Below are positions 1 through 64,000 of a stretch of 64,000 bases of DNA, piece after piece. The stretch comes from Aureimonas sp. AU20 (GTDB taxonomy: Bacteria > Pseudomonadota > Alphaproteobacteria > Rhizobiales > Rhizobiaceae). A program made the translations under genes and the position numbers. Where the stretch lies: NCBI RefSeq assembly GCF_001442755.1, contig NZ_CP006367.1, forward strand, positions 3,100,001-3,164,000, in the 5' to 3' direction. The first letter of the stretch is position 1, and the number at the start of each line of letters is the position of its first letter. The notes beneath the pieces are model-generated. The model was not told the DNA's origin and did not search any database. It saw nothing but the letters and a program-made list of their open reading frames with translations.

Positions 1-1247
1 TGGGCGACGGGTCCTATCGCATCACCGGCCAGAAGATCTTCATCTCGGCCGGCGAGCACGATCTCTCCGACAACATCATCCATCTCGTTCTCGCCCGCAT
101 CGAGGGCGCGCCGGAAGGCGTGAAAGGCATCTCGCTTTTCGTCGTGCCGAAGTTCCTCACCGACAAGTCCGGTGCCATCGGCGCGCGCAATGCCGTCTCC
201 TGCGGTTCGATCGAGGAGAAGATGGGCATCCACGGCAACGCCACCTGCGTCATGAACTATGACGGGGCAACGGGCTGGCTGGTGGGCGAGGCCGACAAGG
301 GCCTGCGCGCCATGTTCACCATGATGAACGAGGCGCGGCTCGGCGTCGGCGTGCAGGGGCTCGCCGTTTCCGAGATCGCCTATCAGAATGCCGTCGCCTA
401 CGCCCGCGAGCGCATTCAGGGCCGTTCGCTCTCCGGCACCAAGGCGCCGGAGAAGCGCGCCGACCCGATCATCGTCCATCCCGACATCCGCCGCATGCTG
501 ATGACCATCCGCGCGGTGAACGAGGGCGGCCGAGCGCTGATTCTCTGGACCGCGCTGAAGGGCGACCTGTTCCACCTGTCGCAGGACGCCAAGGAGCGCG
601 AGGCGGCGGACGACTGGCTGGGTCTGATGACCCCCGTCATCAAGGGCGTGCTGACCGACAAGGGCTTCGACAACGCCGTGATGGCGCAGCAGGTCTATGG
701 CGGCCACGGCTATATCGCGGAATGGGGCATGGAGCAGTATGTGCGCGACGCGCGCATCGCCCAGATCTACGAGGGCGCCAACGGCATCCAGGCGCTCGAC
801 CTCGTCGGCCGCAAGCTGGCGCTGAACAACGGCCGCGCCGTGCAGAGCTTCTTCGCCGAGGTCGGCGCCTTCTGCGAGGCGCATCGCGCCGACGAGCGCC
901 TGTCGCCCTTCACCAAGGGGCTGAAGAAGGGGCTGAACGACCTGCAGGCGGCGACGCTCTGGCTGATGGGCAACGCCATGGGCAAGCCCGACAACGCGGG
1001 CGCGGCCTCGACCGACTACATGCATCTCTTCGGCCTCGTGGCGCTCGGCTACATGTGGGCGCAGATGGCCAAGGTGGCGGCGGAGAAGCTCGGCGACGGC
1101 AGCGCGGCCGATCCCGCCTTCCTGGAGGCCAAGCTCGTGACGGCGCGTTTCTTCATGGACCGCCTGATGCCGGAAACGGCCGCCCACCTTGCCCGCATCT
1201 CCTCGGGCTCCACCTCGATGATGGCGCTGGACGCCGCCGTCTTCTAA
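1..1247 (+). CDS. Acyl-CoA dehydrogenase, 5'-truncated by the window edge
   Basis: C-terminal part (415 residues) of an acyl-CoA dehydrogenase that introduces the trans-2 double bond of acyl-CoA using FAD and passes electrons to electron-transfer flavoprotein. The frame is open from base 3, so the gene starts upstream of the window. Visible are the middle beta domain and the C-terminal helical domain with YGGHGYI and IYEGANGIQ; the Glu of IYEG is the family's catalytic base. The extra C-terminal region of about 150 residues after that motif is typical of the long alphaproteobacterial acyl-CoA dehydrogenases (DmdC-like, about 590 residues) rather than the short mitochondrial type. Thiolase and hydratase/dehydrogenase genes follow, which supports a beta-oxidation role. 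The substrate chain length cannot be told. Confidence 0.9.
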
Positions 1248-1272
1248 GACGCAAACTTATCTTGGAGTCATC

Positions 1273-1514
1273 GTGCGAGAGCAGTTTGTAGAATGGGTTA
1301 CTGCAGCCTTACGAGACCATAGAGATGGAGCAACCATCGTCGAGGTTGCGCGGCATATATGGACTCATCATGAGCCGGAGCTCCGTGATTCCGGAGATCA
1401 TTTCTACACTTGGCAATACGACGTTCGCTGGGCCGCCAATCAATTAGCTCGAAATGGGCTGCTTGATTACGGCCGTCGCGGGCGAAACAATCTCTGGATT
1501 CTTCGAGGCGTCTG

Positions 1515-1515
<1 letters not shown>
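1273..1515 (+). CDS. Small winged-helix-like protein of unknown function
   Basis: 80-residue protein with a GTG start preceded by GGAG at 1264-1267; its TGA overlaps the thiolase ATG (TGATG at 1513-1517), so the two are translationally coupled. The pattern of an N-terminal helix pair, a buried aromatic stretch (FYTWQYDVRW) and a C-terminal LWILRG strand resembles the small winged-helix domains found at the N-terminus of Mrr-like restriction proteins, but I cannot assign a family with certainty. Base composition is visibly lower in G+C than both neighbours and uses codons rare in them (TTA, GGA, AGA), which suggests later insertion into the beta-oxidation operon. It could be a local regulator or a passenger gene. 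Confidence 0.65.
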
Positions 1516-2723
<1,208 letters not shown>

Positions 2724-2780
2724 GCCGCGCCCGCCATGGCTGCCCCTCGCCTGTCCCCTTCCGTCGGCCGGCTTGTGCCG

Positions 2781-3569
2781 TCAGCAGACCTGGACGCCGA
2801 GCTCGGCGGCCATGTCGCGCGCGCCGCGCAGGTTCAGCTGGGGCAGCGCCTCGAAGGCGGGGCGGGCGAAGTAGTAGCCCTGGAACAGGCGAATGCCGGC
2901 GACCTGCAGGATCGTGAACTCGGCTTCCGTCTCGACGCCCTCGGCCAGAACCTCTATGCCGAGCGCCCGCGCGGCGGAGGTGATCGAGGCCACGACCACC
3001 TGTCGGGGATAGCTCGTGTCGATGCCGCGCACGAGCTTCATGTCGAGCTTGATGAGGTCGGGCTGGAAGTCCACCAGGAGACCCAGCCCGGCAAAGCCTG
3101 CGCCGAAATCGTCCAGCGCGGTGACGAAGCCCTGTCGGCGATATTCCGACAGGATGCGCTGGAGATGGCCGGTGTCGAGGATCTCCTCGTTCTCGGTGAA
3201 CTCGAACATCAGCGCGCCCAGCGGAAAGTCGTGCTTGCGGGCGGCGAGAAGCGTCGCGCGCAGGCAGGCTGCCGGCTCGTAGACGGCATTGGGCAGGAAG
3301 TTGATGGACAGGCGCACGCTCTGCTCGCGCGGGAAGAGCCGAGAGGCCAGTTCGATCGCCTTGACGCGGCAGCGCTGGTCGAACCGGTATTTCTGATCCG
3401 GCCCGACCTGGGACAGGATGCTGTAGGCGCCCTCCCCCTGAAGACCTCGGACCAAGGCTTCGTAGCCCCAGACGCGGCTTTCGCTGATATCGTAGATCGG
3501 CTGGAACGCCATCGAGAAGTCGAAATCCAGCGGCTCGCCCGACCGGCATCCGTCACAACCCGAGCTCAT
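2781..3569 (-). CDS. EAL-domain cyclic-di-GMP phosphodiesterase
   Basis: 262-residue stand-alone EAL domain expected to hydrolyse c-di-GMP to pGpG in the cytoplasm; no membrane segment or sensor domain is present. Motifs in order are YEALVRG (the EAL signature), SINFLPNAV (metal-binding Asn), [22 protein letters not shown] (catalytic Lys), EGVETE and the terminal QGYYFARP, so all usual catalytic and metal residues are present and the enzyme should be active. A short Cys-containing N-terminus (CDGC) might bind a metal or respond to redox, which is speculation. The start follows GGAAGGAAG. It lies antisense between two beta-oxidation genes and shares a 144-bp divergent upstream region with the next one. 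Confidence 0.92.
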
Positions 3570-3713
3570 TCCGCTTCCTTCCGCAGCCCCTCCGACCTCG
3601 GCAGTCTACAAGGGGCCGCCTTAGTAAAGTCTGAAGTTTCCGGGCGGCTTGCGTAGCCGTCCTTCGAATTCGCCCGACCTTTCATCTTGAAACATCCATT
3701 TCGGGAAACAGGC

Positions 3714-5912
3714 ATGACCTACAAGAACTTCACTCTCGGCCCGAACGAAGACGGTATCGTCGTGGTCACCTGGGACATGCCCGACCGCTCGATGAACGTC
3801 TTCACCGAAGAGGTGATGCGCGAGATCGACGCGTTCGCCGACGCCTTCGCCGCCGACGAGGCGGTGAAGGGCGTGGTGCTGGCCTCGGGCAAGGCGGGGT
3901 CCTTCACCGGCGGCGCCGATCTGAAGATGCTGCGCGGCATGTTCGACGCCTTCGAGGCGAAGAAGCGCGAGGACGAGGCGGCGGCCGTGGCCGAGCTGTT
4001 TCAGCGCTGCGGCGAGATGGGCCGCATCTGGCGCAAGCTGGAAACCTCCGGCAAGCCTTATGTCGCGGCGATCAACGGCACCTGCATGGGCGGCGGCTTC
4101 GAGCTGGCGCTGGCCTGCCACGGGCGCGTGGCCGCCGCGGAAGCCAAGATGGGCCTGCCGGAAGTGAAGGTCGGCATCTTCCCCGGCGCCGGTGGTACGC
4201 AGCGCGTGCCGCGCCTCACCGACACGCAGTCGGCCCTCCAGATGCTCCTCAAAGGCGAGACGCTGTCGGCGGCCAAGGCCAAGTCGATGAAGCTGATCGA
4301 CGAGGTCGTGCCGGCCGACGGGCTGATCGAAGCGGCCAAGGCCATGCTGCGGGCCGGGTTGAAGCCGGTGAAGCCCTGGGACGAGAAGGGCTTCAAGCTG
4401 CCGTCCGGCCCGGTCTATTCACCCGCCGGGGCACAGGTCTGGCCGGCCGTCGCCTCGCTCTACCGCAAGGAGACGGCGGATAATTATCCCGGCGCGCGCG
4501 CCATCGTGAAATGCGTCTACGAAGGTCTTCTGCTGCCAATCGATCAAGCGCTTAAGGTCGAGCAGCGCTACTTCACGGAGGTCCTCCAGACCACCGAAGC
4601 GGCAATGATGATCCGCTCGCTCTTCGTTTCGCTGCAGGCGCTGAACAAGGGCGCCCGGCGCCCGTCCGGGGTCCCCGAGCAGACGCTCGGCCGCGTCGGC
4701 GTGATCGGCGCCGGCTTCATGGGCGCCGGCATTGCCTATGTCGCAGCCAAGGCGGGGCTGGAGGTCGTGCTGATCGATCGCGACCAGGAGGCCGCCGACA
4801 AGGGCAAGGCGCATTCGGCCGGTCTGATGGACGGTCTCGTCAAGAAGGGCCGCGCCAAGCCAGACGAGGCCGAGGCGCTGCTCGCGCGTATCACTGCGAC
4901 GCCGGACTATGCCGCGCTCAGCGATGTCGATCTGGTGATCGAGGCCGTGTTCGAGGATCGTGGCGTCAAGGCGGAGGTGACGCGCAAGGTGGCCGAGGTG
5001 CTGAAGCCCGGCGCCATCTACGCCTCCAACACCTCGACCCTGCCGATCACCAGTCTGGCAGAGGCCTTCCCCGACGCCTCGCGCTTTATCGGCATCCACT
5101 TCTTCTCGCCGGTCGACAAGATGATGCTGACCGAGATCATTCTCGGCAAGGAGACGGGCGACGTTGCGCTCGCCACCGCGCTCGACTTCGTGCGCGCCAT
5201 CAAGAAGACGCCGATCGTCGTCAACGACACGCGCGGCTTCTTCGCCAACCGCTGCGTCCTGCGCTACATGACCGAGGCCTACGACATGCTGGTCGAGGGC
5301 GTGCCTCCGGCCATGATCGAGAACGCGGCGAAGTTCGCCGGCATGCCGGTCGGCCCGCTGGCGCTGAACGACGAGACGGCGGTGGATCTCAGCCATCGCA
5401 TCATGAAGGCGACCATGCGCGACGAGGGCGAGGACGCGGTCGATCCGCGCCATTTCCAGCTGGTCGAATCCATGGTGACCGAGGACGGACGTCTCGGCCG
5501 CAAGGCGGGCAAGGGCTTCTACGACTATCCCGCCAAGCCGGCCAAGAAGCACCTCTGGCCGGGCCTGAAGGAGAAGTTCCCGCAGCAGAAGCCGGAGGAC
5601 GTGGACTTCGCGGAGCTCAAGCAGCGCTTCCTCGTCACCATGGCGCTGGAAGCGGCGCGCACCATGGAAGAAGGCGTCGTGACCGACCCGCGCGAGGCCG
5701 ATGTCGGCTCGATCCTCGGCTTCGGTTATGCACCTTATACCGGCGGCACGATCTCCTACATCGACGGCATGGGCGCCAAGGCCTTCGTCGCCCTGTGCGA
5801 GAAGCTGGAAGCCAAGCATGGCGAGCGCTTCCGCCCGACGCCTCTGCTGCGCGAGATGGCCGAGCGCGGCGAGAGCTTCTACGGCCGCTTCGGCGCGGCG
5901 GAAGCCGCCTGA
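3714..5912 (+). CDS. fadB: Enoyl-CoA hydratase / 3-hydroxyacyl-CoA dehydrogenase, fatty-acid oxidation alpha subunit
   Basis: 732-residue two-domain enzyme. The N-terminal crotonase domain (about 1-200) has an oxyanion-hole GGADLKM segment, MGGGFELALAC and Glu150 in LPEVKVG. The 3-hydroxyacyl-CoA dehydrogenase part has a Rossmann motif GVIGAGFMGAGI near residue 330 and the catalytic His in IGIHFFSP near 462, followed by two C-terminal dehydrogenase domains. It hydrates enoyl-CoA and oxidises the product with NAD. I chose ATG 3714 over the in-frame ATG at 3687 because GGGAA stands about 7 bases upstream, whereas 3687 has no ribosome site. A strong terminator follows the gene. FadB and FadJ types cannot be separated here. 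Confidence 0.92.
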   Translation: MTYKNFTLGPNEDGIVVVTWDMPDRSMNVFTEEVMREIDAFADAFAADEAVKGVVLASGKAGSFTGGADLKMLRGMFDAFEAKKREDEAAAVAELFQRCGEMGRIWRKLETSGKPYVAAINGTCMGGGFELALACHGRVAAAEAKMGLPEVKVGIFPGAGGTQRVPRLTDTQSALQMLLKGETLSAAKAKSMKLIDEVVPADGLIEAAKAMLRAGLKPVKPWDEKGFKLPSGPVYSPAGAQVWPAVASLYRKETADNYPGARAIVKCVYEGLLLPIDQALKVEQRYFTEVLQTTEAAMMIRSLFVSLQALNKGARRPSGVPEQTLGRVGVIGAGFMGAGIAYVAAKAGLEVVLIDRDQEAADKGKAHSAGLMDGLVKKGRAKPDEAEALLARITATPDYAALSDVDLVIEAVFEDRGVKAEVTRKVAEVLKPGAIYASNTSTLPITSLAEAFPDASRFIGIHFFSPVDKMMLTEIILGKETGDVALATALDFVRAIKKTPIVVNDTRGFFANRCVLRYMTEAYDMLVEGVPPAMIENAAKFAGMPVGPLALNDETAVDLSHRIMKATMRDEGEDAVDPRHFQLVESMVTEDGRLGRKAGKGFYDYPAKPAKKHLWPGLKEKFPQQKPEDVDFAELKQRFLVTMALEAARTMEEGVVTDPREADVGSILGFGYAPYTGGTISYIDGMGAKAFVALCEKLEAKHGERFRPTPLLREMAERGESFYGRFGAAEAA

Positions 5913-5922
5913 GCCAGATAAG

Positions 5923-5997
5923 GCGGCCCGATCGGGCCGCTGCAACCTCTTCTCAACTCGGGCGGGTCCGCTGATTTCAGTGGGCCCGCTTTTCTTT
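5923..5997 (+). terminator. Tandem hairpins ending the fadB transcript
   Basis: A perfect 18-bp palindrome (5923-5940) is followed by an 8-bp stem, GCGGGTCC at 5962-5969 with GGGCCCGC at 5982-5989 (one G-U pair), then TTTTCTTT at 5990-5997. The second hairpin is a standard intrinsic terminator for the plus strand. Its loop contains the stop codon of the convergent yihY gene, so it may serve both genes. Confidence 0.75.
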
Positions 5998-7005
5998 GGC
6001 GAGGCTGCGGCCGATCGTGTCTGCGACCCGCGCGCCCCGCGCGCCGAGCGGCTTGTCCGGCTTGTCGGTCGTATCCATCGCGGTCTGGTGCTCCATCTCG
6101 GCATTGATTTCGGCGCCGATGATGAAGATGGTCGAGGACAGCCAGACCCACATCATGAAGCCGACCACCGCGCCGAGCGAGCCATAGGTGGCGCCGTAAT
6201 TGGCGAAGTTCTGCAGGTACCAGGAGAAGCCCATCGAGGCGAGAAGCCAGATGCAGGCGGTCAGCGTGGCGCCGAAGAAGACCCATTTCCAGCGTGCCCG
6301 CGCGCGGCTCGGCCCATAGCGGTAGACCATGCTGATGCCGCCGACCGCGAGAACGAAGACCAGCGGCCAGCGGGCCGCCGCGATCAGTTCGTCGGTCAGG
6401 CTTTCCGCGCCGATCAGGTTCATGATGATGGGCACCACGCCGACCGTCACGAACATCACGATGCCGATGAAGACCGCGCCCATGGTGAACAGGAAGGCGA
6501 TGGCGTTGAGCCGAAGGAACGAACGCTCCTCCTGCTCGCCATAGGCGACGTTCATCGCCTCGAACAGCGTCTTCACGCCGTTGTTGGCGCTCCAGAGCGA
6601 GAAGAGAAGGCCCGACAGGAAGCCGATCGACAGTGAGGCGGGATCGCGCGTCACGAGATATTGAAGCTGGGAGGTCAAGATGTCGGTGCCGGCACGCGGC
6701 AGAAACTGGCCGACATAGGCGATATGGTCGGCGATCGTGGTCGGGTCGGCGACGATGCCATAGAGCGAGACGAAGACCGCCAGCGCCGGGAACAGGGCCA
6801 GCAGGAGATAGAAGGTCGCGCCGGCAGCGATCAGCATGACCCGGTCCTCGAAGAACGAGTACCAAAGCCGCCAGGCGATGTCCTTCCAGCCTCGCCAGGG
6901 GATGCCCAGCGGCCCACTGGCGTCGCGCCCCCGCCCCGGCTCGCTGGCGCGGCGGCGGGTTTCCTCGGTCGTGTTCGGGGCAAAGCGCAAGCCCGGCACA
7001 GGCAT
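5977..7005 (-). CDS. yihY: YihY/BrkB family inner-membrane protein
   Basis: 342-residue membrane protein with about six hydrophobic segments and the family hallmarks AAGATFYLLLALFPAL, SANNGVKTLFEAMN and NFANYGATYGSLG. The family was once called ribonuclease BN but that activity belongs to another protein; its true function is not settled. The ATG at 7005 was preferred over the in-frame ATG at 7011 because GGAG ends directly against the latter but sits six bases before the former. The N-terminal 40 residues are basic and probably cytoplasmic. It converges on fadB and shares its terminator. Confidence 0.85.
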   Translation of the reverse strand: MPVPGLRFAPNTTEETRRRASEPGRGRDASGPLGIPWRGWKDIAWRLWYSFFEDRVMLIAAGATFYLLLALFPALAVFVSLYGIVADPTTIADHIAYVGQFLPRAGTDILTSQLQYLVTRDPASLSIGFLSGLLFSLWSANNGVKTLFEAMNVAYGEQEERSFLRLNAIAFLFTMGAVFIGIVMFVTVGVVPIIMNLIGAESLTDELIAAARWPLVFVLAVGGISMVYRYGPSRARARWKWVFFGATLTACIWLLASMGFSWYLQNFANYGATYGSLGAVVGFMMWVWLSSTIFIIGAEINAEMEHQTAMDTTDKPDKPLGARGARVADTIGRSLAKEKRAH

Positions 7006-7011
7006 GATCAT

Positions 7012-7430
7012 CTCCAGGAAGCACGAGGCCGGACACAGCCCGCGAACCCACCGGAATGCAGCCTCCGCCCGCAGGTTCCCCTTCAGCCTGTGGAGAACCT
7101 ATATATGAGATTGTTTGACAACTCGGCGGCGGAGGGCCGCCGAGCGATTTTTTGACGTTCGCGAGGCGCCAAACGCAGTCGATGCCGGTGGCATCGGCGA
7201 GGATTGGCAACGAAGTGGCGGCGGAAAAGCGCCAGCGGGCCGACCCAACCGAGTTTTCAAACAGTCTCTAAGGCCAAATTCCGCGCAAGCTTGCCGCTCG
7301 GGCGTGGAAAACCGGAGCCGTTGCGCTCTCGCCTCTCGACACCGCGCGCGGGCGACCGTAAACAGATGGGAAGGCAAGGATAATATTCCTTGACCTCGGT
7401 CTTCCATCCCCGATCCTCGAGACGATCCGC
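7012..7430. other. Divergent intergenic region with a dispersed repeat
   Basis: About 420 bases between the start of yihY and the start of the S24 regulator. Bases 7106-7271 are a copy of the dispersed repeat described separately. The remaining 160 bases before the regulator hold no recognisable gene or operator; the promoters of both genes are presumably here. Confidence 0.6.
7106..7271 (+). repeat. Dispersed ~165-bp element with terminal inverted repeats, copy 1
   Basis: The left end GAGATTGTTTGACAACTCGG (7107-7126) is an imperfect inverted repeat of the right end (7250-7270), differing at two positions. The core contains a 7-bp hairpin (CGATGCC GGT GGCATCG). A second copy at about 52,455 shares some 50 consecutive identical core bases and is roughly 90% identical overall by eye; a third, more diverged copy lies at about 40,682 in inverse orientation. 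Small size, terminal inverted repeats and lack of a gene fit a MITE-like or intergenic mosaic element. Confidence 0.8.
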
Positions 7431-8075
7431 ATGTTTTCCCACGAGCGCATCTGGACGGCGATCGATCTTCTGGCCGCCCGCTGCAAGCTGTCCCCCTCGG
7501 GCCTTGCCCGAAAGGCGGGGCTCGATCCCACGACCTTCAACCGCTCCAAGCGCTTTGCCGTCGACGGGCGGCCGCGCTGGCCCTCGACCGAATCGATCGC
7601 CAAGATCCTGGAGGCGACGGGCGTCGCGTTTTCCGAGTTCTCCTCGTTTCTGGGCAGTGGCCTGTCGCCGGCCAACCTGCCGGCGCGCCCCTCGGCCGCC
7701 GTGCCGCTGATCGGCTTCGCGCAGGCCGGCGTGGGCGGCTTCTTCGACGATGCCGGCTTTCCCGTGGGCCAGGGTTGGGACGAGATCGAACTGCCCGGCC
7801 AGGACGGCATGCTCTATGCGCTTGAGGTTTCCGGCCAGTCGATGATGCCGCTCTACCGTGAGGGCGACGTGGTGATCGTCTCGCCCGGCGCCTCGGTGCG
7901 GCGGGGGGACCGCGTCGTCGCCAAGACGCGGGACGGCGAGGTCATGGTGAAGATCCTGCAGCGGCAGACCGCCAAGACCGTGGAACTCGCCTCGGTCAAC
8001 CCGGACTTTCCCGACCGCCAGTTCGCCGCGTCCGAGATCGAATGGATCGCCCGCATCCTTTGGGCCAGCCAGTAG
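7431..8075 (+). CDS. LexA-like transcriptional regulator, XRE-type HTH plus S24 peptidase domain
   Basis: 214-residue repressor. Residues 1-75 form a helix-turn-helix domain (LSPSGLARKAGLDPTTFNRS); residues 90-214 form an S24/LexA-like autoprotease. The Ala99-Gly100 pair in VPLIGFAQAG is the likely self-cleavage site, and Ser137 (SGQSMMPL) with Lys174 (VMVKIL), 37 residues apart as in LexA, form the catalytic dyad. It is not LexA itself, whose DNA-binding domain is different; it resembles phage CI-like or stress regulators common in Rhizobiales. Its regulon is unknown, and no operator was recognised upstream. The ribosome site before the ATG is weak. Confidence 0.85.
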   Translation: MFSHERIWTAIDLLAARCKLSPSGLARKAGLDPTTFNRSKRFAVDGRPRWPSTESIAKILEATGVAFSEFSSFLGSGLSPANLPARPSAAVPLIGFAQAGVGGFFDDAGFPVGQGWDEIELPGQDGMLYALEVSGQSMMPLYREGDVVIVSPGASVRRGDRVVAKTRDGEVMVKILQRQTAKTVELASVNPDFPDRQFAASEIEWIARILWASQ

Positions 8076-8148
8076 GGCCGAGCACCTGCGACATTCCAAC
8101 CGGAAGGCGCCGCGCTAGATCCCATCGTGGCGAAACCGAGGACCGAAC

Positions 8149-8925
8149 ATGCGAACCTTTCGAATCGCGCTGGGTCTCTGCGCGCTTCTTCTGGCGTGGA
8201 TGTTTCTCCTGCCGCAGACCGCGCTCGGGCCGGTGGAACGGCGCGTCGCGCGGGTCGAGACCCCTGAAACCGCAGCCTCGACGCCGGCTTCGAGCGAAGC
8301 GGGCGCCACGCCCAATGAGGCCGAACTCACCCTCGGTCCCGTGCGCACGGTCGGCCCCGTCGCGGTCGAGACCGTCGGCCCCCTGCACCGCCTGCCGCCG
8401 GTCGTGAGCGGCGCAGCCGAGCCGCCTGTCGCGGCGATTCCGGCCGCCGAGAGCGAGCCCGAGATCGCGGCCGCCGGGGAGACGACGCAAGCGCCCGTCG
8501 AGGAGGCCGCCCTCGCCCCGGAGCCGGCCAAGCCGGAAGTGCCGGGCACACGCCGCCTGCCCTTCCCGATCGCGCTGGACAGCGGCACGATCCGCTCCGG
8601 CGAGACGATGATCCATATCGCAGGCGTCGCGCCCATCGCGCCGGACGCGCGCTGCGCCGACGGGCCGCGCTCCTGGCCCTGCGGTGTGCGAGCGCGCACG
8701 GAGTTCCGGGCCTGGCTGCGAGGGCGCACGCTGGTCTGCGATCCCGCCGCCGAGCAGGCGCCGGAGGCGCCCGTCGCCTGCCGGCTGGGCGAAGAGGATG
8801 TCGGCGAATGGCTAGTGCGCAATGGCTGGGCCAATGCGGAGTCGGGCAGCCGCTACGAGGCGACGGCCAATGCCGCCCGCAAGGAAAGCCGGGGCATCTG
8901 GCAATTCGAGATCGCGCAGCAATAG
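8149..8925 (+). CDS. Membrane-anchored thermonuclease-like (SNase-fold) protein
   Basis: 258 residues: an N-terminal signal anchor (about 5-26), a long Pro/Ala/Glu-rich linker to about residue 135, and a C-terminal staphylococcal-nuclease-like domain (about 140-255) recognised from GVRARTEFRAWLRGR, CRLGEEDVGEWLVRNGWAN and the terminal RGIWQ. The usual active-site segment with an Arg and Asp (RL-GIDAPE in active members) reads IAGVAPIAPD here, and the later Arg/Glu pair is unclear, so nuclease activity is doubtful. It would face the periplasm. It follows the S24 regulator by 73 bases and may share its transcript. Confidence 0.75.
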   Translation: MRTFRIALGLCALLLAWMFLLPQTALGPVERRVARVETPETAASTPASSEAGATPNEAELTLGPVRTVGPVAVETVGPLHRLPPVVSGAAEPPVAAIPAAESEPEIAAAGETTQAPVEEAALAPEPAKPEVPGTRRLPFPIALDSGTIRSGETMIHIAGVAPIAPDARCADGPRSWPCGVRARTEFRAWLRGRTLVCDPAAEQAPEAPVACRLGEEDVGEWLVRNGWANAESGSRYEATANAARKESRGIWQFEIAQQ

Positions 8926-8960
8926 CACCCGCAAGAGGGCGGACGCTCTCAAGCGCTCAA

Positions 8961-8985
8961 GCCGGGGAAGCCCAGGCACCCCGGC
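8961..8985. terminator. Possible terminator between convergent genes
   Basis: A 7-bp stem GCCGGGG (8961-8967) with CCCCGGC (8979-8985) lies between the convergent nuclease-like and lysK genes. There is no T tract on either strand, so it is a weak candidate. Confidence 0.3.
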
Positions 8986-8997
8986 CCTGTCTCCAGT

Positions 8998-10659
8998 TCA
9001 GGCCAGCGGCTGGAGCCGGCCTTCCAACGCATCGCGGATCAGCCGGCGCGTTTCGGCGATGCCGTAGAGTGCGACGAAGGAGCCGAAGCGAGGCCCCCGC
9101 TCCTGCCCGATCAGGATCTGGTAGAGCGCCGAGAACCATTCCAGCGACACGCCGGGGCCGCCGTCCGGCCCCTTCTTCTTGGCGTCCTGGTAGCGCGGCA
9201 GCGGCCGGGCCACGTCGAGCACTGCGTCCTGAATCGCGCCGGCATCGGCATCCAGTGCAAGGCTGGCGAGTTTCTCGTCCAAAGCTTCCAACGCCCCGCG
9301 TTCCACGTCATCCGGCGCGCGGAACCGCTTGGCCGGACGCACGAAATCCTCGAAATAGCGCAAGGCGTAGCTCACCAGCCGATCGAGCTCGGGATCGCTC
9401 TCGGCGGTGACGCCCGGCGCATAGCGCGAGATGAAGCCCCAGAGGGTCTTGGCGTCGGAGGCGTTGGAGGCCGAAACGAGGTTGAGCAGCAGCGCGAAGG
9501 GCACGGCGATGCCCTTTACCGGCGGCTCGCCATTGTGGATGTGGAACACCGGATTCTGCAGGCGGGACTTGGCGTCTTGCCGGTCGAAGGCGCTGGCGAA
9601 GGCGTAGTAATCCTCCACCGCCTTGGGGATCACGTCGAAATGCAGACGCTTGGCGGCGCGCGGCTTGTTGAACATGTAAAGGCCGAGGCTTTCCGGCGAG
9701 GCGTAGGTCAGCCAGTCCTCGATCGACAGGCCGTTGCCCTTCGACTTGGAAATCTTCGCCCCTTCCGCGTCGAGGAAGAGTTCGTAGACGAAATGCTCCG
9801 GCGCCTCGCCGCCCAAGATCTCGCAGATCCGGTCGTAGACCCCGGCATTGGTCTGATGGTCTTTGCCGAACATCTCGAAATCGACGTCGAGCGCGGCCCA
9901 GCGCATGCCGAAATCGGGCTTCCACTGCAGCTTCACCGCCCCACCGGTGACCGGCAGCGTCGTCTCCGTTCCGTCCTCGTCGAGGAAGGTGACGGTGCCG
10001 GCCTTGGCGTCGACATGCTTCATCGGCACGTAGAGGACCCGGCCGGTCTTGGGCGAGATCGGCAAGAAGGGGCTGTAGGTCGCTTGGCGCTCCGTCCCCA
10101 GCGTCGGCAGCATGACGCCCATGATGTCGTCATAGCGCTCGGCCGCGCGCAAGAGCACCGTGTCGAAGCGGCCCGAGCGATAATAGTCGGTCGCGCTGGC
10201 GAACTCGTATTCGAAGCCGAACGTGTCGAGGAAGCGGCAGAGCATGGCGTTGTTGTGCTCGGCGAAGCTCGCATACTGGCCACCGAACGGATTGGGCACA
10301 TTCGTCAACGGCTTCTGGAGATAGGGCTCGAGCGCGGCGCGATCGGGCACGTTCTCGGGAATCTTGCGCATCCCGTCCATGTCGTCGGAAAAGCAGATCA
10401 GCCGCGTCGGCACCTGGTCCTGCGTCAGGATGCGGAAGGCGTTGCGCACCATGGTGGTGCGCGCCACTTCCCCAAACGTGCCGATATGGGGCAGGCCCGA
10501 AGGGCCGTATCCCGTTTCGAACAGAGCCTCGCCCTTGCCGGTCCGCTCCAGCCGCTTGACGATCTTGCGCGCTTCCTCGAAGGGCCAGGCATTGGAGGTC
10601 AACGCCTCCGGGTGGATCGTGGCATCGTCATAAACGGAAGGCCGCGGCGCGTCGGACAT
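8998..10659 (-). CDS. lysK: Lysyl-tRNA synthetase, class I
   Basis: 553-residue class I enzyme that charges tRNA-Lys. The HIGH-type motif is [11 protein letters not shown] (His58) and the KMSKS-type motif is KISKSKGNG near residue 303. Class I LysRS replaces the usual class II enzyme in many alphaproteobacteria and archaea. I chose ATG 10659, which has AAGGAA about nine bases upstream, over ATG 10677, which lacks a ribosome site. No class II lysS is visible in the window. It stands alone between a nuclease-like gene and a solute-binding protein gene. Confidence 0.95.
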
Positions 10660-10761
10660 TCGTTCGGTTTCCTTCATGCAAGGGGTGTCGCGCGCCCGGC
10701 GCGCGTCGCTTTAGGCCGGTCTATGGGTCGCGCGCGGCCCTTCGTCAACAAACTCGGGCGG

Positions 10762-11643
10762 TCAGAAGGCGCTGATCGGGAAGTAGCGCAGGAGAAGCTC
10801 CGACAGGCGCTTGTCGCGCACGATGCGCCCGATCGCGTAGTCGAAGGCCGCTGCCAGCTGCGGATCGTCCTCGCGCACGGCGATCCCCAGCCCTTCCCCC
10901 AGGAACCGATCGGAGAGATAGGGGCCGCCGGCGAACTCGCAGCATTCCCCCGCCGCTTCGCTCGCCTGCCAGAAGGACAGGGCGACGCCGTCCCCGAACA
11001 GAGCTCGAACACGGTTGGAGCGCAGCGCCGCTTGCGCATCGGCGGGCGAATCGAAAGCGACGGCGCGCGCCTGCGGGAAGAAGGAGCGGAGCATCGCCTC
11101 GTGTGCGCTGCCGGCCACGACGCCGATGTCGGCGCCCGCCAGCCCCGTGCGCAGCGATTGCGAAAGGTCCGTCCCCCGCGCGACGAGAAAGCGGGCGGGG
11201 AAGCGCAGGAAGGGCTGCGTGAAGGCGAAGCGCGCGCGGTTCTCGGCCGCGATCGCCAGCCCGGCGACGACGGCGTCTCCCTCCCCGCTCTCCAAGGCGG
11301 AGGCGAGCTCGGCGAAGGGCCGCGCCTCGATCTGGCAGATCGCGGTGACGTTCAGCTCCTCGCAGATCGCGCGGGCGAGATCGACATGGAAACCCGTCAG
11401 CCGGCCGCGCTGGTCGAGAAAGTTGAACGGGGGATAATCGACCGCCGTGAGGAAGCGAATCCGTGTGCGGGCGGAAAGGTCGGGCTCGGCCAGACGCTGC
11501 GCCTGATCGCGGAAATTCGGTGTCTCGACGGCCTGCTGGGCGCTGGCCGGCTCGGCCAGAAGCAGCAGAGCAACCGACAGGTTGCGTAGGCGCGACAAGA
11601 CGCCGAAGTTTCGCGCGCCGGTTGGTTTCATCCTGCGCGTCAT
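10762..11643 (-). CDS. Periplasmic solute-binding protein, family 3
   Basis: About 293 residues with a signal peptide (hydrophobic NLSVALLLLAEPASA) and a family 3 solute-binding fold: RIRFLTAVDYPPFNFLDQRG, GFHVDLARAICEELN and the hinge region VVAGLAIAAENRARF. Such proteins deliver amino acids or other small polar solutes to an ABC transporter; no permease or ATPase gene is adjacent, so the partner and ligand are unknown. The start is uncertain: ATG 11643 has no clear ribosome site, and ATG 11631 has AGG directly in front. Only 38 bases separate it from the divergent glycosyltransferase gene. Confidence 0.8.
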   Translation of the reverse strand: MTRRMKPTGARNFGVLSRLRNLSVALLLLAEPASAQQAVETPNFRDQAQRLAEPDLSARTRIRFLTAVDYPPFNFLDQRGRLTGFHVDLARAICEELNVTAICQIEARPFAELASALESGEGDAVVAGLAIAAENRARFAFTQPFLRFPARFLVARGTDLSQSLRTGLAGADIGVVAGSAHEAMLRSFFPQARAVAFDSPADAQAALRSNRVRALFGDGVALSFWQASEAAGECCEFAGGPYLSDRFLGEGLGIAVREDDPQLAAAFDYAIGRIVRDKRLSELLLRYFPISAF

Positions 11644-11681
11644 TTCGCAACCATGAAGCGTTGTCCTTCGAGAGGTGACGC

Positions 11682-13703
11682 GTGTCGGCTGTAACATCCG
11701 CCGGGTTGGATGAGAATGAAGCCGCAGCACAGGGATGGCCTTTGTATGGCGCGGCGGCCGGCTTCGGCAAGCCGGCGGGGCTGATCGTCGAACAAGCATC
11801 GGACGCGGCGCGGGCCGCCGTCGAGCAGCGCCTGCTTGACGCCTTTCTGCGCCATGCCGGTCTCGACCTCGCTCGTTTCCGCCTGATCCAGGCATCGGCG
11901 CGCCACAACGGATCGAGCCTCGACGAAGAGCTTGTGTCCCAACGCGTCCTGACGGAGGAGGAACTGGCGAGCGCGTTCAGCCGAACGCTCGGCCTGCCCT
12001 ACGAGGCGATCGAGCCCGGCATCACGATCCTGCGCAACGCGCGCGGGGAGTGGCAGTGCGGCCCGAGGCACCTGAAGGGCTGCGGCACCGGGTTCGAGGT
12101 GCTCTTCCATTTCAACCCGATGCTCGGCCGACTGGCGGAACTGGCGGAGGCGATCGAAGCGCTCGGCCCCCTTCGGGCGGCGCTGCGCATCGCCACGCGA
12201 AGCGACATCGCCCGCGCGCGGGCCGCCTTCACCGCGCAGGAGCGCTCGGATCGCGCGAGACTCAGCTTAGCCGCCGACCATCATCGCCTGTCCGCGCGCG
12301 AGGTGATGACGCCGCCCCAGGCCGCGGTGCTGACGCTCACCGTCGTGCTGATTTTCTTCGCCTGGGCCAAGCTGGCCTGGTTCTGGACGGGTGTTCACGC
12401 GCTTTGCAGCGTCTGCGCCATGGGGCTCACCAGCTTTCGCCTGGCCGTCCTGTCCGAAACCCCGCCCTTGGCGGAGACGGAGGCGCGGGCCGCCGCCCAA
12501 GCGCAGGCGCGGGTGACGGACGAGGGCCTGCCGGTCTATTCCGTGCTGGTCGCGCTCCACCGCGAAGCGGCGATGGCGCCCTCCATCGTGGCGGCCATGG
12601 CCGCACTCGACTGGCCCCGCTCCAAGCTCGAAGTCTTCTTCGTCTGCGAGGCGTCCGACCCCGAGACCGTCCATGCCGTGGAACGCGCAATCGGCGGCGA
12701 GCCGAACTTCTTCGTCATCGCCACGCCGCGCACCGATCCGCTGACCAAGCCCAAGGCGCTGAACTTCACCCTGCCGCTCGCGCGCGGCGAGTTCCTCGTT
12801 CTCTACGACGCGGAGGACCGCCCCGCCCCCAATCAGCTTCGGGCCGCTTTTTCCGCCTTTCGTGAGGGCTCGCCCGACCTCGCCTGCCTTCAAGCGCCGC
12901 TGGCCGTCCGCAATGCCGACGACGGCTGGTTCGAAGCCATGTTCGCGATCGAATACGACGTCTTGTTCCGGGCCACCCTACCCTGGCTCGCGGCGTGCGA
13001 TCTGCCGATCCCACTGGGCGGCACGTCCAACCATTTCCGGCGCGACGTGCTGATGAGTGTCGGGGGTTGGGACAGCCACAATGTCGCGGAAGATGCCGAC
13101 CTCGGCATTCGTCTCGCCCGCCTGGGATACCGGACCGGCGTCATCGCGGCTCCCACCTCGGAAACCGCGACGGGATGCTGGCGCGACTGGCGTAACCAGC
13201 GCACGCGCTGGATCAAGGGATGGATGCAGACCTGGCTCGTCCACATGCGCGACCCCATCCGGCTCCTGCGCGAGCTCGGCTGGCGCAACGTCCTGGCCTT
13301 TCAGATCGTCTTCGGCGGGATGGTGGCGTCCAGCCTTCTGCATGTCGTCTTCGGGCTGTCGCTGCTCAGCGCAGGTCTGGCCTCGCTCGCGGGCGACGAC
13401 GATCCGCTCATAGGCCTCGGCGTGCTGGCGTTTCTGGATGTCGCCAATCTGGCGCTGGCCTATGCCAGCTTCATCGCCCTCGCGCGCCGGGTCACGCCAG
13501 TAGGGCGACGTCGCCATCTCACCCGGCTCTGGTCGCTCTGGGCCTACTGGTTCCTGGTCAGCGTCGCCGGCGTGCGGGCCGCGCTCCAGCTGATGCGCGC
13601 CCCGCATCGCTGGGAGAAGACCCCGCATGGCCCGAAGGCGATGCGGGTTTCGGCGCAGCCCGGCGCGCGTGTCGTTCAGTCGCCGTCGACGACCTCGGCG
13701 TGA
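11682..13703 (+). CDS. Family 2 glycosyltransferase with MshEN/GspE-N-like N-terminal domain
   Basis: 673-residue membrane glycosyltransferase. Residues about 40-110 (GSSLDEELVSQRVLTEEELA then LGLPYEAIE) resemble the GspE/MshE N-terminal domain, which in several proteins binds c-di-GMP. Two membrane segments lie at about 236-280, the GT2 domain at about 290-520 with YDAEDRP (DxD), EDADLG and QRTRWIKGW, and several C-terminal membrane helices follow. The architecture is that of processive polysaccharide synthases similar to XagB. It probably polymerises and exports an extracellular polysaccharide, possibly under c-di-GMP control; product and ligand binding are inference. Its last 28 bases overlap a convergent small gene. 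Confidence 0.85.
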   Translation: MSAVTSAGLDENEAAAQGWPLYGAAAGFGKPAGLIVEQASDAARAAVEQRLLDAFLRHAGLDLARFRLIQASARHNGSSLDEELVSQRVLTEEELASAFSRTLGLPYEAIEPGITILRNARGEWQCGPRHLKGCGTGFEVLFHFNPMLGRLAELAEAIEALGPLRAALRIATRSDIARARAAFTAQERSDRARLSLAADHHRLSAREVMTPPQAAVLTLTVVLIFFAWAKLAWFWTGVHALCSVCAMGLTSFRLAVLSETPPLAETEARAAAQAQARVTDEGLPVYSVLVALHREAAMAPSIVAAMAALDWPRSKLEVFFVCEASDPETVHAVERAIGGEPNFFVIATPRTDPLTKPKALNFTLPLARGEFLVLYDAEDRPAPNQLRAAFSAFREGSPDLACLQAPLAVRNADDGWFEAMFAIEYDVLFRATLPWLAACDLPIPLGGTSNHFRRDVLMSVGGWDSHNVAEDADLGIRLARLGYRTGVIAAPTSETATGCWRDWRNQRTRWIKGWMQTWLVHMRDPIRLLRELGWRNVLAFQIVFGGMVASSLLHVVFGLSLLSAGLASLAGDDDPLIGLGVLAFLDVANLALAYASFIALARRVTPVGRRRHLTRLWSLWAYWFLVSVAGVRAALQLMRAPHRWEKTPHGPKAMRVSAQPGARVVQSPSTTSA

Positions 13704-13921
13704 GGCCGGTCGTCGCCGCGCGAGACCTCCTCGTGCCAGCCGCCTTCTCGGTCCTGATAGACGATGCCTTCGGTTTCGCCGGCCAGTTCCTGTCGGGCCG
13801 AGGCGTCGCGCGCGGCGGCGAGCGCGTCGTCATGCGAGCGAAAGGTCTCGGAAAAAACGTCGCCGACCTTGTAGGCCCAGCCGCCATCGTGTTCAACGAC
13901 CTCGTAGCGGATGTTCGACAT
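13676..13921 (-). CDS. DUF2188 domain protein
   Basis: 81-residue soluble, acidic protein of the DUF2188 type: an N-terminal YEVVEHDGGWAYKVGD strand pair, a helix carrying SHDDALAAARDA and a terminal GIVYQDREGGWHEE strand. The family is widespread and of unknown function. The start is supported by GAGGAG nine bases upstream. Its 3' end overlaps the convergent glycosyltransferase by 28 bases. Confidence 0.8.
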   Translation of the reverse strand: MSNIRYEVVEHDGGWAYKVGDVFSETFRSHDDALAAARDASARQELAGETEGIVYQDREGGWHEEVSRGDDRPHAEVVDGD

Positions 13922-14390
13922 AGGGCTTGCTCCTCATTCTGCGTCTTCGCGACATAGGCATTGGGACGCTGTTCGCTTCGCGCAAAGCTAAATCACCAGT
14001 GCCGGAAGGCCAGCCCGTGCCGCTTGAATGAACGTTCAAGAATGCGCATCTCCAGACTGTGCCCTCAATCCGCGGTCTCTTGCCTGCGGATTTCGACAAC
14101 GGGCTCCGCGTCAAGATCGCACGCGATCATTTTTAAGGGCATAAAACTCGCCATTCCATGGTAAGTTAAGCGAAGAGGCGCGTAGTCGCGCTTCTTCCAG
14201 ATCCAATTCAGGCCTTTGCAGGAGGTTTTGGCCCGCAGCCGTGGGAACCTTCCTCCATGCCGCCCAGGGATCCACAACCTTCGGTAGGCGCCAGATTGGG
14301 TCGTGGCCAATATAATTAGGACTTAGAATCCAGTTTGGCACAGTTAGAACATGTGTTCATTCGGACAAACGCGAGACGAAAGCATCGAAC
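13922..14390. other. Intergenic region, lower G+C, possible gene remnant
   Basis: About 470 bases between the DUF2188 and Nudix genes with visibly lower G+C. Two overlapping minus-strand open frames (14111-14341 and 14065-14310) each contain protein-like stretches (LPKVVDPWAAWRKV in one, ACDLDAEPVVEIRRQ in the other), as if one short gene had been frameshifted, but neither has a convincing ribosome site and no family was recognised. The promoter of the Nudix gene must lie at the right end. Confidence 0.3.
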
Positions 14391-14810
14391 ATGAAAGATC
14401 GCAGGCAGATCGGCGCCATCGCCTATTCCCATGATGCCGAAGCGGGCCTGCGCATCCTTCTGGTGACGTCGCGCGAGACAGGCCGCTGGGTCATCCCGAA
14501 GGGCTGGCCGATGAAGTCCAAGCTGCCGCATCAGGCGGCGGCGCAGGAGGCTTTCGAGGAGGCGGGCGTCGAAGGGTCGATCGCAAAGAAGGCGGCCGGC
14601 ACCTATCGCTATCCCAAGACGCTGCGCAATGGCGACGTCGTGTCCTGCCGGGTCAAGGTCTATCCGATGGAGGTGAAGAAGCTCGCCTCGAAATGGCCCG
14701 AGGCGAGCGAGCGCAAGCGGCGCTGGTTCAGCACCGAGGACGCGGCCGCCGCCGTGGTGGAGCCGGATCTGGCCAAGATTTTCCTCTCGATCGGCCAGAT
14801 CGTCAGCTAA
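14391..14810 (+). CDS. Nudix hydrolase
   Basis: 139-residue single-domain Nudix protein. The Nudix box spans residues 38-60; QEAFEEAGV carries the metal-binding EExG glutamates, but the first conserved Glu of the box is Lys44 and the conserved Arg is Gln52. Closely similar GWPMK boxes occur in a diphosphoinositol-polyphosphate-phosphohydrolase-like subfamily common in Rhizobiales, so the deviation may be subfamily-specific rather than inactivating. The substrate, presumably a nucleoside diphosphate derivative, is unknown. It is convergent with fdhD. Confidence 0.85.
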   Translation: MKDRRQIGAIAYSHDAEAGLRILLVTSRETGRWVIPKGWPMKSKLPHQAAAQEAFEEAGVEGSIAKKAAGTYRYPKTLRNGDVVSCRVKVYPMEVKKLASKWPEASERKRRWFSTEDAAAAVVEPDLAKIFLSIGQIVS

Positions 14811-14870
14811 GGCGGCCGGGCGCGATAACGGGCGAGCCTGTTTCGCGTCCAAAAGGTCACGGGGTCGTCG

Positions 14871-15677
14871 CTAACCGACCGCGCCGAGAACTCGCTGCGG
14901 ATGAGTGGCGAGTTCGAAATCAGGGCCTCGCACCACGACGACGAGCGTCAGCCCCGCCACCTCAGCGCTGTCGAGGGCCAGCGCCGTCGGCGCCGAAACA
15001 GCCGCGAGCAACTCGCAGCCCATCACCGCGGCCTTTTGCACGAGTTCGACGGACACGCGGCTGGTCATCACCAGGAACCCCTCGCCCGCCGCCACGCCTT
15101 CCAAAGCGAGCCAGCCGGCCACCTTGTCGAGCGCGTTGTGGCGGCCGACATCCTCGCGCACCACCTGAATCGTGCCGTCCACCGCAGCGAAAGCCGCCGC
15201 ATGCACCGCCCTCGTGGCGGCGCCCAGCGTCTGGCGCGCGCCGAGATCGGCCACGGCCTTCACGATGGCCTCGGGCGCGACGCGCAGCCGATCGGCGAGT
15301 TCAGGCAATTCGGGCCGCGTTTGCTCCAGGCTCTCGACGCCGCACAATCCGCACCCCACCGGCCCCGTCATCAGCCGCCGACGCGCGACATAGCGGGCCG
15401 CAAGGCTCGGCGCCAGCCAGAGCCGGCAGTCGTAGCCGCTGTCCGTTTGCTCGATCTCGAGCGTTTCGATGTCGCCGATGGTGCTCACGATCCGCTCGCT
15501 GAGCGCGAGGCCGATGGCGAACTCGCGCAGGTCGGCCGGCGTCGCCATCATCACCGCATGGGTCGAGCCGTTGACCGAGAGGGCGACGGCCGTCTCGGCG
15601 GGCACGTTCCGCTCCTGCCTCACGAAATGGCCGTCGCGCCAAGCCAGAAGGGGGGCGGCTCGATAGGTCTCGGCCAA
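14871..15677 (-). CDS. fdhD: Formate dehydrogenase accessory sulfurtransferase FdhD
   Basis: FdhD carries sulfur from a cysteine desulfurase to the molybdenum cofactor of formate dehydrogenase. The diagnostic CGLCG motif is at residues 109-113, followed by the conserved EDVGRHNALDK and SRVSVELVQKA segments. I placed the start at TTG 15677 (268 residues) because GGGAG lies seven bases upstream and this matches the family length; an ATG at 15806 in the same frame would add 43 residues that look unlike the family. No formate dehydrogenase structural genes are in the window, although fdhD is often linked to them. Confidence 0.88.
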   Translation of the reverse strand: MAETYRAAPLLAWRDGHFVRQERNVPAETAVALSVNGSTHAVMMATPADLREFAIGLALSERIVSTIGDIETLEIEQTDSGYDCRLWLAPSLAARYVARRRLMTGPVGCGLCGVESLEQTRPELPELADRLRVAPEAIVKAVADLGARQTLGAATRAVHAAAFAAVDGTIQVVREDVGRHNALDKVAGWLALEGVAAGEGFLVMTSRVSVELVQKAAVMGCELLAAVSAPTALALDSAEVAGLTLVVVVRGPDFELATHPQRVLGAVG

Positions 15678-15928
15678 GGCATGTCTCCCGAACAAAGAAG
15701 GAAGGACAAAGTGAGCTTTTCTCGATCCGAGTCGAGGGACACCAGGGCAATCCGACCGTGCTGGAGAGCGCCGGGAACAACAGGTCTGGCCCGTCTCCTG
15801 CAACACTCCCCTCGGAACCAGCTGCCTGCTCTTCGTCTACACGAAGCACACGCGGATTTGTTATCGACTTTCACGAGAAACTGAACGAAGAACCCGGCAC
15901 GTCTCCTTCATCAAGGTTTGTCAAACCC

Positions 15929-16591
15929 GTGAGCGACTTTTTCTCAGCCGAACTGGCCGCCCTGTTCCAGGTTCTGTTCATCGATATCGTTCTGGCGGGC
16001 GACAATGCCGTGGTCGTGGGCCTTGCCGCAGCCGGCGTCGATCCGGCGATCCGCCGCAAGGTCATCTTTCTCGGCATTGCCGGCGCGGTGGTCCTGCGCA
16101 TCCTCTTCGCGCTCGTCGCGGTGCAGCTTCTGGCGATCGTCGGCCTGACGCTGGCCGGCGGCATCCTTCTGCTCTGGGTCTGCTGGAAGATGTTCCGCGA
16201 GATCCGCGAGAGCGACAGCGCCGACGAGGAAGCGGCCAGGATCGCGGCGGAAGGCAAGAAGCACAAGACCTTCGGCCAGGCGCTGTTCCAGATCATCATC
16301 GCCGACGTGTCCATGTCGCTCGACAACGTGCTGGCGGTGGCCGGCGCGGCGCGCGACCACCTGACGGTTCTAGTGATCGGTCTCCTGATCTCGGTCGTGC
16401 TTATGGGCGCGGCCGCCACATTGATCGCCAATCTCCTGCATAAGTACCGCTGGATCGCCTGGGTGGGCCTTGCCGTCATCTTCTTCGTGGCGCTTCGCAT
16501 GATCTACCACGGGTGGGACGACGTGGCCTGCCATGTCCAGACGCTGTCGAGCTACTGCTCGGGCATCGCCGTTGAAGGAGCCGCCCATTGA
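15929..16591 (+). CDS. TerC/YjbE family integral membrane protein
   Basis: About 220 residues with some seven membrane helices and the paired family motifs [15 protein letters not shown] (Asp25-Asn26) and [14 protein letters not shown], whose acidic residues lie in the membrane and are thought to bind metal. TerC/YjbE relatives have been linked to manganese export and to metalation of secreted proteins; the substrate here is not known. The start is taken as GTG 15929, where homology begins; an upstream ATG at 15758 would add 57 residues without membrane or family character. The stop overlaps the start of queF. Confidence 0.85.
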
Positions 16592-17055
16592 CCTCAGAAT
16601 CGACCGAAAACCTGACGCAGCTTGGCCGGGACACGCGCCCGACCGCCAGCCCCGAGGAAGCCGTTCTGGAAACGGTCCCCTTCGCGCGGCGCACCGACCC
16701 CGGCGCGGTGGTGCGTTTTACCTGCCCCGAATTTACCTCGCTCTGCCCGGTGACGGGCCAGCCGGACTTCGCCCATATTGTCATCGACTACGTGCCGAAT
16801 GAGCGACTGGTGGAATCGAAATCGCTTAAGCTGTTTCTGACGAGCTTCCGCAACCACGGCGCCTTTCACGAGGACTGCACTGTGATGATCGCGCAGCGCA
16901 TCGTGGAGGCGACGCGCCCGCTCTGGCTGCGGATCGGTGGCTATTGGTATCCGCGCGGAGGCATTCCGATCGACGTGTTCTGGCAGACGGGCGCACCCCC
17001 TGCCGGCGTGTTCCTCCCCGACCAGGGCGCCCCGACCTATCGCGGGCGCGGCTGA
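16588..17055 (+). CDS. queF: NADPH-dependent 7-cyano-7-deazaguanine (preQ0) reductase
   Basis: 155-residue unimodular QueF that reduces preQ0 to preQ1 in queuosine biosynthesis. Cys53 in [11 protein letters not shown] is the residue that forms the thioimide with substrate, Asp60 is the proton donor, and ESKSLKLF (76-83) is the NADPH-binding QueF signature. The start is TTG at 16588, overlapping the upstream stop as TTGA, with a strong AAGGAG seven bases before it, so translation is coupled to the TerC-like gene. Other queuosine genes are not in the window. Confidence 0.93.
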
Positions 17056-17127
17056 TCGAACACAGCGTCCCGGTTGATCGCGACCCCGGCTCGGCCTAAT
17101 GCCGATGCCAGAAAAGGGGAAAGCCTC

Positions 17128-18258
17128 ATGCAACTGGACCGAATCGAAGACGCCATCGAGGCCATCGCGGCGGGCGAGCTCGTCGTGGTGGTCGACGACA
17201 CCGACCGGGAGAACGAAGGCGATCTGATCATGGCCGCCGGCAAGGCGACGCCGGAGAAGATGGCCTTCATGATCCGCCACACGAGCGGCATTCTCTGCGT
17301 GCCCATGACGGGCGAGCGCGCGGTGCAGTTGAACCTGCCGCCCATGGTCGCCAACAATCTCGACCCGATGCGCACGGCCTTCACCGTTTCGGTGGACTAC
17401 AAGGTCGGCATGACCACGGGCATCTCGGCCGAGGAGCGCGCCAACACCGCGCGCGCCCTCGTCAACGACAATGCGATGGGCGCCGACTTCATCCGTCCGG
17501 GCCACATGTTCCCGCTGATCGGCCGCGAAGGTGGCGTCCTGACGCGCTCCGGCCACACGGAAGCGGGCGTCGATCTAGCCAAGCTGGCGGGCCTCGCCCC
17601 GGCCGGTATCCTTGCCGAGATCGTCAACGACGATGGGACGGTGAAGCGCCTTCCCGAACTCTTGGTATTCGCCAAGGAGCATGGCCTGCGGATCATCTCG
17701 ATCGAGGACCTCATCTCCTATCGCATCCGCCGCGAAAGCTTCGTCAAGAGCGTGCGCGACGAGGACATGACGATCGGCGGACTCAAGGGCCGCGTGAAGA
17801 TCTACCAGACGCCTTTCGACCCCATTCAGCATGTCGCAGTGGTGTTCGGGAACGTGCGCGGCGCGCGCAACGTGCCGACGCGCATCCACCGCGAGCAGCC
17901 GGTGGTCGATCTCTTCGGCCGCGCCTCGGGCGGCAAGCCTTGGGTGGACGCCGCGCTGGCACCGATCCGCAAGGCGGGGAGCGGCATTCTCATGCTGCTT
18001 CGCACGGCCAATGTGGACGAGTTCGAGACGGAGGCGCAGGCGCGCATCGAGCCGAATGCGGCGGGTGTCGCCGATGGCGAGAAACACGCCAGCGCCCGCG
18101 CCCGCTCGCAGCGCTGGCGCGAGGTGGGCGTCGGCGCGCAGATTCTGCGCGATCTCGGCGTCGATTCGATCGCGGTGATGTCGACCACCGAGCGCGACTA
18201 TGTCGGTCTCACCGGCTTCGGGATTGAGATCGGCGACACCATCCTGCTGGAAGACTGA
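17128..18258 (+). CDS. ribB: 3,4-dihydroxy-2-butanone-4-phosphate synthase with degenerate GTP-cyclohydrolase-II-like domain
   Basis: 376 residues. The N-terminal domain (about 1-205) is a complete DHBP synthase of riboflavin synthesis, with DRENEGD at 26-32 and HTEAGVDL. The C-terminal domain (about 210-376) has the GTP cyclohydrolase II fold pattern, but the zinc-binding Cys triplet and the RQEGRGIG segment are missing; VPTRIHREQPVVDLFG replaces them. It therefore should not make the pyrimidine precursor, and a separate RibA is needed. Such RibBX proteins are common in proteobacteria. The start follows AAAGGGGA by eight bases. No FMN riboswitch is seen in the 72-base upstream gap. Confidence 0.92.
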   Translation: MQLDRIEDAIEAIAAGELVVVVDDTDRENEGDLIMAAGKATPEKMAFMIRHTSGILCVPMTGERAVQLNLPPMVANNLDPMRTAFTVSVDYKVGMTTGISAEERANTARALVNDNAMGADFIRPGHMFPLIGREGGVLTRSGHTEAGVDLAKLAGLAPAGILAEIVNDDGTVKRLPELLVFAKEHGLRIISIEDLISYRIRRESFVKSVRDEDMTIGGLKGRVKIYQTPFDPIQHVAVVFGNVRGARNVPTRIHREQPVVDLFGRASGGKPWVDAALAPIRKAGSGILMLLRTANVDEFETEAQARIEPNAAGVADGEKHASARARSQRWREVGVGAQILRDLGVDSIAVMSTTERDYVGLTGFGIEIGDTILLED

Positions 18259-18395
18259 GCGCCAGCCGCTCGCGAGCACGGGCTCGCTTATCGCCCGGCT
18301 GATGGGTAGCAGCCCTTCGCACCGTTTCACCCTCAGCTCGGATGACCAGTTCTTGGGAGGGTCTGACACGCCCCTTCCCCGCTAAGCCCAAATGT

Positions 18396-18447
18396 AAAAC
18401 GCCGTCCGGTCCCTCGACAATCGCTCGAAGGGACCGGACGGCGTTTT
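18396..18447. terminator. Strong bidirectional terminator between ribB and porin
   Basis: A perfect 19-bp inverted repeat (18396-18414 and 18429-18447) with a 14-base loop begins with AAAA and ends with TTTT, so it works as an intrinsic terminator on both strands for the convergent ribB and porin genes. Confidence 0.85.
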
Positions 18448-18519
18448 GCGTTGAACGGTGGCCATCATTTCAGATGGGCCAGGACAGGCCGACCCGATCC
18501 TGCGAAAGGGCTTGAACGC

Positions 18520-18546
18520 AAAAAGGCCCGGCTTGCGCCGGGCCTC
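18520..18546 (-). terminator. Terminator of the minus-strand porin
   Basis: Stem GGCCCGGC / GCCGGGCC (18525-18532 and 18537-18544) with a four-base loop, followed on the minus strand by TTTTT. It lies 27 bases beyond the porin stop codon and upstream of the larger bidirectional hairpin, so the porin transcript has two terminators. Confidence 0.8.
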
Positions 18547-18570
18547 CTCGTTTCGGATCGGCTGAGCCGA

Positions 18571-19842
18571 TTAGAAGTCGCGCTGGAAGCGGAGGAAACC
18601 GGCCACCTGGTCGGTGTCGCCGATCGGGCCGCCGAAGTCGACGTTCTTGTAGGACACTTCGCCGAGCGTGGCGAAGTTGTTCGTGATCTGGTATCCGACG
18701 TTCGCAACCGCAGCGTAGTAGTCGCCGCGAGAATTGATGAAGGCCGGAGCGCCGTTGACGGCAACCAGGAAGCGCGTGTCGAAGGTCTCGCCGTACTGAC
18801 CGGAGACCGCGATACCGAGCTTGCCGAAAGCCTGAGCGTAGCCCGCACCAGCGGCCCACTCGAGGAAGATCGGCAGCGAGCCCGGGGTCGGGTTCAGGAT
18901 GTTCGGGTTGTTCGGCGAGAAGGAGTTGACCGAACCGAGGCCGGAGATCGACGCGTAGACGGTGGGGTCGAAGGCATAGTGACCTTCGATCTTCAGCTGC
19001 GAGTCAGCCGCGATCAGGTTCTTGAGCAGCACGCCACCCTTCAGAGCGAAGGCGTCGTTGTTGCCGTTCTGCAGGCGGGTCGGGAAGTTGCCCGACAGCG
19101 TAACCGGCGAGAACGACGCGCCGTTGATCTGCTGAGCCGCGAAAGACGAGTAAGCGTTCGCGACGTCTTCAGCGTTGAAGGTCTCGTCGTAGACGGCCGA
19201 GAGGTAAGCACCGCCCCAAGCGCCGGAATAGACCAGCTTGGCATGGACGTCCGGAACAGCGTCGCCGGTCGCGTCGTCTTCGAGGCCGATCGTGGCCGAG
19301 AAGCCGTTGGCGGCGAACGTGTAATTGATCTGGTTGGTGTTGAAGTCGCCGACCACGAGGTCCGTGTCGGTGAGCAGGCCGTCCTCGAGACCGCCGATGC
19401 CCGACGACCACATCGTGTCGCGGTAACCGACCAGCAGGCCGCCGAGCTGGATGTAGGCCTGATCCATCGCGTAGTTCGCGTTGGTGGCGCCCTGGTTGTT
19501 GGTGGCCTGGACGCGGGCGAAAGCGCGCAGCGTGCCGAGCTCGGTCTCTTCGCGGGCGTCGAAGTTCAGACGGGCGCGAACCGAGCTGCCGACCTGGTAG
19601 TCGTCGCCTTCGAGGTTCACGGCCGGGTCACCGGCGACGTTCACCTGGAAGCGGACGTAACCACCGACGCTGAGGCAGGTCTCGGTGCCGGGGATGTAGT
19701 AGAAGCCCTTGCCGTAGACGTCGCAAACGCGGACGTAGTCGACCGGCTCGGGCTCGGCGACGACGACGGCGTCGGCCGCACGAGCGCCGGTGACGGCAAC
19801 GAGGGCTGCAGCGGAGCCGAGAAGAAGACTCTTGATGTTCAT
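18571..19842 (-). CDS. Omp2-type porin, copy 1
   Basis: 423-residue outer-membrane trimeric porin of the Rhizobiales Omp2 family. A signal peptide ends at VTGARA; the mature protein begins with the family's EPVDYVRVCDVYGKGFYYIPG segment and ends in a C-terminal Phe, as outer-membrane beta barrels do. Two Cys (VCDVY, ETCLS) could form the N-terminal disulfide. Start ATG 19842 has GGAGG seven bases upstream. It is nearly identical to the porin at 22,862, on the opposite strand; differences cluster in short stretches such as NAYSSFAAQQINGASFSP that probably form surface loops. The family allows diffusion of small hydrophilic solutes. Confidence 0.92.
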   Translation of the reverse strand: MNIKSLLLGSAAALVAVTGARAADAVVVAEPEPVDYVRVCDVYGKGFYYIPGTETCLSVGGYVRFQVNVAGDPAVNLEGDDYQVGSSVRARLNFDAREETELGTLRAFARVQATNNQGATNANYAMDQAYIQLGGLLVGYRDTMWSSGIGGLEDGLLTDTDLVVGDFNTNQINYTFAANGFSATIGLEDDATGDAVPDVHAKLVYSGAWGGAYLSAVYDETFNAEDVANAYSSFAAQQINGASFSPVTLSGNFPTRLQNGNNDAFALKGGVLLKNLIAADSQLKIEGHYAFDPTVYASISGLGSVNSFSPNNPNILNPTPGSLPIFLEWAAGAGYAQAFGKLGIAVSGQYGETFDTRFLVAVNGAPAFINSRGDYYAAVANVGYQITNNFATLGEVSYKNVDFGGPIGDTDQVAGFLRFQRDF

Positions 19843-20492
19843 GTCCTGACCTCCAGTCAAGTTATGGATAGGGTTGGGCCTTGTATCGAAGGACAGCCTT
19901 CCCTGCCCCATACCCTCAGAAATCCCGGGTCGTCCCCCGCTCTTTCTCGTCTTAGAATATTCACAGTCACGGCATGCGCAATTGCAGAAAGGACACACTG
20001 AGGCTGGGGTGACACGTCTTCGCCAGGCTTGTGGCCGGAGAGACACGCATTGCAGGATGGTAATGGGCCGCCAGAAACGGGCGAAACCGCCTTCGAGCCG
20101 CCGAACCGGATCGTCGGCGCCTCCTCTCAACAGCCTGTTTTCGATGCCGTTTCGCCCGATTCCGATCGCGCGCGATGGCCGTCATCAGGCGATGCAAAGG
20201 CAGCTCGCCTCCTCTCCGCGCCATCGAGACGGGCCGGGCCGAAGCGCCCCGCCATCTCCGCCCGAACGTCAGTCCGAGGTCAGTTTCGAAGCCGGCGGAC
20301 CCTCGCGAGGTCGATCGCGGCACTCGAATCAAGCCGGAGCGTCTGCCTAGAGGCCATTCCCCGGGCATCGGTCAGTCCATCACACGGTGACTTTTCCAAT
20401 CGGGGCGACAGGCTTTAAGACGGAACAAGACACCAAGCCGGCGGGTCGCCCGCGCAACGGTCCCCTCCTTATTAAGAAGAGGCGCATCGCCC
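19843..20492. other. Long upstream region of porin copy 1 and hisC
   Basis: 650 bases between divergent genes without a convincing gene; the open frames present are broken and unlike known proteins. It must contain the porin and aminotransferase promoters. Two short motifs shared with the other porin's upstream region lie at 19955-19983. Confidence 0.5.
19955..19983 (-). promoter_or_regulatory. Shared upstream motif pair of porin copy 1
   Basis: Read on the minus strand, AATTGCGCAT (19983-19974) is followed 11 bases later by GAATATTC (19962-19955), about 113 bases before the porin ATG. The same two motifs in the same order occur upstream of porin copy 2 (22596-22605 and 22640-22647). They may mark a common promoter or regulator site; no known consensus was matched. 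Confidence 0.35.
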
Positions 20493-21584
20493 ATGCCGTT
20501 CACTGCCCGCACCCTGACTCTTCCAGCTAGCGTTCCCTTCGTGGGCCCCGAGGCGCTGGAACGGCGGCTGGGGTTTCACTTCCGGGCGCGGCTCGGCGCC
20601 AATGAAAGCGTGTTCGGCCCCTCCCCGCGCGTCCTGGAGGCCATGGCCGATGCGGCGCGGGATAGCTGGGCCTATGGCGACCCCGAGCATCACGGGTTGC
20701 GGGCGGCACTGGCCGCGCATCACGGTCTGGATCCGAACTGCTTCGTGACGGGCGAAGGAATCGACGGGCTGTTCGGCCTTCTGGCGCAGCTGACGCTCGA
20801 CCCCGGCGACACGGTGGTCACTTCGCTGGGGGCGTATCCCACCTTCAACTATCATGTGAACGGCCATGGCGGCGTTCTGGACTTCGTGCCCTACTGCGAC
20901 GATCGGGAGGATGCGCAAGCGCTGGCCGCCCGCATGGCCGAGGTCCGTCCGAAGCTCGCCTATTTCGCCAATCCGGACAATCCGACCGGGAGCTGGCTGA
21001 AGGCGGAGGCTGTGGAACGGCTGATGGACGCGGTTCCCCAAGGAACGCTTCTGGTGCTGGACGAAGCCTATAGCGACCTGGCCCCGGCCAGCGCGCTGCC
21101 GCCGCTTGAGCCTTTGCGGCCGAACGTCCTACGCTTTCGCACCTTTTCCAAGGCCTATGGCATGGCAGGGGTGCGCGTCGCCTATGCGATCGGCGCGCCG
21201 GAGACCGTGGCGCAGTTCGACAAGGTGCGCAATCATTTCGGCCTGTCGCGCATGGCGCAGGCGGGCGCCGTCGCGGCCCTCGAAGATCAGGCCTATCTTG
21301 AAGAGACAATCGCAAGGATCGAGCGCGCGCGCGATCGCCTTGTCGCGATCGCCGTCGAGGCGGGGCTGCACCCCCTGCCTTCGGCGACGAATTTCGTCGC
21401 GATCGATTGCGGCCAGGACGGCGCCTATGCGCGCCGGGTTCTGGAGGCCATCCTGAGCGAGCGCGTCTTCATCCGCATGCCCGGCGTCGCGCCGCTCGAT
21501 CGGCTGATCCGCGTGACGGTTGGGCGGGACGAGGAGCTCGATCTCTTCGCCCAGGCGCTGCGGATCGCGCTGGAGAAGGCCTGA
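20493..21584 (+). CDS. PLP-dependent aminotransferase, histidinol-phosphate aminotransferase-like
   Basis: 363-residue fold-type I aminotransferase. Lys220 in TFSKAYGMAGVRVAYA forms the Schiff base with pyridoxal phosphate; ANPDNPTGSW and LDEAYSD are the cofactor-contacting motifs, and a C-terminal Arg (RVTVGRDEE) should bind the substrate carboxylate or phosphate. The overall match is to HisC-like proteins, which transfer the amino group of glutamate to imidazole acetol phosphate, but no histidine genes are near and paralogues acting on aromatic amino acids or cobalamin precursors look similar. An AAGAAGAGG ribosome site precedes the ATG. It lies between the two porins. Confidence 0.82.
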   Translation: MPFTARTLTLPASVPFVGPEALERRLGFHFRARLGANESVFGPSPRVLEAMADAARDSWAYGDPEHHGLRAALAAHHGLDPNCFVTGEGIDGLFGLLAQLTLDPGDTVVTSLGAYPTFNYHVNGHGGVLDFVPYCDDREDAQALAARMAEVRPKLAYFANPDNPTGSWLKAEAVERLMDAVPQGTLLVLDEAYSDLAPASALPPLEPLRPNVLRFRTFSKAYGMAGVRVAYAIGAPETVAQFDKVRNHFGLSRMAQAGAVAALEDQAYLEETIARIERARDRLVAIAVEAGLHPLPSATNFVAIDCGQDGAYARRVLEAILSERVFIRMPGVAPLDRLIRVTVGRDEELDLFAQALRIALEKA

Positions 21585-21614
21585 CTCGGAACCCGGAGCG
21601 GCAAAGGCGCGGCG

Positions 21615-21878
21615 TCAGTTGCGGGCGAGCCATTCGCGGGCGAGCCGCTGGGCCCGGGCGACCTGAACCCGCGTCATGCCGCCGGCGAGGTCCTGCCGGT
21701 GGAAGGCGGCGTCTTCCACGCCCATGCGGTCGGCGAGGTTGAAGTACATGTGAGCCGAGACGACCTGCGCGGGGTCGGCCGCCAGACGAAGGCCCATGGC
21801 GAAGAGCGTGTCGCCCAGCGGCATTGCCGTGCCGAGCGCGGTGCCGAAATCTGCGTCCTGAAGTTCGAAACGTGCCAT
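21615..21878 (-). CDS. Sel1-repeat-like small protein
   Basis: 87-residue protein whose central part (VSAHMYFNLADRMGVEDAAFHRQDLA) and end (VARAQRLAREWLARN) match a single Sel1/TPR-like repeat with the usual C-terminal cap seen in Rhizobiales. Such repeats mediate protein contacts; the partner is unknown. Start ATG 21878 follows AAAGGAA; an in-frame start 13 codons upstream would add an unrelated Gln-rich leader. It converges on the aminotransferase with a 30-base gap. Confidence 0.7.
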   Translation of the reverse strand: MARFELQDADFGTALGTAMPLGDTLFAMGLRLAADPAQVVSAHMYFNLADRMGVEDAAFHRQDLAGGMTRVQVARAQRLAREWLARN

Positions 21879-22160
21879 GTCCTGGTTTCCTTTTTGCTGG
21901 CCTTGTCGGCCGATCATGCAAGCAGAATGGCAGCGGCAACTGAACGGGTCTCTAAAAGACTTGGATAATTCGAACTAAAAGCCGTTGCAGGAAATCGAAA
22001 ACCTTAACCGACCGCCAAACCCAAGGAATACGAAGCAGCAGTCGGATCACGTTGCGCATCGTCCCTTCGACGGCGAAGCCTTTCATCTTCCGCTTGCATG
22101 CCGGCGAAAGGTGCATAGCCTGTCCCAAGGCGCGTCAGACGCCGTGTTTGGGAGGATATG

Positions 22161-22511
22161 ATGAAAAAGACCTTGCCGCTGTTGCTGCTTGCAGCGGGCC
22201 TTCTGTTTCCCGCCTTGGCGCAGGCCGACCCGATCGAGGGGCGCTGGAAGATGCCGTCGGGCAACGACGCGACGATCGCCCCCTGCTCGGGCGGCTTTTG
22301 CCTGACCTATGTCAACGGCCCGTTTAAGGGCAAGCAGTTCGGCCGCATGACCCCCTCGGGCACGGGAACCTACGAGGGCACCGTCACCGACTATACGCGC
22401 AACGGCCGCGAGTTCACAGGCAAGGGCAAGCTTTCCGGCGACACGCTCTCGGTTTCCGGCTGCGTGTTGGGCGGGCTGATCTGCCGCTCGCAGGAACTGA
22501 AGCGCGTCTGA
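22161..22511 (+). CDS. DUF2147-like periplasmic protein, copy 1
   Basis: About 116 residues with a signal peptide (LLLLAAGLLFPALAQA) and a small beta-rich domain: GRWKMPSGNDATIAPC, GTYEGTVTDYTRNGREF and a final GCVLGGLICRSQ. Four Cys in the mature part may form two disulfides. This is the DUF2147 pattern, found in periplasmic proteins of unknown function. GGGAGG stands six bases before ATG 22161; an adjacent ATG at 22158 is also possible. A paralogue lies at 24,417, so one copy is on each side of the second porin. Confidence 0.78.
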   Translation: MKKTLPLLLLAAGLLFPALAQADPIEGRWKMPSGNDATIAPCSGGFCLTYVNGPFKGKQFGRMTPSGTGTYEGTVTDYTRNGREFTGKGKLSGDTLSVSGCVLGGLICRSQELKRV

Positions 22512-22861
22512 CGCATCTGGGCTGACCAGCCCAACAGGGCGACCACGGCGGCGGCCCGGCAGTTTTGCGGCCGCCGTCAGGCCCGAATCAGGCAAAATTG
22601 CGCATTGAAGGTTTGATGACAGATCCGCGATCAATAGAAGAATATTCGCGTTGATAATGGTGCCTTAGCTTGTGATGCAAAGCTACAACGCGGGAGGATG
22701 AGCAGCTGTTGCGAAGCTGACTTCCGCCGAAATGACTCTTCTCTGAAGAAACGTTCATGTTAAACGCCTCCCAGAGGGCCTCGCCGCTGCCGCAGGCTTT
22801 CGCCAACGAACCGAACGAGCTCGCTAGAAGCTCGATCCGAATGTTGACTGGAGAAAAGAAC
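22512..22861. other. Upstream region of porin copy 2
   Basis: 350 bases of visibly lower G+C than average without a gene. It holds the promoter and leader of the second porin; the shared motifs AATTGCGCAT and GAATATTC are at 22596-22605 and 22640-22647. Confidence 0.5.
22596..22647 (+). promoter_or_regulatory. Shared upstream motif pair of porin copy 2
   Basis: AATTGCGCAT (22596-22605) and GAATATTC (22640-22647), about 215 bases before the porin ATG, match in sequence and order the pair upstream of porin copy 1, although the spacing is longer (34 against 11 bases). Function is not known. Confidence 0.35.
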
Positions 22862-24133
22862 ATGAACATCAAGAGCCTTCTTCTTGGCTCCGCTGCGGCC
22901 CTCGTGGCAGTCACTGGCGCTCGTGCGGCCGACGCCGTCGTCGTCGCCGAGCCCGAGCCGGTCGACTACGTCCGCGTTTGCGACGTCTACGGCAAGGGCT
23001 TCTACTACATCCCCGGCACCGAGACCTGCCTCAGCATCAACGGCTATGTCCGCTTCCAGGTGAACGTCGCCGGCGACCCGGCTCGCAACCTCGAAGGCGA
23101 CGACTATCAGGTCGGCTCGCGCGTCCGCGCCCGTCTGAACTTCGACGCCCGCGAAGAGACCGAGCTCGGCACGCTGCGCGCTTTCGCCCGCGTCCAGGCC
23201 ACCAACGCCCAGGGCGGCTCCAACGCGAACTACGCGATGGACCAGGCCTACATCCAGCTCGGCGGCCTGCTCATGGGTTACCGCGACTCGCTCTGGACGT
23301 CGGGCGTCGGCGGTCTCGAGGACGGCCTGCTCACCGACACGGACCTCGTGGTCGGCGACTTCAACACAAACCAGATCAACTACACCTTCGCCGCCAACGG
23401 CTTCTCGGCCACGATCGGCCTCGAAGACGACGCGACGGGCGACGTTGTTCCGGACGTCCATGCCAAGCTGGTCTATTCCGGCGCCTGGGGCGGTGCTTAC
23501 CTCTCGGCCGTCTACGACGAGACCTTCAACGCTGAAGACGTCGCGGCTTCCTACGCTTCGTTCTCGAACCAGCGCCTGAACGGCATCAGCGTCGCTCCGG
23601 TGACGCTCGCCGGCGTGATCCCGACCCGTCTGCAGGACGGCAACAACGACGCCTTCGCTCTGAAGGGCGGCGTGCTGCTCAAGAACCTGATCGCGGCTGA
23701 CTCGCAGCTGAAGATCGAAGGTCACTATGCCTTCGACCCCACCGTCTACGCGTCGATCGCCGGTCTCGGCACGGTCAACTCGCTGTCGGCCAACAACCCG
23801 AACATCGTGAACCCGACCCCGGGCGCTCTGCCGATCTACCTCGAGTGGGCCGCTGGTGCGGGTTACGCTCAGAAGTTCGGCAAGTTCGGCGTCGCGGTTT
23901 CCGGTCAGTACGGCGAGACGTTCGACACGCGCTTCATCGCGATCGTGAACAACAGCCCGGCTCTGATCAACCTGCGGGGCGAGTACTGGGCGGCCGTCGC
24001 CAACGTCGGCTACCAGATCACGAACAACTTCGCCACGCTCGGCGAAGTGTCCTACAAGAACGTCGACTTCGGCGGCCCGGTGGGCGAGACCGACCAGTTC
24101 GCCGGCTTCCTGCGCTTCCAGCGCAACTTCTAA
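22862..24133 (+). CDS. Omp2-type porin, copy 2
   Basis: 423-residue outer-membrane porin of exactly the same length as copy 1, with an identical signal peptide and N-terminus except LSINGYV in place of LSVGGYV. Differences are local: LMGYRDSLWTSGVGG against LVGYRDTMWSSGIGG, and AASYASFSNQRLNGISVAP against the corresponding copy 1 loop. The start ATG 22862 follows GGAG; the in-frame ATG at 22757 would destroy the signal peptide. Two hairpins follow the gene. The divergent pair resembles the omp2a/omp2b locus of Brucella, where gene conversion keeps the copies alike and loop changes alter pore properties. Confidence 0.92.
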   Translation: MNIKSLLLGSAAALVAVTGARAADAVVVAEPEPVDYVRVCDVYGKGFYYIPGTETCLSINGYVRFQVNVAGDPARNLEGDDYQVGSRVRARLNFDAREETELGTLRAFARVQATNAQGGSNANYAMDQAYIQLGGLLMGYRDSLWTSGVGGLEDGLLTDTDLVVGDFNTNQINYTFAANGFSATIGLEDDATGDVVPDVHAKLVYSGAWGGAYLSAVYDETFNAEDVAASYASFSNQRLNGISVAPVTLAGVIPTRLQDGNNDAFALKGGVLLKNLIAADSQLKIEGHYAFDPTVYASIAGLGTVNSLSANNPNIVNPTPGALPIYLEWAAGAGYAQKFGKFGVAVSGQYGETFDTRFIAIVNNSPALINLRGEYWAAVANVGYQITNNFATLGEVSYKNVDFGGPVGETDQFAGFLRFQRNF

Positions 24134-24142
24134 TCCAAAGTT

Positions 24143-24170
24143 CCTGCGGGCTCCGGCCCGCAGGTTCTCT
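24143..24170 (+). terminator. Terminator of porin copy 2
   Basis: Perfect 9-bp stem CCTGCGGGC (24143-24151) and GCCCGCAGG (24156-24164) with a four-base loop, followed by TTCTCT, starting ten bases after the stop codon. Confidence 0.75.
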
Positions 24171-24256
24171 CGTCGGTTCGCCGACACATGACCTGCCCTC
24201 CAGCAAGTCAAATCCCGGCTGGCGGCGTTTCGTCCACCCGTCGGCCAATGCATGGG

Positions 24257-24290
24257 GCCGTTCCGCTTCTCGCGGAACGGCTTTTCGCTT
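24257..24290 (+). terminator. Second, isolated terminator downstream of porin copy 2
   Basis: Perfect 10-bp stem GCCGTTCCGC (24257-24266) and GCGGAACGGC (24272-24281), five-base loop, then TTTTCGCTTTT. It lies about 90 bases beyond the porin's own terminator with no gene in between, so it either backs up the first or ends a small RNA beginning in or after the porin 3' end. Confidence 0.7.
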
Positions 24291-24416
24291 TTCTACGGCT
24301 TGTCGCTAGGAGATGTGGCCAAGGGCCGCCCCGTCAGCGTTTGCCTTGTGGACGCAGCGATCTTGAATCCCGGCTGATGGCGCGCATGTGAGACCCCGTT
24401 CGACTCGGGAGTTCCC

Positions 24417-24761
24417 ATGCTGCATCCCCACCTTCTCGCTTCGCTGGCTCTCCTTGCTGGAACCGGCACGGCACTCGCGGAACCCATTCTGGGAACATGG
24501 CGCCTGTCGAACGGCGAGACCGTCACCTATTCCCGCTGCGGATCGAGCTTCTGCTCGCGCGTGGAAACGGGACGCTACAAGGGGAAGTCGGTCGGGCAGA
24601 TGGGCGGGGCGGCGCCGACCTATACCGGCACGGTGATCGACCCGCGCGACGGCAAAAGCTACGAGGGCAGCGCGGAGGTGACGGGTAATCGCCTCGTGCT
24701 GACAGGCTGCGTCGCGCGCATCTTCTGCCGGTCGCAGACCTGGAGCCGGCAGGGCGGCTAA
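24417..24761 (+). CDS. DUF2147-like periplasmic protein, copy 2
   Basis: 114 residues, a diverged paralogue of the gene at 22,161: signal peptide ending at GTALA, then GTWRLSNGETVTYSRC, YTGTVIDPRDGKSYEG and a final GCVARIFCRSQ. The four mature Cys are conserved in position between the two copies, the overall identity is modest. Function is unknown; position in the envelope is inferred from the signal peptide. Its ATG is at 24417 with GGGAG about four bases upstream. Confidence 0.78.
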   Translation: MLHPHLLASLALLAGTGTALAEPILGTWRLSNGETVTYSRCGSSFCSRVETGRYKGKSVGQMGGAAPTYTGTVIDPRDGKSYEGSAEVTGNRLVLTGCVARIFCRSQTWSRQGG

Positions 24762-24926
24762 AGAATTTTCCGGCAAAGCGGACAGGTTTTCCCCGGCGGA
24801 CAATGCTGGAAGAAGATTCACTGAAGCCTGTTCGGCGAATCCGAATCACCGGGCAGGCTCCAAGCGTAAGCAGCGCTGTCTCCGCGCAAGGCGTGGCACG
24901 GTGACGGCAAACCAACCGTTCCCGAA

Positions 24927-24958
24927 AGCTTGAGCCCCGCTTTTACGTGGCTCAAGCT
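24927..24958. terminator. Convergent hairpin between DUF2147-like gene and GST
   Basis: Perfect 10-bp inverted repeat AGCTTGAGCC / GGCTCAAGCT (24927-24936 and 24949-24958), 11 bases beyond the stop of the minus-strand GST gene. There is only a short T run on the minus strand, so it may rather stabilise mRNA 3' ends. Confidence 0.5.
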
Positions 24959-24968
24959 GTTGGATTGC

Positions 24969-25676
24969 TCAGCGGGCCTTTTGGCCGAACAGGACGCTCT
25001 GAGCGTTCTTGTCGGCGGCCAAGTTCAGCTTTTCGCGCTCCGCCTTACCGACGGCCAGGCCCCGTTCCACCGCAGGCCGCGCCTTCATGCGCTCGAACCA
25101 AGCCTTCAGATCGGGAAAGTCCTCGAGCGACTGGCCCTGATTTTCGTGCGGCACGATCCAGCCGATCGAGGCCATGTCGGCGATCGAATAGTCGCCGGCC
25201 AGGAAGTCGCGGCCCGCGAGGCGCTTGTTCATCACGCCGTAAAGCCGGTTCACCTCGTTCGTATAGCGGTCGATGCCGTAGGCGATCTTCTCCGGCGCAT
25301 ATTGGCGGAAGTGATGCGCCTGACCCGCCATGGGCCCGAGCCCGCCGACCTGCCAGAACAGCCATTCCTCGACCGCGACGCGCGCCCGCTCGTCGCTGGG
25401 ATAGAAGCGCCCGAACTTGCGTCCGAGATATTGGAGGATGGCGCCCGATTCGAAGACCGAGATCGGCTCGCCGCCCGGGCCTTCCGGGTCCACGATGGCC
25501 GGCATCCGGTTGTTGGGCGCGATCGCCAGGAACTCCGGCTTGAACTGGTCGCCCGCCCCGATGTTCACGAGCTTCAGCTCGTAGGGCACACCGAGTTCCT
25601 CCAGCATGATCGAGATCTTCCAGCCGTTGGGCGTCGGCCAGTAGTGAAGTTCGATCGGCTTGGTCTGCTGTGTCAT
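24969..25676 (-). CDS. Glutathione S-transferase, Ure2p/YfcG-like
   Basis: 235-residue GST. The N-terminal thioredoxin-like domain reads LHYWPTPNGWKISIMLEELG, where Thr15 and Asn17 replace the classical Tyr/Ser, as in the nu-class YfcG and YghU enzymes that act as glutathione-dependent disulfide reductases. ESGAI is the glutathione gamma-Glu binding motif, and the C-terminal helical domain carries FLAGDYSIADMASIGWI. Start ATG 25676 coincides with the beginning of homology; the frame stays open far upstream but without family character. It probably acts in oxidative stress or thiol maintenance. Confidence 0.9.
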   Translation of the reverse strand: MTQQTKPIELHYWPTPNGWKISIMLEELGVPYELKLVNIGAGDQFKPEFLAIAPNNRMPAIVDPEGPGGEPISVFESGAILQYLGRKFGRFYPSDERARVAVEEWLFWQVGGLGPMAGQAHHFRQYAPEKIAYGIDRYTNEVNRLYGVMNKRLAGRDFLAGDYSIADMASIGWIVPHENQGQSLEDFPDLKAWFERMKARPAVERGLAVGKAEREKLNLAADKNAQSVLFGQKAR

Positions 25677-25853
25677 GACACGAAGGCTCCATGATGGCTT
25701 CGCTTTCAATCTAGGGGGCGCTTTCCCCCGGCAACAGGTCTGCCGGTCCGGCTGTGGCGCGCGGAGATTTTCTGAACGAAAGCTTAACCGCCCGGCCAGT
25801 CCAGGTTCAGCTTCATGAGGCAGACTTCGACACCCGACCCGATGGAGACTTCG

Positions 25854-26012
25854 ATGCCGCTTCGCCTCGCCATCCTCTGCAGCCTCTTCGCGCTGTTTGC
25901 CTTCGGCTTTTCGGAACTGGTGGAGTCGAAGCAGCATGTCCCCGGCATCGGCGTGGCGAGCGCGGGATGCCTCGACCGCGGCGTGGTCTGCCTCAAGCCG
26001 GCGGCGGACTGA
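25854..26012 (+). CDS. Short secreted or membrane peptide, unknown
   Basis: 52 residues with a hydrophobic N-terminus (LRLAILCSLFALFAFGF) that could be a signal peptide or single membrane anchor, and a short tail with two Cys (GCLDRGVVC). GGAG stands six bases before ATG 25854, which supports real translation; a longer in-frame start at 25815 lacks a ribosome site. No family was recognised. It precedes amn by 76 bases on the same strand. Confidence 0.55.
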   Translation: MPLRLAILCSLFALFAFGFSELVESKQHVPGIGVASAGCLDRGVVCLKPAAD

Positions 26013-26088
26013 TCTAGTCCCGGCGGAAGCGGCAGATTTCCCCGGCGCGCCGCATTCCCGCGCGAGGCCGCCTCTTGTATGAGGGGCC

Positions 26089-27591
26089 ATGACCGAACCA
26101 TTCGCGAGTTCGCCCGTGCCGCATTTCGTCTCCCCCGCCTCGCCGGACGCCCGCAGCTTCACCAATGCCGAGGAGGCGGTGGCGGAACTCGCTCGTCTCT
26201 ACGCGCGATCGGTCGAGTTTTTGTGCCAGCGCTTCGATGAGGTGCTGACCTCGGGCGACACGTCGCGCCGGTTTCGCGCCTTCTATCCCGAAGTGTCGAT
26301 CCAGACCGCCGGCCATGCGCGGGTCGATTCGCGTCTGTCCTTCGGCTTCGTGCCCGGCCCCGGCACCTATGCAACGACGGTGACGCGGCCCGATCTCTTC
26401 GACCATTACCTGACCGAACAGCTCGAGCAGCTCCTGAAGAACCACGGCCAGCCGATTCTGGTCGGCCCGTCGCGCACGCCCATCCCGCTGCATTTCGCCC
26501 TGCCCGAAGGCACCTATGTCGACGGCACGCTGGCGGAAAAGCTGGACAAGCCGCTGCGCGACATTTTCGACGTGCCGGATCTGGCCGCGACCGACGATCG
26601 CATCGTCAACGGCAATTTCGAGCCGCAGCCGGGCGAGGCCATGCCGCTCGCCCCCTTCACCGCGCAGCGCGTCGACTATTCGCTGATGCGCCTTGCCCAC
26701 TACACCGCGACGAGCCCGCGTCATTTCCAGAACTTCGTCCTGTTCACGAACTACCAGTTCTATGTCGACGAGTTCTGCGTCATGGCGCGGCGGCTGATGG
26801 ACGAGGGCGGGCGGGGCTATGACAGTTTCGTCGAGCCCGGCAACATCCTGACCCGCGCCGGCGCCTCGGAGCCGGAAAGCGGCGTGGCTCCGGTTCGCAT
26901 GCCGCAAATGCCGGCCTACCATCTGACGCGGCCGGACGGCAGCGGCATCACCATGGTCAATATCGGCGTGGGACCGAGCAACGCCAAGACGATCACCGAC
27001 CACGTGGCCGTGCTGCGCCCGCATGCCTGGCTGATGCTGGGGCACTGCGCCGGCCTTCGCAACACGCAGGCGCTGGGCGACTACGTGCTTGCCCATGCCT
27101 ATGTGCGCGAGGACCACGTGCTCGACGCCGACCTGCCGGTCTGGGTGCCGATCCCGCCGCTGGCCGAAGTTCAGGTGGCGCTGGAGCAGGCCGTGGCCGA
27201 CGTCACGGGCCTGTCCGGCTACGATCTCAAGCGCATCATGCGCACGGGAACGGTCGCCACGATCGACAACCGGAACTGGGAGCTGCGCGACCAGACGGAG
27301 CCGGTGCAGCGCCTGTCGCAGTCCCGCGCCATCGCGCTCGACATGGAATCGGCCACGATCGCCGCCAACGGCTATCGCTTCCGCGTTCCCTATGGCACGC
27401 TTCTCTGCGTCTCCGACAAGCCGCTGCACGGCGAGCTGAAGCTGCCCGGCATGGCGACCGAGTTCTACAAGCGGCAGGTTTCGCAGCATCTGGAGATCGG
27501 CATCCGCACCATGCAGAGCCTTGCCGACATGCCGCACGAGAAGCTGCATTCGCGAAAGCTCCGGTCCTTCTTCGAGACGGCGTTCCAGTAG
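26089..27591 (+). CDS. amn: AMP nucleosidase
   Basis: 500-residue AMP nucleosidase that hydrolyses AMP to adenine and ribose 5-phosphate. The N-terminal regulatory domain (about 1-180) is the Amn-specific domain with RFRAFYPEVSIQT and RPDLFDHYL; the C-terminal nucleoside-phosphorylase-like catalytic domain has NIGVGPSNAKTITDH, LMLGHCAGLR and DMESATIAANGYRFRVPYGTLL, where the Glu and Asp bind the ribose and base. Length is close to the E. coli enzyme (484). The next gene starts five bases after its stop. Confidence 0.94.
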   Translation: MTEPFASSPVPHFVSPASPDARSFTNAEEAVAELARLYARSVEFLCQRFDEVLTSGDTSRRFRAFYPEVSIQTAGHARVDSRLSFGFVPGPGTYATTVTRPDLFDHYLTEQLEQLLKNHGQPILVGPSRTPIPLHFALPEGTYVDGTLAEKLDKPLRDIFDVPDLAATDDRIVNGNFEPQPGEAMPLAPFTAQRVDYSLMRLAHYTATSPRHFQNFVLFTNYQFYVDEFCVMARRLMDEGGRGYDSFVEPGNILTRAGASEPESGVAPVRMPQMPAYHLTRPDGSGITMVNIGVGPSNAKTITDHVAVLRPHAWLMLGHCAGLRNTQALGDYVLAHAYVREDHVLDADLPVWVPIPPLAEVQVALEQAVADVTGLSGYDLKRIMRTGTVATIDNRNWELRDQTEPVQRLSQSRAIALDMESATIAANGYRFRVPYGTLLCVSDKPLHGELKLPGMATEFYKRQVSQHLEIGIRTMQSLADMPHEKLHSRKLRSFFETAFQ

Positions 27592-27595
27592 CCCC

Positions 27596-28621
27596 ATGCA
27601 GGACTCGGTCGTCTTGAAGGGGCTGCTCGCCCTGGCGGCGCTGGCCTGCGGCCTCGCCCTTGCCGCCGGCTTCTTCGGGGCCGAGGCCCATCCGTTCGAC
27701 AGCGCCAGCCATTTCCGGTTTCAGCTGGCGCTCGTGCTCCTCGTCCTCGCGCTTCTGGCGCTGGGTCTGCGCGCCTGGGGCACGCTCGCCGTCTCGCTCG
27801 GCTTCGCCGCGCTGGGTCTCGCCTTCAGCCTGCCCTGGCTCCTGCCGCGCGAGGCGCGGCCGCCGGCCGCCGGGCAGCCGGGCTACACCTTGCTTCAGAT
27901 GAACCTTCTCTACGATGCACCGGATAAGGCCGAAGCCCTGCGGCGCATCGGCGAGGCCCGGCCCGATATCGTGACCGTGCAGGAGGTCACCTACGAGTGG
28001 CAGGATCTGTTCCAGAACCTGTCCGAGAGCTACCCATTCCAGGCCTATTGCGGGCTGGAGAACGAGCGGGACGGCGTCGCCATCCTGTCGCGCCGCCCCT
28101 TCGTCGGCGAGGCTTTGTGCCAGGCTCGAAATGGACGCGTGACCCAGCTCGTGGACCTCAACGGGCGCACGCTCGCCGTCACCTCGCTGCATCTCGACTG
28201 GCCTTGGCCGAAACATCATTGGAAGCAGATCGACGACATGGGCGTCAGCCTGCGGCGCGAGGGCGGCCCCTCGCTGCTCGGCGGCGACTTCAACGCCGCT
28301 CCCTGGAGCGCGTCGGTGCGCGCGGTGGCGGACGCGGGCGGCTGGCGGATCGTGCGCGGCATCGGTCCAAGCTGGCTGACGGTCCGCTTCAGCCAGATCT
28401 GGCCGCGCTGGCTCGGCCTGCCGATCGACCAGCTTCTGGTCTCGCCCGAAGTTCTAGTGGATCAGGTCGAGACGCTGGCACGCACGAGTTCGGACCACCT
28501 GCCCGTTCTCCTGCGCTTCTCGCTCCTGCCCGCGCGCCCCGCGCCGACGCAGAGCGTCGCCGAGCCGGCCACCGCCGCCTTCGAGGGCCTGGAAACGAGG
28601 CCGGGGGCCGGCGGTGCCTGA
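27596..28621 (+). CDS. Membrane-anchored endonuclease/exonuclease/phosphatase-fold protein
   Basis: 341 residues. About three hydrophobic segments in the first 95 residues anchor it, followed by an EEP (DNase I-like) domain: LLQMNLLYDAPD, RPDIVTVQEVTYEW with the metal-binding Glu, LGGDFNAAPW and the terminal SDHLPVLLRF with the catalytic His. The architecture matches YafD-like proteins whose catalytic domain faces the periplasm or cytoplasm and whose substrate is unknown. It starts at ATG 27596, five bases after amn, so the two are likely co-transcribed. Confidence 0.82.
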   Translation: MQDSVVLKGLLALAALACGLALAAGFFGAEAHPFDSASHFRFQLALVLLVLALLALGLRAWGTLAVSLGFAALGLAFSLPWLLPREARPPAAGQPGYTLLQMNLLYDAPDKAEALRRIGEARPDIVTVQEVTYEWQDLFQNLSESYPFQAYCGLENERDGVAILSRRPFVGEALCQARNGRVTQLVDLNGRTLAVTSLHLDWPWPKHHWKQIDDMGVSLRREGGPSLLGGDFNAAPWSASVRAVADAGGWRIVRGIGPSWLTVRFSQIWPRWLGLPIDQLLVSPEVLVDQVETLARTSSDHLPVLLRFSLLPARPAPTQSVAEPATAAFEGLETRPGAGGA

Positions 28622-28665
28622 AGCTTCGAGCGCCGCGTCGTTCGGCACCCGATCGTTTATGAAAC

Positions 28666-28687
28666 TTACGTCATGACAGAGACGTAA
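28666..28687 (+). promoter_or_regulatory. Inverted repeat upstream of sbmA, possible operator
   Basis: TTACGTC (28666-28672) and GACGTAA (28681-28687) are a perfect 7-bp inverted repeat with an eight-base spacer, 57 bases before the sbmA ATG in an otherwise gene-free gap. The arrangement suits a dimeric regulator; no known consensus was recognised, and it is too far apart from T runs to be a terminator. Confidence 0.4.
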
Positions 28688-28743
28688 CGGGATCGAGCCC
28701 CGCTGGCCTGCCATGATTCGACTCTTCCTGAGGATCAGAGTCG

Positions 28744-29976
28744 ATGTTCGTTTCCTTCTTTCCCCGCCCCCGCCTATTCTTCCCCTCCGTCGCGCTCTGG
28801 ACGGCGCTCTGCGTCCTGGTCTGGTATGTCGCCGGCCGGCGTTTCGGCGCGCATCTCGGCTTCGGCGGCACAGGGGCGGAGATCGGCATCGCGAGCTTCT
28901 GGTCGCCCGCCTCGCTCTGGTTCGACCTCTATTTCGCCGCAGCTGTATCGATCTTCGCCAGCCTCTGGCATCGATTCTCGCCGCACCGTTGGGAGCGCTG
29001 GTCGATCCTCGGTTCGGCGCTGATCCTGTTTCTCACCTATTTCCAGGTGGAGGTCTCGGTCGCCGTCAACACATGGTACGGGCCGTTCTATGACCTGATC
29101 CAGGCCGCGCTCTCGCATGAGCGATCGGTCACGCCGGCGGACATCTATCGCAGTTTCCTGACATTCGCCGGGCTGGCGCTGGTGGCGGTCACCGTCGGCG
29201 TCATCTCCAGCTTCATCGTCAGCCATTACGTGTTCCGCTGGCGACAGGCGATGAACGAGTTCTACATGGCCCATTGGCACCGGCTGCGCGGCGTCGAGGG
29301 CGCCTCGCAGCGCATTCAGGAAGACACGATGCGCTTTTCCACGACGGTGGAAGCGCTCGGCGTCAACCTGATCCAAGCGGTGCTGACACTCATCGCCTTC
29401 CTGCCGATCCTGATCGGGCTTTCCTCGGCCGTGCGCATATTGCCGATCGTGGGCGAGGTGCCGCATGCGCTGGTCGCCTCGGCACTTCTCTGGTCGGTCT
29501 TCGGCACCGGCCTGCTGGCGCTCGTCGGCATCCGCCTGCCCGGCCTGGAATTCGGGAACCAGAAGGTGGAGGCGGCCTACCGCAAGGAGCTGGTGATCGG
29601 CGAGGACCGAGCCGATCGCGCCCAGCCGCCGACCGTCGCGATGCTGTTCGCCGATGTCAGGCGCAGCTATTTCCGCCTCTACTTCAACTATCTCTACTTC
29701 AACGTCGCCCGCATCGTTTACCTGCAGGTCGACGTGATCGTGCCCTATCTCATTCTGGCGCCGACCATCGCGGCGGGCGCCATCACGCTCGGTGTCATGA
29801 ACCAGATCCTCAACGCCTTCGAGCAGGTGCGCAGCTCGTTCCAATACCTCGTGACGAGCTGGACGACGATCGTAGAGCTTTTGTCGATCTTCAAACGCCT
29901 GCGCACCTTCGAGGCCGTGATCGGGGAGGACGATGCGGCGATCGTCCCCGCCCCTGCGCTGCGGGCCGCCCGATAA
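28744..29976 (+). CDS. sbmA: Peptide antibiotic transporter SbmA/BacA
   Basis: 410-residue inner-membrane protein of the SbmA/BacA family, with about seven to eight helices and the signatures [46 protein letters not shown] and [17 protein letters not shown]. It is related to the membrane half of ABC exporters but lacks an ATPase domain and imports peptides using the proton gradient. In Sinorhizobium and Brucella BacA is needed for chronic host infection and for very-long-chain fatty acid modification of lipid A. An inverted repeat upstream may be its operator. It converges on the ETF-QO gene with a 27-base gap. Confidence 0.93.
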
Positions 29977-30003
29977 GGGAAGGCGGCCCTGCCGGCCTTC
30001 GGC

Positions 30004-31680
30004 CTACATCGTGCCGTAGACCGGCCCTTCACCGCCCTGCGGCGGGACCCAGGTGATATTGCCGTTCGGGTCCTTGATATCGCAGGTCTTGCAGTGGACG
30101 CAGTTCTGCGCGTTGATGACGTAGCGCGGATCGGCCGGGTTGGTCTCGTCCCACTCGTAGACGGCGGCCGGGCAGTAGCGCTGCGACAGGCCGGCATAGC
30201 GATCGTGCTCGGAGCTCTTCTGCAGCGCCATGTCCTTCACCCGCAGATGGACCGGCTGGTCCTCTTCGTGATTGGTGTTGGACAGGAAAACCGAGGAGGT
30301 CTTATCGAAGGTCAGCACCCCATCGGGCTTTGGATAGCGGATCGGCTTGTGCTGGTCCGCCGGCTCGGTGGATTCTGCGTCGGTCTTGCCGTGCGGCATC
30401 GTGCCGAAGACGGAGAAGCCCACGAGCTGGTTCATCCACATGTCCAGCCCGCCCAGCGCCACGCCCAGCGCCGTGCCGAAGCGCGACCAGAGCGGCTTGA
30501 CGTTGCGCACGGCATAAAGATCCGTGCCGATGGGCGAGGCGCGCCAGCCGTTCTCATAGGATTTCAGGAGATCGCCCGAGCGCCCCTCGGCGATCGCCGC
30601 AACGGCGGCTTCGGCCGCCTGCATGCCGGACGAGATTGCGTTGTGAACGCCCTTGATGCGCGGCACGTTGACGAAGCCGGCCGAGCAGCCGATCAGCGCG
30701 CCGCCGGGGAAGACCAGGGTCGGCACCGACTGGTAGCCCCCTTCCGTAATCGCGCGCGCGCCGTAGGAGAGGCGCTTGCCGCCTTCCAGAAGCGCGGCGA
30801 TGTCAGGATGCGTCTTGAAGCGCTGGAACTCCTCGAACGGGTTGAGATAAGGGTTCTTGTAGTTCAGGTGCGTGACGAAGCCGACATAGACCTGATTGTT
30901 TTCAAGGTGATACAGGAATGAGCCGCCGCCGGTGGCCAAATCCAGCGGCCAGCCGAAGGAATGCTGGATCAGCCCTGGCTTGGCCTTGGCCGGGTCGATC
31001 TGCCAGAGCTCCTTGATGCCGATGCCGAACTTCTGCGGCTCGCGGTTCACGTCGAGCCCGTGATGGCGGATCAGCTGCTTGGCGAGCGAGCCGCGCACCC
31101 CTTCGCCGATCAGCACGTATTTGCCCATCAAGGCCATGCCGCGCTGGAAGTTCGGCCCCGGCTCGCCCGAGCGCTCGATCCCCATGTCGCCGGTGGCGAC
31201 ACCGATCACCCGATCCTTGTCGTCGGTCAGAAGCTCAGTGGCGGCGAAGCCGGGATAGATCTCGACGCCGAGCGCTTCGGCCTTCTCGGCCATCCACTTG
31301 CAGACCAGGCCGAGCGAGACGACGAAATTGCCGTGGTTGCCCATGAGCTTGGGCATGAAGGCGTTGGGCAGGCGCACCGCGCCGTGCGAGCCGTAGAAGT
31401 AGAACCGATCCTCGGTCACGGGCTGGCGGATCGGCGTCTCCTCGCTGCGCCACTCCGGCAGGAGCTTGTCGAGCGAGGACGGGTCGAGCACGCAGCCGGA
31501 TAGGATATGGGCGCCGACCTCCGAACCCTTTTCCAGCACCACGACGGACAGATCCGGATTGACCTGCTTCAGCCGGATCGCTGCCGACAGGCCTGCGGGG
31601 CCAGCGCCCACGACGACCACGTCGAACTCCATCGATTCCCGCTCGGGGAGCTCCCGCTCCGGGCTGGCTTCGCTCGCCAT
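30004..31680 (-). CDS. Electron transfer flavoprotein-ubiquinone oxidoreductase
   Basis: 558-residue membrane-associated flavoprotein that takes electrons from electron transfer flavoprotein and reduces ubiquinone. The FAD-binding motif VVVGAGPAGLSAAIRL lies near the N-terminus, a ubiquinone/membrane region in the middle, and a 4Fe-4S cluster site at the end (RYCPAAVYEW, NAQNCVHCKTCDIKDP, four Cys). It links acyl-CoA dehydrogenases, such as the one at the left edge of the window, to respiration. ATG 31680 was chosen since GGAGGA lies eight bases upstream; ATG 31707 has no such site. Confidence 0.95.
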   Translation of the reverse strand: MASEASPERELPERESMEFDVVVVGAGPAGLSAAIRLKQVNPDLSVVVLEKGSEVGAHILSGCVLDPSSLDKLLPEWRSEETPIRQPVTEDRFYFYGSHGAVRLPNAFMPKLMGNHGNFVVSLGLVCKWMAEKAEALGVEIYPGFAATELLTDDKDRVIGVATGDMGIERSGEPGPNFQRGMALMGKYVLIGEGVRGSLAKQLIRHHGLDVNREPQKFGIGIKELWQIDPAKAKPGLIQHSFGWPLDLATGGGSFLYHLENNQVYVGFVTHLNYKNPYLNPFEEFQRFKTHPDIAALLEGGKRLSYGARAITEGGYQSVPTLVFPGGALIGCSAGFVNVPRIKGVHNAISSGMQAAEAAVAAIAEGRSGDLLKSYENGWRASPIGTDLYAVRNVKPLWSRFGTALGVALGGLDMWMNQLVGFSVFGTMPHGKTDAESTEPADQHKPIRYPKPDGVLTFDKTSSVFLSNTNHEEDQPVHLRVKDMALQKSSEHDRYAGLSQRYCPAAVYEWDETNPADPRYVINAQNCVHCKTCDIKDPNGNITWVPPQGGEGPVYGTM

Positions 31681-31841
31681 GGCTGTTTCCTCCACGCCGT
31701 TTTCCATTTTCTCGAACGCTTCTAACGGAATCTTCAGGTGAATGTCTTCCCGATGAAGCGAGCGAAACGGGTTTATGACGCTTTTCCCAAAGCAGGCGAT
31801 GCCGGTTCCCGTGCCGGAGCCGATCCGGTAAGACGAGGCGT

Positions 31842-32738
31842 ATGACGAGGGCTGAGCCAGAAGCGGACGGACGGATGGGCGAGGCGCTGAGCGCCCTGCT
31901 CGACTGGTACGCGCGCGCCGGCATCTCCACCTTCGCCGGCGAAGCGCCGCGCGATCGATTCGCGGAAACCGAGGCCGAGACCGAACGTCGGCGCGCCGGG
32001 CGCCCGGCAGCGGGCGGCCCGGCTCCCGCCGCGACGCAAGGGACCGCCGCTCCCGCCGCCCCGGCCGACCGCCGCCCCGCTCCGCTGCCCCCTCGCCCGG
32101 CCGCGCCCGCCATCGCGTTGCGCTCCGACGAGGCGCTGGCGGCCGAGGCGCGCGAGCAGGCGGCCAAGGCCGGGAGCCTCGCCGAGCTTCAAGCGCTGTT
32201 GGCCGAGTTCACCGGCTGCGGGTTGAAGGCGACGGCCAAGAATCTCGTATTCGGCAACGGCTCGGAAACGGCCGATCTGATGCTGGTGGGCGAAGCGCCG
32301 GGGCGCGACGAGGATCTGGCGGGCGAGCCCTTCGTCGGCCGCTCTGGCCGGTTGCTCGACCGGATGCTCGGCTCGGTCGGGCTGAAGCGCGAGGACGTGC
32401 GCGTCACCAACACCGTGCCCTGGCGCCCGCCGGGCAACCGCACGCCGACGCCGGCCGAGACGGAGACCTGCCTTCCCTTCACGCTGCGCCATATCGAACT
32501 GGTCAATCCGCGCGTTCTCGTCTGCCTCGGCTCGCCCTCGGCCAAGGTGCTCCTGCGCTCGGAAGAAGGGATCATGCGCCTGCGCGGCCGCTGGGCGAGC
32601 ATCACCCTGCCGAACGGCGCGACGGTGCCGACCATGGCCATGCTGCATCCCGCCTATCTCCTGCGCCAGCCCAGCCAGAAGCGGCTCGCATGGCGCGATC
32701 TTCTGGCTCTCAAAGCCAAGCTGGATGAGAAGGATTGA
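31842..32738 (+). CDS. Uracil-DNA glycosylase, family 4-like
   Basis: 298-residue base-excision repair enzyme. After a low-complexity Ala/Pro/Arg-rich region (about 45-95) come the glycosylase motifs VGEAPGRDEDLAGEPFVGRS and LHPAYLLRQPSQKRLAW. The first iron-sulfur region reads FTGCGLKATA, so the second Cys of the usual CxxC pair is Lys; the Cys in ETCLPF and LVCLGS are kept. From memory this Lys is common in Rhizobiales homologues, so cluster ligation may differ from the archaeal and Thermus enzymes. It is divergent from the ETF-QO gene. Confidence 0.88.
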   Translation: MTRAEPEADGRMGEALSALLDWYARAGISTFAGEAPRDRFAETEAETERRRAGRPAAGGPAPAATQGTAAPAAPADRRPAPLPPRPAAPAIALRSDEALAAEAREQAAKAGSLAELQALLAEFTGCGLKATAKNLVFGNGSETADLMLVGEAPGRDEDLAGEPFVGRSGRLLDRMLGSVGLKREDVRVTNTVPWRPPGNRTPTPAETETCLPFTLRHIELVNPRVLVCLGSPSAKVLLRSEEGIMRLRGRWASITLPNGATVPTMAMLHPAYLLRQPSQKRLAWRDLLALKAKLDEKD

Positions 32739-32862
32739 CGGCTTTTCCGAGCGCTGTCCGCAAGACGACATGATCCGTCGCTAATTCGGGTGCGCTGCAA
32801 TGTGGGTTGGGCTAGGAGAGAGCTCGGCTCGCCCCGGCCGACCCCAGCCTCGGAAATGTCCC

Positions 32863-34113
32863 ATGCGCGCCAGCATCCTGCCGATCGTGTCGCTCCTCCT
32901 GTCCACCTTCTTCCTGATGGCCGGGGCGGGGCTGCAGGGCATTCTCCTGCCCGTGCGCGCCGCGATCGAAGGCTGGAGCCCCTACGAGATCGGATTGATG
33001 GGCACCGGCTACGCCGTGTTCTTCACGGTCGGCTGCATCGTCATGCCCGCCATCGTGCGCTCGGCCGGCCATGTGCGGGCCTTTTCCTCGCTGGCGGCGC
33101 TGCTTGCGATCTCGGTTCTTCTGAACGGGCTGATCGTCCATCCGCTCGCCTGGATCCTGGCGCGGGGCCTCGCGGGCTTCGCGCTGGCCGGCGCCTACAT
33201 GGTGATCGAGAGCTGGCTGAACGAGCGCGTAACCAACCAGACGCGCGGGCGCATCTTCTCGCTCTACATGGTGATCTCCATGGCCGCGATGATCGGCGGC
33301 CAGTTCTCCATGCCGCTGGCCCGGCCGGAGCTCGCCACCGGTTTCATGCTCTGCGCGATCTTCTACATCATGGCGGTGATCCCGACCGCCCTGTCGCGCG
33401 CCGAGAGTCCCAAGCCGCTGACGCAGGTGCGGCTCGACCTCAAGGCCATCTATCGCAACTCGCCCGCCGCCGTGATGGGCGTCTTCGCCTCCGGCATCCT
33501 GTCCGGCGCATGGACCAACATGGCCCCCGTGCTCGGCCAGAAGATCGGCCTGTCCACCGCCGAGATCTCGACGCTGCTCGTCTCCACCATGGCGGGCGGC
33601 GCGGTGCTGCAGGTGCCGCTGGGGAGGCTGTCGGATCGGATCGACCGGCGCGCGGTGATGGTGCTGGCCGGCGTCATCGGGCTCGGCGCCTCCACCTTCG
33701 CGCTCAGCTTCTGGTCCGGCAACGTGCTGACGCTTTTCGCCATCGCCTTCGTCATGGGCGGGGTGACCTACCCCGCCTATTCGCTGGCCGTCGCCCATGC
33801 CAACGACTATGCCGACACCGCCGACTTCGTCAAGATTTCCGGCGGCCTGCTCATTCTCTACGGCTTCGGCACGATGGGCGGGCCGATGCTCGCCGCCTGG
33901 CTGATGGAGCGCGGTGGCCCGAGCGGTATCTTCCTGGCGACGGGCGGCGCGCATGCCGCACTCGCGGGCTATGCCGCGTTCCGCATGATGCGGCGACAAG
34001 CCCTGCCGGCCGAAAGCCGCGAGGAGTTCAAGTCCGTCCCCTTCGCGCGCACGCAGACGCCCGCCTCGTTCGAACTCGACCCGCGCGCCGAAGGCAATCT
34101 GCCGGGCGAGTGA
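32863..34113 (+). CDS. Major facilitator superfamily transporter
   Basis: 416-residue protein with twelve predicted membrane segments in two halves. The end of helix 4 and the following segment read VIESWLNERVTNQTRGRIFSLYM, characteristic of the YcaD/YfkF-like MFS group; a GRLSDRIDRR loop precedes helix 9. Substrate is unknown. ATG 32863 is used because homology starts there with GGAAA ten bases upstream; an ATG at 32800 would add 21 polar residues. It converges with the next gene at a nine-base gap. Confidence 0.85.
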   Translation: MRASILPIVSLLLSTFFLMAGAGLQGILLPVRAAIEGWSPYEIGLMGTGYAVFFTVGCIVMPAIVRSAGHVRAFSSLAALLAISVLLNGLIVHPLAWILARGLAGFALAGAYMVIESWLNERVTNQTRGRIFSLYMVISMAAMIGGQFSMPLARPELATGFMLCAIFYIMAVIPTALSRAESPKPLTQVRLDLKAIYRNSPAAVMGVFASGILSGAWTNMAPVLGQKIGLSTAEISTLLVSTMAGGAVLQVPLGRLSDRIDRRAVMVLAGVIGLGASTFALSFWSGNVLTLFAIAFVMGGVTYPAYSLAVAHANDYADTADFVKISGGLLILYGFGTMGGPMLAAWLMERGGPSGIFLATGGAHAALAGYAAFRMMRRQALPAESREEFKSVPFARTQTPASFELDPRAEGNLPGE

Positions 34114-34122
34114 TTCTTCGCA

Positions 34123-35073
34123 TCAGCCCTGCGAAGGCGCGGCGACGCGGCGTGCCTTGCGCCGCTCCAGCCCGAGCTTGTGCTCGCGATAGATGATGAA
34201 GACGCCCGACGCGATGACGATCGCCGCGCCGATCAGCGTCGAGGCCTGGATCGTTTCCCCGAAGAACTGGACGCCGATCACGATGGCGAACAGCATCGAG
34301 GTGTATTCGAAGGGCGCGATGGTGGACGTGTCGGCATAGCGGTAGCAGGAGGTGAGGAGCAGCTGCGCGACACCACCGCAGAGCCCGGCCAGAACCAGCG
34401 CGGCGAACTGCGCCGGGTTCGGCCACACCCAGCCGAAGACGATGGTCGATAGCGCCACGATGCTGGAGGTCAGGGAGAAATAGACGACGATGGTCGGCGT
34501 GCGCTCCTTGCGCACCAGCCGTCGCACCTGGATCATGGCGATCGCCGCGAAGGCCGATCCGCCGAGCGAGGCCAGGATGCCATAGGCGCGGTCGGGCTTC
34601 ACCGCCTCGGCCGTGACGCTGAAATTCGGCGCGGCGACCACAAGGATGCCGCATAGGCCGATCAGCACCGCGCCCCAGCGATAGGCCCGCACCGTTTCCT
34701 TGAGGAACAGAGCGGCGAAGACCACGGTGATGAGCGGCGTCGCGTAGGAGATCGCGATCCATTCGGGATAGGGCAGCCGCGACAGGGCGAAGAAGCCGAG
34801 GCCCATGGAGGTGACGCCGATGATGCCGCGAAGGAAATGGCCTGAGATGTCGTCGGTGCGCAGCGCCGTGCGCAACTCGCCCAAATAGAGGAGATAGATC
34901 GCAACCGGCACGAGCGCGAAGAAGGAGCGGAAGAAGACGAGCTGCCCGGCGGGGATCGCCTCGCCCAGCGTCTTCAGCGCGGTTTGCATGCCCACGAAGA
35001 TGATGACGGAGAGCACCTTGAGCCCGATCCCGAGCATGGGCTGGGGGGACGGGACGAAGGGGGACGCGGACAT
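34123..35073 (-). CDS. DMT-family (EamA) transporter
   Basis: 316-residue protein with ten membrane helices in two EamA repeats; helix-rich segments include FFRSFFALVPVAIYLLYLGEL, FLRGIIGVTSMGLGFFAL and a second repeat ending in IGAAIVIASGVFIIYREHK. Family members export metabolites such as amino acids; the substrate cannot be deduced. ATG 35073 begins the homologous part, although its ribosome site is weak and the frame is open further upstream. The divergent neighbour is pepN. Confidence 0.85.
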   Translation of the reverse strand: MSASPFVPSPQPMLGIGLKVLSVIIFVGMQTALKTLGEAIPAGQLVFFRSFFALVPVAIYLLYLGELRTALRTDDISGHFLRGIIGVTSMGLGFFALSRLPYPEWIAISYATPLITVVFAALFLKETVRAYRWGAVLIGLCGILVVAAPNFSVTAEAVKPDRAYGILASLGGSAFAAIAMIQVRRLVRKERTPTIVVYFSLTSSIVALSTIVFGWVWPNPAQFAALVLAGLCGGVAQLLLTSCYRYADTSTIAPFEYTSMLFAIVIGVQFFGETIQASTLIGAAIVIASGVFIIYREHKLGLERRKARRVAAPSQG

Positions 35074-35345
35074 GGCACCAAGCTTCGGCTGGCCTGGGGC
35101 CGCCGTGCTTTGGCCGCCAAGCGATGCGGCCGCCGGCTCGAACCGGGAAAGAACGGGCGACGGCCTGGGATAGGGAGGGTGATAGGAAACTCTCCCCCAG
35201 GCGTCGACCCCTGACGCCGTTCCATCGGGGAAACTTGCGTTCGCCCCGGACATATCGCGTGAACGAGCCACCGCGATGTTGGCAAGCCGGCCGGATCGGC
35301 GCTATCCCCGAAACACCATCTGGCATTCTGGAAGGCGAGTCCCCC

Positions 35346-37994
35346 ATGCTGCGAACCGACGACGGACAGATCATCCGGCTCGAAGACTACCGGCCCACCG
35401 ATTTCGTCATCCATCATGTCGAGATGCGGGTCGCGCTGGCGGAGGGCTCGGCGGACGTCTCCACCGACATCGTGCTGGAGCGGCGCGAGGGCGTGCCGGA
35501 AACCGTGCCGCTCGTTCTCGACGGCGACGAACTGGTGCTGACCGGCCTTGCGCTCGACGGCGAGCCGCTGACCGCCGATCGCTTCACCGCGACGCCGGAG
35601 CAGCTGACGATCGAGGATCTGCCGGCCAGCGGCCGCTTCACCCTGCGGATCGAGACGAAGCTCTCGCCCGAAAGCAACACGCAGCTGATGGGTCTCTACC
35701 GCTCCAACGGCGTCTGGTGCACGCAGTGCGAAGCGGAGGGCTTTCGCCGCATCACCTATTTCCTCGACCGGCCGGACGTGCTCGCGACCTATCGCGTGCG
35801 CCTGGAGGCGGCCCGCGCGAGCGCTCCCGTGCTGCTGGCCAATGGCAATCCGGTGGAAGCGGGCGAGCTGGAGGGCGGTCGGCACTTCGCGGTGTGGGAC
35901 GACCCCCATCCCAAGCCCGCCTATCTCTTCGCGCTCGTCGCCGGCGATCTCGATCTTCTGGAAGACCGCTTCACCACGGCGAGCGGGCGCGACGTGCGCC
36001 TCGGCATCTACACGGAGAAGGGCCTGAGCCAACGCGCCGCCTATGCGATGGATGCGCTGAAGCGCTCCATGGTCTGGGACGAGCGGCGCTTCGGGCGCGA
36101 ATACGATCTCGACGTCTTCAACATCGTCGCGATCTCGGATTTCAACATGGGGGCGATGGAGAACAAGGGTCTCAACGTCTTCAACCACAAGTACGTGCTG
36201 CTCGATCCCGACACGGCGACGGACGGCGACTATGCCGGCGTCGAGACCGTCATCGCGCACGAATACTTCCACAACTGGACCGGCAATCGCATCACGTGCC
36301 GGGACTGGTTCCAGCTCTGCCTGAAGGAAGGGCTGACGGTCTTCCGCGATCAGGAATTCTCCGCCGACGAGCGCTCGCGCGCGGTCAAGCGCATCGCCTC
36401 CGTGCATGGGTTGAAGGCGCAGCAGTTCCCGGAGGATCAGGGCCCGCTGCAGCATCCCGTCCGCCCGACGCGCTACCGCGAGATCAACAACTTCTACACC
36501 GCCACCGTCTACGAGAAGGGCGCCGAGCTGGTGCGCATGATCGAGACGATCGTCGGCCCGGACGCCTTTCGCGCCGGCATGGACCTTTATTTCGCGCGCC
36601 ATGACGGCGAGGCCGCGACGATCGAGGATTTCCTCCGCTGCTTCGAGGAAGCGGGACACACCGATCTGTCGCAATTCTCGCTCTGGTATCATCAGGCCGG
36701 CACGCCGGTTTTAAGCGTGACCGAGCGTTTTGCCGACGGGCGGCTGACGCTGCGCCTCGAACAGTCGCTCGCCAAGGGCGCGGCCGGAACCGGCACCGAG
36801 CCCTTCCACATGCCGGTTCGCTTCGGCCTCGTCGGGCCGGGTGGCGAAGACCTGTCGATCGCGCCCCTCGCGGGCGAGGCGGAGGTGGAGGGCGACGTCA
36901 TTCACCTCACCACGCAGAGCGCAGAACTGGTCTTCGAGACCGGCGAGACGCGGCCGCTCGTCTCCATCCTGCGCGACTTCTCCGCCCCCGTGACCCTGCG
37001 CCACGACCAGCCCCGCGAAGCAAAGCTAGCGTTGGCGCGGCTCGACCCCAACCCGTTCGGCCGCTGGCGCGCGCTGACCGATCTCACCGGCGAGATGCTG
37101 CGCGAAGCAGCCCTTGCCGAGACGGCGGGACGCAAGCCGACCTATGACGAGGCCGTGATCGAGGCCCTGTGCCGCTCGGCGGCGGACGAGGCACTGGAGC
37201 CGGCGCTGCGCGCGCTCATGGTGACGCTGCCCGGCGAAGCGGAGATCGCGCGGCTGGTCGGAAGCGACATCGATCCCGAAGCGATTCACCGCGCCCGGCG
37301 CGGCGCTCTCCGCCGGCTCGCGGAAGCGGGCGGCGCGAGTTTCCCGGCGCTGCGCTCAAGCCTTGCCGATGGCGACGCCCCCTTCAGTCCGGACGCGGCG
37401 AGCGCCGGCCGCCGGGCGCTGCGCGCCGCGCTTCTGCCGATCGGCGCCACCACCCTGCCCTCGGCCGAGCCGCTCTTTGCCGAGTTCGAGGCGGCCGGCA
37501 ATATGAGCGACCGGCTCGCCGCCATCACCGCGCTCGTTCATCTCTTCCCCGAGGCGGAGGAAAGCCGGACCGCCCTCGCCGCCTTCTTCGCGCGCTTCGA
37601 AGACGACGCGCTGGTGCTCGACAAGTGGTTCACATTGCAGGCGACGGCCCCGAGTGAGAGCATCGTGGACGCGGTGGAGGCGCTGCGCCGCCATCCCAAG
37701 TTCACGCTCGCCAATCCGAACCGGGCGCGGGCGCTGATCGGCGGATTTGCGACCGGCAACCAGCGCGGCTTCAACCGCGCGGACGGGACGGGCTATCGCT
37801 GGGTGGCCGAACGTCTGGCCGAACTCGACCGCTTGAACCCGCAGACGGCGGCGCGGCTCGCCACGGCCTTCCGCTCCTGGCGCTCCTTCGACGCGCCCCG
37901 GCGCGGGGCGGCCGAGGCGGCGCTGCGCGATCTCGCCGGCCGAGGCGGCCTCTCGCGCGACCTGACGGACATTCTCACCCGAACGCTGGAGTAA
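35346..37994 (+). CDS. pepN: Aminopeptidase N
   Basis: 882-residue zinc metalloprotease of family M1, near the length of E. coli PepN (870). GAMENKG is at 269-275 and the zinc site HEYFHNW at 305-311, with the third ligand Glu328 in KEGLTVFRDQEF, so the active site is complete. It removes N-terminal residues from peptides in the cytoplasm. The C-terminal half (from about 440) is the Ig-like and helical PepN domain. ATG 35346 follows GGAAGG; the frame is open upstream but without homology. It precedes the PleC-like kinase by 279 bases that hold no gene. Confidence 0.94.
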   Translation: MLRTDDGQIIRLEDYRPTDFVIHHVEMRVALAEGSADVSTDIVLERREGVPETVPLVLDGDELVLTGLALDGEPLTADRFTATPEQLTIEDLPASGRFTLRIETKLSPESNTQLMGLYRSNGVWCTQCEAEGFRRITYFLDRPDVLATYRVRLEAARASAPVLLANGNPVEAGELEGGRHFAVWDDPHPKPAYLFALVAGDLDLLEDRFTTASGRDVRLGIYTEKGLSQRAAYAMDALKRSMVWDERRFGREYDLDVFNIVAISDFNMGAMENKGLNVFNHKYVLLDPDTATDGDYAGVETVIAHEYFHNWTGNRITCRDWFQLCLKEGLTVFRDQEFSADERSRAVKRIASVHGLKAQQFPEDQGPLQHPVRPTRYREINNFYTATVYEKGAELVRMIETIVGPDAFRAGMDLYFARHDGEAATIEDFLRCFEEAGHTDLSQFSLWYHQAGTPVLSVTERFADGRLTLRLEQSLAKGAAGTGTEPFHMPVRFGLVGPGGEDLSIAPLAGEAEVEGDVIHLTTQSAELVFETGETRPLVSILRDFSAPVTLRHDQPREAKLALARLDPNPFGRWRALTDLTGEMLREAALAETAGRKPTYDEAVIEALCRSAADEALEPALRALMVTLPGEAEIARLVGSDIDPEAIHRARRGALRRLAEAGGASFPALRSSLADGDAPFSPDAASAGRRALRAALLPIGATTLPSAEPLFAEFEAAGNMSDRLAAITALVHLFPEAEESRTALAAFFARFEDDALVLDKWFTLQATAPSESIVDAVEALRRHPKFTLANPNRARALIGGFATGNQRGFNRADGTGYRWVAERLAELDRLNPQTAARLATAFRSWRSFDAPRRGAAEAALRDLAGRGGLSRDLTDILTRTLE

Positions 37995-38250
37995 GCGTTC
38001 GAAGCAGATCGCCGAACGGGCTGGAACGGCGAAAACCGCTTGATTTCGAAGGGATCGAGGAAATGGCCAAATCGATCTTGCGAAGTCCGAAACTGCAGTG
38101 TTCACGTTTTGTTAAGGCTAAGGGAAGAAAAGCGGGGGAAAGCCCTGTGTGCAGGGCGCAACAGCAAGATTTGAGGCTTGCTTCGACCCTGCTCTTTGCC
38201 TCCCGCAGCGCTGGACAAGCGAGTCGCGCTCTGTTTGATTGACCCCTGAG

Positions 38251-38269
38251 TCGGGCTGGCGGAGCCCGA
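38251..38269 (+). promoter_or_regulatory. Hairpin covering the ribosome site of the PleC-like kinase
   Basis: TCGGGCT (38251-38257) pairs with AGCCCGA (38263-38269) around a GGCGG loop. The GGAG of the putative ribosome site (38261-38264) for ATG 38274 lies in the loop and 3' arm, so folding could limit translation. Confidence 0.3.
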
Positions 38270-38273
38270 TTTC

Positions 38274-40643
38274 ATGGACGGCGGACGAGGGGTCGGTTGG
38301 ATGAGGTCGGACGCTTCGAGCGTACCGGCAAGAGCGGATTCGTCCCGAATTTCGGGCTGGGTCCGCAGCTTGTCGCAAAGAGTTTCACACCCAGCTCTCC
38401 TGTCGTTTCGTGATCGTCTGGGCGAATACGAGCCCACTTTGCGCGGCCTGATCCCCTATTGCGTCATCGCCTTCCTGGTAATCATGGCGCTGGTTCGCAT
38501 CATCTCCGCGATCGACGAGCGGGACGCGATCGAGGCGCGGGCCGCCAACGAGTTGCGCATCGTGGCGAGCCTCCTGCGCGCCGAGGAAGCCGGCTTCGAC
38601 CCGGCCTTGGCCGATCCGCGCCAGCGCGCCAGCCAGCTTCTCACCTCGACCCTTCCTCTCTTCCTGAAGGACGACGGGCTCGCCGCCCTCGTCACCGATC
38701 GGCAGGGCCGCGTCGTCGCGACCACCATCGGCCAGGAAGCCACGCTCGGCCACAGCCTCGACACGGTGCTGGACGGCAGCCAACCCTTGAGCGTTTTCGG
38801 CGAGCGAGCGGGCGTCATGTCCGTGCGCCTTGGCGGCCAACAGGCGCAGGCAACCGCTGCGCTCCTGACCGAGCCGCTCGGCAGCGTCGTGCTCGTGCGC
38901 GTGGAATCGCAGATGTTCGCCGACTGGCGCCGCACGGCTTCGCTCAGCGTCACGCTCTTCTGCCTCACCTGCCTCGTCTTCCTCGCCATTCTCGTGGCCT
39001 ACTACCGGCAAGCCGTGCGAGCCGGCATGGCCGACAGGCTGCTTCTCGACCAGCATCGTCGGGTGGAAACGGCCCTGTCGCGTGGCCGCTGCGGCTTGTG
39101 GGACTGGGATCTGGCGCGCGGTCGCATGTACTGGTCGCGCTCTATGTACGAAATCCTCGGCATGGCGCCGCGTGAGGAGGTTCTGTCCTTCTCCGAGGTC
39201 GCCGCGCTTCTCCATCCCGAGGATGGGTCCTTCTTCGAGTTCGCCCGGCAGATCGCTTCGGGCTCGGTCGGCCATTTCGAGCGCTCCTTCCGGATGCGAC
39301 GGGCCGACGGGCAGTTCCTTTGGCTGCGCGCGCGCGCCGAAGTGGTGCGCACGCCCGACAACGAGATTCATCTGATCGGCGTCGCCGTCGATGTCAGCGA
39401 GAACCAGCTTCTGGCGCGCATGACCGACGAGGCGAACACGCGCCTCCAGAACGCCATCGAGAACATTTCCGAGACCTTCGTCCTGTGGGACGCGGACAAG
39501 CGCCTGGTGCTCTGCAACTCGAAATATCAGGAAGTCTTCGGCCTCACCGACGCGGACGTGCAGATCGGCACCGCATTCGAAGTCGTGCGCGCCAAGGGGC
39601 GCAAGCCGATCGCCGAGCGCAAGCTCACCAGCTCCACCTTCGTGCAGGGCGAGCGCGCTTCCGAGACGCTTCTGGCGGACGGGCGGTGGCTGCAGATTTC
39701 CCAGCGCAGCATGCCGGACGGAAGCCATGTCGCGATCGGCACCGACGTCACGCAGTTGAAAGTTCACCAGGAGCGGCTGAGCGATTCCGAGCGCCGCCTC
39801 ATGGCGACGATCAACGACCTTTCCGCCTCGCGGCGCGACGCCGAAACCAAAGCGCGCGAGCTGGCTGAACTGAATCACAAATACATCGTGGAAAAGGAGC
39901 GCGCCGAGAGCGCCAACCAGGCGAAGACCACCTTCCTCGCCAATATGAGCCACGAGCTTCGCACGCCGCTCAACGCCATCATCGGCTTTTCCGAGATCAT
40001 GCACGAGGAAAGCTTCGGCCCGATCGGCAACGCCAAATATACGGAATACGCCGCCGACATCCATCAGAGCGGCCATTACCTCCTGAAGCTCATCAACGAC
40101 ATTCTCGACATGTCGAAGATCGAGGCCGGCCGCATGGTGCTGGCCCGCGAGCTGGTCGATTTCCCCGCAATCCTGGCGGAAGCGACCAAGATCGTCGAAG
40201 TCCAGGCCGGGTCGAAGAACCTGCGGCTGCGCGTGGAGAGCCCTGACAATCTCACCCTGATCGGCGATCGCCGGGCGGCCAAGCAGATCCTTCTCAACCT
40301 CATCGCCAATGCCGTGAAATTCACCGGCGCGGGCGGCGAAGTGCGCGTGCGCTCGCGGGTGAGGCAGGGGCATGTGGTCGTGACCATCGCCGACAACGGT
40401 ATCGGCATTCCCCGTTCGGCGCTGAAAAGCCTCGGTCGCCCCTTCGAGCAGGTGGAGAACGAGTTGACACGCACCCACAAGGGCACCGGGCTCGGACTTG
40501 CGATCGCGCGTTCGTTGGTGGAACTGCAGGGCGGGCGGATGCGCATCGCCTCGACGCCGGGCCAAGGAACGGCCGTGTCGATCCGCCTCCCCTGCGCGGA
40601 AGACGGCGAGATGCAGAGCCCGCTGATCTCCGTCGCCGCCTGA
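38274..40643 (+). CDS. pleC: PleC-like PAS sensor histidine kinase
   Basis: 789 residues: membrane helices at about 58-78 and 226-246 flank a periplasmic domain, then two PAS domains (about 275-390 and 395-500), a short coiled coil, HisKA with His560 in NMSHELRTPLNAIIGFSEIM and a HATPase domain with NLIANAVKFT, DNGIGIP and GTGLGLAIA. The stretch FGPIGNAKYTEYAADIHQSG is typical of the PleC/DivJ/PdhS group that phosphorylates or dephosphorylates DivK and PleD in the alphaproteobacterial cell cycle. No receiver domain is attached. Placement next to glnE agrees with my memory of the Rhizobiaceae pleC locus. Orthology to PleC rather than to a paralogue is likely but not proven. Confidence 0.8.
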   Translation: MDGGRGVGWMRSDASSVPARADSSRISGWVRSLSQRVSHPALLSFRDRLGEYEPTLRGLIPYCVIAFLVIMALVRIISAIDERDAIEARAANELRIVASLLRAEEAGFDPALADPRQRASQLLTSTLPLFLKDDGLAALVTDRQGRVVATTIGQEATLGHSLDTVLDGSQPLSVFGERAGVMSVRLGGQQAQATAALLTEPLGSVVLVRVESQMFADWRRTASLSVTLFCLTCLVFLAILVAYYRQAVRAGMADRLLLDQHRRVETALSRGRCGLWDWDLARGRMYWSRSMYEILGMAPREEVLSFSEVAALLHPEDGSFFEFARQIASGSVGHFERSFRMRRADGQFLWLRARAEVVRTPDNEIHLIGVAVDVSENQLLARMTDEANTRLQNAIENISETFVLWDADKRLVLCNSKYQEVFGLTDADVQIGTAFEVVRAKGRKPIAERKLTSSTFVQGERASETLLADGRWLQISQRSMPDGSHVAIGTDVTQLKVHQERLSDSERRLMATINDLSASRRDAETKARELAELNHKYIVEKERAESANQAKTTFLANMSHELRTPLNAIIGFSEIMHEESFGPIGNAKYTEYAADIHQSGHYLLKLINDILDMSKIEAGRMVLARELVDFPAILAEATKIVEVQAGSKNLRLRVESPDNLTLIGDRRAAKQILLNLIANAVKFTGAGGEVRVRSRVRQGHVVVTIADNGIGIPRSALKSLGRPFEQVENELTRTHKGTGLGLAIARSLVELQGGRMRIASTPGQGTAVSIRLPCAEDGEMQSPLISVAA

Positions 40644-40681
40644 TCGGCGCGAGGCGACGGCGACATCTCCTGATAAGACGT

Positions 40682-40849
40682 TAGAGCACCTAACAAAAAT
40701 CTCATGGGGTCGGCTGGCCGGGTCTTTTCGACGCTGATGTCCTCGCGAATGCTCACCGATGCCGCCGGCATCGACTGCGCTTCGCTCCTCGTCCTCGAAC
40801 GAAACTTCCTCGCCCATCCTCCGCCCAGAGATTTTGTTAGGCGCTATTA
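40682..40849 (-). repeat. Dispersed ~165-bp element, diverged copy 3
   Basis: Lies between the convergent pleC-like and glnE genes. Its ends, GCACCTAACAAAAATCTC at the left and the complement of GAGATTTTGTTAGGCGC at the right, form imperfect inverted repeats. Read on the minus strand, the core CGATGCCGGCGGCATCGG matches copies 1 and 2 with a loop change that keeps the hairpin, while the terminal sequences differ. The right end includes the TAA stop codon of glnE (40847-40849). In this position it could act as a two-way terminator. Confidence 0.65.
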
Positions 40850-43822
40850 GCCGGCCGGTAGCCGGTCGTCCCCCACCCCTTCGAAGGGGATCAACGCGGT
40901 GAAGGCCGCGCGCGTTCGGTGAGCCAAATCCTGGATATGCGGCTCGATGCCGGACGGGTCCGCCAGATCCAGCGCGCGGGCCAGCCGTTCCGAAAGGCCC
41001 GCCGGCAGGTCCTCGACCCGGAAGGCCGTGCCCGGGCCGAGGCGCAGGAGCTGCACGACGCGCGTCAGATCGGCCATCGCAGCCGGCAGCGCGTCCACGC
41101 CCGGCGTGTCGGGTTGGCGACGGACGAGCTCCGTCAGCACCCGCTCGGTGTTGCGGCCGATGAAGTCCAGCGGCACGATCCCCGACAGGATCGACCATTG
41201 CGCGATAAACTCGAGATCGGTGAGGCCGCCGACCAGCCGCTTGAGATCGAGCGGCCCACGAGCGGGCTTCTGCACCTCCAGCCGCGCCCGCATGTCGGCG
41301 ATGTCGTAACGCAGCAGCGGATCGGCGGCATGGCTTTCGATTGCCGCCTGGATCGCGGCGCGGATTTCCTCGGTCAGAGCGGGATCGCCAGCGAGCGGGC
41401 GCGAGCGCGTCAGCGCCATGCGCTCCCAGGTCCAGGCCTCCCGCTGATACTTGCGGAAAGCATCGATATGGGTGGCGAGCGGCCCCTTGTTGCCCGAGGG
41501 CCGAAGGCGGAAATCCACCTCGTAGAGCACCCCGTCCGCCATCGGCGCGGTCAAGGCCGCGATCAGCCGTTGGGTCAGCCGGGTGTAATAGGTCGAGACC
41601 GGCAAGGGCCTGTCGCCGTCCGAGGTCTCGGCCTCGGCATCGTGGTCGTAGAGCAGCATGAGATCGACATCGGAGCTTGCGGTCAGCTCCCCGCTGCCAA
41701 GACGCCCAAGGCCGAGCACCACCAGCCGCCCGCCCGGAACCGTGCCATGGGCGCGGCGGAACTCCGCCTCCACCGCCTCTACCAGCGCCGCCAGCGCCGC
41801 ATCGGCGAGCGCCGTGAAGGCTGCGCCGGCCACCTCTCCCTCGATCGCACCGGCCAGAAGCCGGATGCCAACGAGAAAGCGCTGCTCGGAGGCGAAGATG
41901 CGAAGTCGGGCCAGACGCTCCTCGAAGAAGGGCGCGTCGCGAAGAAAGGTGCCGAGCCGCTCGCGCAAGAGCGCCCGGGTCGGGATCTCGCGATAGAAAG
42001 CGGGGTCGAGCAGCGCGTCGAACACATGCGGGCGCAGCGCGATCGTGTCGGCAAGGCGCGGCGCGGCGGTGATCGCCAGCGCCAGAAGATCGAGAAGCCG
42101 TGGGTTGGAGGCGATCAGCGAGAAGAATTGTAGGCCCGAGGGCAGGCCGAAGAGGAAACGGTCGAAGCCCGCCAGCGCGGCGTCCGGGTCCCGCCCCCTG
42201 GCGAAGGCTTCCAGAAGCGAGGGCAGGACGCGCACTAGCTGGTCTCGCGCCGCGTCCGAGCGGGTGGCGCGATAGCGCCCGCTCGCCCAGCCATGGACGA
42301 TGCGGCCGATATCGCCGAGGCGGCGATAGCCGATCTGGCCGAGCCATTCGAGCGCGGCAGGATCTTCCGCGTCGGAAAGAAGCGCGACCGCACCCTCGTT
42401 CGTCCTCGCCGGGGCGTGACCGGCAAAAAGCGCGGAAAACCGTGCCTCGACCGTTTCCAGCCGTTCGACCAGCGCGCGAGAGAACTCCTCCAACGTCGCG
42501 AAGTTGCAAAGGCGTGCGATGCGCAGGAGATCGATCTCCGCCTCCGGCAACGTATGGGTCTGCTCGTCCGCGACCATCTGAACGGCGTGCTCGACGCGGC
42601 GCAGGAACCAATAGGCCCCGGTCATCTCCTCGGCGGCGTCCCGCTCGATCCAGCCCTCCTCGGCGAGCCGCGCCAGCGCCTCGTCGGTTCGGCGCAGACG
42701 AAGGGACGGGTTGCGCCCGCCGGCGATGAGCTGCTGGGCCTGCGCGAAGAACTCGATCTCGCGAATGCCACCACGCCCGAGCTTCACGTTCTGCCCGGCC
42801 ACCATGATGCTCTCGAAGCCGCGATGGCGGTCGATACGCATTTTCATGGCGTGGATGTCGCCGATCGCCACGAAGTCGAGATAGCGGCGCCAGACGAAGG
42901 GCGTAATGTCGCGAAGAAAGGCCGCTGCCGCCTCTGCGTCGCCCGCAATGGGTCGCGCCTTGATCATCGCCGCGCGCTCCCAGTCGCGCCCAGCGCCCTC
43001 GTAATACACGAGCGCGGTCGGCACCGGCACGGCGAGCGGCATGGCGGAGGGGTCGGGGCGCAGGCGCAGGTCGGTGCGGAAGACGTAGCCGTCCTTGGTG
43101 CGCTCGCCTATCATCTTCACCAGACGGCGTGCGAGGCGCGAATAAAGCTCGACGCTTTCGGGCGGGTCGAGCACCGCCTCGGCCTCCGGCTCGAACAGAA
43201 CCACGAGGTCGATATCGCTGGAATAGTTCAGCTCCTCGCCGCCGAGCTTGCCCATGCCGAGCACGAAGAGGCCCGAGCCCTGTTCGGGAACGGCGGAGTT
43301 GGGCAGCTTCAGACTGCCCTTTCGATCGAGATCGAGAAGGCAGAAGCGAACCGCCCTCGTCACCGCCGCCTGCGCGAGGCGCGATAGGTGGCACGTCGTA
43401 ACGGCGGGCGTCGCCGCGCCGAACAGATCGCGCAGCGCGATCAGAAAGCAGGCCTCGTTCTTGGCCTGCCGCAGCTCGGTCATGATGCCGGCTTCGCTGG
43501 CGCCGTCCGGAATCGGAGCCTCCAGGCTGGCAACCAGCGCCTCCACCCGCTCACCCGCATCCTCGTCGAACAGATGGTCTAGCCATTGTGGCCCGCGCAG
43601 GGCCAGCCCTTCCAGATGCGTGGACAAGGACAGTGCAGCGCCCAAACGCTCGCGATCGGCATCGAAACCATCTGCGCCGAGCCAAGCGACCAGCCTGTTC
43701 AGCCGCTGTGCCCCAGCCGCAACCGCCAGATCGGACAGGCAGGCGCTGGCCTTTTCAGCCGTCATCGGCACCAGCGGCAGCGTGCCTCCCAGACGCAGCG
43801 CGCCCAAAGCCTCATCCCTCAT
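40847..43822 (-). CDS. glnE: Bifunctional glutamine synthetase adenylyltransferase / adenylyl-removing enzyme
   Basis: 991-residue GlnE, which adenylylates glutamine synthetase when nitrogen is plentiful and removes the AMP when it is scarce, directed by PII proteins. It contains two nucleotidyltransferase domains: the N-terminal deadenylylase with GMGKLGGEELNYSSDIDL (metal Asp at about 203 and 205) and the C-terminal adenylyltransferase with GLGRLGSGELTASSDVDL near residue 715. Both Asp pairs are intact. ATG 43822 overlaps the end of the upstream histidine kinase gene by 11 bases, so translation is probably coupled. Its stop codon lies in the end of a dispersed repeat. Confidence 0.94.
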   Translation of the reverse strand: MRDEALGALRLGGTLPLVPMTAEKASACLSDLAVAAGAQRLNRLVAWLGADGFDADRERLGAALSLSTHLEGLALRGPQWLDHLFDEDAGERVEALVASLEAPIPDGASEAGIMTELRQAKNEACFLIALRDLFGAATPAVTTCHLSRLAQAAVTRAVRFCLLDLDRKGSLKLPNSAVPEQGSGLFVLGMGKLGGEELNYSSDIDLVVLFEPEAEAVLDPPESVELYSRLARRLVKMIGERTKDGYVFRTDLRLRPDPSAMPLAVPVPTALVYYEGAGRDWERAAMIKARPIAGDAEAAAAFLRDITPFVWRRYLDFVAIGDIHAMKMRIDRHRGFESIMVAGQNVKLGRGGIREIEFFAQAQQLIAGGRNPSLRLRRTDEALARLAEEGWIERDAAEEMTGAYWFLRRVEHAVQMVADEQTHTLPEAEIDLLRIARLCNFATLEEFSRALVERLETVEARFSALFAGHAPARTNEGAVALLSDAEDPAALEWLGQIGYRRLGDIGRIVHGWASGRYRATRSDAARDQLVRVLPSLLEAFARGRDPDAALAGFDRFLFGLPSGLQFFSLIASNPRLLDLLALAITAAPRLADTIALRPHVFDALLDPAFYREIPTRALLRERLGTFLRDAPFFEERLARLRIFASEQRFLVGIRLLAGAIEGEVAGAAFTALADAALAALVEAVEAEFRRAHGTVPGGRLVVLGLGRLGSGELTASSDVDLMLLYDHDAEAETSDGDRPLPVSTYYTRLTQRLIAALTAPMADGVLYEVDFRLRPSGNKGPLATHIDAFRKYQREAWTWERMALTRSRPLAGDPALTEEIRAAIQAAIESHAADPLLRYDIADMRARLEVQKPARGPLDLKRLVGGLTDLEFIAQWSILSGIVPLDFIGRNTERVLTELVRRQPDTPGVDALPAAMADLTRVVQLLRLGPGTAFRVEDLPAGLSERLARALDLADPSGIEPHIQDLAHRTRAAFTALIPFEGVGDDRLPAG

Positions 43823-45239
43823 CGCCGGCCCTTCCCCCCTCGGACGGTATCGAAAGACGAACGATAAGGCCGGGAGCGGCATCGTCCAGCGCCATCGTGC
43901 CTTCGTGGATGCCGGCAATGGCCTGGACCAGCGAGAGGCCGAGACCGGAGCCGGGCTTGGTGCGGCTTTCGTCCAGCCGGTAGAAGCGCTCCAGCACGCG
44001 CACGCGCTTGTCGGCGGGAATGCCCGGGCCGTTGTCGGCGACCTCCAGTCGGAAGCCGTGATCCTCGGGCGCGAGGGCCACTCGGATGGCGAGCGGCCCC
44101 TCGGCCGGCACGCCATACTTCAACGCATTGTCGATGAGATTCGAAAGCGCCTGGGCGATGAGTTCGCGGCTGACCTCGGCCGTGAGGCTGTCCGGCGCTT
44201 CGACCGCCAGCGTGCCGCCGGCATCCTCGGCCAAAGGTTCGTAGAGTTCGGTCACGTCGCGCACGATGGCCGCGATGTCGGCCTTCGTCTTCAAGGCCGG
44301 ATGCGAGCCGGCCTCGACGCGGCTGATCATCAGGAGCGCGTCGAAAGTGCGGATCATGCCGTCCGCCTCGGCCATGACGCCTTCAAGCGCACCGCGCAGC
44401 TCGCCGGACGAGGCGTCCTCGGAGCCGCGCAAGGCGGCCTCTACGCGGTTGCGAAGCCGCGTCAGCGGCGTTTTCAGATCGTGGGCGATATTGTCGGAGA
44501 CCTGCCGCAGACCTTCCTGCAGATGCGAGATGCGGGTCAGCAGCAGATTGAGATTTTCCGACAGCCGGTCGAACTCGTCGCCCGTGCCGGCCACCGGCAG
44601 GCGCTCGCCGAGATCGCCCCCCATGATGCGGGCGGTGGCGACCGACATGTTGTCCAGCCGATGCAGCGCCGTGCGACCGACCAGGAACCAAGCGATCAGC
44701 GCGCCGACGCTCATAAGGCCGAGCGCCAGAATCAGCGCGTTGCGCACCACGAGACGAATGCGGTCGAGCTCGGTCTGGTCTTGCCCAACAAGAATTCGCA
44801 GTCCGTTGGGAAGCTGGATCACCTGCGCGATCGCCGTATGGTAGCGGTCGCTCGGGTCCTCCGTGAAGCGCGCATAGCGAAAGGCGCTGCCGACGAAGCC
44901 GGGATCGTCGAGAACGCCCGCCTCCAGGCTTTCGACATTGCCAGCCAGGATGCGCCCAGTGGCGTCCGTCATGAGATAGAGCGAAGCGCCGGGCTGGCGC
45001 GAACGGCGGTCGATCGAGCGCACCAGACCGACGATGCCGGCATTCTGATAGACGCGGCCGAGTTCGCCGATCTCCTCGTTGATCGTGTCACGGTTCTGCG
45101 TCTGGAGAATCGAGACAGCCGAGCCCGTCACGTAGAAGAGCAGAATACCGGCGAAGACCGCAAAGAGGCTGAGATAGATCGCCGACAGGCGAAAGGCGGT
45201 GACCCGCCAGATGTCACGGATACGGGCCATGGTGCGCAT
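43812..45239 (-). CDS. HAMP-domain sensor histidine kinase
   Basis: 475-residue OmpR-type partner kinase: TM1 at about 15-40, a periplasmic domain of about 120 residues, TM2 at about 165-190, HAMP, HisKA with His253 in DNIAHDLKTPLTRLRNR, and a HATPase domain with NLIDNALKYG, DNGPGIP and GSGLGLSLV. The signal sensed is unknown. It lies 31 bases downstream of its likely response regulator and overlaps glnE. The pair sits beside degP, and from memory it is found there in other Rhizobiales too. ATG 45227 is an alternative start. Confidence 0.9.
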   Translation of the reverse strand: MRTMARIRDIWRVTAFRLSAIYLSLFAVFAGILLFYVTGSAVSILQTQNRDTINEEIGELGRVYQNAGIVGLVRSIDRRSRQPGASLYLMTDATGRILAGNVESLEAGVLDDPGFVGSAFRYARFTEDPSDRYHTAIAQVIQLPNGLRILVGQDQTELDRIRLVVRNALILALGLMSVGALIAWFLVGRTALHRLDNMSVATARIMGGDLGERLPVAGTGDEFDRLSENLNLLLTRISHLQEGLRQVSDNIAHDLKTPLTRLRNRVEAALRGSEDASSGELRGALEGVMAEADGMIRTFDALLMISRVEAGSHPALKTKADIAAIVRDVTELYEPLAEDAGGTLAVEAPDSLTAEVSRELIAQALSNLIDNALKYGVPAEGPLAIRVALAPEDHGFRLEVADNGPGIPADKRVRVLERFYRLDESRTKPGSGLGLSLVQAIAGIHEGTMALDDAAPGLIVRLSIPSEGGRAGDEG

Positions 45240-45270
45240 GGGATGCGGCGGGGCGACGCGCTACGAGCGC

Positions 45271-45987
45271 CTAGCCCTGCCCCGCGCGCAGGATGTAGCC
45301 GGAACCGCGCACCGTGTGGAGCAGCGGCTCGCCGACATCGCGCTCGATCTTTGAGCGCAGGCGCGAGATATGAACGTCGATGACGTTGGTCTGGGGATCG
45401 AAGTGATAGTCCCAGACATTTTCGAGCAGCATGGTGCGCGTCACCACCTGACCCGCATGTTTCATGAGATACTCGAGAAGGCGGAACTCGCGTGGCTGCA
45501 GCACGACCGTCTTGCCGCCGCGCTTGACCTCGTGGGACAGGCGATCGAGCTCGAGATCGCCGACGCGGTAGACCGTCTCGATCTCCTTCGTCGCCCGCCG
45601 CCGACCGAGGATCTCGACCCGGGCGAGAAGCTCGGAAAAGGCGTAAGGCTTGGCGAGGTAATCGTCACCGCCCGCGCGCAGGCCCGTGACGCGATCATCC
45701 ACCTGCCCCAGGGCAGAGAGGATCAGCGCGGGCGTCATGTCGCCCTTCTCGCGTAGCGCCGAGATCACCGAAAGCCCATCGCGCTGCGGCAGCATCCGGT
45801 CCACCACGAGCACGTCGTAGCCCTGCGTCTCCGCCATATGCAGCCCCGTTTCGCCGTCGGCCGCGTGGTCCGGCACATGGCCGGACTCACGAAAGGCCTT
45901 CTGCAGATAGGAGGCGGCTTCTTTGTCGTCTTCGATCAAAAGGATGCGCATGGGTTCGGATGTAGGCGAAACCGCTAACGGCGTCAT
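45271..45987 (-). CDS. OmpR/PhoB-family response regulator
   Basis: 238 residues: a receiver domain with phosphorylatable Asp63 (VVDRMLP), the acidic pair in LIEDD and Lys of LAKPYAF, then a winged-helix DNA-binding domain with REFRLLEYLMKHAGQVVTR and DVHISRLRSKIE. The 12-residue extension before the usual MRILLIEDD is kept because AAAGGA lies at a good distance before ATG 45987, while ATG 45951 has no ribosome site. It forms an operon with the following histidine kinase. Targets unknown; degP is the gene immediately upstream. Confidence 0.9.
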   Translation of the reverse strand: MTPLAVSPTSEPMRILLIEDDKEAASYLQKAFRESGHVPDHAADGETGLHMAETQGYDVLVVDRMLPQRDGLSVISALREKGDMTPALILSALGQVDDRVTGLRAGGDDYLAKPYAFSELLARVEILGRRRATKEIETVYRVGDLELDRLSHEVKRGGKTVVLQPREFRLLEYLMKHAGQVVTRTMLLENVWDYHFDPQTNVIDVHISRLRSKIERDVGEPLLHTVRGSGYILRAGQG

Positions 45988-46097
45988 CGGCCCAGTCCTT
46001 TCGGATCGTCGGATTGTGAGAAAAACTGGGTGGCGCCCCGTTTCGGAGACGCCACCCTGCTCAGTCGAACGGCGGAGATACGCCCGCCGCCGGCCGA

Positions 46098-47615
46098 TCA
46101 GCTGCCGGAGATCGGCAGGGCGACGAAGCGGTTCTGGTCGCCGTTACGCAGCTGGAACAGCGCCGCCTTGCGCCCGCTGCCGGAGGCACTCTTGATGGCC
46201 GCCTCGACATCGCTTTGCGACTTCACCTGCGTGCCGTTCACCGCCACGATCGTGTCGCCGGCCGAGACCCCGCGGGAGGCGGCTTCCGAGTCCGGGTCGA
46301 CATCGGTGACCACCACGCCCTGACCGTCGTCGGACGGGGTCAGCGTCAGACCATAACCGCGCAGCGAGGACGGGTTGACCGGCACGCTGCTGTTGGAGCC
46401 CGCGTTGGAGGCTTCATCAAGCGAGGCCAGATTGCCCAGCGCGACCTTCACCTGCTTGGCCGCATTGTCGCGCCACAGCGTCACGTCGATCGAGGTGCCC
46501 GGCTTGAACTCGGCCACCTTGCGGGCCAGCTCGCGCGGGCTCGTCACGGTCTCGCCGTTGACGGCGGTGATGACGTCGCCCGTTCGGATTCCGGCCTTGG
46601 TGGCGGGCGTCTCGGTGTCAGGCAGGGTCACGATGGCGCCATGCGTGTTGGCAAGGCCCAGCGCTTCGGCGATGTCCTTGGTCACCGGCGCGATCTGGAC
46701 GCCGAGCCAGCCGCGCTGGACATTGCCGCTGTCGCGCAGCGACTGGATCACCGACTGCGCGGTGGAGGCGGGAATGGCAAAGCCGATGCCGACAGAGCCG
46801 CCCGACGGCGAGAAGATCGCCGTGTTGATGCCGATCACCTGGCCCTGCAGGTTGAAGGCCGGACCGCCGGAATTGCCCCGGTTCACCGCCGCGTCGATCT
46901 GGATGAAGTCGTCATAGGGGCCGGCGCCGATGTCGCGGCCCCGAGCCGAAACGATGCCCGACGTCACCGAGCCGCCGAGGCCGAACGGATTGCCGACCGC
47001 CACGACCCAGTCGCCGACGCGCACCTTGGAATCGTCGGCCCAGCTGACATAGGTGAACTTGACGTTGGGCGCGTCGACCTTCAGCAGCGCCAGATCGGTG
47101 CGCTTGTCGGTGCCGATCAGCTTGGCGTCGTATTCCGTGCCATCGTTGAGGACGACGGTGTAGTTGGTGCCGCCTTCGACCACGTGGTTGTTGGTGACGA
47201 GAAAGCCGTCGTCGGAGATGAAGAAGCCGGAGCCCTGGGCCATGCCCTCGCGCGGCTTGCGGTTGGGCGCGCGCTGGCCAGGGGCGGCCGGGCCGTTCGG
47301 ATTTCCGAACTCGAAGAAGCGGCGCAGCGGGTGGCCTTCAGGCAGGTTGTCGAAGGGCGAGGCCTGCGGACCGCCGCGATCGGCCACGTCCTCGATCTTC
47401 TCCTTCACCCGGACGGAGACGACGGCGGGCGACACCTTCTCTACGACATCCGCGAAACCAGCGCTCTGCCCGGCCGGGCTAACCTGCACGGCCTGCGCGA
47501 AGGACGGCGTGGCATGGGTCAACACCCCGCCGGAAAAGGCGAGGCCGGCAACGCCCGCAGCGAGAACCGCGGCGGACAGGCGACGCTTGGTCTTGGTCGT
47601 GATCGTGTTGGTCAT
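46098..47615 (-). CDS. degP: Periplasmic serine protease DegP/HtrA
   Basis: 505-residue periplasmic protease and chaperone that removes misfolded envelope proteins. Signal peptide ends near SFAQA (residue 41); the protease domain has the triad His144 (TNNHVVEGG), Asp174 (RTDLALLK) and Ser249 (RGNSGGPA), and two PDZ domains follow at about 300-390 and 415-500. ATG 47615 follows AGGGG by seven bases; an upstream in-frame ATG would add a polar leader. It lies between the cytochrome c maturation operon and an OmpR-type two-component pair, an arrangement known from other Rhizobiales. Confidence 0.94.
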   Translation of the reverse strand: MTNTITTKTKRRLSAAVLAAGVAGLAFSGGVLTHATPSFAQAVQVSPAGQSAGFADVVEKVSPAVVSVRVKEKIEDVADRGGPQASPFDNLPEGHPLRRFFEFGNPNGPAAPGQRAPNRKPREGMAQGSGFFISDDGFLVTNNHVVEGGTNYTVVLNDGTEYDAKLIGTDKRTDLALLKVDAPNVKFTYVSWADDSKVRVGDWVVAVGNPFGLGGSVTSGIVSARGRDIGAGPYDDFIQIDAAVNRGNSGGPAFNLQGQVIGINTAIFSPSGGSVGIGFAIPASTAQSVIQSLRDSGNVQRGWLGVQIAPVTKDIAEALGLANTHGAIVTLPDTETPATKAGIRTGDVITAVNGETVTSPRELARKVAEFKPGTSIDVTLWRDNAAKQVKVALGNLASLDEASNAGSNSSVPVNPSSLRGYGLTLTPSDDGQGVVVTDVDPDSEAASRGVSAGDTIVAVNGTQVKSQSDVEAAIKSASGSGRKAALFQLRNGDQNRFVALPISGS

Positions 47616-47735
47616 GGGATACCCCTGCTGGTTCCGTTCTCGCGCTCGGCGGGACATTTCCGCTTCGTCGTTGACACGAAACCTAGAGGATCGAAGATTA
47701 CGGCAAGTTTTCAGGCGTGTGAAAGCTTGGTAAGG

Positions 47736-48227
47736 TCAGTTTCGACCCGTTTCCTGCTCCAAACGATCCAAAACCTGCGCGACAGCCGCCTCCTCGGAGG
47801 AAGACAAGGGCGCGGCCGAGGCGTCCCGCGCGCGCCGGCGCGACAGGACGAGAGCGGTGCCGCCCGCTAGCAGCAGCACGACCGGCATGCTCCAGAGAAC
47901 CAGGGTCTGCGTCTCCAGCCGAGGGCGCAGAAGCACGAACTGGCCGTAGCGCGCGACGAGATAGTCCAGCACCTGCGCATCGCTGTCTCCCGCCAGAAGA
48001 CGCTGGCGAACGAGGACGCGTAGATCCTTGGCGAGCGCCGCGTCGGAATCGTCGATCGACTGGTTCTGGCAGACCATGCAGCGCAGCTCCGCGGAGAGCG
48101 CCCTGGCGCGGGCTTCCATCCCGGCGTTCGGCAACACTTCGTCCGGTTGCACGGCCGACACAGGAGACGCTGCCAGTAGGCACAGCGCCGCCACGACGAG
48201 GCAAAACCGCCGGGTTCCCCATCGCAT
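47736..48227 (-). CDS. ccmH: Cytochrome c-type biogenesis protein CcmH (CycL)
   Basis: 163-residue thiol oxidoreductase of the haem lyase complex. Signal peptide ends near SPVSA; the active site [16 protein letters not shown] has Cys50 and Cys53, which keep the apocytochrome CXXCH cysteines reduced; one C-terminal membrane helix follows (about 105-125). It is the short CcmH form (CycL) without the TPR part, which here is the separate CcmI. It starts two bases after the ccmF stop and is the last gene of the operon. Confidence 0.93.
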
Positions 48228-48229
48228 CG

Positions 48230-50209
48230 TCAGGCCCTCGCGGCCGACGCGCGCCGCGCGCGGGACGGCGCACCGACCCGCAGCCGTCGGTCGGCCAGCG
48301 ACACGCAGCCGCCCAACGCCATGACCACGGCCCCCAGCCAGATCAACGTCACCAGCGGCTTTGTCCAAATCCGAACCACGGTCGCGCCGCCATTGGCCGC
48401 CGCATCGCCCAGCGAGATATAGACCTGGCTGAACCAGCGAGTGTGGATGCCCGCTTCCGTGGTCGGCATCTGTCGCGCGGGATAGAATCGCTTGGCCGAT
48501 TCGAGGCTCGCCGTCTCGCCGCCGCCGCGCGACAGGGTGAAGCGACCGACCTCCTCGCGATAGTTCGGCCCCTCGCGCGGCGCCATTCCCTCAAAGCGCA
48601 CCAGGGTTCCACCGGCCTGGACCGTATCGCCCGGCGCCATCGTGGTGATGGTCTCGGTCGAAAAGGCGCCGACGGAGACGATGCCGAGCAGTGTCACGCC
48701 AAGGCCGAAATGGGCGAGCGCCGTGCCGAAGGCCGAGCGCGGCAGGCCGCGCAACCGACGGAGGGCCAAGCGCGGTCCCACCTTCGGCAACCCGGCGCGA
48801 GCAGCCAGATCGCACAGACTGCCCGCCAGGAGCCAGACCGCCAGACCGAAGCCCAGCGCCGCGAGGATGCGCGTTCCCTGCGTCAGCGCCAGAACCAGGA
48901 CGATCGCCACGATCGCCGCGCCGATCGCGGCATAGAGGCGTTGCGCGGCGGCCAGAAGATCGCCTCGCTTCCAGGCCAGCAAAGGACCGAAGGGCACGGC
49001 GAAGAGCAGCGGCACCATGAGAGGCCCGAAGGTCGCGTTGAAGAAGGGTGCACCGACCGAGATCTTGGTGCCGGTGACGACTTCCAGCGCCAGCGGGTAG
49101 AGCGTTCCGGTCAGAACGGTGGCGCTCGCGGTGGTCAGGAACAGGTTGTTGAAGACCAGCGCCCCTTCCCGCGAGATCGGCGCGAAAAGCCCGCCGCTTT
49201 CCAGTTCGCTCGACCGCCAGGCGAAGAGCGCCAGCGAGCCGCCGATGAAGACGCAGAGAATGACGAGGATGAAGACGCCGCGCTCCGGGTCCACCGCGAA
49301 AGCATGGACGGAGGTGAGCACGCCCGAACGCACCAGGAACGTACCGAGCAGCGAAAGGGAGAAGGTAAGGATTGCCAGGAGCACGGTCCAGACCTTCAGC
49401 GCCGCGCGCTTCTCCATGACGAGAGCGGAGTGCAGCAGCGCCGTGCCGGAGAGCCAAGGCATGAAGGAGGCATTTTCGACCGGGTCCCAGAACCACCAGC
49501 CACCCCAGCCGAGTTCGTAATAGGCCCAGTAGGACCCCATGGCGATGCCGGCCGTCAGGAATACCCAGGCGATCAACGTCCAGGGCCGCACCCAGCGCGC
49601 CCAGGCCGCGTCGATCCGCCCGTCGATCAGTGCTGCGACGGCGAAGGAGAAAGCGATGGAGAAGCCGACATAGCCGAGATAGAGCAGCGGCGGATGGATC
49701 GCGAGCCCGATATCCTGAAGGATCGGATTGAGATCTTGCCCCTCGAAGGGCGCTGGCACGACGCGCGTGAACGGGTTGGACGTCAATAGGATGAAGAGCA
49801 GGAAGGCCACCAGGATCCAGGCCTGAACCGAAAGCACATTGGCTTTCAGGCTCGCCGGCAGGTCGACGCCGAAGGAGGAGACCAGCGCGCCGAACAGGGC
49901 GAGGATCAGCACCCAGAGCAGCATCGAGCCTTCGTGATTCCCCCAGACGCCAGACACCTTGTAGAGCATGGGTTTCAACGAATGACTGTTCTCAACGACA
50001 TTCAGAACCGAGAAGTCCGACGTGACATAGGCGGTGGTGAGCGCGCCGAAGGCGAAGGCGAGCAGGGCGAAGCAGCCGAGCGACGTAACGCCGCCCGTGT
50101 CCATCAGCCGAGCGTCGCCGAGACGACTGCCGAGAACCGGCAGGATGGATTGCACCAGCGCCAGGCCCAGCGCCAGCACCAGCGCGAAATGACCGAGTTC
50201 GACGATCAA
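48230..50209 (-). CDS. ccmF: Cytochrome c haem lyase subunit CcmF (CycK)
   Basis: 659-residue integral membrane protein with about 15 helices. The tryptophan-rich WWD motif [20 protein letters not shown] presents haem to the apocytochrome, and the conserved His residues of NHEGSM and IHPPLLY are haem ligands in the family. Length is normal. Its ATG overlaps the ccmE stop (ATGA at 50206-50209), so expression is coupled. Confidence 0.95.
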
Positions 50210-50709
50210 AGTCCCGCTCCGCCCGGGCTCGGCGCGCCGATCTTGGGGCTGGACGCCCCTTCGCTGGCGACCACCGCCCCGTCCTTCCAGAGGCCGCGCG
50301 CCTTCATGTCGTCCACCACTTCCTTGGGCATGTAGGTCTCGTCATGCTTGGCGAGCACCGTGTCGGCCACGAACACATGGTCGGGCCCGACCACCCCTTC
50401 CGCGACGACGCCCTGCCCTTCGCGGAACAGGTCGGGCAGGAGGCCGGCGTAGCGTACATCGACGCTCTCCACCGTGTCGGTCACGCGGAAGCGCACGAGG
50501 TGGCTGCCGCCGCGCTCCACCGACCCGCTTTCGACGATGCCGCCGAGGCGGATGCGCTGGCCTTCCGAAGGCGGACGGGTTGCGAGATCGGTCGGCGAGT
50601 TGAAGAAGGCGACGCTGTCCGACAGGGCCGTCAGCACGAGCGCGAACGCCGCCCCCACCACGAAGAGAATGCCGAAGATCGAACCGAGGCGCTTTTGCTT
50701 GCGGGTCAT
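50206..50709 (-). CDS. ccmE: Haem chaperone CcmE (CycJ)
   Basis: 167-residue periplasmic haem chaperone with an N-terminal membrane anchor (about 9-28) and an OB-fold. His122 in LAKHDETYMP binds haem covalently and Tyr126 is the axial ligand in the family. It passes haem from CcmABCD to the CcmF/H lyase. Stop/start overlaps of four bases link it to both ccmI and ccmF. Confidence 0.95.
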   Translation of the reverse strand: MTRKQKRLGSIFGILFVVGAAFALVLTALSDSVAFFNSPTDLATRPPSEGQRIRLGGIVESGSVERGGSHLVRFRVTDTVESVDVRYAGLLPDLFREGQGVVAEGVVGPDHVFVADTVLAKHDETYMPKEVVDDMKARGLWKDGAVVASEGASSPKIGAPSPGGAGL

Positions 50710-51884
50710 CGCGTGGCGCTGTCTCCCGAGAGGTCGAGCCCGAGCGATCGCGCAAAGGCCAGGATATCCTTACCCTCAGTGCTTTCGGGTGAGAAGACGC
50801 CGAGCGCCTTCTCGCCGGCCGCCGTCGCCTCGCCCGTCTGGCCGAGAACGGTGTAGGAGCGCATCAGGCGCTTCCAGCCTTCCTTATCCTGCGGCGCGGC
50901 CTCCAGTCGGCCGGCAAGTTGCGCTACCATGCCCTCGACCATGCCGCGGCGATCGGTCTCGCTCATCTGCCCCGCTGCCTCGATATCGGCCCCGCTCGGG
51001 CCGGGCGCCTGCGCTAGGGGCTCGGACGGCGCTGCCGGGGCATTCATGCCGAGCTTGGCACTCGCATCGTCCAGCCCCGCCCGTGCCAATGTCAGCCAAG
51101 GCGCATCGGCGGGCGACGCGGCGATCAGCGCTCCCCAGGCCTCGCGCGCCTCGGCATAGCGCTCGGTCTGCGAGAGCTGCAGCGCGAGGTAGAAGCGCGC
51201 GGCCGGCGCGTCCCGGTCCAGCGCCAAGGCCGCATCGAACTGCGCCTTCGCCTCCTCGGTCACCTGTCCACCAGCCTGCTGAACCAAAGCCTCGCCGAGA
51301 CCCACCAGCTTTTCGGCGTTCGGCTTGGTCAGGCGGATGGCGTTTCGGAAAGCCACCACCGCCTTGTCGGCCTCGCCCATGCGCAGGTAGACCGGCGCGA
51401 CGATGCTCCAGCCGGTCCCATCGTCCGGCTTCTCGACCAGCCTTCGCTCAATGGCGGCAATCATGGTGGAGATATCGTCAGGCGCGCGTTCCTGTTCGCG
51501 GCTGGCCAGGGGCAGATCGCCGATCTCCGGCGAACCGGCCCTGTCGTAGAAAAGAAAGGTCGCGGCTGGTAGGAACAGGGCGACCGCAAGTCCGGCTATG
51601 ATAGCGAGGCGGCCCTGCGCCGACCGGCTCGCGCTCTGGTCGATCGCCAACGCGCTCTCGGCCTTCAAGAGACGGCGGGCGATCTCGGCGCGGGCCGTCG
51701 CGGCCTCGTCCGGGCCGATCGCCCCGCGTGCCAGATCGCCTTCCAGTTCCAGAAGCTGTGCGCGATAGACCTCCGCATCATGGCGCGGACGCGGCACCGC
51801 CGGCGCGACGCTGGTGCGAAGCAGCGGGCGAACGATCGCGATGGTCGCGATCAAGGTCATGCAGGCGGCGACAAGCCAGAACAA
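50706..51884 (-). CDS. ccmI: Cytochrome c maturation protein CcmI (CycH)
   Basis: 392 residues: two N-terminal membrane helices (about 2-18 and 95-115) with a Leu-rich cytoplasmic loop (EVYRAQLLELEGDLARG) between them, then a periplasmic TPR domain (MGEADKAVVAFRNAIRL, DAPAARFYLAL). It chaperones apocytochrome c to the haem lyase. First gene of the ccmI-E-F-H set; in Rhizobium leguminosarum this operon is called cycHJKL and lies next to feuPQ, as here. Confidence 0.93.
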   Translation of the reverse strand: MFWLVAACMTLIATIAIVRPLLRTSVAPAVPRPRHDAEVYRAQLLELEGDLARGAIGPDEAATARAEIARRLLKAESALAIDQSASRSAQGRLAIIAGLAVALFLPAATFLFYDRAGSPEIGDLPLASREQERAPDDISTMIAAIERRLVEKPDDGTGWSIVAPVYLRMGEADKAVVAFRNAIRLTKPNAEKLVGLGEALVQQAGGQVTEEAKAQFDAALALDRDAPAARFYLALQLSQTERYAEAREAWGALIAASPADAPWLTLARAGLDDASAKLGMNAPAAPSEPLAQAPGPSGADIEAAGQMSETDRRGMVEGMVAQLAGRLEAAPQDKEGWKRLMRSYTVLGQTGEATAAGEKALGVFSPESTEGKDILAFARSLGLDLSGDSATR

Positions 51885-51995
51885 GCGTCATCATCCCATG
51901 GGCGGCTTCCGACGAGACCGGCGGCCGGCGAGTAGGCCAAGCTCTATCAAGGGCGCGCAGCCCTGCCTATTCACATCGGCGCAAAGAATGTCTCG

Positions 51996-52403
51996 TCAGC
52001 CGACGGGCGTCCACGTATCGACGCCCGACCGGCAGGCGGTGCCGACCTGGCGCGTCGTCGCGCTTCCACGGGTTACGACATGGGTGTAACCCCGGCAATC
52101 CTGCGAGCCGATCCGGTAGAGCTGCGTCGGCACGACTTCGCCGCGATAGCCGTCCGCCGACCAGGGTACGGCCTGCCCGACGGCGCCGAACTGCAACGCC
52201 TGATACTGTGCGGCCAAAGCCCCCTGCTCCGCCCGGCCGCTCAGCGGCGCGTTGCCGCTTTTGGGCAGGCTGGGGCGCAGCGACAGAGCGCCGGGCGGCA
52301 GAGCAGGCGTGGACGCCTGCGTCAGGGCAGCGCCCGACGACAGGCATCCGCCGAGCGTCAGCGAGGCAAGGAGGGCCGCAAGGGTCTGAAACGCACGACG
52401 CAT
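51996..52403 (-). CDS. Lipoprotein with 17-kDa surface antigen-like C-terminus
   Basis: 135 residues. The signal peptide ends in a lipobox (TLGGC, Cys20), so the mature protein should be lipid-anchored. After a Pro/Ser-rich linker, the C-terminal part GSQDCRGYTHVVTRGSATTR and GTACRSGVDTWTPV resembles the end of the rickettsial 17-kDa / RT0821-Lpp0805 surface protein family, with two Cys probably in a disulfide. Role unknown. It lies between feuQ and ccmI; a dispersed repeat separates it from feuQ. Confidence 0.75.
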   Translation of the reverse strand: MRRAFQTLAALLASLTLGGCLSSGAALTQASTPALPPGALSLRPSLPKSGNAPLSGRAEQGALAAQYQALQFGAVGQAVPWSADGYRGEVVPTQLYRIGSQDCRGYTHVVTRGSATTRQVGTACRSGVDTWTPVG

Positions 52404-52453
52404 GGGTCAGCCTGATACCGACCGGGGCAAGCCCGGACATTCCGAACGATCTC

Positions 52454-52617
52454 AGATACTGTCTGACAACTCGGCGGTGGAAGGCCGTCGAGTGATTTTG
52501 CGACGTTCGCAAGGCGCCAAACGCAGTCGATGCCGGTGGCATCGGCGAGGATTGGCAACGAAGCGGCGGCGGAAAAGCGCCGGCAAACCGACCCGGCCGA
52601 GTTATCAAACAGTCTCT
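52454..52617 (+). repeat. Dispersed ~165-bp element, copy 2
   Basis: Left end GATACTGTCTGACAACTCGG (52455-52474) and right end CCGAGTTATCAAACAGTCTCT (52597-52617) are imperfect inverted repeats. The core is the same as copy 1 over about 50 consecutive bases (52511-52562 region). The right end runs directly into the TCA that is the feuQ stop codon on the minus strand (52617-52619). Confidence 0.8.
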
Positions 52618-54020
52618 CAGGAGATCGGCGCATCAGCGGAACGTGGCAAGGTCAGTTCGGCGCGCAATCCCCCGAATTCGGACCGGCCCAACCGAAATCC
52701 CCCCCGGTATTGCAAAACGGTCTCAGCCACGATCGAAAGGCCGAGGCCGCTTCCAGGCACGGTCTCGTCGAAGCGACGACCGCGCTTGGTCGCCTCGGCG
52801 ATCTCCGCCTCGCCGAGCCCAGGCCCGTCGTCCGACACGGTGACGAGGAAGGCGCGAGGCACCTCTGCCGAGACCGTGAGCACGATCCGGCTTCGGCCGT
52901 ATTTCGCAGCATTCTCCAAGAGATTGCCGAGCATCTCCTCCAGATCCTGCTGCTCGCCGGCAAACACGAGACGCTCCAGGGCCGCGTCCATCTCCATATC
53001 CACCCGGAACCCTGGATTGAGCTTGGCGATGACCCGGCCCAGACGCTCCACGACGGGTTTGACGGGAGCCCGGGCGATTACCCTTTCGCCGCCCGCCGCG
53101 ATGCGGGCGCGGTCGAGATAATGCTGGACATGGGCCTGCATCCGCTCGCCCTGCTCGCGCAGCACGCGCCCCTTCTCGCCGCCGATCGCTCCGGCTTCGT
53201 TCAACAGGACGGCCACCGGCGTCTTCAGGGCATGGGCGAGATTGCCGACCTGCGTCCGCGCCCGCTCCACGATGCGCCGATTGCTGTCGATCAGCGCGTT
53301 CATCTCGGCGGCGAGCGGCTGGATCTCGGTCGGGAACCGCCCCTCGAGCCGTTCCTTCTCGCCGGTACGCACCGAGGCAAGCGCGCGCTGCACGACGGAA
53401 AGCGGGCGCAGACCATAGAGGATCGCCAAGGCGTTGATGACCGTGGAACCCAAGCCGAACAGGCCGAGATAAAGCGTCAGCTGCCGGTTGAAGGCCACGA
53501 TGTCGGCATCCAGCGTGCTGGCATTGCCCATGACGCGAAAGCGTGCGGCATGGTTATCACTGTCCAGAACGACTTCCGCCTCCTCGACATAAAGCGTCTC
53601 GCCGTCGAGCCCCGGCACCCGGTAGTCGCGCCGATACTGCATGTCGAACGGCGCCTCGGCCTCCGGTACGTCCGCTATGCGCGCGCGCCCGAGCGAGAAG
53701 GACGAAAGGCGGCCGGACGTGTTGGCGCTGGCCGGCAGCACCTCCCAGTACCAGCCGGACAGGGGCTGCGAATAGGCGAGATCGCCGAGATCCGGCACGC
53801 CGCGCAAAGCGCCGGTCTCGTCAACCGTCACGGCATTGACGAGGTTGAAGAGCTGAGCACGCACCACGGCCTCGAAGCCCGACAGGGCCGTCCGCTCGTA
53901 GAGCGAGGAAATCAGGCCGCCGACCACGAGAAAGGCCGCGATCGCCCAGAGGCTGGACATGCCGACGACACGCACCGTGAGGCTTGCCGAGAAACGGGTC
54001 TTCCGCGGCACTTCGCTCAC
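52617..54020 (-). CDS. feuQ: Sensor histidine kinase FeuQ
   Basis: 467-residue PhoQ-like kinase: TM1 about 22-40, periplasmic sensor about 41-183, TM2 about 184-204, HAMP, a HisKA box with His263 in NLAHALKTPVAVLLNEA and a HATPase domain with NLLENAAKYG, DDGPGLG and GSGLGLSIV. In Sinorhizobium FeuPQ responds to osmotic state and controls cyclic glucan export and symbiosis; in R. leguminosarum it affects iron uptake. Identity rests on the PhoQ-type layout plus position next to feuP and cycHJKL. It starts 27 bases after feuP. Confidence 0.85.
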   Translation of the reverse strand: MSEVPRKTRFSASLTVRVVGMSSLWAIAAFLVVGGLISSLYERTALSGFEAVVRAQLFNLVNAVTVDETGALRGVPDLGDLAYSQPLSGWYWEVLPASANTSGRLSSFSLGRARIADVPEAEAPFDMQYRRDYRVPGLDGETLYVEEAEVVLDSDNHAARFRVMGNASTLDADIVAFNRQLTLYLGLFGLGSTVINALAILYGLRPLSVVQRALASVRTGEKERLEGRFPTEIQPLAAEMNALIDSNRRIVERARTQVGNLAHALKTPVAVLLNEAGAIGGEKGRVLREQGERMQAHVQHYLDRARIAAGGERVIARAPVKPVVERLGRVIAKLNPGFRVDMEMDAALERLVFAGEQQDLEEMLGNLLENAAKYGRSRIVLTVSAEVPRAFLVTVSDDGPGLGEAEIAEATKRGRRFDETVPGSGLGLSIVAETVLQYRGGFRLGRSEFGGLRAELTLPRSADAPIS

Positions 54021-54047
54021 CCGTTCGCGCTCCGGCAGCCGCTGATG

Positions 54048-54710
54048 TCAGCCATCCCGGTGCATCCGATAGCCGAGGCCCCGCACCGTCTCGATCAGGT
54101 CCAGGCCGATCTTGCGGCGCAGGCGGCCGACGAAGACTTCGATCGTGTTGGAATCACGGTCGAAATCCTGATCGTACATGTGTTCGGTCAGTTCGCTGCG
54201 CGAGACGATCTCGCCTTGGTGATGCATGAGATAGGCGAGCAGCCGGTACTCGTGCGAGGTCAGCTTCAGCGGCGTGCCGTCGACGGTCGCGCGGGAGGAT
54301 TTGGTGTCGAGCCGCAGCGGCCCGCAGTGGATTTCGGACGAGGCATGGCCGGCCGCGCGGCGGATCAGGGCGCGAAGGCGCGCCAAAACCTCCTCCATGT
54401 GGAAGGGCTTGGCGACATAATCGTCCGCCCCCGCGTCGATGCCTGCCACCTTGTCGCTCCAACGGTCACGCGCGGTCAACAACAGGACAGGCATGGCGCG
54501 CCCGTCGCGGCGCCAGCGCTCCAGGACGCTGATCCCATCCATCTTGGGCAGGCCGACATCCAGCACCACGGCGTCGTAGGGTTCGGTATCGCCGAGGAAA
54601 TGACCGTCCTCGCCATCGACCGCGCTGTCCACGACATAGCCCGCCGCGCGCAGCGCCTCGCCGAGTTGGCGGCTCAGATTGGCGTCGTCCTCAACGACCA
54701 AGATACGCAT
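54048..54710 (-). CDS. feuP: Response regulator FeuP
   Basis: 220-residue OmpR-family regulator. Receiver domain with MRILVVEDDANLS, Asp51 (VVLDVGLPKMDG), Thr79 and Lys101 (VAKPFH); winged-helix domain with LTSHEYRLLAYLMHHQGEIVSR and RLRRKIGLDLIETVRGLGYR. GGAGG precedes ATG 54710 by five bases; the frame stays open upstream without homology. It is the partner of the following kinase and lies 35 bases downstream of a FeuN-like gene. Confidence 0.9.
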   Translation of the reverse strand: MRILVVEDDANLSRQLGEALRAAGYVVDSAVDGEDGHFLGDTEPYDAVVLDVGLPKMDGISVLERWRRDGRAMPVLLLTARDRWSDKVAGIDAGADDYVAKPFHMEEVLARLRALIRRAAGHASSEIHCGPLRLDTKSSRATVDGTPLKLTSHEYRLLAYLMHHQGEIVSRSELTEHMYDQDFDRDSNTIEVFVGRLRRKIGLDLIETVRGLGYRMHRDG

Positions 54711-54745
54711 CGTGCCTCCGGTTCGGTGTTTCGATTCGCGAGGCT

Positions 54746-55078
54746 TTATTGCGGAATCGTGATCGTCTGACGGCGGGGCCGGCTGCCGTCGCGCGCGGGC
54801 ACCAGAACCGTGACGACGCAGACCGTGCGCCCGCCCTGCTCGGAGATCTGAACGGACAGAACCTGTCCGCCCGTCTGCGCGGAGGCCTGGGCGGCGGCGG
54901 ACGAGCAACCGCCCTGGGCCAGGAGTTCGGGTCGCTCGCCCGGCTCGTGCGAGGCGGCGGGGGCGAGCGCCGACACGCCGCCCACGCCCGGCGCGGACCA
55001 GTTCGCCGAGGAAGGCGAGACCGCCGCCCACAGCGAAAGGCCGGCCATGAGGGGGAGAAGGAGCGTGCGGCGGGTCAT
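54746..55078 (-). CDS. feuN: Small periplasmic PepSY-like protein, FeuN candidate
   Basis: 110 residues with a signal peptide (TLLLPLMAGLSLWAAVSPSSA) and a C-terminal PepSY-like strand-rich segment (GGQVLSVQISEQGGRTVCVV and the final RRQTITIPQ). Two Cys may form a disulfide. In Sinorhizobium meliloti the small periplasmic protein FeuN is encoded directly upstream of feuPQ and restrains the kinase; position, size class and export fit that role here. Sequence similarity to FeuN could not be checked, so the symbol is a proposal. Confidence 0.65.
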   Translation of the reverse strand: MTRRTLLLPLMAGLSLWAAVSPSSANWSAPGVGGVSALAPAASHEPGERPELLAQGGCSSAAAQASAQTGGQVLSVQISEQGGRTVCVVTVLVPARDGSRPRRQTITIPQ

Positions 55079-55157
55079 CGGCTTTCCCGGTTTCGATCCT
55101 CCTTCTTCTAGGCGCCAGCCGCTGAATGTCGAATGAATAGGCCGGGATTTGGCGCGG

Positions 55158-55364
55158 TCAGCGGATTTCGGTCTGGGCCTGGAAACGGCCGAGAATAGCG
55201 ATCACAGCGCCCAGCGCCGAGGCGCCGGCCGCGAGCGCTTCGGCCAGTTGGTCTTGCGCTCCGCCGTCGAGCTGGAAGCCGGCGAGGGCGGCAAGGCTGG
55301 CGCAAAGCGCCACGAGCCCACCCCAGACGGTCTTCGATTTCCACCATTGTTTCGTCTCGATCAT
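55158..55364 (-). CDS. Holin-like small membrane protein
   Basis: 68 residues with a short charged N-terminus (METKQWWKSK pattern), two hydrophobic segments (about 13-30 and 43-60) and a small loop. The SKTVWGGLVALCASLAAL start and AVIAILGRF end recall small holin-like proteins found near phage endolysin genes. A strong AAGGAG lies seven bases before ATG 55364. It follows the last GTA gene after 40 bases on the same strand, which suggests a role in lysis or release of particles. Similarity is from pattern only, and a general small membrane protein remains possible. Confidence 0.6.
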   Translation of the reverse strand: MIETKQWWKSKTVWGGLVALCASLAALAGFQLDGGAQDQLAEALAAGASALGAVIAILGRFQAQTEIR

Positions 55365-55404
55365 GCTGGTCTCCTTGGGGTTTGGATGGATTGGGTTTGG
55401 ATGG

Positions 55405-58400
55405 TCAAGGTCGAACCGCCAGCGCGATTCGCCCGGCCGTGCCGGCTCCCACGCTGGCGCTCATCTGCGAGACGGCGATGTCGAGGCGCGTGCCGGCGGG
55501 GCCGAGCACGGAGCGCCAGGTCGATGCGGCAACGCTCAGCCGCGTCGCCGCTGCGGGAAGATCGAGCGAGCCGCCTTCCAGCGTCGACAGCGTGACGCGA
55601 TAGGTCTCGTTCTCCTCGCCAAGCGGCGGGTCGGCCTCGTCCCACGCGTCCAACACAGCGCGGCTGCGGCGCAACCAGGCGATGGTCAGCGTCCCATCGT
55701 CTTCGAAACGGCCCGAGAGATGAGCCGGCGACAAAGGCAGCAGCGCGCGGCGGCCGAGCGCGGCCGTCTGCCGGTCGGCCGCCTCGTCGTCGAGCCCACG
55801 CCCGGAGGGAACCGCAAGCCAAGGCAGCTCCGCGCCGAGCCCAGTGAGCGGGGCGGGTATGGCCACGCACGCTCCGTCGAGCAGCACGAAAGGCGCACCG
55901 GCCGCTTGCCCCGCCCGCATGGCGTCCTCAGTGCCGCCCAGCGCGCGCACCAAGCCTGCAAGCTGGAAGCGCCCCGGCGCGACCTCCTCGGCATCCCGAA
56001 ACTGCACGATCTCCCAGGCGCCCGATGTCGAGCGGATCGCCGCTCGGTTGGCGCCCGCCAGAAGCGCCTCTTCCGGCACCGAGGCGAGCGCCCCGCGAAC
56101 CAGATCGATCTCGATCCGGTTGGCCCGGTCCCACATACCCTCCCGCCCCGCTCCGAGCGGCTCCGTGAGGAAGCCGATGGTGGCGGGGCGGGTCACCCGA
56201 TCGAAAGGCTGGAAGCCGGAGCCGGTCGGCGAAGCGAAGAGGTCGAGCGGCACGAAGGGCTTAGCGGTCGCCGCCAGAAAGGCGCCTCCCCCGCCCTCGA
56301 AGGATGGCAGGTCCATCCAGAGCGCCACCGGCCGCGAGGCGATAAGGGGCTGCGCGGTGGCTGGCCCGGATAGCAAGCCCGCCTCCACGGGCCGCAGCGC
56401 GGCCGCGCGAACGCGCCGTGCCTCCACCCGCCGCGTCAAGCCGTCCTCGATCCGCTCGATACGCCAGACGCCGGGCACATCCGGCGCGCGCACGAGGTCG
56501 CCCGGTGCGAGCGAAAGCTCGGCCGGCGAAAGGCCGAAGCTCGCCGTCTCGCGCTCGCCCCCTTCCCGATCCAAGAGTTCCGCGGCAAAGCGCCTCGCCT
56601 GTCCCTCCGCCAGGATCACCGGCAGGTCCACCGCCGTCTGCCGTGGCCGGTCGGCGTCGCCCATCGCCGCGTCCGCCACCGCCGCCTGATAGGCGCGGGA
56701 CGGATCGCTGAAACCCACCAGAACCTCCTCCACCGTCTCCACGGGTTCGGAACGGCGGACCTCGAAGCGCGGTGCGTCGTCATCCTCGGCCAGGGCTTCC
56801 AACGCGAATGGGTCGGTGCGCCGCGCAAGCGAGCGAAAGCGCAGCTTCCCGCCCTCCGCGCGCACCTCGGTTCCCGTCAGGCGTAGAAGCTCTTCCAGTT
56901 CGGCGCGTGCCGATCCCGGACCCGACACGAGATAGCCGCCGAGATCGGCCTCGACCTCCACAGTATCGCCAGAGTCGAACTCATGGTCGGCCAGCAGCTG
57001 ATCGATCAGCCCATCCAGCGGCGCGCGGCCGAGCCGCCCCGTGAGCCAGTGCCCGCGCTCCCAATTGGCGCCATCCGCCCAGATCTCGGCCCGGTCGGGA
57101 AAGGCCGGCGCCGGCCGCGCGTCCCAGCACCAGAGATGGATCGCCTCCGCCGGCACCATGCGCCCGCCGTAAAGCGGCGAGACCGGATTGTCCGCTTCGC
57201 GGAAGCCCGGCGAGGCCGGGTCCCAATGGCCGAGATGCGCCTCGAGGAAGCGGCGCTGCGCCAGATCGTCCCGCCCGCCATTGGAAAAGTACGGCCAGTG
57301 GCTTTCGGAGGATTTCGGATCATAGAAGACGTTCGGCTGGTTCGCCCCTTTGTCGATCGCAGGGCAGCCGAGCTCGGTGAACCAGATCGGCTTCGACATC
57401 GGCACCCAGCCCGTCGGCTGCGCGCTCTCCACCCCGCCGTGCCGCTCGAAATGCCGGTTCGCCCACCAGTTCTTCAGGTCCTTGGGCCGAAACACCCAGG
57501 GCTTGCCCAGCCCGTCCGTGATCGGGCTTCGCCGCCCGGCCCGCCGCGCCGCCTCGCTTTCATAGTGCCAGTCGAAACCTTCGCCGGCGCCGATCGATGC
57601 GCGTAGCGCCTCCCGGTCGTAGGCCGACGCCGCCTCGCTCGCCTCCCCTTCGTCCCGCCAGTCGGCCAGCGGCAGGTAGTTGTCGATGCCCACCGCCCCG
57701 ATGTCCGGCGAGGCCCAAAGTGGGTCGAGATGGTAGAAGACGTCGTTCGACCCATCGTGCGGCTGATGGCCGAAATACTCGCTCCAGTCGGCGGCATAGG
57801 TAAGGAGCGTGTCAGGCAGCAGCGCCTTCACGTCCCGCGCCAGCGCCACCAGCGCCTCCACGACCGGAAAGCGCCCGGCCTCGTCGCGGATCGCGGTCAG
57901 CCCGCGCATTTCCGAGCCGATCACGAAGGCGTCGACGCCCCCTGCGAGCTTGGCCAGATGCGCGGCGTGAAGGATCATGCGGCGGTAGGACCATTCGGCC
58001 GGTCCGCCATAGCGCACCTCCCCGCCTACGATGGCAAAGTCGGCAGTACGGGCGGAACCGACGAAGCGCAGGATATCCGTCCGCGCCTGCGCGCTCCGAT
58101 CGGCCGAGCCCGCCCGGCCCGGAGCCTCGTCGAGCGTCATGCGGCCGCGCCAGGGATAGGGCGCCTGCTCCGCGCCGCCATACGGGTCCGGCAACGCGTT
58201 GCCGGCCGGCATGTCCATCATCAGAAACGGATAGAGCGTCACCCGAAGGCCGCGCGCCCGAAGCTGGGCGATGGCGCGCAGGACGCCGGCGTCCGAGGGC
58301 GTGCCGCCATAGGCCGGTGCACCGTTCACCTGGCTGACGAGATGCGCCTGGCCGCGCCCTACGCCGCCCCCGCGCCAGACGATCGTCTCGTCGCGCGCCC

Positions 58401-59283
58401 ACACCTCGACGCCCGGCCGCACGCTGGCATGGCCCACGCGAAGGTCGTCCGCGAACCAGCTCACCACCAGCGCCGCGCGCTCCAGGCGCGGGCAGAGCGC
58501 CGTCAGCTCCTCCAGCGACGCGGCAAAATCGCTCGCGCCGTGCAGCATGTTGCGGTTCGGAAGCCGGTCTGCCCCCGGCCCGATGCGCTCGCGCACCGGC
58601 AGCGGGTCGAGCCCGTGCTCCGTCGCGCCGGGAATGATCGTCACCGCCCGCAGGCCCGCTTCCAGCGCACCCACGGGGCGGATCACCTCGCAGCTGATCT
58701 GCGGAATGCGGTTGCCCCAGCGCTCCAGCGCCAGATGCTCGAAGACGAGATAGGCGAGGCCGCGATAGGCCGGCGCGTTGCCCCGCCCCTGCCGAGCTTC
58801 GATCAGGGGATCGGGCTCCTGATCCTCACCGCCCTTATGAAGGCGGACATTGACGAGCGACAGGTCGAGTTCCTCACCGTCGGCCCAGATGCGCCGGGCA
58901 TGGGCGATCGGCCCTTCGCAGAGGCCGATCGCGACATTGCCGAAATAGCTGTAGGTCGTGACCTCGCTACGCCCTCGCCCGGCGCCGCCCTTGCCGCCGC
59001 TGCGCTCCGTGGTCGCCGCTTCCTCGAAACGCGTCGTCCAGATCACCTGCCCCGCGATCCGCGCCGTGCCGTAGAGCCGGGCGACGCCCGCGCCCTCGTC
59101 GGCCTCCATGATGCGGCTGCCGGACAGGCGCGGCCCCTGCCGCTTCGTGCGCGCGCCGAACAGACGGTCGTCGATAGCGGAACCGCCGAGCGCGCCGATG
59201 GCCCGGCCGGCCATGGCGCCGAAAGGGCCGCCGACGAGCCCGCCCAAGGCGCCGCCCACGGCCTGAAGAAGGATCGTCGCCAT
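55405..59283 (-). CDS. GTA baseplate multidomain protein (gp15, megatron)
   Basis: 1292-residue tail-tip protein, the largest gene in the window. An N-terminal Gly/Ala-rich hydrophobic stretch is followed by YSYFGNVAIGLCEGPIAHARRIWADGEELD of the phage tail family, a GTA TIM-barrel-like domain at about 440-740 (ADWSEYFGHQPHDGSND, WFTELGCPAIDKG) and a C-terminal putative tail domain. In the Rhodobacter capsulatus particle the corresponding protein forms the baseplate that contacts and penetrates the host envelope. Length matches that protein. ATG 59283 follows GGAG by seven bases; three bases separate it from gp14. Confidence 0.93.
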   Translation of the reverse strand: MATILLQAVGGALGGLVGGPFGAMAGRAIGALGGSAIDDRLFGARTKRQGPRLSGSRIMEADEGAGVARLYGTARIAGQVIWTTRFEEAATTERSGGKGGAGRGRSEVTTYSYFGNVAIGLCEGPIAHARRIWADGEELDLSLVNVRLHKGGEDQEPDPLIEARQGRGNAPAYRGLAYLVFEHLALERWGNRIPQISCEVIRPVGALEAGLRAVTIIPGATEHGLDPLPVRERIGPGADRLPNRNMLHGASDFAASLEELTALCPRLERAALVVSWFADDLRVGHASVRPGVEVWARDETIVWRGGGVGRGQAHLVSQVNGAPAYGGTPSDAGVLRAIAQLRARGLRVTLYPFLMMDMPAGNALPDPYGGAEQAPYPWRGRMTLDEAPGRAGSADRSAQARTDILRFVGSARTADFAIVGGEVRYGGPAEWSYRRMILHAAHLAKLAGGVDAFVIGSEMRGLTAIRDEAGRFPVVEALVALARDVKALLPDTLLTYAADWSEYFGHQPHDGSNDVFYHLDPLWASPDIGAVGIDNYLPLADWRDEGEASEAASAYDREALRASIGAGEGFDWHYESEAARRAGRRSPITDGLGKPWVFRPKDLKNWWANRHFERHGGVESAQPTGWVPMSKPIWFTELGCPAIDKGANQPNVFYDPKSSESHWPYFSNGGRDDLAQRRFLEAHLGHWDPASPGFREADNPVSPLYGGRMVPAEAIHLWCWDARPAPAFPDRAEIWADGANWERGHWLTGRLGRAPLDGLIDQLLADHEFDSGDTVEVEADLGGYLVSGPGSARAELEELLRLTGTEVRAEGGKLRFRSLARRTDPFALEALAEDDDAPRFEVRRSEPVETVEEVLVGFSDPSRAYQAAVADAAMGDADRPRQTAVDLPVILAEGQARRFAAELLDREGGERETASFGLSPAELSLAPGDLVRAPDVPGVWRIERIEDGLTRRVEARRVRAAALRPVEAGLLSGPATAQPLIASRPVALWMDLPSFEGGGGAFLAATAKPFVPLDLFASPTGSGFQPFDRVTRPATIGFLTEPLGAGREGMWDRANRIEIDLVRGALASVPEEALLAGANRAAIRSTSGAWEIVQFRDAEEVAPGRFQLAGLVRALGGTEDAMRAGQAAGAPFVLLDGACVAIPAPLTGLGAELPWLAVPSGRGLDDEAADRQTAALGRRALLPLSPAHLSGRFEDDGTLTIAWLRRSRAVLDAWDEADPPLGEENETYRVTLSTLEGGSLDLPAAATRLSVAASTWRSVLGPAGTRLDIAVSQMSASVGAGTAGRIALAVRP

Positions 59284-59286
59284 GCC

Positions 59287-59733
59287 TCAGCTCCGGTCGA
59301 TGAATTGAAAGACACCGGCGATCCGCCCGGCCCAGCCCGGCGTCAGCACCGAGGAAACGACGGACGCGCCCTCATAAGCGTGGATCAGGCGCAGGGTCCG
59401 ACCCAAGCCCCCGTCCGGCGCGTCGAGAATCCCGCAATGCTTGGCCGGCCGTCCCTCGCGCCAGCGAAACAGAACGAGGTCGCCCGGCGCCGCCTCGCCC
59501 GGTTCGATCGGCCGGAAAAGCCGCTGCGCGGCATCGCACATCGGATCGCCCGATCCGGTCTCGGCCCAGTCGGCGCTATAGGGGCCGGGCGTTTCCGGCT
59601 CGGCGCCGTAGACTTCGCGCCAGACCCCGCGCACGAGGCCGAGACAATCGCAGCCGACGCCCGCGCGGCTGCCCTGGTGGCGATAGGGCGTGCCGAGAAA
59701 ACCGCGTGCCGCGGCCAGCACAAGCGCGCGCAT
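59287..59733 (-). CDS. GTA tail cell-wall peptidase, NlpC/P60 (gp14)
   Basis: 148-residue NlpC/P60-type peptidase with Cys30 in GVGCDCLGLVRGVWRE and His99 in AKHCGIL; the third polar residue should lie in the following strand. In GTA tails it is thought to open peptidoglycan during DNA delivery. ATG 59733 overlaps the gp13 stop as TGATG; a GTG one codon upstream is also possible. Confidence 0.93.
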   Translation of the reverse strand: MRALVLAAARGFLGTPYRHQGSRAGVGCDCLGLVRGVWREVYGAEPETPGPYSADWAETGSGDPMCDAAQRLFRPIEPGEAAPGDLVLFRWREGRPAKHCGILDAPDGGLGRTLRLIHAYEGASVVSSVLTPGWAGRIAGVFQFIDRS

Positions 59734-60620
59734 CACGGCACCACCGGCGAGCCGTCATGCCGCCCGTCGCTCTTGGCGATGCCGAGCGCGCTGTCGGCGC
59801 CCGGCAGATGCGGGAAGCCGCGAAAGTTGACGCCGTTGCCGAACCGGTCGCGGCAGGTCGTAAACGAGCGGTCGCAACCCGCCACGAGAGCCACCTGCCC
59901 CCCCGCCTCCGGCAGGCGCACGGGCCCCCGATGCAGGAACAATCGCAGCGTTCCCACCTCCTCCCCATCCGCCATTCCGCGCAGCGGCAGCGGCGCCGAG
60001 CCGTCCGCCAGGACCAGCCGGCCCTCCGCAAACAAGCCTTGTTCGCCGCGCGCGATCGCCTGAACCGGGCGAACCACGATCACCGCGTCCGAGGCGGACA
60101 CGACCACGACCGACCGTGTCCAGGGTGCCAGATCGACCCCGCAGCGCCGATCTCCAAGCACCGCATCGCAGCGGCGGCGATAGGTCCGGCCGCGCTGGCG
60201 CTCGAGCCGGGCGGCCAAGCCGCGCAGTTCGGCGCGAAAGCCCCCCGGCCCTCGCGTCACCTCGCCGAGATCGGCGACCTCCATCAGAACGTGATGGCTC
60301 GGCTCGCGCCAATCGACGCGGAAGCTTTCGACGCTGGAGCCGTCGAACAGGCCGCGTTCCACATCCGTCTCGCGAATCGCCTCGTCGGAAAAGCCGCCGT
60401 CCACCGCCTCGGTCCCGGCGCCCAACCCGCGCGCCGCTTCGCTCTCGCCGGCCGTCCAGCCGCTTCGGGCGCGAAACAGCGTTCCGGCGAAGCGGAGATC
60501 CTCGTCATGGTCCGTGAAGCCGAACACGGCGCCGTCGCGCCGCGTCAGCCGCCAGGCGCTGGCAAGCGTCGTCGCCGGCTGCTTCAGCCGCGCCTGGAAC
60601 TCAGAGGACAAGGCTCTCAT
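59733..60620 (-). CDS. GTA tail hub protein, DUF2163 (gp13)
   Basis: 295-residue baseplate hub with an N-terminal DUF2163 domain (RRDGAVFGFTDHDEDLRFAG) and a C-terminal domain ending in FGNGVNFRGFPHLPG. It has exactly four Cys at 151, 160, 249 and 256 (RRRC, RRCGVD, AGCDRSFTTCRDRF), a pattern consistent with the iron-sulfur cluster reported for the Rhodobacter hub. Overlaps gp12 by four bases. Confidence 0.92.
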   Translation of the reverse strand: MRALSSEFQARLKQPATTLASAWRLTRRDGAVFGFTDHDEDLRFAGTLFRARSGWTAGESEAARGLGAGTEAVDGGFSDEAIRETDVERGLFDGSSVESFRVDWREPSHHVLMEVADLGEVTRGPGGFRAELRGLAARLERQRGRTYRRRCDAVLGDRRCGVDLAPWTRSVVVVSASDAVIVVRPVQAIARGEQGLFAEGRLVLADGSAPLPLRGMADGEEVGTLRLFLHRGPVRLPEAGGQVALVAGCDRSFTTCRDRFGNGVNFRGFPHLPGADSALGIAKSDGRHDGSPVVP

Positions 60621-61243
60621 GGCCGGATCTCCACCAGCGGGATGGACGGGATGTCGCCGGCCTCGAAGGCGGCGACGTTGACAGCGAGATGATCCATGTC
60701 GAAGCGCACCGGCACGTCGAACTCGAAACCGGCCGTCACCGCGCTGCCGACCGGCGGCGCGGCGGCGAAGGTCAGGATCCCGGTCGTGGCGTCGATGTCG
60801 GCGTCGGTCACGACGCCGTTCACCGCCGCCCGCACCGTGCCGGCCAGCGGCTTGCGGATCGGCCTGACATAGGCGTCCGCGCCGGTGCCGTAGCGTTTGA
60901 CGAGCTGGAAGCCGCGCGCCGTCCCGTCGCCGGTGCCGAGCGGCTGATCCAGAGCGGTCACAGGCTTGCCCCAGCGCGCCGAGGCAGCGTCGAACGGATC
61001 GCGGAAGCGAAAGCCGACGAGCCGCCCACGCCGCGCCTCGAAGAACTCGAGCACGCTGACGAGATCGGCTAGGCTCTTGACGCCCGAGCCCGCGTCGTAG
61101 CGCCGCCAGGAATGGCGCGTGCGCTGGTTGCGGTTCTCGTAGCCCGTGGAAAGGCGCACGATGTCGGTGCGCCGCTCCGGCCCGCCCGAAGTGCCGAAGG
61201 CGACGGCCAGCGGAAAGCGTTCCTCGCTGAAGGAGGCGACCAT
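60617..61243 (-). CDS. GTA distal tail protein, DUF2460 (gp12)
   Basis: 208-residue DUF2460 protein: FPLAVAFGTSGGPERRTDIV, YENRNQRTRHSWRRYDAG, FFEARRGRLVGFRFRDPFD. It forms the ring between tail tube and baseplate. ATG 61243 begins the homology, with AGAGGGG upstream and only one base between it and the gp11 stop; a longer frame upstream is Arg-rich and unlike the family. Confidence 0.93.
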   Translation of the reverse strand: MVASFSEERFPLAVAFGTSGGPERRTDIVRLSTGYENRNQRTRHSWRRYDAGSGVKSLADLVSVLEFFEARRGRLVGFRFRDPFDAASARWGKPVTALDQPLGTGDGTARGFQLVKRYGTGADAYVRPIRKPLAGTVRAAVNGVVTDADIDATTGILTFAAAPPVGSAVTAGFEFDVPVRFDMDHLAVNVAAFEAGDIPSIPLVEIRP

Positions 61244-61244
61244 C

Positions 61245-61838
61245 TCAAAGGCCCCTCTGGCCGCGCAGGGCGGCCCGCGCCAGCATCGCCTGGATCTGCG
61301 TTTCCGCGCGGCGGAAGCTCTGCGCGTCGGGCGTCGAAACGTTGAAGGTGACCGAGGACCCGCCGCGCCGCCCGCCGTCCACCGCAACGCCGAGCGAGCC
61401 GTCCGCGCCGCGCTTCAACGGCATGATCGCCTCCGCGCCCGCCTCGCCCATCAGACCGACCTGCCCGCCGGCCGGAAAGAAGCTCGGCGCGCGCACCACG
61501 CCGCCCTTGGCGAAGGGAACGACGCCCGGTGCCGGCTGCCCGCCCGCGCCCTGCCCGCCCGCGCCCCCCGTCAGGCCGGACAGCAACGAACCGACGACGC
61601 TTCCGGCCAGATTCGACAATGGCTTGAGCGCCGCGTCGAGGGCGATGGTCGAGATGCGGCTGCCAAGCCCCTTGAGCACGGTGTCGAGGGAGCGCCCGCC
61701 GCCGGCCGCCCCCTTCAGCGCGGCCGTCATCGCGGCGCCGAAACGGTCGGCGCGCGTGGAAAGGTCGGTCAAGGCGCGCTCGAAGCCGCTCGTGTCGGCT
61801 TCCACGGCAATGCGCATCGTGTCCACGGACGGGTCCAT
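61245..61838 (-). CDS. GTA tail tape measure protein (gp11)
   Basis: 197-residue short tape measure protein. It begins with a DTMRIAVEADTSGFERALTDL helix segment, has a central Gly/Ala-rich hydrophobic stretch (LAGSVVGSLLSGLTGG) and the phage tape measure hallmark FAKGGVVRAPSFFPAGGQVG followed by GLMGEAGAEAIMPL. The small size is usual for GTAs and implies a short tail. ATG 61838 has GGAG six bases upstream. Confidence 0.88.
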   Translation of the reverse strand: MDPSVDTMRIAVEADTSGFERALTDLSTRADRFGAAMTAALKGAAGGGRSLDTVLKGLGSRISTIALDAALKPLSNLAGSVVGSLLSGLTGGAGGQGAGGQPAPGVVPFAKGGVVRAPSFFPAGGQVGLMGEAGAEAIMPLKRGADGSLGVAVDGGRRGGSSVTFNVSTPDAQSFRRAETQIQAMLARAALRGQRGL

Positions 61839-61839
61839 G

Positions 61840-62031
61840 TCATCTCCGATCGGGATAAAGTTGAAGAAGCTCGCCAAGCCGCGCGCGGCTCGGGCCGCCT
61901 CCGCGTGCGCGAGAGAGGGGCGACGCCAAAGCGGCCAGCTCGCGCGGGCTCAAGGCCCAGAAGTCTTTGGGGCTGAGACGAAGCGTGCCGAAGCAGAGCG
62001 CCATGGCCTCGTCCCAGGGAAAGGCCGCCAC
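61840..62031 (-). CDS. GTA tail assembly chaperone, DUF2376-like (gp10.1)
   Basis: 63 residues: FPWDEAMALCFGTLRLSPKDFWALSPRELAAL followed by an Arg-rich tail. The FPWDEAM...LRLSPxxFWxxxPREL pattern is the small phage tail assembly chaperone found next to gp10 in alphaproteobacterial GTAs. Start placed at GTG 62031, which follows AAGGAAG by five bases; a TTG at 62070 overlapping the gp10 stop is an alternative. One base separates it from gp11. Confidence 0.82.
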   Translation of the reverse strand: MAAFPWDEAMALCFGTLRLSPKDFWALSPRELAALASPLSRARGGGPSRARLGELLQLYPDRR

Positions 62032-62066
62032 GCCGGCTTCCTTGGCCGGGGCCGGCGCGGCGGCGC

Positions 62067-62405
62067 TCAAGGGCGCGGCGGGGCGGCCTCCTCGCCCGTG
62101 CCGAAGGCCGCTTCCAGAAGCTCGGCCGCCAGCGCCGCCGCGCCGGCCGCGCCCCGGTCGAAGCGCATGGCGGCGACCGCCTCGTCGCTCGCCGTCTCGC
62201 CCGCGCCGCGCAGGCCCGCTGCGATGATCCGGGTCAGATCGCGCGCTGAAAGCCGGCCCGAGCCGAAACGCTGGGCGAGCGCGGCGATGTCCTCCAGCGC
62301 GAAAGCGTCCTCCAGTTCGGCCAGCGCCCCCAGCGTCAAACAAAGCCGGTGCTCGCGCCCGTCTATCATCGCGGCCACCTCGCCGCGTCGCCGGTTCGCG
62401 CCCAT
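62067..62405 (-). CDS. GTA tail assembly chaperone gp10
   Basis: 112-residue gene-transfer-agent gp10 family protein: an N-terminal small beta part (DGREHRLCLTLGALAELEDAF), then GSGRLSARDLTRIIAAGLRG and an Ala-rich helical end. It is thought to chaperone the tape measure during tail assembly together with gp10.1. The ATG overlaps the gp9 stop as TAATG. Confidence 0.9.
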   Translation of the reverse strand: MGANRRRGEVAAMIDGREHRLCLTLGALAELEDAFALEDIAALAQRFGSGRLSARDLTRIIAAGLRGAGETASDEAVAAMRFDRGAAGAAALAAELLEAAFGTGEEAAPPRP

Positions 62406-62818
62406 TAGATGGCCTCGAAGGTCAGCGCGCCGGCCGATTCCAGCGTCATCTCGAAGCTGACCTCGCCATTGTGCTCGCCGGCATATTCCAGCGCCGTGAT
62501 CTGAAACGGCCCGCTGACACGCCCAAAATCCGGGATCACTGCCTGGAAGGGCGCGATCCGCCCTTCGAAGAAGAGCTTGCGCACTGCCATGTCGGAGGCC
62601 GCGTCCTTGAAGATGCCGGCGCCCGACAGCGCCGCGCGCTGCACGCCCGCCCCGCCCAGAAGCTCGCGCCAGCGCCCGGCGCTGTCGCTGTTGGTCACGT
62701 CCACCGTCTCTGCGTTGAAGGAGATGCGGCGCGAGCGAAGCCCCGCCACCGTCTGAAACACGCCGCTCGTTTCCGCGTCGAGCTTCAGGAGAAAGTCCTT
62801 GCCCTTTTGCGCGCCCAT
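62405..62818 (-). CDS. GTA major tail tube protein, TP901-1 type (gp9)
   Basis: 137-residue tail tube protein with KGKDFLLKLD at the start, RRISFNAETVDVTNSDSAGRW in the middle and YAGEHNGEVSFEMTLESAG at the end, all typical of the phage TP901-1 major tail family. ATG 62818 follows GGAGG by six bases. The 81 bases upstream contain a terminator-like hairpin. Confidence 0.93.
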   Translation of the reverse strand: MGAQKGKDFLLKLDAETSGVFQTVAGLRSRRISFNAETVDVTNSDSAGRWRELLGGAGVQRAALSGAGIFKDAASDMAVRKLFFEGRIAPFQAVIPDFGRVSGPFQITALEYAGEHNGEVSFEMTLESAGALTFEAI

Positions 62819-62842
62819 GGCCGCCTCCAAAATTTTGCGCAA

Positions 62843-62870
62843 CAAAAAAGGGCGGCCCGAAAGCCGCCCT
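62843..62870 (-). terminator. Terminator-like hairpin inside the GTA operon
   Basis: On the minus strand an 8-bp stem AGGGCGGC / GCCGCCCT (62870-62863 and 62856-62849) with a six-base loop is followed directly by TTTTTTG. It lies 30 bases after the gp8 stop and 25 bases before gp9, and looks like a complete intrinsic terminator. Confidence 0.75.
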
Positions 62871-62899
62871 CGTGTCCGATCTGAAAATTGAGTGCTGGC

Positions 62900-63313
62900 T
62901 TAGGAAGCCAGCGGCTCCGTCACCGCGCGAAAGCGCAGGATACCGTGATAGGCTGGCGAGTCCGGCTCCTGCCGCGCCTCGGCGAATTGCAGCCGGAGGT
63001 TCACCAGACGGTGCGTCTCAAGCGGCAGGCTCGCGTCGTTCAGTCGGCCCGCGATCTTGTCCATGATCTCGTAGGTTTCCTGCTTCGAGCCGCCCTTGGC
63101 CCAGACATGCAGGGTCAGGATATGCTCGGCCCCGTCCTCCGTGCCGGTGGACCAGTCGATCACCGCCGTCCGCCCAAGCGTCAGATAGGGAAAACTCGCC
63201 CGCTCGGGCACGCGGTCGAAAATCTTCGGGCCGCCGAGAAGCTTGGTCAGCGCCGCGTCGGCCGTCAGCGCGCCGAGGATGGTCGTCTGCAATTCCGCCG
63301 AGGGGTGCGACAT
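62900..63313 (-). CDS. GTA tail terminator protein, DUF3168 (gp8)
   Basis: 137-residue DUF3168 protein that closes the tail tube at the head side: ELQTTILGALTADAALTKLLG, FDRVPERASFPYLTLG, LTLHVWAKGGSKQETYEIMD. Length and order in the cluster are normal. The ribosome site (AAAGG) is 11 bases away and weak. An AT-rich palindrome lies 29-58 bases before the ATG. Confidence 0.92.
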   Translation of the reverse strand: MSHPSAELQTTILGALTADAALTKLLGGPKIFDRVPERASFPYLTLGRTAVIDWSTGTEDGAEHILTLHVWAKGGSKQETYEIMDKIAGRLNDASLPLETHRLVNLRLQFAEARQEPDSPAYHGILRFRAVTEPLAS

Positions 63314-63341
63314 GCTCTGAGAACCTTTCCATGCCTGCGAT

Positions 63342-63371
63342 CACGTCTGATACATCATATAATATGACGTG
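63342..63371 (-). promoter_or_regulatory. AT-rich nested palindrome upstream of gp8
   Basis: TCATAT-A-ATATGA (63355-63367) is a perfect 13-base odd palindrome nested inside a wider inverted repeat CACGTC (63342-63347) and GACGTG (63366-63371). It is an AT-rich island in very GC-rich DNA and lies in the only sizeable gap before gp8. It may be an operator or an internal promoter (the minus strand contains TATTAT). No known consensus was matched. Confidence 0.4.
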
Positions 63372-63375
63372 AGCA

Positions 63376-63558
63376 TTACGGGCGCCATTCCCGATTCGTT
63401 AAAATTGCGTGAGGATTTTCCCGGCCCGGGTCGCTTTCGCGAAGACGAGCCGCCTCCTCCCGTTGGTCTAAGCGCTCGGCAAGCGCCTCGACCACCCGCC
63501 GTCGCATCTCCTCGCGAAGCGCGGCCTTGTCGAAACGCACTTGCACCAAGCCGATCAT
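63376..63558 (-). CDS. Unrecognised 60-residue protein inside the GTA cluster
   Basis: 60 residues, highly charged and helical (RFDKAALREEMRRRVVEALAERL and on), with no membrane segment or Cys. A near-perfect GAGGAGG ribosome site and a four-base overlap with gp7 (ATGA at 63555-63558) support real translation. The Rhodobacter GTA has no gene between gp7 and gp8 as I remember it; an HK97 gp10-like minor protein occupies this place in many phages, but similarity to it is not evident. It may be a shortened remnant of such a protein or a coiled-coil assembly factor. Confidence 0.65.
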   Translation of the reverse strand: MIGLVQVRFDKAALREEMRRRVVEALAERLDQREEAARLRESDPGRENPHAILTNREWRP

Positions 63559-63887
63559 GCTTCCTCCTCACAGCGGCAGACGAGCCAGCGCCCGGTCTCG
63601 TCGGGGTCGTGCAGGCTGCGGATCACGAGTCGCCGCGCTCCCAGGCGAAACGCCATTCCCCGCACGAGGCCCGCCCGAGCCCGCAGGGTGACGCGATGCG
63701 TGATCGCGCCGATCCGCTGCCCGAGCCGCTCCTCGACGATCGCGGTCAGAGGCTCGACGCGAACCGAGGTCTCGCCCACCTCCACCCAGTTCTCCCGGGC
63801 TCCGCCCGAACCGTCCGTCACAAGGTCGTTGCGCTCGATCGCCGCCCGCTTGGTCAGAAGGCCGGGGTCCAGAAACAGGAGCGCCAT
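63555..63887 (-). CDS. GTA head-tail adaptor protein (gp7)
   Basis: 110-residue phage head closure (stopper) protein: LLTKRAAIERNDLVTDGSGGARENWVEVGE, then RVTLRARAGLVRGMAFRLGAR and a final HDPDETGRWLVCRCEE. This is the SPP1 gp16/HK97 head-tail adaptor pattern. It starts one base after the gp6 stop. Confidence 0.9.
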   Translation of the reverse strand: MALLFLDPGLLTKRAAIERNDLVTDGSGGARENWVEVGETSVRVEPLTAIVEERLGQRIGAITHRVTLRARAGLVRGMAFRLGARRLVIRSLHDPDETGRWLVCRCEEEA

Positions 63888-63888
63888 G

Positions 63889-64000
63889 TCAAAGCCTCGG
63901 CGCCCGGAAGGGAGCGATCAGCGCGCGCGCCAGCGGCGGCATGAAAGCCGGCTGCAGCGCCGGGCCGACCGTGCCGCGCGTTTCGAACGCGGCCGCCGCC
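63889..64000 (-). CDS. GTA head-tail connector (gp6), partial
   Basis: Only the last 36 codons are in the window; the gene continues beyond the right edge. The end AFMPPLARALIAPFRAPRL matches the typical C-terminus of the gp6-like head-tail connector, where a short helix precedes a terminal APxRxxRL. Assignment rests on this and on its place before gp7. Confidence 0.7.
   Translation of the reverse strand, partial: AAAAFETRGTVGPALQPAFMPPLARALIAPFRAPRL

Follow-up and report, generated by a model that had tools for sequence, protein, structure and literature searches.

Clusters resembling the gene transfer agent (GTA) of Rhodobacter capsulatus, RcGTA, are commonly carried by alphaproteobacteria (PMC6821227). 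For RcGTA (Rhodogtaviriformidae), the available accounts place the holin and endolysin genes away from the structural cluster (PMC6209664, PMC8601537, PMC3423380), describe the activator GafA as acting via the omega subunit of RNA polymerase (PMC9638019), and give its elements as unmapped at nucleotide resolution (PMC11150451). The agent of Caulobacter crescentus, CcGTA, has its activator split into GafY and GafZ (PMC9632790, PMC11150451); its GafY element is far upstream, an IHF site intervening, the cluster promoter has a putative GafZ element in its -35/-10 spacer, a terminator follows the first gene, and there is evidence for GafZ read-through of terminators (PMC11150451). As far as the account in PMC13236601 goes, no holin-endolysin has been found in Caulobacter, and lysis proceeds through LypABC. 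Among other elements, the VSH-1 GTA of Brachyspira hyodysenteriae is unrelated and is placed in another family (PMC9662315), whereas phages vB_MseS-P1 and Rhizobium phage 16-3 have head-tail genes homologous to those considered here (PMC11409702), and rhizoviticin, an F-type tailocin of Allorhizobium vitis, likewise joins phage-derived tail genes to a holin-like gene (PMC10811719).

The window, the whole 64,000-nucleotide stretch of Aureimonas DNA that was analysed, ends in 8.8 kb of minus-strand genes (55158..64000), and the families, order, strand and position of these genes bear out the proposal of the first-pass annotation that they are the tail half of a Rhodobacter-type GTA. Read in the direction of transcription, they begin with the head-tail connector gp6 (63889..64000 in the window, continuing to 64449 on the host contig; PF05135) and the head closure protein gp7 (63555..63887; PF05521), followed, after a small extra gene, by the tail terminator gp8 (62900..63313; PF11367), the tail tube gp9 (62405..62845; PF06199; 6tba_5A, E 6.5e-55) and gp10 (62067..62405; PF11836 GTA-gp10, E 3e-30). 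The tail assembly chaperone gp10.1 (61840..62085, start not fixed; PF09550, E 9e-15) scored 47.7 bits against an NCBIfam cut-off of 56.1, and the short tape measure gp11 (61245..61877, 210 aa), which had no Pfam match, resembled NCBIfam RcGTA_tape (NF058675, E 1e-40) at 139.7 bits, under the curated cut-off of 220. Next come the distal tail protein gp12 (60617..61252, start not fixed; PF09343, TIGR02217), the baseplate hub gp13 (59733..60620; PF09931, PF09356, TIGR02218), the NlpC/P60 tail peptidase gp14 (59287..59736; PF00877, TIGR02219) and the baseplate megatron gp15 (55405..59283), which carries GTA_TIM/Rcc01698_C, scored 1592 bits against NCBIfam GTA_megatron (NF048004; cut-off 800) and matched 6tba_8A of RcGTA over residues 1-1288 (E 6.5e-260). 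For capsid, tail tube and megatron alike, the best match among solved structures is an RcGTA protein. Last is a gene for a holin-like two-helix membrane protein (55158..55364); the first-pass annotation, whose named genes were otherwise found, had left it unnamed. Each named gene is an open ORF with a single terminal stop, and the earlier description of the set as all intact holds except for gp6, which is cut at the window edge with 112 bases inside. Extension to the right, suggested earlier as a check for gp1-gp5, revealed gp6, capsid, protease, gp3.5, portal, terminase and gp1 on the host contig, all open, including the terminase and capsid genes whose breakage had been named as grounds for abandoning the GTA reading; the label gp1 is given by position alone, as this gene has no family match. 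The cluster is thus a co-linear gp1-gp15 head-tail series homologous to that of RcGTA, with which it shares the short tape measure, megatron and tail peptidase. F-type tailocins have no head genes, and rhizoviticin in addition retains early phage genes (PMC10811719), whereas capsid, portal and terminase, a full head module, are present here. The closest named relatives of the locus are from Aureimonas. These gene data support the reading as an intact GTA tail half; particles of the RcGTA type are already known, and what looks new is the holin-like last gene together with a composite promoter upstream of gp1.

As a whole, the locus is very probably an intact, vertically inherited RcGTA-type GTA of an Aureimonas bacterium, for which we infer that short-tailed particles would carry host DNA in pieces of a few kb. 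Its flanks are host genes (ccmI-E-F, a two-component pair, a CxxCxxCC protein and a transglycosylase-transpeptidase), and no integrase occurred among the flank genes scanned, the larger flank ORFs; the earlier statement that integrase, replication and lysogeny genes were not seen agrees with this, and the head genes, the gafY/gafZ pair described below and the host flanks favour, as had been suggested, a domesticated particle over a prophage. Among the 58 relatives with enough sequence, 50 have the transglycosylase-transpeptidase gene on the opposite strand and under 6 kb before gp2, which speaks for a locus that is fixed and inherited vertically. It is extremely improbable that the locus is an ordinary inducible prophage, or a recent remnant of one, that only resembles a GTA. 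Its head-tail genes are phage-like, IMG/VR counts such stretches as viruses (a gp15 homologue is found in 74 of the best 80 of 320 holin-homologue loci), and the runner-up among solved structures matching gp15 is a different megatron protein (8gtc_M, E 9e-207); yet vB_MseS-P1 is an inducible, integrating prophage (PMC11409702), whereas the flank ORFs scanned here included no integrase, and the host gene kept at one side, the short tape measure and the presence of gafYZ all speak against a prophage. Capsids in phage records, moreover, are at most 45 % identical to this one save in two records (63 and 59 %), and the record with the 63 % capsid is itself a GTA region. Decay to the point where particles are no longer made is also quite improbable. 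It would suit the failure to find a GTA endolysin in the genome, but the ORFs are open, the promoter pattern is exact here, gafYZ is present, and dN/dS, estimated against two relatives, is well below 1, spanning 0.05-0.45 across 17 GTA genes and 0.10-0.19 in the holin gene, beside 0.09-0.10 for a flanking host gene. On these values the 18 tested genes, a set that comprises the 17 GTA genes and the holin gene, are under purifying selection.

The activator genes, gafY and gafZ, lie 11 kb upstream of gp1, so the search for gafA that had been recommended was rewarded, with a GafA-homologous activator split into two genes, in contrast to RcGTA. The gafZ product matches DUF6456 (E 1e-45), and the gene is preceded by a DnaA-domain-like gene, with a sufE-like ORF adjoining, an arrangement described for the Hyphomicrobiales (PMC9638019). 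Upstream of gp1 is a composite promoter made up of a box (ATAGGAAAATAGTC) just upstream of the -35, the -35 itself, CGTnACGGT in the spacer, and TAGGGT. The pattern is exact in this genome, occurs in 63 of 71 loci (36 of 43 once those used to define it are set aside) and was found in 87 of 151 family genomes, the reversed control giving 0; 81 of these 87 genomes have GTA_TIM, which in 65 is on the same strand and contig at a median of 12.8 kb downstream. It was absent at three mismatches from 33 of the 114 GTA_TIM-positive family genomes, and upstream of gafY the box has three mismatches. Sites of the form TTAA-N7-TTAA, which we take to be CtrA-type, had been put forward earlier as worth seeking, and none occurs in the 389 bp upstream of gp1. 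A terminator-like hairpin follows the promoter in about half of Aurantimonadaceae leaders, the one in the present leader having a z of -4.75. A strict terminator rule was satisfied by 20 of 64 leaders; as a family-wide feature, the hairpin is unsupported by the 7 of 36 outside the Aurantimonadaceae, with longer leaders, in a count run without a shuffled control. RNAalifold gave a weak result on a gappy 28-row leader alignment, namely seven pairs, all showing one or more double changes, at an energy of -3.2. A consensus scan for promoter and terminator called neither element at this locus, its criteria for the -10 and the T-run being tighter than those of manual reading.

The 68-aa product of the last gene has hydropathy peaks at residues 16-32 and 43-59, and its best matches are PHROG holin families (34682 'holin', E 7e-8). 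Of 48 loci, 43 have a homologue after gp15 (33 of 38 when the profile's seed is left aside), as do 101 of the 114 GTA_TIM-positive family genomes, the other genomes having no holin match (9/114) or one elsewhere (4/114); loci L026, L027, L031 and L032 showed none behind gp15. In four of five viral contigs lacking GTA genes, the homologue adjoins an Amidase_2 or M15 gene or has one no more than 0.6 kb away, Amidase_2 being within 20 bp in L130 and L160 and M15 following after about 0.55 kb in L109 and L139; the fifth, L117, has DUF5675 with it. A tblastn search of the 68-aa protein against phage records at E 0.1 gave no match, even though one of those records, the GTA record MW091529.1, carries a homologue of 41 % identity; profile-based searches did recover relatives. 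PF11351 (GTA_holin_3TM) and PF05838 (GH108), which we take to be the RcGTA lysis families, GH108 presumably being that of the endolysin, were not found in this genome; the PF11351 profile matches 49 of 192 class genomes, and the PF05838 search was run without a positive control. The RcGTA lysis pair is not defining for RcGTA-type GTAs, CcGTA being likewise described as without a holin-endolysin (PMC13236601). The sole GH24 lysozyme found (G000:C1:2722443-2722817) is in a prophage-like stretch, which leaves the holin with no known partner; this gene was dismissed as the GTA endolysin on reading its surroundings as a prophage lysis cassette, with a 1230-aa fibre-like gene and spanin-like genes. 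A two-mismatch box near it falls within an opposite-strand gene, and matches of this quality are no commoner than in the control (2 apart from the GTA's own, against 3). A peptidoglycan-binding protein (L002:16701-17552) was likewise set aside, as no hydrolase domain was found in it, and it is probably a host gene.

The last gene (55158..55364) thus probably encodes a two-helix holin that would help particles leave the cell: made with the tail genes, it would permeabilise the inner membrane, and a separate peptidoglycan hydrolase would then free the particles. It is unlikely that it encodes instead a tail or membrane accessory protein, with release effected by another lysis system such as LypABC. 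CcGTA manages in that way (PMC13236601), and no partner endolysin was found in the genome, but the two hydrophobic helices, the PHROG matches and the Amidase_2 or M15 neighbours in viral contigs all point to a holin. For the promoter, the arrangement with its hairpin fits activation by GafY plus anti-termination by GafZ. GafY would bind the box abutting the -35, unlike in CcGTA, GafZ would load at CGTnACGGT in the -35/-10 spacer, and it would carry RNA polymerase through a hairpin that here is in the leader rather than after the first gene (PMC11150451). A plain sigma-70 promoter bearing an activator site, where GafZ and hairpin would have no part in anti-termination in this taxonomic order, is a substantial possibility, if a slightly disfavoured one: the leader hairpin is not general outside the Aurantimonadaceae, and R. 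capsulatus GafA acts via omega (PMC9638019), but a plain promoter has no need of the conservation seen in the spacer, where Caulobacter has its putative GafZ element, alongside evidence for GafZ read-through (PMC11150451).

More broadly, we tentatively suggest, as a generalization from sequence that is nearly evenly poised between holding and failing, that RcGTA-type agents of the Rhizobiaceae (in the GTDB sense) may have their own two-helix holin at the operon end, a single signature promoter where GafY would abut the -35 and GafZ would load in the spacer after the manner of lambda Q, and, in the Aurantimonadaceae, a leader terminator that would make the operon GafZ-dependent. If true, theirs would be a third lysis arrangement among RcGTA-type agents, beside the unlinked holin-endolysin of RcGTA and the LypABC of Caulobacter. 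With a holin-like gene at one place in so many genomes and a 30-nt promoter signature without control matches, both how Hyphomicrobiales particles exit and where GafA-type activators bind become testable in many laboratory species, and the two features may help to separate GTA clusters from prophages.

The small gene between gp7 and gp8 (63376..63558), which overlaps the gp7 stop, distinguishes the Aureimonas locus from RcGTA. An HK97-gp10 identity was dropped, as neither Pfam nor PHROG supports a remnant of that kind. The first-pass annotation was right to list the gene as an extra one in that it is an open ORF; it matches no family above curated cut-off in Pfam or PHROG, and many of the relatives with a gap at this place have an ORF of like size in it.

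In the 5.21 Mb genome of Aureimonas sp. AU20, the window, located at positions 3100001-3164000 of contig C1, ends in a compact minus-strand tail module that reaches from 55158 to the window edge and comprises a holin-like gene, gp15, gp14, gp13, gp12, gp11, gp10.1, gp10, gp9, gp8, a small extra gene, gp7 and a partial gp6, numbered after the gene transfer agent (GTA) of Rhodobacter capsulatus (RcGTA). Beyond the window, the contig carries gp6, capsid gp5, protease gp4, gp3.5 (DUF6107), portal gp3, terminase gp2 and a gp1-like ORF that has no match in Pfam or PHROG and is named by position. The head genes that the first-pass annotation expected to the right (gp1-gp5) are thus present and open; its description of all frames as open also holds, with one terminal stop in each cluster ORF, but gp6, which it called intact, has only its initial 112 bases inside the window and runs past the edge. 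The best solved-chain matches of the capsid, tail tube and megatron are RcGTA chains (2e-93, 6.5e-55 and 6.5e-260), with weaker matches to 9gyi, a major head protein (1e-44), and 8gtc, a second megatron protein (9e-207); a search of solved structures found no relative of the terminase. In NCBIfam, gp15 scores far over the cut-off as GTA_megatron, and gp11 matches RcGTA_tape under the cut-off. Among the best 80 of 552 relatives of the capsid, the closest named ones are from two Aureimonas ureilytica genomes (91 and 93% identity), followed by other Aureimonas and Aurantimonadaceae. In pairwise comparison with two relatives (L004 and L005), dN/dS is 0.05-0.45 for 17 GTA genes, 0.10-0.19 for the holin gene and 0.09-0.10 for the flanking transglycosylase-transpeptidase gene.

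The genes scanned on one flank are ccmF, ccmE, ccmI and a response regulator with a histidine kinase, and on the other a CxxCxxCC protein, the transglycosylase-transpeptidase, and then family-less ORFs and a PG-binding protein; there is no integrase among them. Among the 58 relatives with 4 kb or more of sequence before gp2, 50 have the transpeptidase gene there, on the opposite strand and under 6 kb away, and the response regulator is present in 6/9 relatives with at least 1.1 kb beyond the gp15 match. Given these conserved host genes, the lack of an integrase in the scanned flanks, the low dN/dS and the RcGTA matches, this is a GTA locus passed on by vertical descent, an element of a known kind, and the original RcGTA-type assignment is borne out by gene order, solved chains and flanks. 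Aureimonas and gene transfer agents are not named together in the open-licence PMC literature searched. The small ORF between gp7 and gp8 (63376-63558) gave no family match; Aurantimonadaceae and many Mesorhizobium-like loci have counterparts of low conservation. An overlap of gp7 with gp8 takes up its place in 14 loci, among which many are Rhizobium/Agrobacterium-like.

The last gene of the cluster (55158-55364), covered by the first-pass interval but left unnamed there, is holin-like by its best PHROG matches, which are holins (34682, E 7e-8). Its sole Pfam match, DUF7940, is below the cut-off; the protein has two hydrophobic helices, and 7 of the 120 homologues listed in UniRef bear the name 'Holin'. 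With a profile built from 11 members, a homologue was found from 60 bp before to 500 bp after the gp15 end in 43/48 relatives whose sequence covers 300 bp or more at that place. Since ten of the 43 are profile members, the count with seed relatives removed is 33/38. One relative, L057, has its match 206 bp ahead of an estimated gp15 end that we take to be misjudged, and the profile search gave no match near the gp15 end in L026, L027, L031 (Jiella) and L032 (a Fulvimarina MAG). Across 151 genomes of the family (Rhizobiaceae in the GTDB sense), GTA_TIM, the gp15 domain used as GTA marker, occurs in 114, a holin match in 115 and both in 105, nine having only the former and ten only the latter (Fisher p 3e-14, relatedness ignored); in 101 genomes the holin shares the strand of GTA_TIM and follows it at 1.4-1.9 kb downstream, and in four it lies elsewhere. 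In a class-wide sample, the profile matches 9/192 genomes and GTA_holin_3TM, absent from the AU20 genome when searched for, 49/192. Among the 22 class genomes with GTA_TIM, where positions were compared by eye, this holin occurs in two (AU20 and G158, 2.3 kb downstream of GTA_TIM) and GTA_holin_3TM in eight, in G182 and G190 at 2.4-2.7 kb downstream on the same strand.

Relatives of the holin are encoded at 320 loci in IMG/VR, and 74 of the best 80 loci carry a gp15 homologue and are therefore GTA clusters filed as viruses; of the others, L172 has GTA-like head genes without a gp15 homologue, and five have neither. In two of these five viral contigs an Amidase_2 gene ends at most 20 bp before the holin homologue, in two others the homologue is followed at about 0.55 kb by a gene for an M15 peptidase, and in the fifth DUF5675 is its neighbour; many endolysins belong to the Amidase_2 and M15 families. 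The IMG/VR locus L107 has a holin identical to that of the window. A GenBank phage record from sewage, 'Bacteriophage sp. 103231' (MW091529.1, 1-18183), is a GTA cluster that has a holin in the same slot; it also has a two-component pair of host type, which shows 81 and 54% identity to that of the window and is annotated as two 'antibiotic efflux' proteins. Searches of the AU20 genome for GH108 (without a positive control) and GH24 gave no fitting candidate for the GTA endolysin. One GH24 endolysin, whose N-terminus is hydrophobic, does lie beside a 1230-aa fibre-like gene at about 2.72 Mb of contig C1 (L105, 3800-8900), which we read as a prophage lysis cassette, and it does not fit that role. 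In RcGTA, according to excerpts of PMC3423380, PMC8601537 and PMC6209664, the holin and endolysin genes lie outside the cluster, whereas here the holin-like gene ends it. The matches listed from open-licence PMC literature, seen as excerpts, make no mention of a holin inside a Hyphomicrobiales GTA cluster, and we could not find this lysis arrangement described before.

Upstream of gp1, aligned Aurantimonadaceae leaders share ATAGGAAAATAGTC, 1 base, TTGACnnCGTnACGGT, 7 bases and TAGGGT. A 16-nt core with up to 2 mismatches occurs within 1.5 kb upstream of gp2 in 63/71 loci (27/28 defining loci and 36/43 others), and a 30-nt pattern, at 3 mismatches or fewer, in 87 of the 151 family genomes, which may overlap with the named relatives behind the loci counts (reversed control, 0). 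Of the 87, 81 have GTA_TIM and 85 a single copy of the pattern, which is missing from 33/114 GTA_TIM-positive genomes; in 65 genomes the pattern shares strand and contig with GTA_TIM and precedes it by 0.9-34 kb (median 12.8 kb). The AU20 leader then forms a strong hairpin (folding z -4.75; 0/200 shuffles) followed by TTTTGCTTT, ending about 20 nt before the first ATG of gp1. A strict terminator rule of our own is satisfied by 15/28 Aurantimonadaceae leaders and 5/36 others, against 17/320 shuffles and 17/320 random segments, and folding z is below -2 in 15/28 Aurantimonadaceae leaders; a consensus promoter/terminator scan of the AU20 leader reported neither element. We could not find this promoter architecture described before.

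The check for gafA suggested at first pass, run as a search for DUF6456, a domain of GafA/GafZ in the available text of PMC9765227 and PMC9638019, yielded a single match in the genome (E 1e-45), in a gafYZ-like pair 11 kb upstream of gp1. The gene ahead of it is DnaA-domain-like and an ORF beside it appears, on our reading of its sequence, sufE-like, the arrangement that the same excerpts of PMC9638019 give for Hyphomicrobiales. A 3-mismatch copy of the box, the proposed GafY site, precedes the likely gafY start by about 57 nt. In Caulobacter, excerpts of PMC11150451 describe activation of both operons by GafY and IHF, a putative GafZ element between -35 and -10, and evidence for GafZ as an anti-terminator; on its other strand the box contains ACTAT, and ACTATG is where the GafY element of Caulobacter was mutated, a likeness that may serve as a lead. 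By analogy with Caulobacter and R. capsulatus, GafYZ would appear in a few cells. There, on a slight balance of probability, GafY would recruit polymerase at the box and GafZ carry it past the leader hairpin. If expressed, the head-tail operon would, to judge from homology, very probably give short-tailed particles with host DNA, and the holin, last in the operon, would quite likely open the inner membrane for a hydrolase.

Two family genomes hold extra copies of the promoter pattern (seven in G268, three in G330), possibly marking accessory GTA operons or extra clusters. In six others (G194, G198, G223, G274, G326 and G331), GTA_TIM is present as C-terminal fragments only, with the promoter pattern 0.9-1.1 kb upstream of the fragment in G198, G223 and G274; these six probably carry internally deleted GTA clusters.
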